A stretch of 33,863 nucleotides of DNA from an uncultured Bacteroidales bacterium (GTDB lineage: Bacteria; Bacteroidota; Bacteroidia; Bacteroidales; P3), in NCBI GenBank assembly GCA_947179195.1, contig CAMXAS010000003.1, positions 1-33,863 of the forward strand, given 5' to 3'. Positions 1 through 33,863 of this stretch are shown piece by piece. The first letter of the stretch is position 1; every line of letters begins with the position of its first letter. The notes under the pieces were generated by a model, which saw only the letters and a list, made by a program, of their open reading frames with translations, was not told where the DNA came from and did no database searches. A program made the translations under genes and the position numbers.

Positions 1-1
1 C

Positions 2-1681
2 ATGCTGCGCGAAGTTTTGCGGACGCGCAAGCAGACACTGCCCGACCCCAAGGTGTTGGGCAGCGCGGGCAGTTTTTTCGCGAATCCGGTGGTGCCGGCC
101 CTGCATTACGAGCGTTTGAAGGCCGAATACGCCGGTTTGCCGGGGCATCCCGTGGCGCAGGGTGTCAAGATTCCGGCCGCCTGGCTCATCGAACAATGCG
201 GTTGGAAAGGCTATCGGGACGGCGATGCGGGTGTCTATGAAGGCCAGCCGCTCGTCTTAGTCAATCACGGCATGGCCACCGGCGCCGAGATATGGGCGTT
301 GGCCGGCCGCATAGGCGACAGCGTGGAAAAGAAGTTCGGCATCCGCTTGCAGGCGGAAGTCTGTCTTTACGGGACGGAAGAAGATAAACGGCAGTTGCAT
401 TATCAGGCCGTGTTGGACAGGATGTTCCACAGCCTGCCGATGTTCCAGCGCATCGGGGCGGCGGCCTACAAGGCCGACCTATCCAATACGGAGAAGATGA
501 TGGAGGCTTTGAACCATCCGTACCGGCGGTTCAAGTCCGTCCATGTGGCGGGGACGAACGGCAAGGGCTCCTGCTCGCATCTGCTGGCCGCCGTCTTTCA
601 GGCGGCGGGCTACAAGACCGGGCTTTACACCTCGCCGCACCTGAAGGATTTCAGGGAGCGTATCCGCATCAACGGCGAGATGATTCCCCAAGAGCGCGTC
701 ATCGCGTTCTATGAGGCCAACGCGCCCTTGTTCGAACGCATCAAGGCCTCGTTCTTCGAAATGACGGTGGCGATGGCGTTCGATTATTTCGCACGGGAGC
801 ACGTGGAAATCGCGGTGATAGAAGTTGGCATGGGCGGCCGGCTCGATTCGACGAACGTCATCACGCCCGAACTGTCGGTCATCACGAACATCAGCCCGGA
901 CCATATGCAGTTCCTGGGCGATACGTTGGCGAAAATCGCTGAAGAGAAAGCCGGCATCATCAAACCGGAGGTACCGGTCGTCATCGGTGAGACACAGGCG
1001 CAGACGTCGCCGGTGTTCCAGAAGAAGGCGGCCGCGTGCGGCAGTCCGATTGTGTTCGCCGACACCGTGTTTACCGCGCGTCTGAAAGAAGATACGCCCG
1101 AGGGGCTGCACGTGGATGTGGCCAAGCACGGCAGTCCGTATATGGCGGATTTGGTTTGCGCGTTGCGCGGATCGTCCTACCAGTTGAAGAACATCGCGAC
1201 GGTGCTGGCCGCGGTGGAGCGGTTGAAGGAGAAATACACGCTCGGCGAGACGGATATCAGGAACGGCTTCCGGCAGGTTATGGAAACGACGGGCTTGCGC
1301 GGCCGCTGGCAGCAGATCGGCCAAAAGCCGGATGTGTTCGTCGATACGGGACATAACGAAGGCGGCGTGGCCTTGGTCATGGAAATGATAGCCAAACGGC
1401 GGTTCAAACATCTGCGCATCGTTTGGGGCATGGTGCGGGACAAGGATATCTCTCACGTCATGGCCCTGTTGCCGAAGGAGGCGACCTATTATTTCTGCGC
1501 CGCGGACATCGAGCGCGCGTTGCCGGCCAAGGATATGGCGGCGCAGGGGGCGGCCTTCTCGTTGCAGGGCAAAGCCTACGCCTCGGTATGGGCGGCCTTG
1601 CGGGCGGCTAAGGCGGAGGCGGAACCGGACGATTTGATTTATGTGGGCGGCAGTACGTTTGTGGTGGCGGAAGTGTTGTAA
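2..1681 (+). CDS. 5'-truncated MurB (UDP-N-acetylenolpyruvoylglucosamine reductase, C-terminal part) fused in frame to FolC (dihydrofolate/folylpolyglutamate synthase)
   Basis: N-terminal ~125 aa carry MurB C-terminal hallmarks (KVLGSAGSFFANPVV, VKIPAAWLIEQCGWKGYRDGDAGVY, LVNHGMATGAEIWALAGRI, FGIRLQAEV). From ~401 nt the sequence is FolC/Mur-ligase-like (LPMFQRIGAAAYKADLSNT, VHVAGTNGKGSCSH, GLYTSPHLKDFRERIRING, EVGMGGRLDSTNVI, SVITNISPDHMQFLG). No stop between the domains. The MurB start lies upstream of the window. Confidence 0.88.
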   Translation: MLREVLRTRKQTLPDPKVLGSAGSFFANPVVPALHYERLKAEYAGLPGHPVAQGVKIPAAWLIEQCGWKGYRDGDAGVYEGQPLVLVNHGMATGAEIWALAGRIGDSVEKKFGIRLQAEVCLYGTEEDKRQLHYQAVLDRMFHSLPMFQRIGAAAYKADLSNTEKMMEALNHPYRRFKSVHVAGTNGKGSCSHLLAAVFQAAGYKTGLYTSPHLKDFRERIRINGEMIPQERVIAFYEANAPLFERIKASFFEMTVAMAFDYFAREHVEIAVIEVGMGGRLDSTNVITPELSVITNISPDHMQFLGDTLAKIAEEKAGIIKPEVPVVIGETQAQTSPVFQKKAAACGSPIVFADTVFTARLKEDTPEGLHVDVAKHGSPYMADLVCALRGSSYQLKNIATVLAAVERLKEKYTLGETDIRNGFRQVMETTGLRGRWQQIGQKPDVFVDTGHNEGGVALVMEMIAKRRFKHLRIVWGMVRDKDISHVMALLPKEATYYFCAADIERALPAKDMAAQGAAFSLQGKAYASVWAALRAAKAEAEPDDLIYVGGSTFVVAEVL

Positions 1682-1705
1682 AAAGCATATAAAGGAAAGC
1701 GGACG

Positions 1706-3322
1706 ATGTTGAAGAAAATGCCGGATACCATCGTATTGGTATTCTACATGGTGCTGACGGCGGCGGCGCTGACATGGGTGGTGCCGAGCGGCGAGTATGT
1801 GCGCGAATGGACGGAAGTGGACGGCCAGATGAAAGAGGTGGTCGTGGACGATTCGTTCCATTATGTGGAGCGTGCGCCGCAACTGTTCAGCGTGTTCTTC
1901 GCGCTGATGAAAGGCTTTGTCGATAAGGCCGACATCATCGTCTTCGTCTTGATTGTGGGCGGCGCGTTTTGGATACTCAACGGTACGGGGGCCATCGACC
2001 GGGGTGTCAAAGCGTTTGTGCGGCGGTTGCGGCGCAGGGAGCGCAAGGGCGGCTGGTGGACGGTGGACGATACGGTGCTGACGCTGATTATGGTCGTATT
2101 CAGCTTGTTCGGCGCGGTGTTCGGCATGAGCGAGGAGACGCTGGCGTTTATCCTGATTTTTGTGCCGATGGCGATTTCGATGGGCTATGACTCGATTGTG
2201 GGCGTAAGTATCAGTTATTTGGCCGCCCATGTCGGGTTTGCGGGCGCGATGCTGAATCCGTTTACGGTGGGCGTGGCGCAGGGCTTGGCCGGTCTGCCGC
2301 TGTTTTCGGGCGTGGAGTACCGGTTCCTGTGCTGGCTCGTGTTGACGGCGGCGGCCGTGGCCGTCGTCTTGGCCTATGCCCGCAAGTTGCGGAAAGACCC
2401 GACGGTTTCGCCCATGTACCGATTGGATGACTTTTGGCGGCGCGGCGCGGAAGCGGCCGTGTCGGAAGGGCTGGCGGACACGGCCGCCGCGGGCGTATTG
2501 ACATCGGCCGTGCGTCGCCGGTATATTGTATATATTGTGCTGGCGGTGACGCAGGTCGTCATGGCCTGTCTGTATCCGATGGCGGCCTTCGATTTGTTCG
2601 GACGGACGTTCCAGTTGCCGGTGCTACCGTGTATCGCGGGGCTGTTCGTGCTGTGCGGCGGCTATGCGGCGCACCGTTCTTCGGCGGCCTTTTCGATGGG
2701 GCTGTTGCTGTTCACGATTCTCTATTTGGTGGTGGGCGTGCTGTGTTACGCCTGGTATATGACCGAAATCGCCGGCCTGTTCTTCGCGATGGGCTTGGCC
2801 GCCGGCTTGGCGTCGGGTTTGGGCATGAATCCGCTCATGCGGCGGTTCATGGAAGGCGTCAAGGATATGTTGGAACCGGCCATGATTATCGGCCTGGCCA
2901 GCGGCATCATCTTCATCCTGCGGGAAGGCAAGATTATCGATACGTTGCTCTACAGCGTCTCTTACGCGATGTCCGAAGCCGGCGAGGTGGCGTCCTTGGC
3001 AGGGATGTATCTGTTCCAGACGCTGTTGAACGTCGTCATGCCGTCCGGTTCGGCCAAGGCCGCGCTGACGATGCCGATTATGGCGCCCCTGTCCGACTTG
3101 TTGCATATCTCGCGGCAGACCACGGTGCTGGCGTTCCAGTTCGGCGACGGTTTCACGAACATGATTACCCCGACCTCGGGCATCCTTATGGGCGTGTTGG
3201 GCGCGGCCCGCATCCCTTATACGGTTTGGCTGAAGTGGGTCTATAAATTCATCCTGTTTTGCATCGGGCTGGGCTTTTTATTGCTCCTGCCCACATTATA
3301 TTTTACGTTTAATGGATTTTAA
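1706..3322 (+). CDS. YfcC-family (DcuC/ArcD-like) membrane transporter
   Basis: 538-aa polytopic protein: MPDTIVLVFYMVLTAAALTWVVPSGEY, IVFVLIVGGAFWILNGTGAIDRGV, FGMSEETLAFILIFVPMAISMGYDS, NVVMPSGSAKAALTMPIMAPLSDLL, typical of the YfcC family. Confidence 0.85.
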   Translation: MLKKMPDTIVLVFYMVLTAAALTWVVPSGEYVREWTEVDGQMKEVVVDDSFHYVERAPQLFSVFFALMKGFVDKADIIVFVLIVGGAFWILNGTGAIDRGVKAFVRRLRRRERKGGWWTVDDTVLTLIMVVFSLFGAVFGMSEETLAFILIFVPMAISMGYDSIVGVSISYLAAHVGFAGAMLNPFTVGVAQGLAGLPLFSGVEYRFLCWLVLTAAAVAVVLAYARKLRKDPTVSPMYRLDDFWRRGAEAAVSEGLADTAAAGVLTSAVRRRYIVYIVLAVTQVVMACLYPMAAFDLFGRTFQLPVLPCIAGLFVLCGGYAAHRSSAAFSMGLLLFTILYLVVGVLCYAWYMTEIAGLFFAMGLAAGLASGLGMNPLMRRFMEGVKDMLEPAMIIGLASGIIFILREGKIIDTLLYSVSYAMSEAGEVASLAGMYLFQTLLNVVMPSGSAKAALTMPIMAPLSDLLHISRQTTVLAFQFGDGFTNMITPTSGILMGVLGAARIPYTVWLKWVYKFILFCIGLGFLLLLPTLYFTFNGF

Positions 3323-3332
3323 TACACGAGAC

Positions 3333-4610
3333 ATGGAAGTCTATAAATTCGGCGGCGCCTCGGTCAAGGGGGCGGAAGCCGTCCGCCATGTGGCGCAGAT
3401 TTTAGCTAAGGAACAAGGCCCGAAAGTATTGGTGTTTTCGGCCATGGGTAAGACGACGAATGCGTTGGAGGCCCTGTTGAACGCGTTTTTCCGTCAGGAA
3501 CCCGACCGGGCGGAGGCGTTCAAGAAACTGATGACCGACCATATCGCCATCTTTCAGGCGTTGTTTACGCCGGATACCGAACGTTACGCACTGGTGCAAG
3601 GCCTGTTGCGGGAACGTTTCGAACAGTTGTACCAGCGTTTGCTGGAAGCGGCGGTGTTGCCTTACGACCAAGCCTACGACCAGATTGTGTCCTATGGAGA
3701 GCGTCTTTCCACGCTGCTGATTGTGAATTATCTGCAGGAGAACGGCTTGCCGGTCGAGATGATTGACGCGGCCGATTTGATTCGGACCGACAGCCGCTTC
3801 CGCGAGGCCAACGTGCAATGGGAAACGACGGTGAAGCAGATACGGGCGGCCGTGTTGCCGCTGTTGGAACAAGGCAAATGGGTGTTGACGCAGGGCTTTA
3901 TCGGCGGCGACGGACAGGGGCATACGACGACCTTGGGCCGGGAAGGCTCCGACTATTCGGCCGCGATACTGGCGCACAGCATCGACGCGCGGCAGATGAC
4001 GATTTGGAAAGACGTGCCGGGCGTACTCAACGCCGACCCCAAGTATTTCTCCAATACGTGCAAGCTGGCGCATATCTCGTACAGCGATGCCACCGAATTG
4101 GCCTATTTCGGCGCCAGCGTCATCCACCCGAAGACCATCAAGCCGTTGCAGAACAAGCATATCCCGCTCTACGTGCGTTCGTTCATCCAACCCGATGAAC
4201 CCGGTACGTGGGTCGGTTTGGATGATGTGGAGAATACGGTCGTGCCGTCCTATATCTTCAAGCCGAATCAGATTCTGCTGTCGGTATATCCCAAGGATTT
4301 CTCGTTCATAGAGGAAATAGGGCTGGCGCGGATCTTCGATTTGTTGGCGCGGTACGGCATGAAGGTCAATCTGATGCAGAACTCCGCGCTGAGTTTCTCC
4401 CTGTGTCTGGATGGGGCCAAAGGCCGTTTCCCCGATTTGTTGGGCGCCCTGTCGGCGGAATTCGACTGCGTCTATAACGAAGGCATGGATTTGGTGACGA
4501 TCCGTCATTATACGCCGGCGGTCGTCGAACAGATCGTGGCCGGTCGCGCCGTATTGCTCGAACAGCGGACGCGGCATACCGTCCAGTTGGTCGTGGCGCG
4601 CAAGGCTTAG
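3333..4610 (+). CDS. lysC: aspartate kinase
   Basis: MEVYKFGGASVKGAEAVRHVAQIL, SYGERLSTLLIVNYL, TTTLGREGSDYSAAILAHSI, IWKDVPGVLNADPK, ELAYFGASVIHPKTI. ATG at 3333 preferred over the upstream in-frame ATG at 3312, which overlaps the transporter. Confidence 0.93.
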   Translation: MEVYKFGGASVKGAEAVRHVAQILAKEQGPKVLVFSAMGKTTNALEALLNAFFRQEPDRAEAFKKLMTDHIAIFQALFTPDTERYALVQGLLRERFEQLYQRLLEAAVLPYDQAYDQIVSYGERLSTLLIVNYLQENGLPVEMIDAADLIRTDSRFREANVQWETTVKQIRAAVLPLLEQGKWVLTQGFIGGDGQGHTTTLGREGSDYSAAILAHSIDARQMTIWKDVPGVLNADPKYFSNTCKLAHISYSDATELAYFGASVIHPKTIKPLQNKHIPLYVRSFIQPDEPGTWVGLDDVENTVVPSYIFKPNQILLSVYPKDFSFIEEIGLARIFDLLARYGMKVNLMQNSALSFSLCLDGAKGRFPDLLGALSAEFDCVYNEGMDLVTIRHYTPAVVEQIVAGRAVLLEQRTRHTVQLVVARKA

Positions 4611-6154
4611 TCCAACGGCTGGTATTCGTAAGCGCCGAGCGTCGGTACGAGCGGGCGGGCAAAGCCCGTGATGTCGCTCTCCGCCACGCCCGAAACGGCG
4701 GCCGGGCTCCCTTTCCGGAAGGCGCCCGACGTGGTGTCGGCGATGCGGAAATCCGTCCGGTTGTATTGGATGTCGTGGAATTTCGGATCTAAATTAATCG
4801 CGCAGGCGGAAAATTTGTCGAGTTCGCCGATAGATGCCGTATTGCGTTGGCGTATCAGGCAGTGGTCGAAAGCGCAAGGGGCGTTCTGCTCGTCTTGGAT
4901 GCCGAGGTAGAGTTGGTCGGAAGAACTGCCGTAGAAGATGCTGTTGATGAAGCGGCAGTTCGAAAAGTCCAAGGTCGCGCCCGCCTGTTTCCCGTCCAGC
5001 ATTTCCAAACTGTAACCGTTGTACGAAGAACTGTGGAACGTGCAATGCGTGAATTTATAACTGCCGCCGCGTTGCAACGAGACCGCCTTGTCGCATTGGC
5101 CGATGACGAGATTGGTGCCCTCTATGGCGTTCCGGTAGGCGACGAGGCCATAGTTGGTCATATTCGTAATCCGCGTGTTTTCGATGGTGAGGCCGAGGTT
5201 ATGCACGGTGGCCGTGGTGGAGGAATCGAGCCAAATGCCGCTTGAACCGTCTTGGATGATGGCGTATCGGATGCTGTGGTCGCCGCTTTCGGCATCCAGC
5301 CAGATGTGCCCCCATTGGCCGGGCTCGTTGCGGTAGTTCGTGTCCAAGTGGAGCCCGCCGAACCGCACGGGATTTTCGAGCGTGCCGTCAATGCGCAGGC
5401 TGCCGCCTTGCTGTACCCAAATGCCGGCGTCCGTGCCGAAATGCAGGCGGGCGCCCGCCGGAATATTCAACGTGACGCCTTCCGGTACCGTCAGATAGCC
5501 GAAAATGGCATAGGGCTTTTCGGCGGTGATGATGGAATCGGGCGACCAAATGAAATAGCGGATATATTGCGTATCGACGCCGCCCGGCTGTTCGGTGCTA
5601 GGGTAGGGGCGCGCGTAAACGCGGTCGGGATGCCAATAGTGGGCGTCCTGTCCGTAGGCGTAGAGATAAACCGATTGCGAGGATTTACTTTCGGCGATGT
5701 CGCATTGGAAATAGGCGTCCACGATGAACGGCTGGTTCTGCCCTGACAGATGGACGCCGCTACGGATAAACGCGAAGACGCTGTCTTTGGCACCGATGAC
5801 CAAATCGCGGATCTCCGTCGAGGTGTCGCCGTTGACCGTGAAGCGGAACGATTCCGAACCGTAGCCGCTTTCGCCCCGCCGGATATAGATGCGGGCGATT
5901 TTGACCGGTTTTTTGCCGGGGTTGTATATCGTGAACCGTTTGACCGGCTCGTTGAGCGTGGAAAGCACCGTATCGAAACAAACGGTGTCGGCTGAGAAAC
6001 GGAGCGGATTGCTACCGGTTTCAAAGTCCGTCGGCTCCTTGCGGCAGGAAACGGCGAAGCATTCGAGCAGCAGGAACAAGCCGACCCACAGCCACAGGCC
6101 GTGGCGGACGGACGGTATCCAACGGTGCGTATCGGATTTAGGCATTGGGTTCAC
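4607..6154 (-). CDS. putative lipoprotein with right-handed parallel beta-helix repeats
   Basis: Hydrophobic leader ending in a lipobox-like LECFAVSC; repetitive beta-helix-like C-terminal half (SIRYAIIQDGSSGIWLDSS.., NTRITNMTNYGLVAYRNAIEGTNLVIGQC); ends in ...PLVPTLGAYEYQ. The start codon may be a downstream ATG (e.g. 6145). Confidence 0.72.
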   Translation of the reverse strand: MNPMPKSDTHRWIPSVRHGLWLWVGLFLLLECFAVSCRKEPTDFETGSNPLRFSADTVCFDTVLSTLNEPVKRFTIYNPGKKPVKIARIYIRRGESGYGSESFRFTVNGDTSTEIRDLVIGAKDSVFAFIRSGVHLSGQNQPFIVDAYFQCDIAESKSSQSVYLYAYGQDAHYWHPDRVYARPYPSTEQPGGVDTQYIRYFIWSPDSIITAEKPYAIFGYLTVPEGVTLNIPAGARLHFGTDAGIWVQQGGSLRIDGTLENPVRFGGLHLDTNYRNEPGQWGHIWLDAESGDHSIRYAIIQDGSSGIWLDSSTTATVHNLGLTIENTRITNMTNYGLVAYRNAIEGTNLVIGQCDKAVSLQRGGSYKFTHCTFHSSSYNGYSLEMLDGKQAGATLDFSNCRFINSIFYGSSSDQLYLGIQDEQNAPCAFDHCLIRQRNTASIGELDKFSACAINLDPKFHDIQYNRTDFRIADTTSGAFRKGSPAAVSGVAESDITGFARPLVPTLGAYEYQPLD

Positions 6155-6863
6155 GATGAATCAACAGTTTGAATCCGACCCCGTGTACGTTCAGGATTTC
6201 GGAAGTGGAGTGTTCTTTGAGCAAACGTCTTAGTTTTGCTATATATACATCCATGCTGCGGGCGTTGAAATAGTTGTCGCTATGCCATATCTTGACAAGC
6301 GCCTCGCCGCGTTCCACCACCTGGCCTTCGCGCAGGCAGAGCGCGAGCAGCAGTTCCGATTCCTTGGACGTCAGCCCGATTTGCTGCGCATCGTTGAACA
6401 GCATCTGTTTCGTGTAGTCGAAGCGGATGTTGCCCAAATCGAAAATCTGTTCCTTTTGCGGCGCGGGCTGAAGCGCCATGCGGCGCGAGATGGCCTGAAT
6501 CCGCAACAGGAGTTCGTCCATGCTGAACGGCTTGGTCAGATAGTCGTCGCCGCCCACCTGAAAGCCTTTCAAACGGTCGGCCTCCAACGTCTTGGCCGTC
6601 AGGAACAGGATGGGGATATTGGCGTCTTTCTTGCGGATGTCCTTGGCTAAGGAGAAACCGTCCTTGACCGGCATCATGACATCGGTGATGCAGAAGTTGT
6701 AGCCGCCGTCCAAAAACGCTTTCAAGGCCTCTTCGCCATTGGTGAACAGGCCGACCGCAAACCCTTTGTTTTCCAAATAGGATTTGAGGAAGCCGCCCAA
6801 ATTCGTGTCGTCCTCGGCTAAGAGAATCGTCAAGGTCGGTTTGTCGGACTGCAGTTTATTCAT
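6138..6863 (-). CDS. rprY: OmpR-family response regulator (RprY-like)
   Basis: Receiver domain LLAEDDTNLGGFLK..ITDVMMPVKDGFSL..ILFLTAKT..GGDDYLTKPF and a winged-helix DNA-binding domain; directly downstream of a histidine kinase. Confidence 0.85.
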   Translation of the reverse strand: MNKLQSDKPTLTILLAEDDTNLGGFLKSYLENKGFAVGLFTNGEEALKAFLDGGYNFCITDVMMPVKDGFSLAKDIRKKDANIPILFLTAKTLEADRLKGFQVGGDDYLTKPFSMDELLLRIQAISRRMALQPAPQKEQIFDLGNIRFDYTKQMLFNDAQQIGLTSKESELLLALCLREGQVVERGEALVKIWHSDNYFNARSMDVYIAKLRRLLKEHSTSEILNVHGVGFKLLIHREPNA

Positions 6864-6880
6864 ATTGCAAATATACGCTT

Positions 6881-8461
6881 TTATTCGGATAACGCCGCCG
6901 ATTTAACTACGGTCGGAAACCGCAGGTGAAACACCGAGCCTTTTTTCAGTTCGCTTTCCACCCAAATCTTACCCTTGTGTTGCTCCGTAATGGATTTGAC
7001 GAAACTGAGCCCCAGGCCGAAACCGTAATGCTTTTGGGCGTTGCCGGCCGGCACGCGGTACAGCTTCTCGAAAATCTTGTGCCATTGCTTTTTCGGGATG
7101 CCGATGCCGTTGTCGGCCACCGTGATTTCGATGCCGTCGGGCGTGTCGTGGCTGTCGATTTGGATGAGGGGGGCGCGTTCGCAGTATTTGTTCGCGTTTT
7201 CGATGAGGTTGGTGAACACGCTGATAAGCCGTTCCTTGTCGCCGAAAAACAGCGTGCGCGTCGCCTGCAGGTCGGTCTGAATCCGGCCGCGGTTCAACAT
7301 GATTTGGAAACCGCTGTAATTGATGGCCTGCCGGATGATGTCATGCAGGTCGCATTCCTGACGGTTGAGCTGATAGAACCCCTTTTCGAGCGTCGAAATC
7401 TCTATCATCTGACGGCTGAGCTGTTGCAGGCGTCCGCTTTCATGCTGGACGATATGCAACAGGTTCTGTATCTCCGCCTCGCCGTAATGGATGTCCGGGT
7501 CGCGGAACGACTCGCAGACCAACGAGATGGTGGAAACCGGCGTCTTGATTTCGTGCGTGATATGGTTGATGAAATCGGCCTTTTGTACGGCGAACCGGTG
7601 CTGCTTGATGACGGCGTTCAACGTGTAGGCGAACGCGAACGCCTGCAAGCCGAACAACAACAGCGTCACCAGGCCGAGATACCACATGCGGGAAGCGATG
7701 AACACGGTCTGTTGCGGAAAATCGACCATGAGGAAATAGGCGTCGGGCGACGGGTCGTTCGGAAACAGCGGATAGAAATAGGGGCTTTGCAGCAGGCGGA
7801 CGCCGTAGTCGCGGGAGCGGCGGACAATGAGTTTGGAAAGATCGGTGCTGAAAATGCCCCATTCGAAACTGGTATGGAGGCCTTTGGCGTTCAACTCCCG
7901 CGCGATGAGGCTGTCCACCTCGTAGGGGTTGAGGCGGGCGAGCAGGTTCTGTTCGGGCGTATGCCGCAGGGTTTCGCGCAACAGGTCGTCGAACAGGCGG
8001 CTGTTGAGCAAGAGCAGCGCGCGTTCCTGTTCCATGGCGCGGTAGGTGTGTTGCAGATGGCGGATGTGGGCGGCGGAGGGGCGCACCGGGACGGAGACGG
8101 GTAGCGTGTCCGGCCCGGGTTGCGGGTCGGTCAGCACGAAATTATCCTGCGCATTTTGGCTGAAAGACCGTTCTTCAAACGCGACATCCGGATAAGTCTG
8201 CCGCAGGGCGGCCATGCGCGTGTTGAGCGTGTCGATGCGGCGGATGAGTTCGGTATGCTGCCGGTAACGCAATACGCGTTCGGCGATGTCGCGGCGGTTG
8301 ATTTGGAAGACCACCTCGTCCATCGCCTGGTTGACCGTGTTCTTGAAAATCTGCTCCTGCAGGTGGAACACCTGCAGGGTCCAGTAAATCTGTACGGAGA
8401 TGAAGCCCAGCAGGGCGATGCTCATGGTACAGATGATATAGAACAGCTTTTTCTTGTTCAT
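6881..8461 (-). CDS. rprX: two-component sensor histidine kinase (RprX-like)
   Basis: Two TM segments; H-box FINHITHEIKTPVSTISLV; HATPase_c motifs IENANKYC, VADNGIGIPKK, HYGFGLGLSFVK. Start set at MNKKKLFY (8461) because a -7 element lies at 8498-8505. Confidence 0.87.
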   Translation of the reverse strand: MNKKKLFYIICTMSIALLGFISVQIYWTLQVFHLQEQIFKNTVNQAMDEVVFQINRRDIAERVLRYRQHTELIRRIDTLNTRMAALRQTYPDVAFEERSFSQNAQDNFVLTDPQPGPDTLPVSVPVRPSAAHIRHLQHTYRAMEQERALLLLNSRLFDDLLRETLRHTPEQNLLARLNPYEVDSLIARELNAKGLHTSFEWGIFSTDLSKLIVRRSRDYGVRLLQSPYFYPLFPNDPSPDAYFLMVDFPQQTVFIASRMWYLGLVTLLLFGLQAFAFAYTLNAVIKQHRFAVQKADFINHITHEIKTPVSTISLVCESFRDPDIHYGEAEIQNLLHIVQHESGRLQQLSRQMIEISTLEKGFYQLNRQECDLHDIIRQAINYSGFQIMLNRGRIQTDLQATRTLFFGDKERLISVFTNLIENANKYCERAPLIQIDSHDTPDGIEITVADNGIGIPKKQWHKIFEKLYRVPAGNAQKHYGFGLGLSFVKSITEQHKGKIWVESELKKGSVFHLRFPTVVKSAALSE

Positions 8462-8497
8462 GGCGAGTGACGCTCGGCCGCCGGTGGCCGCTTCGGA

Positions 8498-8505
8498 CAA
8501 AGTTA
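8498..8505 (-). promoter_or_regulatory. Candidate -7 element (TAACTTTG) for rprX-rprY
   Basis: TAACTTTG on the minus strand matches TAnnTTTG; ~37 nt upstream of the MNKKK start. Confidence 0.55.
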
Positions 8506-8517
8506 CGAAATTTTTGT

Positions 8518-8525
8518 TACCTTTG
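8518..8525 (+). promoter_or_regulatory. Candidate -7 element (TACCTTTG) for lpxC/fabZ
   Basis: TACCTTTG matches TAnnTTTG; 27 nt upstream of ATG 8552. Confidence 0.6.
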
Positions 8526-8551
8526 CACCTTATATTATTTTAAGGATAACT

Positions 8552-9973
8552 ATGGATAAACAGCGTACACTTAAAGCGCCGGTCGAAATCAAAGGCGTGG
8601 GGTTGCATACGGGCCTGACGGCCACCGTGACCTTGAAACCGGCTCCTGAAAATTTTTGGTTCCAGTTCAAGCGGACCGACTTGCCGGACAGCCCGAATAT
8701 CGAGGCCCTCGTGGAGAACGTCGTGGATTCCTCGCGCGGTACCACCTTGGGCAAAGGCGACGCCCGCGTGGCCACCGTCGAGCACTTTTTGGCGGCCCTG
8801 GCCGGTTTGGGCCTGGATAACGTCTTGATAGAGACCGATACGATGGAGATGCCGATTCTGGACGGCAGCGCGGCGCCGATCGTGGAGGCGATTCTGAAGG
8901 CGGGCATCGTGGAACAGGATGCCGAACGCCGGTATTACGAATTGCCGTCGGCCGAAACCTTTACGTCCGAAGACGGCAAAATCCGCCTCAAGGCCGTGCC
9001 GTCGGAGGCGCGCGAGATGACGGCTTTGGTCGATTACGACTCCAAGGTGGTCGTGCCGCAGTACGCGCAGTTCCGTGTGGACGGCGCGGCGAACGAAACC
9101 TATTTTTCGCAGGAAATCGCGCCCAGCCGGACGTTCGTGTTCCTGCACGAATTGGAAGCCCTGTATCAGCACAACCTGATTAAGGGCGGCGATTTGTCGA
9201 ACGCCATCGTGTTTGTCGATAAAGTGTTGCCCGAAGCCGAACTCAGCCGTTTGGCCGGTTTGTTGAACAAGCCGACCGTGGAAGTGAAGGCGGAAGGGAT
9301 GCTGAACAATGTGGACCTGCGTTTCAAAAATGAACCGGCCCGTCATAAACTCATGGATATGGTGGGCGATTTCGCGTTGCTCGGATGCTATCTGAAAGCG
9401 CAGGTAACGGCCGAACGGCCGGGGCATGCCGTCAACGCCGCGTTTGTGAAACAATTGGCCAAGCGCGCCAAGAAAGACATGGCGGTAGAGGCTTTGCCGC
9501 ATTGGGATCCGAACGCCAAGCCCTTGTACGACATCAATCAGATTCAGCAGATTCTGCCGCACCGTCCGCCCTTCCTGTTGGTCGATAAAATCGTCTATAT
9601 GGATAAGGACCAGGTGGTCGGTATCAAGAACGTGACGATGAACGAAGCGTTTTTCGTGGGCCACTTCCCGGGCGCGCCCGTCATGCCGGGGGTTTTGCAG
9701 ATGGAAGCCATGGCGCAATGCGGCGGCATCTATATGCTGACGCAGTTGCCGGATCCGGAAAACTATCTGACGTACTTCCTGAAAATGGACCAAGTGAAAT
9801 TCCGCCGTCAGGTGGTGCCGGGCGACCAGTTGATTTTCAAATTGGTGCCGGCTTCACCGTTCCGCAGAGGGCTGTGCCACATGAAAGGCTGGGCCTATGT
9901 GGGCGATGAAATCGTGGCCGAAGCCGAACTGTTGGCGCAACTGTTGCGCCGCGCGGATGCGCCCAAGCTTTAA
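8552..9973 (+). CDS. lpxC: bifunctional LpxC/FabZ (UDP-3-O-acyl-GlcNAc deacetylase / 3-hydroxyacyl-ACP dehydratase)
   Basis: LpxC start MDKQRTLKAPVEIKGVGLHTG, VEHFLAALAGLGLDNVLIE, DGSAAPIVEAI; FabZ part ILPHRPPFLLVDKIVY...GHFPGAPVMPGVLQMEAMAQCG. This fusion is well known in Bacteroidetes. Confidence 0.95.
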   Translation: MDKQRTLKAPVEIKGVGLHTGLTATVTLKPAPENFWFQFKRTDLPDSPNIEALVENVVDSSRGTTLGKGDARVATVEHFLAALAGLGLDNVLIETDTMEMPILDGSAAPIVEAILKAGIVEQDAERRYYELPSAETFTSEDGKIRLKAVPSEAREMTALVDYDSKVVVPQYAQFRVDGAANETYFSQEIAPSRTFVFLHELEALYQHNLIKGGDLSNAIVFVDKVLPEAELSRLAGLLNKPTVEVKAEGMLNNVDLRFKNEPARHKLMDMVGDFALLGCYLKAQVTAERPGHAVNAAFVKQLAKRAKKDMAVEALPHWDPNAKPLYDINQIQQILPHRPPFLLVDKIVYMDKDQVVGIKNVTMNEAFFVGHFPGAPVMPGVLQMEAMAQCGGIYMLTQLPDPENYLTYFLKMDQVKFRRQVVPGDQLIFKLVPASPFRRGLCHMKGWAYVGDEIVAEAELLAQLLRRADAPKL

Positions 9974-10767
9974 ATCTTTTCGATATCGGCGGCGGGAATC
10001 CAACCTTGGTTCCCGTCGCTCATTTTTATCTTGCAGTAGGGCGCTATTTCGTCCAAAATCTCCACTTTATTCCCTTCGTGCAACAGGTAGCGGACCTCGG
10101 CCGCGGCTTCGGGGCGCGCCTTGATTTCGCTTTGCGGCACCATGATGATGGCTTCGGGCTTGAAACGGGCGTTCCGTGCGGAAAGGCAGGCCATCAGCGT
10201 GATGAAGGCGGCCACCAACAGCAGGATGGCGCCGTAGAACGTCGTGCGGCGCAGACTGTAGCTGTGGCTCAGGAAATAGCAGACCAAACAGAGCAGCAGG
10301 CCGGCCGTAAGGCCCAACAACCCGCCGGCCCATGCGTCGGCCGGTAGGGCGCGCACGACGCGCTGCCAAAAGTCTTGCAGGAAGAAAGAGGGCAGGGCTT
10401 CCCGGTCGTCGGTGATTTTGGTGCGGCAGAGCGCCAGGTTCTGCCGGATGTCGGCCTGGCCGGGTTTGAGGCGGTCGGCGCGTTCGTACGACAGAATCGC
10501 GCGGCTGTAAGCGCCCGTCTTGTAATAGGCGTTGCCCAAGTTGTAATAGACTTCCCAAGCCTCATAGGGCAGAGCCAATATCTGCCGGTAGCAGTCGATG
10601 GCTTCTTCGTATTTCTCGCGTTGATAGAGCAGGTTGCCTTCGGCGTAGAGGTTGCGCGCGTAATCGACGGGCAATTCGGAGGTGGCCGCCTGCAGGCGGA
10701 CGGTTGTCAACAGGGCCGTCATCCAGACGGCACAGAGGATTGGCCAGCGGCGGATATGGGTTTTCAT
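9970..10767 (-). CDS. batE: BatE-like TPR protein with C-terminal SH3 domain
   Basis: Signal/TM start MKTHIRRWPILCAVWMTALL; TPR (NLYAEGNLLYQREKYEEAIDCYRQIL, NLGNAYYKTGAYSRAILSYERA); SH3-like C-terminus (KVEILDEIAPYCKIKMSDGNQGWIPAADIEKI). Start overlaps the batD stop (ATGA). Confidence 0.88.
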   Translation of the reverse strand: MKTHIRRWPILCAVWMTALLTTVRLQAATSELPVDYARNLYAEGNLLYQREKYEEAIDCYRQILALPYEAWEVYYNLGNAYYKTGAYSRAILSYERADRLKPGQADIRQNLALCRTKITDDREALPSFFLQDFWQRVVRALPADAWAGGLLGLTAGLLLCLVCYFLSHSYSLRRTTFYGAILLLVAAFITLMACLSARNARFKPEAIIMVPQSEIKARPEAAAEVRYLLHEGNKVEILDEIAPYCKIKMSDGNQGWIPAADIEKI

Positions 10768-12614
10768 GCTTTCAATTCTTTGATGATGGATGAAATGACT
10801 TCCAAGGCTTCCGCGTGGAGGTCGGCCATGCTTATGCGGCTGTTCCCCTGCGGCGCGAAACGTTCGTACTCGCAATGCTCCAACGTCTGTATGAAGGCGT
10901 CGGCACTGGCTTCCGAAATGCCTTTTTCGTGTAACACCTCGCGGACGCGCGCCATCGAGAGGTCGGAAACCGGGATGTTGAATTTGCGGCTCAAAAAGCC
11001 CCAAAGCGCCTGCGACAGTTCGATATAAAAGTCATTCTTCCGGTTTTGCGTCATATAAAGGTGCCCTTTCCGCAGACAGCGGCGCGCTTCCTTGTAGGCG
11101 CGTTTGTTGCGCAGGCCGATGGAATCCGCCAATTGGGCGCGGTGGCGGCGGTAGAGCCCGACCGAAAGCGCCGTCAAGACGAACAGGCCGGCCAAGCCGA
11201 GCCACCAGCCCGTGCTGAGGAAGAACTGCCGGCCTGTCCTGAACCAATGCGGGGCGTGGGTCTGCAAGGGCGCCAGGGTTTGGGCCGCGCGGCCGTCGGC
11301 CTGCTCAGAACTGCCGGCGGGCACATACGTGCCGTCGCCCTCGCGGATGTTCAGCGCCGTTTCGGGAATGTCCACGGTGCGGTATTGGCCCGCCTGCGGG
11401 TTGAAATACGAGAACGAGAAGGCGGGGATACGGTAGATGCCGGGGCTGCGCGGCACCACGATGTATTCCATCGAGGCCTGGCCGCCGATATGGCCGTCCT
11501 GTGTCTTGTGCAGGTTCACGCGCGGTTCGTAGACGTCGAAGTCGGGCGGGAACAGGATGTGCGGCGGTTGGATCAACTCGATGTTGCCGCTGCCGCTTAC
11601 CGTAAACGTGAAGTCGATGGCTTCGTTGGCCTTGAGCGGCTTGGTCTTGTCGTACTGGAACGTCACCTTGTAATCGCCTACGGGGCCGTTGAAATCGGCG
11701 GGTCGGCCGGTTTCGGGCAACGGCCGCACGTTGAGTACCGTCGGTTTGGTGCGCACATTGGCCTGGGTGTAGGTCACGCGGTCGAAAAACGGGTCATCGA
11801 AAATATCGAAAATCGTGCCCGTGCGTTCGCGCTTCTGCTGAATGGCGGCCACCACCTCTATCTCCAACGGCTCGATCGTGAGTTTGCCGGCTTCCTGCGG
11901 GAACAGCGCCACCTTGCGCAAATCCACATAGACGTAGGGGCGGCCGTTGATGGTCTCGCGCTGCTCGTTTTCGCCCGTTTTCAGTTCCTCCGACCAGAAA
12001 CCCTTGTTGGTCGGCAGTTTGTAGATGCTGTATTGGCGCACGGGCACGGCCGTATAGAGGCGGTAGGTCACGACGACTTCTTCGCCGACATACGGGTTGC
12101 TCTTGCTGACGAAACTCCGCAGGAAAACGTCGTCGTTGCCGATTTCGCCGCTGACGGGTTGGGACGGACGGCCGCCGGGCGCGTTGCGGGCGGCACGGGC
12201 AGGATTGGCGGGTTGCGTACGCGCCGGCAACACTTTCAGCACCACGGCTTCCGTCTGATAGGCCTGGCCTTTGACCTCGATGGTGGCCGGCTCAAAACGG
12301 AATTCGCCCGCCGATTCCGGGGCGCGGAGCCGATAGGCATACGAGAGCGTGAAACTCTGTTGCATATGCCCGTTGATATAGCTGACGTTGGTCGATTGCG
12401 ACTGGGCGGGGCCGAACAGTACGTCGAAGCCCTTGAAGGCCGGTGCTTTGAAATTGCGCGACCCTTGCGCATTGACGATGAACGAGATGTCGAACGCTTC
12501 GCCGGCATAGACTTCCCGCGGCGCCTGCACTTGGAACGTGACGCCCTCTTGTGCCGCGAGGGTCGCCGGCAGGAGGCACAACAAACAGAGTAAATTACAA
12601 ACGAAACGTCTCAT
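10764..12614 (-). CDS. batD: BatD-like protein (oxygen tolerance/aerotolerance)
   Basis: Signal peptide (MRRFVCNLLCLLCLLPATLAAQEG), BatD-type domain (VQAPREVYAGEAFDISFIVNAQGSRNFKAP.F.GFDVLFGPAQSQSTNVSYINGHMQQSFTLSYAYRLRAPE), C-terminal TM. Start at 12614 preferred over 12623. Confidence 0.9.
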   Translation of the reverse strand: MRRFVCNLLCLLCLLPATLAAQEGVTFQVQAPREVYAGEAFDISFIVNAQGSRNFKAPAFKGFDVLFGPAQSQSTNVSYINGHMQQSFTLSYAYRLRAPESAGEFRFEPATIEVKGQAYQTEAVVLKVLPARTQPANPARAARNAPGGRPSQPVSGEIGNDDVFLRSFVSKSNPYVGEEVVVTYRLYTAVPVRQYSIYKLPTNKGFWSEELKTGENEQRETINGRPYVYVDLRKVALFPQEAGKLTIEPLEIEVVAAIQQKRERTGTIFDIFDDPFFDRVTYTQANVRTKPTVLNVRPLPETGRPADFNGPVGDYKVTFQYDKTKPLKANEAIDFTFTVSGSGNIELIQPPHILFPPDFDVYEPRVNLHKTQDGHIGGQASMEYIVVPRSPGIYRIPAFSFSYFNPQAGQYRTVDIPETALNIREGDGTYVPAGSSEQADGRAAQTLAPLQTHAPHWFRTGRQFFLSTGWWLGLAGLFVLTALSVGLYRRHRAQLADSIGLRNKRAYKEARRCLRKGHLYMTQNRKNDFYIELSQALWGFLSRKFNIPVSDLSMARVREVLHEKGISEASADAFIQTLEHCEYERFAPQGNSRISMADLHAEALEVISSIIKELKA

Positions 12615-12616
12615 GC

Positions 12617-14455
12617 TTACCAATCTTTTTCGGTATATTTCTTCCGGACGGGCATTTCCTTTTTCTTGACCTTATCCAACGTCTTTTTCTCTTGGTTTTC
12701 CAAAGCCTGCAAAATCTTTTCGGCATCATTCTTCTTGCGGCGGTCCTCCTGCGATTCGCGTCCCTGTTGCTGGTCTGGGCGGGGTTGCTGACCGTCCTGC
12801 TCGTCTTGGCCGTCCTGCTGGTTCTGCTGTCCTTGTTGCTGGTTCTGTTGGTCTTGGTTGTCCTTGTCTTGATTCTGTTGCCCGTTCTGTTGATTCTGCT
12901 GGTTTTGCTGCTCCTGTTTATCTTGCTTGTCTTGGTTCTGATTGCTTTGTTGCTGCTGTTGCTGTTGTTGAAGCAGTTTCTGCGCGTAGGCCAGGTTGTA
13001 TTTCGTATCGGCGTCGTCGGGGCGTTGGCGCAGGGCCTGTTTGTAGGCGTCCACGGCTTCGGCGTAAGCCTGCGTCTGCATATAGGCGTTGCCGAGGTTA
13101 TGGGCGGCCTGGGCGCGTTCTTTCTTATTCAGGTACGGGCTCTGCAACACCTTGTTGTATTGTTCCGCGGCCTGCGGGTAAAGCCCTTGTTTGTATTGGG
13201 CGTTGCCGAGGTTGTACAGCAGGCGGCTGTTCGTGGAGTCGAGCGTCAGCCCCTTGCGGTACATTTCTTCGGCGGCCGGATGGTCTTCCAACTCGTAGAG
13301 GCGGTTGCCCTGATGCGTCAGCGGCACCAAGGTTTGGGCCTGCAGGCCGGAGGCGGATGCGGCGGCCAGGCACAGCACCGTCACGAGCAGGGGCGCCGGC
13401 GCTTTTTTCGCGTTTTTCATGCCGAAAATGTGTTTGCGGTTCAAACGGCGGTGTTGTTTCGTAAAGATGAGGACGTCGAGCAGCAGGCAGGCGACGGCCA
13501 CCCACAGCGGCCATTGATAGCGGCTCTCGTAGTCGGATATGTCGCGCTGTTCCAGCAGGGTCTTGTCCAAGCGGTTGATTTCGTCAAACACTTTGCCGAT
13601 GCCGGCCGACGTATTGTTGGCGCCCACGTAACTGCCCTTGCCTTCGGCCGCAATCTGACGCAGCATCTCTTCGTTCAACTTGGTCATGACCGTTTGTCCG
13701 CTGCGGTCTTTCTTATAATCCACGATCCGGCCGTTGGCGTAGATGGGAATCGGCCCGCCCTGCGGCAAGCCCATGCCGATGGTGTGGACGGCGACGCCGG
13801 CTTTGGCCGCCCGTTGCGCCGCGCTCAGCGCCGCGGCCTCATGGTCCTCGCCGTCGCTGATGACGATGATGGCCTTGTTGTGGGCGTTGTCGCGTTCCTC
13901 TTGCTCGAAACTCTGCATACAGAGGTCGATGGCCGCCCCGATGGAGGTGCCTTGGGTGCTGATGTCGTCGGTGCTGATTTCGCTGATAAACAGTTTGGCC
14001 GCGCCGTAGTCGCTCGTCAGCGGCAGTTGCAGGAAGGCGTCGCCGGCAAAGACGACCAGACCGATGCGGTCGTTGCCCAGGCGGTCGAGCAGACGGATGA
14101 GCGCCTGTTTGGCGCGCATGAGCCGCGAGGGTTGTATATCCTCGCAGTTCATGCTGTTGGATATATCCAGGGCCACCATCAAGTCCACGCCTTTGCGCTC
14201 CGCCTTTTTGACCGTCGTGCCCATCTGCGGGTTGGCCAGCGCGAGCACGAGACAGATGCCGGCCAGGAGCAGGAGCAGGTATTTGACGTATTGTTTGCCG
14301 ACCGAATAATCCGGCGACAGCGCGATGACCAACTGCGGGTCACCCAAACGGGCAAAACGTTTGTATTTCCGCCGTATGACGAACACGACCGCCGCCAAGA
14401 GCGGCAGAAAGACCAAAAGGCCGTATAGCCATTGCGGGTTTTCGAATCTGAACAT
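12617..14455 (-). CDS. BatB-BatC fusion: VWA-domain membrane protein followed by TPR domain with Q/N-rich tail
   Basis: BatB: VDLMVALDISNSMNCEDIQPSRLMRAKQ (MIDAS DxSxS), ISDGEDHEAAALSAAQRAAKAGVAVHTIGMG, C-terminal TM. Then in frame KHIFGMKNAKKAPAPLLVTVLCLAAASASGLQAQ (signal-like) and TPRs (HQGNRLYELEDHPAAEEMYRKGL, LYNLGNAQYKQGLYPQAAEQYNKVL). Start MFRFENPQW at 14455, overlapping the batA stop by 1 nt (TAATG). Confidence 0.88.
   Translation of the reverse strand: MFRFENPQWLYGLLVFLPLLAAVVFVIRRKYKRFARLGDPQLVIALSPDYSVGKQYVKYLLLLLAGICLVLALANPQMGTTVKKAERKGVDLMVALDISNSMNCEDIQPSRLMRAKQALIRLLDRLGNDRIGLVVFAGDAFLQLPLTSDYGAAKLFISEISTDDISTQGTSIGAAIDLCMQSFEQEERDNAHNKAIIVISDGEDHEAAALSAAQRAAKAGVAVHTIGMGLPQGGPIPIYANGRIVDYKKDRSGQTVMTKLNEEMLRQIAAEGKGSYVGANNTSAGIGKVFDEINRLDKTLLEQRDISDYESRYQWPLWVAVACLLLDVLIFTKQHRRLNRKHIFGMKNAKKAPAPLLVTVLCLAAASASGLQAQTLVPLTHQGNRLYELEDHPAAEEMYRKGLTLDSTNSRLLYNLGNAQYKQGLYPQAAEQYNKVLQSPYLNKKERAQAAHNLGNAYMQTQAYAEAVDAYKQALRQRPDDADTKYNLAYAQKLLQQQQQQQQSNQNQDKQDKQEQQNQQNQQNGQQNQDKDNQDQQNQQQGQQNQQDGQDEQDGQQPRPDQQQGRESQEDRRKKNDAEKILQALENQEKKTLDKVKKKEMPVRKKYTEKDW
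12760..12970 (-). repeat. Low-complexity Q/N/D-rich coding segment (CAA/CAG repeats) in the BatC part
   Basis: Translates to QQQQQQQQSNQNQDKQDKQEQQNQQNQQNGQQNQDKDNQDQQNQQQGQQNQQDGQDEQDGQQPRPDQQQ; imperfect CAA/CAG/AAC codon repeats. Boundaries approximate. Confidence 0.85.
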
Positions 14456-15453
14456 TAGGGTAGGGTTTTGAAGACGAACAGCCGGCCTAAGAGTTCCAGA
14501 AGCAACAAGCCTAACGCGAGCCACAGCAAGGGCGCGTATTCGTCGGTGTGCGACTCGTAGGTCATAACCTCTATCTTGCTCTTTTCCAGTTGGTCGATTT
14601 CTTTGAAAATGTTACGCAATTTGTTTTGGTTCGTGGCGCGGAAATAGTTGCCGCCCGTATTCTGCGCCATGGCCTGCAACAGGGCTTCGTCGATTTGCAC
14701 CTCCACGTTTTGGTATTGGATGCCGAACGGGGTCTGGAACGGATAGGGGGCGAACCCCTGCGTGCCGACGCCGATGGTATAGACGCGTATGCCGTACAGT
14801 TTGGCCATGTCGGCGGCCGTGAGCGGGTCGATGGCGCCGCGGTTGTTCACCCCGTCGGTCAGCAGGATGATGGTCTTGCTTTTGGCCGTGCTGTTGCGGA
14901 TGCGGTTGATGGCCACCGCCAGCCCGTCGCCGATGGCCGTGCCGTCTTCAATCACGCCGCTTTTCAAGGCCTTGAGGCGGTGTTGCAAGATATGGTGGTC
15001 GATGGTCAGCGGGCATTGCGTAAAGGCTTCGCCGCTGAACGCCACAAGCCCCATGCGGTCGTCGGGCCGCCCCGCGATAAAGTCGGAGGCCACTTTCTTG
15101 GCCGCTTCCAAGCGGTTGGGCGAGAAGTCCTCGGCCAGCATACTGCCGGAGATATCCATGGCCAGCATGATGTCGATGCCCTCGATGTGGCGGCTGTTGT
15201 TCTTCAGGTGGCTTTGCGGCCGCGCCAACGCGACAATCAGCAGGATGAGGCAGAGCGTGCGCAATACGTAAAGGAGCGGATAGCAGCGTTGCCGCCCCGT
15301 CTTTTTAAGCCGGCCCGCAAAACCGGTGTCGGAGAAGTGCAGACGCGGGTACGTCTTTTTCTCTTGCGCGATGTACCAATAGATGAGGAACGGAATGATA
15401 CACAGCAGCCAAAGGTAGTGCGGGTTGGCGAAAGTCAAATCATTCAGGTTCAT
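14455..15453 (-). CDS. batA: BatA-like VWA-domain membrane protein
   Basis: N-terminal TMs, MIDAS IDIMLAMDISGSMLAEDFSPNRLEAAKKVASDFI, IILLTDGVNNRGAIDPLTAADMAKLYGIRVYTIGVG, C-terminal TM. Confidence 0.92.
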   Translation of the reverse strand: MNLNDLTFANPHYLWLLCIIPFLIYWYIAQEKKTYPRLHFSDTGFAGRLKKTGRQRCYPLLYVLRTLCLILLIVALARPQSHLKNNSRHIEGIDIMLAMDISGSMLAEDFSPNRLEAAKKVASDFIAGRPDDRMGLVAFSGEAFTQCPLTIDHHILQHRLKALKSGVIEDGTAIGDGLAVAINRIRNSTAKSKTIILLTDGVNNRGAIDPLTAADMAKLYGIRVYTIGVGTQGFAPYPFQTPFGIQYQNVEVQIDEALLQAMAQNTGGNYFRATNQNKLRNIFKEIDQLEKSKIEVMTYESHTDEYAPLLWLALGLLLLELLGRLFVFKTLP

Positions 15454-16426
15454 GGGTGCTTGTTTTATGCTGTGCCACAAATTGCCATATCAGGCGGAAG
15501 CAATCCTCGTGTTCCGACGGCTGCGGCTCGCTCTTGGCGAACTTGACCAGGTCGGCGGTGCGGAAGACGGTCTCCAGGCGGTGGATGTCGTCCTTGCGGT
15601 CGGGGTATTGACGCCGCAGGTTCTCGATACATTCGTCCGACGTCATTTCGACGGCGGCGATATGGTATTCGTCGGCCAGGAACACGCGCAGGATGTCGGT
15701 CAGTTCCGTATAGTATTCCTTGACGCGGTTATGTTGCCAAAGTTCTTTGTTCTTGAGGGTCTTGAGGTTGGCCAACGCGAGATCCACGGGTGGGATGGCG
15801 GGCTTGGGCGCCGAGAAGACCGGCAGGTTGCGGCGTCTGCGCCGCCGGTAATACCAACCGAAGACGGCGGCCGCCAACGCAAGCAGGATAGCGCTTATCC
15901 AAACGTAATGGCGGCGGATATAGTCGGCCAGGCGTTCCCAGACCGAAACCTGCTGAATCGGTTTGATGTCGCGGATATCCTGTTCGAAGTCCACGTCGGG
16001 TTCGTAAATGTTGACCCAAAGCGTGTCGGTGTCGTAAATCAGAATCTGCCCGTCTTCGAACACGCGGAAGGAAACCGGCGGAATGGCGTAGGTGCCGGCC
16101 GTGTAAATGGCGAACGGATAGCTGGCGCGCAGGCGGAACAGGCCCGTCGTCTTGTCGTAAGCGGTGTCGTAAGTGGGCGTGGCGGAGAAAAACTCCAGGC
16201 CGGGGTAGGCTTGCGGGTCTAAAACCGGAAACAGCACATGGCGCGGGTCGGTGCCTTCGTATTGCAGTTTGAGCGAGAGGCTGTCGCCTATCCAGGCCGC
16301 GCTGTCGCAGAACACGCGCAAGGCGGGGGCGGCGTTGGCCCGTCCCAAACCGATGCAGGCGACGGCGGCTGTCAGCCACAGCCCCGCCCGGTATATTCCC
16401 CGTTTGAAAAACGAAACGGCCGTCAT
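15440..16426 (-). CDS. Bat-operon membrane protein with signal peptide and one central TM (function unassigned)
   Basis: Signal peptide, beta-rich extracytoplasmic part, TM (HYVWISAILLALAAAVFGWYYRRRRRR), cytoplasmic C-terminus (YYTELTDILRVFLADEYHIAAVEMTSDECIENLR). Position between DUF58 and batA is typical for Bacteroidetes bat loci. 14-nt overlap with batA start. Confidence 0.8.
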   Translation of the reverse strand: MTAVSFFKRGIYRAGLWLTAAVACIGLGRANAAPALRVFCDSAAWIGDSLSLKLQYEGTDPRHVLFPVLDPQAYPGLEFFSATPTYDTAYDKTTGLFRLRASYPFAIYTAGTYAIPPVSFRVFEDGQILIYDTDTLWVNIYEPDVDFEQDIRDIKPIQQVSVWERLADYIRRHYVWISAILLALAAAVFGWYYRRRRRRNLPVFSAPKPAIPPVDLALANLKTLKNKELWQHNRVKEYYTELTDILRVFLADEYHIAAVEMTSDECIENLRRQYPDRKDDIHRLETVFRTADLVKFAKSEPQPSEHEDCFRLIWQFVAQHKTSTHEPE

Positions 16427-16441
16427 GGTATCAATGGACTT

Positions 16442-17308
16442 TTAAATTCGGTTAAACATCGTAATCAGCGGTTTGACATAGTCCTCGCCCGTGGCGATAT
16501 CCGCATGGCGGATGCCGTATTTGACGAGCAGACCGTGTGTCCGCTTGGTCTGCGCCTGACGGTAGGCCGCATAGGCTTGCCGGTTGGCAGCGGAATGCGT
16601 GTCAATCATCACGGATTGGCCGCTTTCGTTGTCCGTTACGCGGAGCAGGCCCACGTCGGGCAGTTCGGTTTCCAAGGGGTCGTACAACCGGATGGCCGAC
16701 AGGTCGTGCCCCTTGGAAACGATTTTGAGCGCGTCTTCATAGGGGTGTTTGTCCATGAAGTCGGACAGCAGGAACACCGTGCATTTGCGTTTGTGGACGT
16801 TGCGGAAGTAGCGCAAGGCCTCGCCGATGTTCGTGCCCTTGTGCTGCGGCTTGAATTCCAACAACTCCCGTATGATGCGCAGGATGTGCTGCCGGCCCTT
16901 TTGCGGCGGGATGTATTTCTCCACCTCCGAGCTGAAAAACAGCAAGCCCACCTTGTCGTTGTTGGAAATGGCCGAAAACGCGAGGATGGCCGCGATTTCC
17001 GTCATGGCGAGGCGTTTGCTCTGTTCGCGCGTGCCGAATTCGTTCGAGGCGCTCACGTCGATGAGCAGCATCACGGTCAACTCCCGTTCCTCTTCGAACA
17101 CCTTGACATACGGTTTGTGGAAACGCGCCGTCACATTCCAGTCGATGAAACGGACGTCGTCGCCGAAGCCGTATTCGCGCACCTCGCTGAACGCCATGCC
17201 GCGCCCCTTGAACGTGCTGTGGTATTGTCCGGAGAAAATCTGATTCGAAAGATCCTTGGTCTTGATTTCGATTTTCCGGACTTTCTTCAATAAATCGGAC
17301 GTTTCCAT
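16442..17308 (-). CDS. DUF58 domain-containing protein
   Basis: KKVRKIEIKTKDLSNQIFSGQYHSTFKGRGMAFSEVREYGFGDDVRFIDWNVTARF, the classic DUF58 signature; follows MoxR. Confidence 0.92.
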   Translation of the reverse strand: METSDLLKKVRKIEIKTKDLSNQIFSGQYHSTFKGRGMAFSEVREYGFGDDVRFIDWNVTARFHKPYVKVFEEERELTVMLLIDVSASNEFGTREQSKRLAMTEIAAILAFSAISNNDKVGLLFFSSEVEKYIPPQKGRQHILRIIRELLEFKPQHKGTNIGEALRYFRNVHKRKCTVFLLSDFMDKHPYEDALKIVSKGHDLSAIRLYDPLETELPDVGLLRVTDNESGQSVMIDTHSAANRQAYAAYRQAQTKRTHGLLVKYGIRHADIATGEDYVKPLITMFNRI

Positions 17309-17313
17309 AAGGC

Positions 17314-18309
17314 TTAGGGCACTTCTACCGTATTGAGGATTTCGTTCAGGATATCCTCCGAGTGGATGTTTTCGGCTTCGGCTTCATAGGTCAGGCCGAT
17401 GCGGTGGCGCATGACGTCGAAGCAGACGGCGCGGATATCTTCCGGAATGACGTAGCCGCGGTGTTTGAGGAACGCATAGGCTTTACCGGCCAAGGCCAGG
17501 TTGATGCTGGCACGCGGTGAGGCCCCGTAAGCGATCAGCGGTGCGAATTTTTCCAGATGATAGCGGTCGGGATAACGCGTGGCGAACACGATATCCGTGA
17601 TATAGTTCTCGATTTTCTCGTCGGCGTACACCTCTTTCACGAGCGCGCGGGCCTTCCGGATGGTCTCGACCGAAACCACCGGGTTGATTTGCGGCTTCTC
17701 CTGGCCGATGTTCTGCCGGATGATTAGTTTCTCTTCCTCCTTGCTCGGGTAGCCGATGACGACCTTGAGCATGAAACGGTCCACCTGCGCTTCGGGTAGC
17801 GGATACGTGCCTTCCTGTTCGATGGGGTTCTGCGTGGCCAATACGAGGAACGGGTCGTCCAGCGGGAACGTCTCCTCACCGATGGTTACCTGGCGTTCCT
17901 GCATGGCTTCCAGCAGCGCGCTCTGCACCTTGGCCGGCGCACGGTTGATTTCATCGGCCAACACGAAGTTGGCGAAAACGGGGCCCTTCCGGCTTACGAA
18001 ACGCTCGTCCTTCTGGCTGTAAATCTGCGTGCCGATGACGTCGGCCGGCAACAGGTCGGGCGTGAACTGGATGCGGCTGAAGTTGGCGTCGATGGCCTGC
18101 GCCAGCGTTTTGATGGCCAACGTCTTGGCCAAGCCCGGCACGCCTTCGAGCAGGATATGGCCGTTGGCCAGCAGGCCGATCAGCAGGCGTTCCACCATGG
18201 CTTTCTGCCCCACGATGTTCTTGTTCATTTCCAATGTGAGCAAATCCAAAAAGGCGCTTCCTTTTTCGATTTTCTCGTTGAGTTCTTTGATGTCTATAGG
18301 CTCTGCCAT
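17314..18309 (-). CDS. MoxR-family AAA+ ATPase
   Basis: IVGQKAMVERLLIGLLANGHILLEGVPGLAKTLAIKTLAQAI (Walker A), FTPDLLPADVIGT, GPVFANFVLADEINRAPAKVQSALLEAMQE (Walker B), LATQNPIEQEGTYPLPEAQVDRF. Confidence 0.95.
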   Translation of the reverse strand: MAEPIDIKELNEKIEKGSAFLDLLTLEMNKNIVGQKAMVERLLIGLLANGHILLEGVPGLAKTLAIKTLAQAIDANFSRIQFTPDLLPADVIGTQIYSQKDERFVSRKGPVFANFVLADEINRAPAKVQSALLEAMQERQVTIGEETFPLDDPFLVLATQNPIEQEGTYPLPEAQVDRFMLKVVIGYPSKEEEKLIIRQNIGQEKPQINPVVSVETIRKARALVKEVYADEKIENYITDIVFATRYPDRYHLEKFAPLIAYGASPRASINLALAGKAYAFLKHRGYVIPEDIRAVCFDVMRHRIGLTYEAEAENIHSEDILNEILNTVEVP

Positions 18310-18354
18310 AAATGTAGGATTTTAGTCGGGGTGAACCGACTGTTTTACGGAATG

Positions 18355-18362
18355 CAAATATA
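18355..18362 (-). promoter_or_regulatory. Candidate Bacteroidetes -7 element (TATATTTG) for the moxR-bat operon
   Basis: Minus strand TATATTTG matches TAnnTTTG, ~46 nt upstream of the moxR start; no clear TTTG -33 box. Confidence 0.55.
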
Positions 18363-18499
18363 AAGAAAAGCCCGGTCGCGACCGCGTCGGAAATGTTAAA
18401 AAATGTTAATAAAAACAAGCGTCTCAAACACTTGATTATTTAACAAAAATCTGTTGAAAACCGCCGTCTTTGATTGTGAAATTTGGCAGGGGGATTTCT

Positions 18500-18507
18500 T
18501 ATTTTTG
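18500..18507 (+). promoter_or_regulatory. Candidate -7 element (TATTTTTG) for ruvX
   Basis: TATTTTTG ~26 nt upstream of ATG 18533; a TTTG at 18482-18485 lies upstream but with a short (14-nt) spacer. Confidence 0.5.
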
Positions 18508-18532
18508 TAAAATTTAGCAAACGTGCGTTGAA

Positions 18533-18946
18533 ATGGGTCGGATATTAGCCATCGATTACGGTCAGAAACGTTGCGGGCTCGCCGTGACGGATCCGCTCAA
18601 ACTCATCGCCCATGCGCTGGAAACGGTGCCGACGGCCAATTTGGACGCCTATCTCGCCGACTACCTGCGGCGCGAGGAGGTCGAAACCGTGGTGGTGGGC
18701 TTGCCGTTGCAGATGGACGCGACGCCCTCCGAGAGCACGCGCTATATCGAGCCTTTCGTCAAACGTTTCAGGAAACAGTATCCGCAGATTCCGGTGGAAC
18801 GCGTCGATGAGCGGTTTACGTCCAAAATGGCGTTTCAGACGATGCTGGACGCCGGCCTCAAAAAGAAGAAACGGCAGGACAAAGGCTTGGTCGATGCGCT
18901 CAGCGCCACGCTGATATTACAGACCTATATGCAAAAACGAGTTTAG
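18533..18946 (+). CDS. ruvX: Holliday junction resolvase RuvX/YqgF family
   Basis: MGRILAIDYGQKRCGLAVTDPLKLIA, VVVGLPLQMDATPSEST, VERVDERFTSKMA. Confidence 0.93.
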   Translation: MGRILAIDYGQKRCGLAVTDPLKLIAHALETVPTANLDAYLADYLRREEVETVVVGLPLQMDATPSESTRYIEPFVKRFRKQYPQIPVERVDERFTSKMAFQTMLDAGLKKKKRQDKGLVDALSATLILQTYMQKRV

Positions 18947-18949
18947 ATT

Positions 18950-19543
18950 ATGATATATCCGATTGTTCCTTACGGTCAACCCGTATTGCGCAAGCAGGCG
19001 GCGGAAGTGCCGGCCGATTATCCGGATTTGCCCCGCCTCGTGGCCGATATGTTCGAGACGATGGCGGAAGCCGGTGGCGTCGGTTTGGCCGCGCCGCAGA
19101 TAGACCTTTCCCTGCGGCTGTTCGTCGTGGACATCCCGCCCATCGAGTTGGAAAGCGGCCCTTCGGCCGGCGTCAAGACACCCGCCGAGCCGTTCCGCAA
19201 GGCGTTCGTCAACCCGCAGCTGTTGTCGGAAGAGGGCGAGCCCTGGGGCTTTGACGAAGGCTGTCTGAGTTTCCCCGGCCTTTACGAGGAAGTCTATCGC
19301 AAGCCGGTGATACACGTGCGTTATCAGGACGAGCGATTTCAATGGCACGAGGAAACCTACGACGGTTATGTGGCGCGCGTGTTCCAGCACGAATACGACC
19401 ATATCGAGGGGCGGGTTTTCGTTGACCATCTGAGTACGTTGCGTCGGGCGATGTTGAAGAAACGGCTCGACCGCATCGCGCATGGGGACGTGCGGGTGGA
19501 TTACCGTATGAAATGGGGCGTAGCAAAGAAAAAGAAATCATGA
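18950..19543 (+). CDS. def: peptide deformylase
   Basis: GGVGLAAPQIDLSLRLFVVD, DEGCLSFPGLYEEVYR, VFQHEYDHIEGRVFVD. Confidence 0.95.
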   Translation: MIYPIVPYGQPVLRKQAAEVPADYPDLPRLVADMFETMAEAGGVGLAAPQIDLSLRLFVVDIPPIELESGPSAGVKTPAEPFRKAFVNPQLLSEEGEPWGFDEGCLSFPGLYEEVYRKPVIHVRYQDERFQWHEETYDGYVARVFQHEYDHIEGRVFVDHLSTLRRAMLKKRLDRIAHGDVRVDYRMKWGVAKKKKS

Positions 19544-22500
19544 GGAAGTTTTTAAAAAACAGCCTGGCCGTAGGCTTTTTCATCGGGCTGCTCTGTCTGG
19601 GCGCGGGCAGCGGCTTGCGGGCGCAGAACACGGCGTTTTATGACCAGCCGGAGGCGATGTTCCGCGATGCGTTTGAATTGTACGCCAAGGCCAAGTATGC
19701 GTCGGCCCGCAAGCAATTCATGCGGGTGTCGCAGAAAATGGCGGGCCGCACGGCCCCCGAAGACGATTTCTACCGGAGCGAGTCGGACTTTTATGCGGCC
19801 GTGTCCGGGGCGCGGCTCTATCACCGCAACGCGCAGGTCGATTTGCAGCGTTTCATCGAAACCTATCCGATGAGCAACCACATACAGCAGGCCTGGCGCG
19901 AGATGGGCGACTATCTGTATCACTACAAGCAGTATGCGGAAGCCTACGAGGCCTATTCGCACGTTTCGGTCGATGACCTGACGCCCGAAGAACTGGAGGC
20001 CTTCCGCTTCCATGTCGGTTACGCCGCTTTCAGCGGCAAGCGGTACGACGAGGCCAAACTCAACTTCGCCCCGCTGATTGAATCCACCGGCAAATACCGC
20101 ATCGTGGCCGGCTATTACTACGCCTATATCCTCTATATGGAGGGCAAGTATCAGAACGCCCTCAACGAATTCGCGAAGATTCAGGACGACCCGACGTTCA
20201 AGACGCTGGTGCCGTTTTACGTGCAGCAGATTTACTATATGCAGGGCCGTTACAAGGATGTCGTCGATATGGCGGAGACGCTCATGGCCTCGGCCTCGTC
20301 CAAGCGTCAGCCCGAGGTGGCGCGTTTGGTCGGCGAATCGTATTACCAGCTCGGCGACTACGACCGGGCGTTGCCCTATATGCAGTTCTATTTCGACCGC
20401 TCGGCCCAGCGTCCGGACAAGGATGGCGACTATATCCTGGGCTACATTTATTATAAACGTCAGGTCTATGATACGGCTTCGCATTATTTCCTGCGCGTGT
20501 TGAGCGTGGATAAGGACAGCGAACTGGCGCAGAGCGCGTATTACCATTTGGCTTATTGCTACGTACAGCGCGGGCAGAAGAAGTTTGCGATGGATGCGTT
20601 CCGCGACGCTTCCCGTTTGAAATTCAATCCGGTCGTGCAGGAAGACGCGATGTATCACTATGCGCAACTGAGTTACGAATTGGGCTTGGCTCCCTACAAG
20701 GAGTCGGTCACGGTCTTTACCGACTTCCTCGAAGCCTATCCGCAGTCGGCCTACAGCCGCAAGATTTACGAATATATGCTGAGCGCGTACAGCCGCAACC
20801 GCCATTACGCGGAGGCCCTGGCCGCCATCGAGAAGTTGCAGCCGTTGTCTTACGAGTTGAAGCAGGCCAAGCAGAACCTGCTGTTCAACCGCGGCATGGA
20901 AGCGTTCCGTAGCCGCAAATACCCGTTGGCCGATACGTCTTTCGTGACGGCGGCGCAGGTGTTGCCCGACGAAGCGCTGGCGGCCCGCGCGATGTTTTGG
21001 GCGGGCGAGAGCGCGTGGCAACTGGACGAGGCGGATACGGCCCTGACGCGCTACGAGGCGTTCGCGGCGCGGCCGGAAGCCGTTTCGACGCCCGAATACG
21101 CCATGGTGTATTACAATCTCGGCTATCTCTATATGGACCGCGTGCGTTACGAACAGGCGCTGTCGCAGTGGGAGCGCTTTTTCGCCGTCTGCCGCGCCGC
21201 CGACACGGCCTATCTGACCGACGCCTACCTGCGGGCGGGCGACTGCGAGTTCATGCTGCGGCATTTCGACAAGGCCGAAGCCTATTACACGAAAGTCATC
21301 GACAAAGGGCGCGAGCCCTTGGATTACGCCCTTTACCAACGGGCGCTCTGCGAAGGCGCGCAGGGACGTTACCAAGAAAAGGTGGACGGCTTGCTGGGCC
21401 TCATTGAGAATTATCCGCGCACCGCCTATATGTCGATGGCCATCAACGAGTTGGCGGCCACCTATTTGGTGCTGGAACAGAACGACAAGGCGCTGATGTA
21501 TTACCGGCAGCTCTACGAGGGCTATCCGCGTCAAGCCTTGGCGCGTGTGGCGCTTTTGAAAATCGGCATGATTTATTTCAATATGGGCGAGTCGGCGCGC
21601 GCGTTGGAGAATTTCAAGCGGCTCAACGCCGAGTATCCGGCCTCCACCGAGGCGCGGCAGGCCTTGGTCAACATCCGCAATATCTATATGATGATGAACC
21701 GCGTGGACGAGTTCTTCACCTATGTCAAGCAACTGCCCTATGCGGTCAAGATAGAGGAGGGCGAAAAAGACTCCATTACGTATTTGGCCTTGGAGAACCG
21801 CTATATGGAAGGCGATTGCGAGGCGGCGGTCAAGGGCTTCGAGCAATATTTGCAGGATTTCCCGCAGGGCTATTTCATTACGCCGGCATGGTTCTATCTC
21901 GGCGAATGCGCGTATCGGCAAGGGCAGGACAGTGTGGCGGAAACGGCTTACGCGAAAGTGGCGCAGTTGCCGGCCTGCGAGTTTACCGAAAAGGCCGTGC
22001 AGCGTGCGGCCGCCCTCAGCTACGCCCGTGGCGACTATGCGACGGCTTTGCGGTTCTACAAACAGATGGTGGCCTTGCAGAACCCGTCTTTGGAAAACGA
22101 AGCCCTGATGGGGCGGTTGCGTTGTTTCTACCGTCTCGGACAGGACAAAAATACGGAGGAAGCCGCGATTTCCTATCTGCGGCGGGAAGGCATGGCGGCG
22201 GCCGACCGTCAGGAAGCCATGCTGTATGCGGCCCGTGTCGCGGTCAAGAAAGGCGATGCCGCCCTGGCCAACCGGATGTATAACGATTTGCTGAACGCGG
22301 CCGACCCGAACATTCAGGCCGAGGCGCGCTACTATATGATAGAGCGGCGCGTGAAGGAAGGTGACTACAATATGGCCGAACAGTTGATTTTCGACTATAT
22401 CGCGGACGCGCCGGCCGAGGAATACTATCTGGCCAAGGTCTATATGCTTTGGGCCGATATTTACGAGCACAAGGGCAATGTATTGCAAGCCAAGCAGACG

Positions 22501-22671
22501 TTGCAGAGCATCATCGACCACTACGAGGGCGACGATTTGGTGACCGTCGCGCGGCAGAAATACGCGGCCATCGAGGCCGTGGAGCAGGCCGAACGTGAAC
22601 TGGAGGAACGGGAACGTGCCGAACGCTACCGTTATGCGGAGGAAGAGGAAATTGTAATCCCTGAAATGTAA
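19540..22671 (+). CDS. large TPR-repeat protein with N-terminal signal peptide
   Basis: Signal-like MRKFLKNSLAVGFFIGLLCLGAGSGLRAQ followed by ~1000 aa of TPR-like helical repeats (YHLAYCYVQRGQKKFAMDAFRDA, YYNLGYLYMDRVRYEQALSQWERFF). Start overlaps the def stop (ATGA). Confidence 0.88.
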   Translation: MRKFLKNSLAVGFFIGLLCLGAGSGLRAQNTAFYDQPEAMFRDAFELYAKAKYASARKQFMRVSQKMAGRTAPEDDFYRSESDFYAAVSGARLYHRNAQVDLQRFIETYPMSNHIQQAWREMGDYLYHYKQYAEAYEAYSHVSVDDLTPEELEAFRFHVGYAAFSGKRYDEAKLNFAPLIESTGKYRIVAGYYYAYILYMEGKYQNALNEFAKIQDDPTFKTLVPFYVQQIYYMQGRYKDVVDMAETLMASASSKRQPEVARLVGESYYQLGDYDRALPYMQFYFDRSAQRPDKDGDYILGYIYYKRQVYDTASHYFLRVLSVDKDSELAQSAYYHLAYCYVQRGQKKFAMDAFRDASRLKFNPVVQEDAMYHYAQLSYELGLAPYKESVTVFTDFLEAYPQSAYSRKIYEYMLSAYSRNRHYAEALAAIEKLQPLSYELKQAKQNLLFNRGMEAFRSRKYPLADTSFVTAAQVLPDEALAARAMFWAGESAWQLDEADTALTRYEAFAARPEAVSTPEYAMVYYNLGYLYMDRVRYEQALSQWERFFAVCRAADTAYLTDAYLRAGDCEFMLRHFDKAEAYYTKVIDKGREPLDYALYQRALCEGAQGRYQEKVDGLLGLIENYPRTAYMSMAINELAATYLVLEQNDKALMYYRQLYEGYPRQALARVALLKIGMIYFNMGESARALENFKRLNAEYPASTEARQALVNIRNIYMMMNRVDEFFTYVKQLPYAVKIEEGEKDSITYLALENRYMEGDCEAAVKGFEQYLQDFPQGYFITPAWFYLGECAYRQGQDSVAETAYAKVAQLPACEFTEKAVQRAAALSYARGDYATALRFYKQMVALQNPSLENEALMGRLRCFYRLGQDKNTEEAAISYLRREGMAAADRQEAMLYAARVAVKKGDAALANRMYNDLLNAADPNIQAEARYYMIERRVKEGDYNMAEQLIFDYIADAPAEEYYLAKVYMLWADIYEHKGNVLQAKQTLQSIIDHYEGDDLVTVARQKYAAIEAVEQAERELEERERAERYRYAEEEEIVIPEM

Positions 22672-22675
22672 AGCC

Positions 22676-24433
22676 ATGAGCAAGATATCATTCATCATAC
22701 CCCTTGGGTTGGCCGGCATGCTGGCGGTTCCGGCGGCCCAGGCGCAGACGGCGGACGACCAACCGTATCAGGAACGGGTGGTGGTCGTGGCGCCCTACCA
22801 ACCCATGTTGGACGTCGTGCGCAAACCGCTTTTGCAGCCGGAGGTGCCGGCCGATACGACGCACCGTATCGATACGGCCGTTTACGAAATCATTTCCCGG
22901 CCCGTGCAGACGACCTATCCGGTGGAGAACATCAAGCCGGCCAAGGTGGCGGGCGAACCCGTGGAACGCTTGTTCAACCAGCATCTCAAAATCGGGTTCG
23001 GCAACCATCTTTCGCCCTTGGCCGAGGCCTATGTCGCGATGGGGCGTTCGCAACAATACGGGGTGGCCGCCTCCTACAAGCATCATTCGGCCTATGGCAA
23101 TATCAAGGATTACAGCCAGTTCAAGACCGACCACTCCTACAACGAAGGCGATTTGTCGGGCGAGATTTTCGCCAAGAAATTCCGGGTGCGGCTCGAATTG
23201 GATTACCGTCAGACCAAAGTCAACGCCTATGGCATCCGCGACGGGCTTTACGATACCATCGTCAATTTGTTGGCGATGAATGAGGATTTCCGCAAGATTT
23301 ACCGCGACCAGCCCGTGCGTTGGTTTCAGAATATGGACGGCCGCCTGTCGATAACCGACCGCGCGACCGACCCGAACGACTGGCGTTACGATGCAGGCCT
23401 CTATTACGACTTCGGGCGGAACAACTGGCACGGCGTGGAGAACATCATCGAGGCCGACGGCGGTTTCTCCAAGCGGGTGGCGCAGAAATCCGATTACGTT
23501 GACCGTTTGGATATCAGGGCGCGCGTTTTCTTCGGCGACTATCTGCACCGTACGCATCAGGACGACCCGGTCGATAATGCGTTCCACCTGCGTTTGGAAC
23601 CGACCGTGTCTTACCATTACGACATTTGGGATTTGGATGCAGGCTTGTGCTTCCATGTATTCGGCGACAGCCGCGACGGCAACAAGTTCCAGTTCAACCC
23701 GCGCGTGCGCTTTAACGTGCAGGCCGTGCCGGATATCCTGAGCCTGTATGTGGGCGTGGATGGCCATGTGAAGCGCAATACGATTCAGTTTATTTCGGAC
23801 ATCAACCCGTTCCTGCACCCGTTCGATGTCGAGGATTTGGCTTTTTCGCGCGACAAACTGTATGTCTATCTCGGTGTCAAGAGCAATTTGACGCGGGAAA
23901 TAGACTTCGCGTTGACGGCGTCCACGCATTGGTTGGGCAACCAGATGAGTTTCGATTATTACTATTATCCGTACCAACAGAGTGTGGCGGGGGAGGCTTT
24001 GGTCGGCTATAACGATTTCAAGCCGCTCTATACCGAAAAGGTCTTTCAGTTCCAACTCAAGGGCGAATTGAACCTGCATTGGGACGACCGCATCCTGGCG
24101 CACGTGGAGGCCGAATACAACTATTACAACCAAGCCTTGCTCTATACGCCGGCTTTCAGGGGCGGGGTCATGTTCCGCTACGACATCGGGCATAAGTTCA
24201 TCGTCACGTCCGAAATCGCCGGTTATACGAATATGAAGGCCCACGACCATTTCGGCCGGGAGGTAACGCTCAAGGGCGGCTTCGATTGGAGCGCGGGCTT
24301 GGAATACCGCTTCTTCAAGCGTTGGTCGGCCTTCGTCAATCTGAACAACCTGATAGCCTACCGTTATTACCGTTGGTACGACTATCCCACCTATCGGTTC
24401 AACGTCATGGCAGGTATCACGTTTTCATTCTAA
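22676..24433 (+). CDS. putative outer-membrane beta-barrel (TonB-dependent-receptor-like) protein
   Basis: Signal peptide (MSKISFIIPLGLAGMLAVPAAQAQ), alternating beta-strand patterns rich in aromatics, C-terminal strand NVMAGITFSF ending in Phe. Confidence 0.72.
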   Translation: MSKISFIIPLGLAGMLAVPAAQAQTADDQPYQERVVVVAPYQPMLDVVRKPLLQPEVPADTTHRIDTAVYEIISRPVQTTYPVENIKPAKVAGEPVERLFNQHLKIGFGNHLSPLAEAYVAMGRSQQYGVAASYKHHSAYGNIKDYSQFKTDHSYNEGDLSGEIFAKKFRVRLELDYRQTKVNAYGIRDGLYDTIVNLLAMNEDFRKIYRDQPVRWFQNMDGRLSITDRATDPNDWRYDAGLYYDFGRNNWHGVENIIEADGGFSKRVAQKSDYVDRLDIRARVFFGDYLHRTHQDDPVDNAFHLRLEPTVSYHYDIWDLDAGLCFHVFGDSRDGNKFQFNPRVRFNVQAVPDILSLYVGVDGHVKRNTIQFISDINPFLHPFDVEDLAFSRDKLYVYLGVKSNLTREIDFALTASTHWLGNQMSFDYYYYPYQQSVAGEALVGYNDFKPLYTEKVFQFQLKGELNLHWDDRILAHVEAEYNYYNQALLYTPAFRGGVMFRYDIGHKFIVTSEIAGYTNMKAHDHFGREVTLKGGFDWSAGLEYRFFKRWSAFVNLNNLIAYRYYRWYDYPTYRFNVMAGITFSF

Positions 24434-24451
24434 CCCTCAATACGCAAGGTC

Positions 24452-25240
24452 ATGGAGATTTGCCGGGATTTGGAACAGTGGCGGCCGGTCCGCAACGCGG
24501 TCGTGACCGTCGGCTCCTACGACGGCGTGCACCGTGCGCACCGCTCCATCATCGATTTGCTGAACCGGCATGCCGAGGCCGAGGGCGGGGAGAGCGTCTT
24601 GATAACGTTCAGCCCGCATCCGCGCTTGGTTTTGCAGGGCGAGGAGGCGTTCAGGAAGAATTTCAGGCTGTTGACCACCGAACAGGAAAAAGAGGAATTG
24701 TTGGCGGCGGCCGGCCTGCGGAACCTGTTGGTCCTGCATTTCGACGAGGCTTTCGCCGCCATGCCCGCCGAACGCTTCGTGCGGGAAATCCTGGTGGAAC
24801 GCCTGCGGGTCAAACGCATGATTATCGGCTTCAACCATAACTTCGGGCACGACCGTCAGGGCGGCTACGAACAGATGGTGGCCTTGGGCGCGCAATACGG
24901 CTTTTCGGTGGAACGCTATCCCGAATATACGGTGGACGGCCAGGCGGTCAGTTCCTCACAGATACGTCGCCTGTTGCAGGCCGGCCGCGTGACGGAGGCC
25001 AACCACTTGCTGGGCTACGCCTATTTCATCAACGGGGCCTGGCATCAGGACGTGTTCGAAGCCTCCAGCAAATTCAAACTCCGTCCGGCGGCGGGGCATT
25101 ATCTGACGAAAGTCAAGGTCAACGGGCGCTACTATTATACGGTGGCCAAGATAGACGGGGACATCCGTCTGTCCGACCTGCCGTTTTTGCAAGAGGGCGA
25201 CCACATGAAGGTACGGTTTTTAAAGGAGATCAGTTTATGA
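24452..25240 (+). CDS. RibF-like FAD synthetase-family protein (nucleotidyltransferase domain with degenerate C-terminal flavokinase region)
   Basis: VVTVGSYDGVHRAHRSIIDLL, LITFSPHPRLVLQ, MIIGFNHNFGHDRQGG, VSSSQIRRLLQAGRVTEANHLLGYAY match the RibF N-terminal domain; C-terminal ~75 aa lack obvious riboflavin kinase motifs. Confidence 0.8.
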   Translation: MEICRDLEQWRPVRNAVVTVGSYDGVHRAHRSIIDLLNRHAEAEGGESVLITFSPHPRLVLQGEEAFRKNFRLLTTEQEKEELLAAAGLRNLLVLHFDEAFAAMPAERFVREILVERLRVKRMIIGFNHNFGHDRQGGYEQMVALGAQYGFSVERYPEYTVDGQAVSSSQIRRLLQAGRVTEANHLLGYAYFINGAWHQDVFEASSKFKLRPAAGHYLTKVKVNGRYYYTVAKIDGDIRLSDLPFLQEGDHMKVRFLKEISL

Positions 25241-25923
25241 GTACGGTCAAGGAAGAAATCATGGACAATCTGCGGCGGGTGGCCGCCGGTTTGCCGGCCG
25301 ACGTGCGTTTGGTGGCGGTATCCAAAACCAAGCCGATGGCGTATATCGAATGGGCTTACGAGGCCGGGCAGCGCGTGTTCGGCGAGAACAAGGCCTTGGA
25401 ACTGCGCGACAAATATATGGCCTTGCCGAAAGACATCCAGTGGCATTTCATCGGTCATTTGCAGACCAATAAAATCAAATACATCGCGCCCTTCGTATCG
25501 CTGATTCACAGCATCGACAGCCTGGAACTGCTGGAAGCCGTCGATAAACAGGCGCAGAAGCACAAACGCGTCATCCCTTGTCTGTTGCAATTCCATATCG
25601 CGGCCGAGGAAACCAAATTCGGCCTGAGCTTCGAGGAAGCCGAGGCCCTGTTGCAGAGCGAACGCTATGCGGCCTTGAAACACGTCCGTATCGACGGCGT
25701 CATGGGCATGGGCACGTTTACCGATAATCAGGAACAGGTGCGGGGCGAGTTCGCGCGGCTGAAACAGTATTTCGACGCCTTGAAGGCGCGTTATTTCGCC
25801 GCGGCCGACCATTTCAAGGAACTTTCGATGGGGATGAGCGAAGACTACCCGCTGGCGATAGAAGCGGGCAGCACGCTCGTGCGCGTCGGCAGCAAGATTT
25901 TCGGCGCACGGGTGTATGCCTGA
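25237..25923 (+). CDS. YggS-family PLP-binding protein (PLP homeostasis)
   Basis: VRLVAVSKTKPMAYIEWAYEAGQRVFGENKALEL, IQWHFIGHLQTNKIKYI, LSMGMSEDYPLAIEAGSTLVRVGSKIFG. Overlaps the previous stop (ATGA). Confidence 0.93.
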   Translation: MSTVKEEIMDNLRRVAAGLPADVRLVAVSKTKPMAYIEWAYEAGQRVFGENKALELRDKYMALPKDIQWHFIGHLQTNKIKYIAPFVSLIHSIDSLELLEAVDKQAQKHKRVIPCLLQFHIAAEETKFGLSFEEAEALLQSERYAALKHVRIDGVMGMGTFTDNQEQVRGEFARLKQYFDALKARYFAAADHFKELSMGMSEDYPLAIEAGSTLVRVGSKIFGARVYA

Positions 25924-25941
25924 GGCGAGATGGTTTAATAA

Positions 25942-25970
25942 AAAAAGCCGTCCCATCGGGACGGCTTTTT
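25942..25970. terminator. Bidirectional Rho-independent terminator
   Basis: AAAAAGCCGTCCC-ATC-GGGACGGCTTTTT: 13-bp perfect inverted repeat with flanking A/T tracts between convergent yggS (+) and the OTC gene (-). Confidence 0.95.
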
Positions 25971-25992
25971 CGTTATAAGGCGGGAGGCCGGC

Positions 25993-26994
25993 TTATTTGC
26001 CGAGCGTCGCCACCATGACGGCCTTAATCGTGTGCAGACGGTTTTCGGCTTCGTCGAACACAATGCTTCTCGGCGATTCGAATACGTCTTCGGTCACTTC
26101 CAGACCATTCATCTTGAACTTCTTGTAGATGTCCTGACCGACCACCGTTTCCAGGTTGTGGAAAGCCGGGAGGCAGTGCATGAACTTCACGTTCGGATTG
26201 CCCGTCGCCTTAACCACGGCGGCGTTGATCTGATACGGCTTGAGCAGTTTGATACGTTCGGCCCATACGGCTTCGGGTTCACCCATCGAAACCCAAACGT
26301 CGGTGTAGAGGAAGTCCACGCCCTTGACGCCTTCGTTCACCTTTTCGGTCAACGTGATTTTGGCGCCCGTTTCCTTGGCGATTTTCTTGCATTCCTTTAC
26401 GAGCGATTCTTCGGGCCAGCAGGCTTTAGGCGCTACGGCGCGGAAGTCCATACCCATCTTGGCGGCACCGACCATCAACGAGTTACCCATGTTGTTGCGG
26501 GCATCGCCGAGGTAAGCGAACGAAATCTGATGCAACGGTTTGTCGCTGTGTTCGCGCATCGTCAGGAAGTCGGCGAGGATTTGCGTCGGGTGAAATTCGT
26601 TCGTCAGACCGTTCCATACGGGAACCCCCGCGTATTCGGCCAGCGTTTCAACCGTCGACTGGGCATAGCCGCGGTATTCGATACCGTCGTAGATGCGGCC
26701 CAACACGCGGGCCGTGTCTTTCATCGATTCCTTCTTGCCCATCTGCGAACCGGAAGGTCCGAGGTAGGTAACGTGCGCGCCTTGATCCAAAGCGGCCACT
26801 TCGAAAGAGCAACGCGTACGCGTCGAGTCTTTTTCAAACAGCAATACGATGTTCTTGCCTTTCAGCATCGGGGTTTCGGTGCCCGTGTATTTGGCCTGTT
26901 TCAGTTGGGCGGCCAAATCCAGCAAATAGCCGATTTCTTTCGGCGTAAAGTCCAGCAACTTCAGGAAGCTGCGGTTTCTAAGGTTGAAAGCCAT
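25993..26994 (-). CDS. argF: ornithine carbamoyltransferase
   Basis: [67 protein letters not shown] (HCLP). Could equally be named arcB given linkage to carbamate kinase. Confidence 0.93.
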
Positions 26995-27032
26995 TTTTGT
27001 ATAGATTTAAGGTTTTGATATTCGGTTTCAGT

Positions 27033-27974
27033 TTAAGCCACGATGCGTGTGCCGGCGGCCGCCTTGCCCAATTCGCCGGCTTCGGTGATGATGCACTCCT
27101 TGCCGCCGTTTTCCACAAAGAAAATCGCGGCCCGGATTTTGGGCGCCATCGAGCCTTCCGCAAACTGGCCTTCGTCTAAATAGCGGCGGGCTTCCGCCAC
27201 GGTAACCGTATCCAAGGCCTTTTCGCCCGGCTTGCGGAAATTGACATAGACTTTCGGCACGTCGGTCAGGATGTAGAATTCGTCGGCCTTGATTTTGACG
27301 GCCGTCAGCGCCGACGCCAAATCCTTGTCGATAACGGCTTCAATGCCCTTGAAGTCGCCGTTGGCCTCGCGGATGACGGGGATGCCGCCTCCGCCCACGG
27401 TCACGACGATATGCCCGGCCTCCACGGCCGCTTCAATCATTTCCAAGTGGTTGATATCCATCGGCGTGGGCGAGGGTACGACCTTGCGCCAGCCGTTGCC
27501 TTTCGGGTCTTCCTTGAAGATGGCGCCCGTGGCCGCGCTGTAACGGTCGGCTTCCTCTTTCGTATAGTACGGGCCGACGGGCTTGGTCGGGTTCGCGAAC
27601 GCTTGGTCGTCCTTGCTCACCAACACCTGCGTCAATAGCGTCACCACCTGACGGTTCAGACCCGCTTTTTGCATCTCGTTGAACAGGCAGAGTTCAATCA
27701 GATAACCGATGGAACCTTGGGTTTCCGCCACGCAGAAATCCATCGGCATGGCCTCCAAATGGAAGACCTGTTTACCCGCTTCGTGTTGCAGCATGACGTT
27801 GCCCACCTGCGGGCCGTTGCCATGGCCGATGACCAGGTTGTAACCCTGTTGGAGCAGAGGCAACAAAGCCTTGCAAGTTTCGCTGACGTTCCGGACCTGT
27901 TCCTCGAACGTGCCTTTCTGACCGCTTTTGAGCAGGGCGTTACCGCCAAAAGCCACCACGGCGAGTTTTTTCAT
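27033..27974 (-). CDS. arcC: carbamate kinase
   Basis: MKKLAVVAFGGNALLKSGQKGTFEEQ, LVIGHGNGPQVGNVMLQ, HIVVTVGGGGIPVI, GSMAPKIRAAIFFVENGGKECIITE. Confidence 0.93.
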   Translation of the reverse strand: MKKLAVVAFGGNALLKSGQKGTFEEQVRNVSETCKALLPLLQQGYNLVIGHGNGPQVGNVMLQHEAGKQVFHLEAMPMDFCVAETQGSIGYLIELCLFNEMQKAGLNRQVVTLLTQVLVSKDDQAFANPTKPVGPYYTKEEADRYSAATGAIFKEDPKGNGWRKVVPSPTPMDINHLEMIEAAVEAGHIVVTVGGGGIPVIREANGDFKGIEAVIDKDLASALTAVKIKADEFYILTDVPKVYVNFRKPGEKALDTVTVAEARRYLDEGQFAEGSMAPKIRAAIFFVENGGKECIITEAGELGKAAAGTRIVA

Positions 27975-28034
27975 GTCGTTAGTTTTGGTGGGGCGACAGG
28001 CGCCGTTGTCAGCTTCCCGTCGCAGAAAAGAGCA

Positions 28035-28042
28035 CAAAAATA
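28035..28042 (-). promoter_or_regulatory. Candidate internal -7 element (TATTTTTG) for arcC-argF
   Basis: TATTTTTG on the minus strand in the AT-rich gap between the rnfA stop (28058) and the arcC start (27974). Confidence 0.4.
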
Positions 28043-28057
28043 AGCAAATAAAACAAA

Positions 28058-28630
28058 TTAAACTAATCCGGCGAAGCCCATGAACGCGATGGCCAGAATG
28101 CCGGCCGTAATCATCGCGATGGGCGCGCCCTTCATCGTTTCCGGGATTTCCACCAGGTCGAGGTCTTCGCGCAGGCCCGCGAAAATCAACAGCGCGAGCA
28201 TGAAGCCCAGGGCCGAGGCGAACGCGAAAGCCGTGCTCTGCAAAAGGTTAAATTCCTTCTGCACCACGAGGATGGCCACGCCCAAGACGGCGCAGTTCGT
28301 CGTAATCAGCGGCAGGAAGATGCCCAAGGCCTGATACAGCGCGGGGCTCACTTTTTTCAGTACGATTTCCACCATCTGCACGAGGGCGGCGATGATGAGG
28401 ATATAGGCGATGGTTTGCAGGAAGCCCAAGTCCAAGGGCACCAGCAGGTAGCGGTTGATTAGGTAGGTAACGACCGTAGCGAGCGTGATGACGAACACGA
28501 CGGCCGCGCCCATGCCGACCGAGGACGACAGTTTGTTGGAGACGCCCAGGAACGGACAGATGCCGAGCGTTTGCGACAGGACGATGTTGTTGACGAAAAC
28601 GGCGCCTATGATGAGCAGTATGTATTCCAT
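28058..28630 (-). CDS. rnfA: Rnf electron transport complex subunit A
   Basis: MEYILLIIGAVFVNNIVLSQTLGICPFLGVSNKL, LPLITTNCAVLGVAIL; polytopic. Confidence 0.94.
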   Translation of the reverse strand: MEYILLIIGAVFVNNIVLSQTLGICPFLGVSNKLSSSVGMGAAVVFVITLATVVTYLINRYLLVPLDLGFLQTIAYILIIAALVQMVEIVLKKVSPALYQALGIFLPLITTNCAVLGVAILVVQKEFNLLQSTAFAFASALGFMLALLIFAGLREDLDLVEIPETMKGAPIAMITAGILAIAFMGFAGLV

Positions 28631-28654
28631 GATGCTATTTTTAAAGTTGAGGGG

Positions 28655-29266
28655 TTAACGGTTGGTTGAACGCAGGTTTTGCACGGCCCGTATGATGGCG
28701 ATGAGCAGACCCAGCGCGAAGAACGCGCCCGGGGCGAGCACGAAAATCAAAATGCCGTCGGCCTCCGGCGCGATGAACTTGTAGCCGAAGATGGCGCCGC
28801 TGCCGAGCAGTTCGCGGACCGCGCCGAGCAAGGTCAGCGCGAGCGTGAAGCCCAGCCCCATGCCGGCCCCGTCCAAAAACGAGCGGAACACGTTGTTTTT
28901 GGCGGCGAAGGCTTCGGCGCGCCCCAGAACGAGGCAGTTCACGACGATGAGCGGGATGAACAGGCCCAACTGCGCGTAGAGCGCCGGCACGTAGGCTTTC
29001 ATCAGCAGTTCCACCATCGTCACGAACGAGGCGATGATGACGATGAAGCACGGGATGCGCACCTTGTCGGGAATCTGATATTTGACGAGCGAGATAATCA
29101 TGTTCGACAGAATCAGCACGAAGGTCGTGGCCAGGCCCATGCCGAGGCCGTTGATGGCCGAGGACGTGACGCCGAGCGTGGGGCACATGCCGAGCAACAA
29201 CACGAAAACGGGATTGCTTGTGAACAGCCCGTTGCTGAAGATTTTCCAAACGGATGTCTTATTCAT
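28655..29266 (-). CDS. rnfE: Rnf electron transport complex subunit E
   Basis: SVWKIFSNGLFTSNPVFVLLLGMCPTLGVTSSAINGLGMG, IPLIVVNCLVLGRAEAFAAKN. Confidence 0.94.
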   Translation of the reverse strand: MNKTSVWKIFSNGLFTSNPVFVLLLGMCPTLGVTSSAINGLGMGLATTFVLILSNMIISLVKYQIPDKVRIPCFIVIIASFVTMVELLMKAYVPALYAQLGLFIPLIVVNCLVLGRAEAFAAKNNVFRSFLDGAGMGLGFTLALTLLGAVRELLGSGAIFGYKFIAPEADGILIFVLAPGAFFALGLLIAIIRAVQNLRSTNR

Positions 29267-29834
29267 GGTAACCTCCTTCCGAAGCCAAAGTGTTGAACGC
29301 GCGTTCCAACGCATCGCAATAGGCGCGGGAACTGATGGTGGCCGCCGTAATCGCGTCCACGTCGCCGCCGTCTTTCTTGACGCGCAGCTTGAAGGTGTGC
29401 GGGTGGCGGTTCTCGAACTGACCGGCGAATTTCGGGTCGGTCATCTTAGAGCCCAAGCCCGGCGTTTCGGCGTGTTGCAGCACCTGCACGCGGTAGAGCG
29501 TGCCGTCGGGCAGCAGGCCGGCCATCAGCTGGATTTCGCCGGCAAAGCCCTTCTTGGTAAACGTTTGGATGGCGGTGCCCACGGGTACGTCCTGCGCGTA
29601 GGCCGTGTAAGCCGTCAGCAGGCCGTTGCCGTCGGGCGTTGCAATCTGCCGGGTTTCCAAGCGGTCGAAGTCCGGCAACACGGCCTTGATGGCCGCTTCC
29701 TGTTTCTCTTTCTCCGCCTGGGCTATTTGGGATTTGGTGAGCAGGTACATGCCGCCGACGCAACCGCCGGACAGCACCGTCACGCAAAGCAGGCTCACCA
29801 CCATGTTCCTGAGGGTTGAAGCTTTCTTTTCCAT
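29259..29834 (-). CDS. rnfG: Rnf electron transport complex subunit G (FMN-binding domain)
   Basis: Single N-terminal TM, ETPGLGSKMTDPKFAGQF, VDAITAATISSRAYCDAL; gene position between rnfD and rnfE. Confidence 0.92.
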   Translation of the reverse strand: MEKKASTLRNMVVSLLCVTVLSGGCVGGMYLLTKSQIAQAEKEKQEAAIKAVLPDFDRLETRQIATPDGNGLLTAYTAYAQDVPVGTAIQTFTKKGFAGEIQLMAGLLPDGTLYRVQVLQHAETPGLGSKMTDPKFAGQFENRHPHTFKLRVKKDGGDVDAITAATISSRAYCDALERAFNTLASEGGYHE

Positions 29835-29838
29835 AGTC

Positions 29839-30861
29839 TTAGCAACCGTAACGTTTGGGTTTGAAGCCGCGGTTGATGAGCGGCACAAACGCGTTCATAA
29901 TCAAAATGGCGAACGAAACGCCTTCCGGATAGGCGCCGAAGTTGCGTATCAGGATGGTCAGCAGACCGCAACCGAGGCCGAAGACGATTTTACCCCAGGG
30001 CGTCATGGGCGAGGTCACCATGTCGGTGGCCATGAAGAACGCGCCGAGCATGATGCCGCCGGTCAGGAGGCTGAAGCCGGGCGGCAGGAACGCCTGCGGG
30101 TCGGCGGCGTGCAGGATGGCCGCGAATACGAAGGCCGAACCGAGGAAGGCCACCGGGATATGCCAGGTGATGATGCGCCGCCACAGCAGGAACAGGCCGC
30201 CGAGCAGAATCGCCAGCACCGAGACCTCGCCGAGCGAACCGGCGCGGTGGCCGGTCAGCAGTTCCAGGGGCGTGACGCCGAGCGTGCGCAGGCTTTCGTC
30301 CACCGAAATGCCTTGTTGCAGGTTCTCTTTAATCAGGCCGAGGGGTGTCGGGCCCGTGAGCGCGTCCGTCGCGCTGAGGACGAAGGTCGGATGCGCGTAG
30401 TCGATGGGCTGCGGCCAGGTCGTCATGGCCACGGGGAACGAAATCAGCAGGAAGACGCGGCCCACCAGCGCGGGGTTGAACGGGTTGTTGCCCAAGCCGC
30501 CGTAGGCCATTTTCGCCAAGCCGATGGCGGCCATCGCGCCCAAGACCGTCATCCACCAGGGCAAGGTGGCCGGCAGGTTGAACGCGAGTAACAGCCCCGT
30601 GATGACGGCCGAGCCGTCTTGCAGCGAGCAGGGCTTCTTGAGCAGGAAGCGCTGGATAAGCCATTCGCAGGCCACGCAGGCCGCCGTGCTGACGAGCACC
30701 GTCCGCAGGGCCGGCAGGCCGAAATAATAAATGGAGACCGCCAGGGCGGGCAGCAGGGCGATGACGACGCCCCACATGATTTTGGCAACGCTCTCGGGGC
30801 CGTGGATGTGCGGCGAACCGGAAACGACCAATGTTCGGGAAACGGATTTTTCGTCCGACAT
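29839..30861 (-). CDS. rnfD: Rnf electron transport complex subunit D
   Basis: SGSPHIHGPESVAKIMWGVVIALLPAL, YGGLGNNPFNPALVGRVFLLISFP, SATDALTGPTPLG, GGIMLGAFFMATDMVTSPMTPWGKIVFG. Confidence 0.94.
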   Translation of the reverse strand: MSDEKSVSRTLVVSGSPHIHGPESVAKIMWGVVIALLPALAVSIYYFGLPALRTVLVSTAACVACEWLIQRFLLKKPCSLQDGSAVITGLLLAFNLPATLPWWMTVLGAMAAIGLAKMAYGGLGNNPFNPALVGRVFLLISFPVAMTTWPQPIDYAHPTFVLSATDALTGPTPLGLIKENLQQGISVDESLRTLGVTPLELLTGHRAGSLGEVSVLAILLGGLFLLWRRIITWHIPVAFLGSAFVFAAILHAADPQAFLPPGFSLLTGGIMLGAFFMATDMVTSPMTPWGKIVFGLGCGLLTILIRNFGAYPEGVSFAILIMNAFVPLINRGFKPKRYGC

Positions 30862-32195
30862 TATTTTGTGGTATTACGGTTTCTGATAATTTGATTGACT
30901 TTGTTCTTGCCCAGACGGAGCGTGTCGAGCAACGGCCGGAACGAGGGGCAGGTGTACTGGCAGCAGCCGCATTCGATACAGTCGGTGATGTGGTGGTGTT
31001 CGCACAGATCCATGCGTTGGTTCAGCACGGCGGCGTGCAGCAGGTAGGGTTCCAACCCCATCGGGCAGGCGGCCACGCATTTGCCGCAGCGGATGCAGTG
31101 GGCCACCGTGCCGCGGTGCGCCTGCTCGTCCGGCAACAATAGCAGGGCCGAGAGGCCTTTCGTAACCGGCACGTTCAGGTGCGGCAACGCCTTGCCCATC
31201 ATCGGGCCGCCCGCGATAATCTTGCCCGTGTCTTCGGGCAGGCCGCCGCAGGCTTCGACGAGCGCGCTGACCGGCGTGCCGATTTTGACCCAAAAGTTGC
31301 GCGGTTCCTTCACCATCGGCCCCGTGACGGTCACGAGCCGTTCGGTCAGCGGCTTGTGCTTCTGTATGGCTTCATAGACCGCGAAGCAGGTGCCCACGTT
31401 TTGAATGACGCAGCCCGCGTTGATGGGCAGTTTGCCGGACGGTACTTCGCGCCCGGTCAATGCCTTGACCAATTGTTTTTCCGCGCCTTGCGGGTATTTC
31501 ATTTTCAGCGCCTCCACCGAAATGCCGTCGTAGGCGGCGGCTTTCTCTTTCAGCAGCGCGATGGCTTTCGGCTTGTTGGCTTCGATGCCGATGATGGCCT
31601 TGTTCACGGCCAGGGCTTTCATCAGGATGGAGACGCCCACCAGAATCTCGTCAGGCTTGTCTAACATCAGCCGGTAGTCGTCAATCAGGTAAGGCTCGCA
31701 TTCCACGCCGTTCACAAGCAGATAGTCGGCCTTGCAGTCTTTCGGTATCGAGAGCTTGACATGGGTCGGGAAGCAGGCGCCGCCCAATCCGACGATGCCC
31801 ATGGCCTTGACCCGTTCGATGATTTCCGCCGGCGAGAGCCGTATGTCGCGGTCGAGCGTCGGGTCATCCGAAATGAAATCCTCGGCCTCGTCGCCGTCCG
31901 GTTGGATGTAAATGGCCGGCCGCGCGAAATTGCCCGCGTCGGGGGCTTCGGCCACGTTCTGCACCGTGCCCGATACCGGCGCGTGGACGACCGAACTCAG
32001 GAAAGCCGTGTTTTCGGTCAGCGGCTGCCCGCGTTTCACCTTGTCGCCCTTTTTGACGATGGGCGTGGAGGGCGCGCCCAAATGCTGGCTGACCAGCACG
32101 CAGTACGGCCCGTCGAACGGCAGGACCTGTGCCGGCGCGTCCGCGTTGAGTTTGTTGTCGTTGGGGTGAACCCCGCCTTTATGGAATGTCTTCAT
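30861..32195 (-). CDS. rnfC: Rnf electron transport complex subunit C
   Basis: KTFHKGGVHPNDNK, IVGLGGACFPTHVKLS, LLVNGVECEPYLIDDYR, two 4Fe-4S motifs CIRCGKCVAACPMG and CIECGCCQYTCPS. Confidence 0.95.
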   Translation of the reverse strand: MKTFHKGGVHPNDNKLNADAPAQVLPFDGPYCVLVSQHLGAPSTPIVKKGDKVKRGQPLTENTAFLSSVVHAPVSGTVQNVAEAPDAGNFARPAIYIQPDGDEAEDFISDDPTLDRDIRLSPAEIIERVKAMGIVGLGGACFPTHVKLSIPKDCKADYLLVNGVECEPYLIDDYRLMLDKPDEILVGVSILMKALAVNKAIIGIEANKPKAIALLKEKAAAYDGISVEALKMKYPQGAEKQLVKALTGREVPSGKLPINAGCVIQNVGTCFAVYEAIQKHKPLTERLVTVTGPMVKEPRNFWVKIGTPVSALVEACGGLPEDTGKIIAGGPMMGKALPHLNVPVTKGLSALLLLPDEQAHRGTVAHCIRCGKCVAACPMGLEPYLLHAAVLNQRMDLCEHHHITDCIECGCCQYTCPSFRPLLDTLRLGKNKVNQIIRNRNTTK

Positions 32196-32212
32196 GGTTT
32201 TCTCTCAAAGGT

Positions 32213-33052
32213 TTAGTTGGACGATGCGGGCACCGCCGGATGGGGATGGGTCGCGACGATGGATTTCCGCGGGCAGATTTCCACGCAGGTGCCGCAATGC
32301 GTACAGCGTGTGAAATCGATATAGGCCAGGTTGTTTTCCACTTTGATGGCGCCCACCGGACAACTCTTGGCGCATTTGCCGCAGCCGATGCAGGCCGACA
32401 GGCAGTGCTTCATGGCCAAGGCGCCCTTGTCTTCCGTATGGCAACCCACGTAGATGCGGCCTTCCTGCGCGTGTTTGTAACGCAGTTCGATGATGCCGCG
32501 CGGACAAGCCTTGACGCAGTTACCGCAGGCCGTACAGCGGTCCTCGTTGACGGTGGCCAGGCCGGTCTTGGGATCCATCGTCAGGCAGTTGAACGCACAG
32601 GCGCGCGTGCAGTCGCCCAGGCCGAGGCAACCGTAGCTGCAACCGTTTTCGCCGGCGTGCAGGCTGTGGGCGAAGGCGCAGCTTTCCAAACCTTCGTAGG
32701 CCGTTTGGCGGATGCTGTTCAGGTGGCCGCCCTGACAGCGCACCACCGGAATCTTGACTTCGCACGTGTCCGCGTGCATGCCCATGAGGTCGGCCACGGC
32801 CGCCCATTCTTCGTTCGAGCAGACCGGGCAGTGGAGGTCGGTTTGCCCATTGCTTTCCACTAAGGCTTTGGCCAGGTCACGGCAGCCCGCCTTGCCGCAG
32901 GCGCCGCAGTTGGCGCCCGGTAGCCGTTCGGCTACGAGGTCGATGCGCGGGTCTTCCTCCACCTTGAATTTCATGGCGATGAAATAGAGTACGACGGCTG
33001 CGATGAGGCCGGTGGCGGCCAAGAGCAGAACCGCATAGAGAAACGTCGTCAT
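32213..33052 (-). CDS. rnfB: Rnf electron transport complex subunit B (Fe-S protein)
   Basis: N-terminal TM, LPGANCGACGKAGCRDLAKAL, multiple ferredoxin motifs (CTACGNCVKACPRG, CIGCGKCAKSCPVG, CTHCGTCVEICPRK). Confidence 0.95.
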   Translation of the reverse strand: MTTFLYAVLLLAATGLIAAVVLYFIAMKFKVEEDPRIDLVAERLPGANCGACGKAGCRDLAKALVESNGQTDLHCPVCSNEEWAAVADLMGMHADTCEVKIPVVRCQGGHLNSIRQTAYEGLESCAFAHSLHAGENGCSYGCLGLGDCTRACAFNCLTMDPKTGLATVNEDRCTACGNCVKACPRGIIELRYKHAQEGRIYVGCHTEDKGALAMKHCLSACIGCGKCAKSCPVGAIKVENNLAYIDFTRCTHCGTCVEICPRKSIVATHPHPAVPASSN

Positions 33053-33079
33053 AGGTCGATGTGTTATTCGGTGAGGTAC

Positions 33080-33691
33080 TTATTTGGCTTGGAACGGGGG
33101 CAGCGTCTGCAGCGCCCATTGTTCGATGACTTCGGGAAAGTGGCGGTATTCCAGTTCGTGCACCTTCCCGGCGATGCTGTCGGGCGTATCGTCGGGCGAG
33201 AGCGGGCAACGCGCCTGGAACAGGATGGCGCCGCGGTCGTAGTGTTCGTCCACGAGGTGAATCGTGATGCCGCTTTCTTTCTCCCGGTTGGCGGCCACGG
33301 CTTCGTGCACGTGGTGGCCGTACATGCCCTTGCCGCCGTAAGCGGGCAGCAGGGCCGGGTGGATGTTGACGATGCGTCGCGGATAGGCGGCCGTCAGGTA
33401 GGCCGGAATCAGGCTGAGGTAGCCGGCCAGCACGATATGCGTGATGTCGTGCGTCTTAAGCAGACCGAGCACGGTTTCAGGCTCCTTGAGTCGGCTGTCG
33501 GGCAGGTAAACGGCCTCTATGCCGAGCTTGGCCGCGCGCTGGGCCACGTAAGCCTGTTTGCGGTTGTAAAAGACCGGCCCGATTTGAAATCGCGGATTGT
33601 CTTTGAAATACAAGGCGATACGTTCGGCGTTCGTCCCGTTTCCGGAGGCGAAGAGGGCGATGCGGAAAGGGCTCGGCGTAGAACTTGTCAT
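33080..33691 (-). CDS. purN: phosphoribosylglycinamide formyltransferase
   Basis: FRIALFASGNGTNAERIALYFKDN, HIVLAGYLSLIPAYLTAAYPRRIVNIHPALLPAYGGKGMYGHHVHEAV, GITIHLVDEHYDRGAILFQ. Confidence 0.94.
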   Translation of the reverse strand: MTSSTPSPFRIALFASGNGTNAERIALYFKDNPRFQIGPVFYNRKQAYVAQRAAKLGIEAVYLPDSRLKEPETVLGLLKTHDITHIVLAGYLSLIPAYLTAAYPRRIVNIHPALLPAYGGKGMYGHHVHEAVAANREKESGITIHLVDEHYDRGAILFQARCPLSPDDTPDSIAGKVHELEYRHFPEVIEQWALQTLPPFQAK

Positions 33692-33715
33692 ATACGGTAT
33701 TTTTATAATAGAGTA

Positions 33716-33723
33716 CAAATTTA
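33716..33723 (-). promoter_or_regulatory. Candidate -7 element (TAAATTTG) upstream of purN-rnf block
   Basis: TAAATTTG on the minus strand matches TAnnTTTG, ~25 nt upstream of the purN start. Confidence 0.45.
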
Positions 33724-33863
33724 ATAAAATAAAGTGACTTCGGCCGGCCGGTCGCGGGCGTTTCGGGAAAGTTTTTAACGATTATGTTTGTATTTGTTTG
33801 ATAATCAACAAGTCTATTTTGTTAGGTTTTTGTAGACCCGCCGATTTGTTGGTAAAATTGTAA

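Follow-up and report, generated by a model that had tools for sequence, protein, structure and literature searches.

The window, the whole stretch of 33,863 nucleotides analysed here from an uncultured Bacteroidales bacterium, opens with a gene that seems to encode both MurB and FolC. This raises the question of whether the two enzymes are made as one polypeptide and what such a joint would mean. Positions 2-1678 form a single open frame of 559 amino acids with no internal stop, closed by TAA at 1679-1681. Within this frame the C-terminal half of MurB is followed by a short linker and then by a full FolC. The features of the locus and the evidence for each are as follows.

2..364, + strand: MurB C-terminal half, substrate-binding domain (Pfam MurB_C, NCBIfam PRK00046, contig overlap)
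365..394, + strand: linker LYGTEEDKRQ, residues 122-131 (ends of free MurB, linker alignment and codons)
395..397, + strand: TTG codon, Leu132, a sense codon at the site of the free FolC start Met (comparison with free FolC)
395..1678, + strand: FolC (dihydrofolate synthase / folylpolyglutamate synthase), complete domain (TIGR01499; phmmer to solved structures)
1706..3322, + strand: YfcC-like putative basic amino acid antiporter, the next gene downstream (NCBIfam PRK11588; synteny)
3312..4610, + strand: aspartate kinase, the second downstream gene (TIGR00657, 276 bits against a cut-off of 208.7; synteny)

The original prediction, that a MurB C-terminal domain runs without a stop into a complete FolC, was borne out by this single frame together with the Pfam and NCBIfam matches. 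The TTG at 395 and the ATG at 422, to which it had pointed as possible FolC starts, are both present.

Pfam MurB_C matched residues 3-121 of the window protein at 87.7 bits (cut-off 27), and the protein covered positions 214-339 of the 343 in the PRK00046 profile. This half (2..364) contains the serine motif GSAGSFF and, in 'AEV', the terminal glutamate. Only the C-terminal part of MurB lies in the window; the full-length profile test was done on a relative, L039, whose complete fusion passed the cut-offs of both PRK00046 (316.6 bits; cut-off 277) and TIGR00179 (201.7 bits; cut-off 144.5). Residues Y162, S236 and E331 (L038 numbering) were invariant in 7 of 7 aligned fusions. By analogy with E. 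coli MurB, we take these to be the tyrosine of the YRxSxFK loop, the catalytic serine of GSxGSFF and the terminal catalytic glutamate, respectively; structure 1uxy is that of a Ser229Ala MurB. The MurB part is predicted to be a type-I-like MurB (UDP-N-acetylenolpyruvoylglucosamine reductase / UDP-N-acetylmuramate dehydrogenase) with FAD/NADPH reductase activity.

Base 1 of the window is also base 1 of contig C3, and this contig edge cuts murB. Extending the gene upstream recovered the absent N-terminal half at L032 3959-4683, the 3' end of contig C112 (4,684 bp) in the same 220-contig assembly, where it follows a gene for an ABC ATPase, apparently uvrA. Over its final 91 bases (L032 4594-4683), C112 differs from window 1-91 by 8 mismatches in the first 38 bp and is then identical over 53 bp. 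This near-overlap indicates that the C112/C3 edge is probably an assembly break on strain variation.

The FolC part was equally clear. TIGR01499 matched residues 160-559 of the window protein at 354.5 bits against a cut-off of 162.65, which the full-length relative L039 also exceeded (332.9 bits). Pfam placed Mur_ligase_M at residues 182-324 and Mur_ligase_C at 434-551, and phmmer matched this part to the solved FolC structures 1o5z, 1fgs and 1w78. The P-loop GTNGKGS, the EKAGI lysine and the DTGHN motif were invariant in 7 of 7 aligned fusions. An assignment to the MurC-F ligases was rejected, as the murC-F models scored far under their cut-offs and the genome holds a full separate set of Mur ligases. 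None of its six other Mur-ligase-fold genes is FolC: four are MurD, MurE, MurF and MurF-Alr by profile, and the remaining two, as read by eye, are MurC and Mpl. The single MurB_C match in the genome is likewise the fused gene. FolP and FolK are encoded, so FolC would be needed for de novo folate synthesis and dihydrofolate synthase activity of the fused FolC is expected.

Is the fusion confined to this assembly? Among 190 genomes searched from the same family, the junction recurred as the same single frame in every strongly matching genome of genera g1 and g11 (15 in all), with lengths of about 736-946 amino acids from stop to stop. The labels g1, g9 and g11 are arbitrary and stand for lineages known from metagenome assemblies; g1 and g11 genomes without a strong match, such as G002 (g1, 61% completeness) and G182 (g11, 84%), lie outside the 15. 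Close relatives with two ORFs, an arrangement that had been expected if the fusion were spurious, were not seen in g1 or g11, where every strong match was a single frame. The genes are separate outside these two genera, and FolC stands alone in the ten other genera of the family. No fusion outside g1 and g11 was found among the matches listed from 393 genomes of the order, nor any among the strong joint matches (E<=1e-148) from 396 genomes of the phylum, ranked samples that a very divergent fusion could escape.

Nine public records, mostly labelled 'uncultured Bacteroidales bacterium', carry the fusion when their frames are read one by one. One label stands out: L043 (JAMPAI010000003.1) is titled Ruminococcus flavefaciens and holds a Bacteroidales fusion at 62% identity, and the title is probably wrong.

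An assembly chimera or frameshift artefact has a negligible probability. The window does start at the edge of a contig in a 220-contig assembly, with strain heterogeneity at that edge, but several assemblies made independently carry the same junction in the interior of long contigs (for example 466 kb and 346 kb). It also recurs in relatives whose proteins share 55-93% identity with that of the window, and selection is purifying on either side of it. NG86 dN/dS came to about 0.08-0.16 in MurB and 0.09-0.15 in FolC, and was low across the junction also. By this measure of sequence divergence, both domains are under purifying selection. Both activities are probably required and retained, as suggested by the single copies, the passing of both cut-offs, the invariant motifs and the low dN/dS.

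In a FolC tree of 34 proteins all fused FolCs formed one clade (support 99/97), sister to genus g9, in which both genes are free (support 100/99). The fused proteins of g1 and g11 are about 55-62% identical. As judged from the tree and this distribution, the fusion is of single origin, old and conserved in two sister genera. The order uvrA - murB/folC - antiporter is common to g1 and g11, with the antiporter gene adjoining the fusion in both (PRK11588, 379 bits, under its 500-bit equivalog cut-off) and aspartate kinase often next. In the unfused genera that were read, murB and folC lie at separate places with different neighbours.

That a murB stop codon was lost only recently, one of the two readings first considered, can be rejected: the fusion is older than the split of g1 and g11, and the nearest unfused genera that were examined carry murB and folC at unlinked sites. 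Because the genes are unlinked there, a rearrangement is needed besides stop loss. An apparent intermediate, with murB and folC adjacent but unfused in the order-level matches G229 and G402, was discarded, as the upstream extension across a stop was spurious and the MurB query had no match there. In the common ancestor of g1 and g11, a rearrangement would have put folC behind murB, and murB itself behind uvrA. The murB stop codon would then have been lost and the FolC start codon would have become a sense codon.

Free MurB proteins of sister genera end 2-4 residues past the terminal Glu. Of 76 free FolCs, 60 have their nearest upstream Met 8 residues before the reference column, the same position as Leu132 of the window. 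Both enzymes are thus complete, joined by about 9-15 residues, with the ancestral FolC start now read as a sense codon. The linker is 6 residues longer in L045 and L046, which form one g11 subclade, and the indel that sets the subclades apart consists of whole codons.

The frame could be continuous and some or all FolC still be made separately, through internal initiation at TTG 395 or ATG 422 or through proteolysis of the linker, and the fusion would then matter less. Position 395 is the ancestral FolC start and reads TTG, TTG and ATG in g1 (ATG in L039), but in g11 an ATG occurs in only one of the seven rows (L042), the other six having AGC, CAA, CGG, CAG, GAG and GAG. With no start codon there in 6 of 7 rows, the old start is no longer maintained in most of g11. 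The ATG at 422 is kept in 10 of 10 fused sequences read; Met or Leu is, however, usual at the equivalent position in free FolC too, so its conservation needs no start function, and starting there would cost the first nine FolC residues. We therefore regard separate production of FolC as unlikely.

The product is most likely a single bifunctional protein of 85 kDa whose active sites are independent, as judged from the sequences. The suggestion that the gene encodes a bifunctional protein is supported by its presence as a single copy, its retention across 15 genomes, the intact motifs of both domains and purifying selection. In an AlphaFold model of L038 the two domains, taken one at a time, match solved structures of FolC and MurB; built from only seven sequences (pLDDT 71.9, pTM 0.46), the model does not fix the arrangement of the domains.

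To our knowledge, the MurB and FolC reactions have no intermediate in common. Pfam found no extra regulatory domain in the fusion, and the linker alignment showed no conserved sequence. Substrate channelling is unlikely on these three grounds, which also count against a regulatory or physiological role of the tether. Such a role, in which UDP-MurNAc supply would be coupled to folate or glutamate status or FolC recruited to a Mur enzyme complex, strikes us as quite unlikely, although most bacteria cannot do without either enzyme and the fusion persists across two genera. Mur fusions of non-consecutive steps are also known elsewhere, and have been considered as hints of Mur complexes (PMC6420597). 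A functional coupling maintained by selection, whereby MurB and FolC would affect each other's activity and link cell-wall precursor synthesis to folate status, seems more doubtful still. If true, no earlier covalent connection of these two essential pathways is known to us. The description of the protein as joining peptidoglycan and one-carbon metabolism held as anatomy; a link in function is hypothetical.

The explanation that we hold with high confidence is that of a gene of one origin encoding a single MurB–FolC chain of ~770 residues, two independent enzymes without channelling. The product would be made as one chain and fold as two independent enzymes, each serving its own pathway with no passage of substrate between them. 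The main effects of the tether would be 1:1 synthesis and co-localisation. We favour a fusion that is tolerated or mildly useful, giving two independent enzymes in equal amounts.

The open-access literature yielded no description of a MurB–FolC fusion, and profile searches of the window protein and of a full-length relative found no NCBIfam family for one. Fusions of Mur enzymes are already known, and what is unusual here is the cross-pathway partner. Like them, MurB–FolC is a single frame, conserved within a lineage, that holds two cytoplasmic enzymes, each of them complete; unlike them, it does not draw both partners from peptidoglycan precursor synthesis. A close parallel is the MurB/C gene of Verrucomicrobium spinosum, which complements E. 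coli murB and murC mutants (PMC4803751). It too joins MurB to an enzyme of the Mur ligase superfamily in one chain of about 770 residues, but the ligase comes first and MurB last, the linker has about 100 residues and the partner, MurC, is the next enzyme of the same pathway (PMC4803751). Bordetella MurE-MurF (PRK11929) similarly links two normally separate cytoplasmic enzymes tail to head in one active chain, but these are consecutive peptidoglycan enzymes and the operon positions of murE and murF are highly conserved (PMC6420597). MurG/MurC and MurC/Ddl fusions have been noted as well (PMC6420597).

Another cell-wall fusion, MurF-Alr (NCBIfam PRK11930), occurs in the same genome (L121, 852.7 bits against 804), but both of its partners serve D-Ala and peptidoglycan supply. 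Besides this fusion, on contig C30, the genome has a second, stand-alone MurF over the murF cut-off (L119, contig C4). Compared over the matched domain, stand-alone Bacteroidales FolC proteins are about 43-60% identical to the fusion and stand-alone MurB proteins 36-57%, but in those unfused genera that were examined the two genes stand apart, without linkage.

It is uncommon for enzymes of two unrelated essential pathways to be fused, and MurB–FolC, conserved in two genera, offers a clean natural test case of whether such a fusion across pathways has a use or is neutral. The inference that fused genes imply functional linkage could falsely tie folate synthesis to that of peptidoglycan, and automated gene calling may divide the protein or give it a wrong name. 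Long open frames also run on the minus strand at window 479-2230 and 3402-4577, opposite folC and the aspartate kinase gene, and are likely a by-product of base composition and codon usage.
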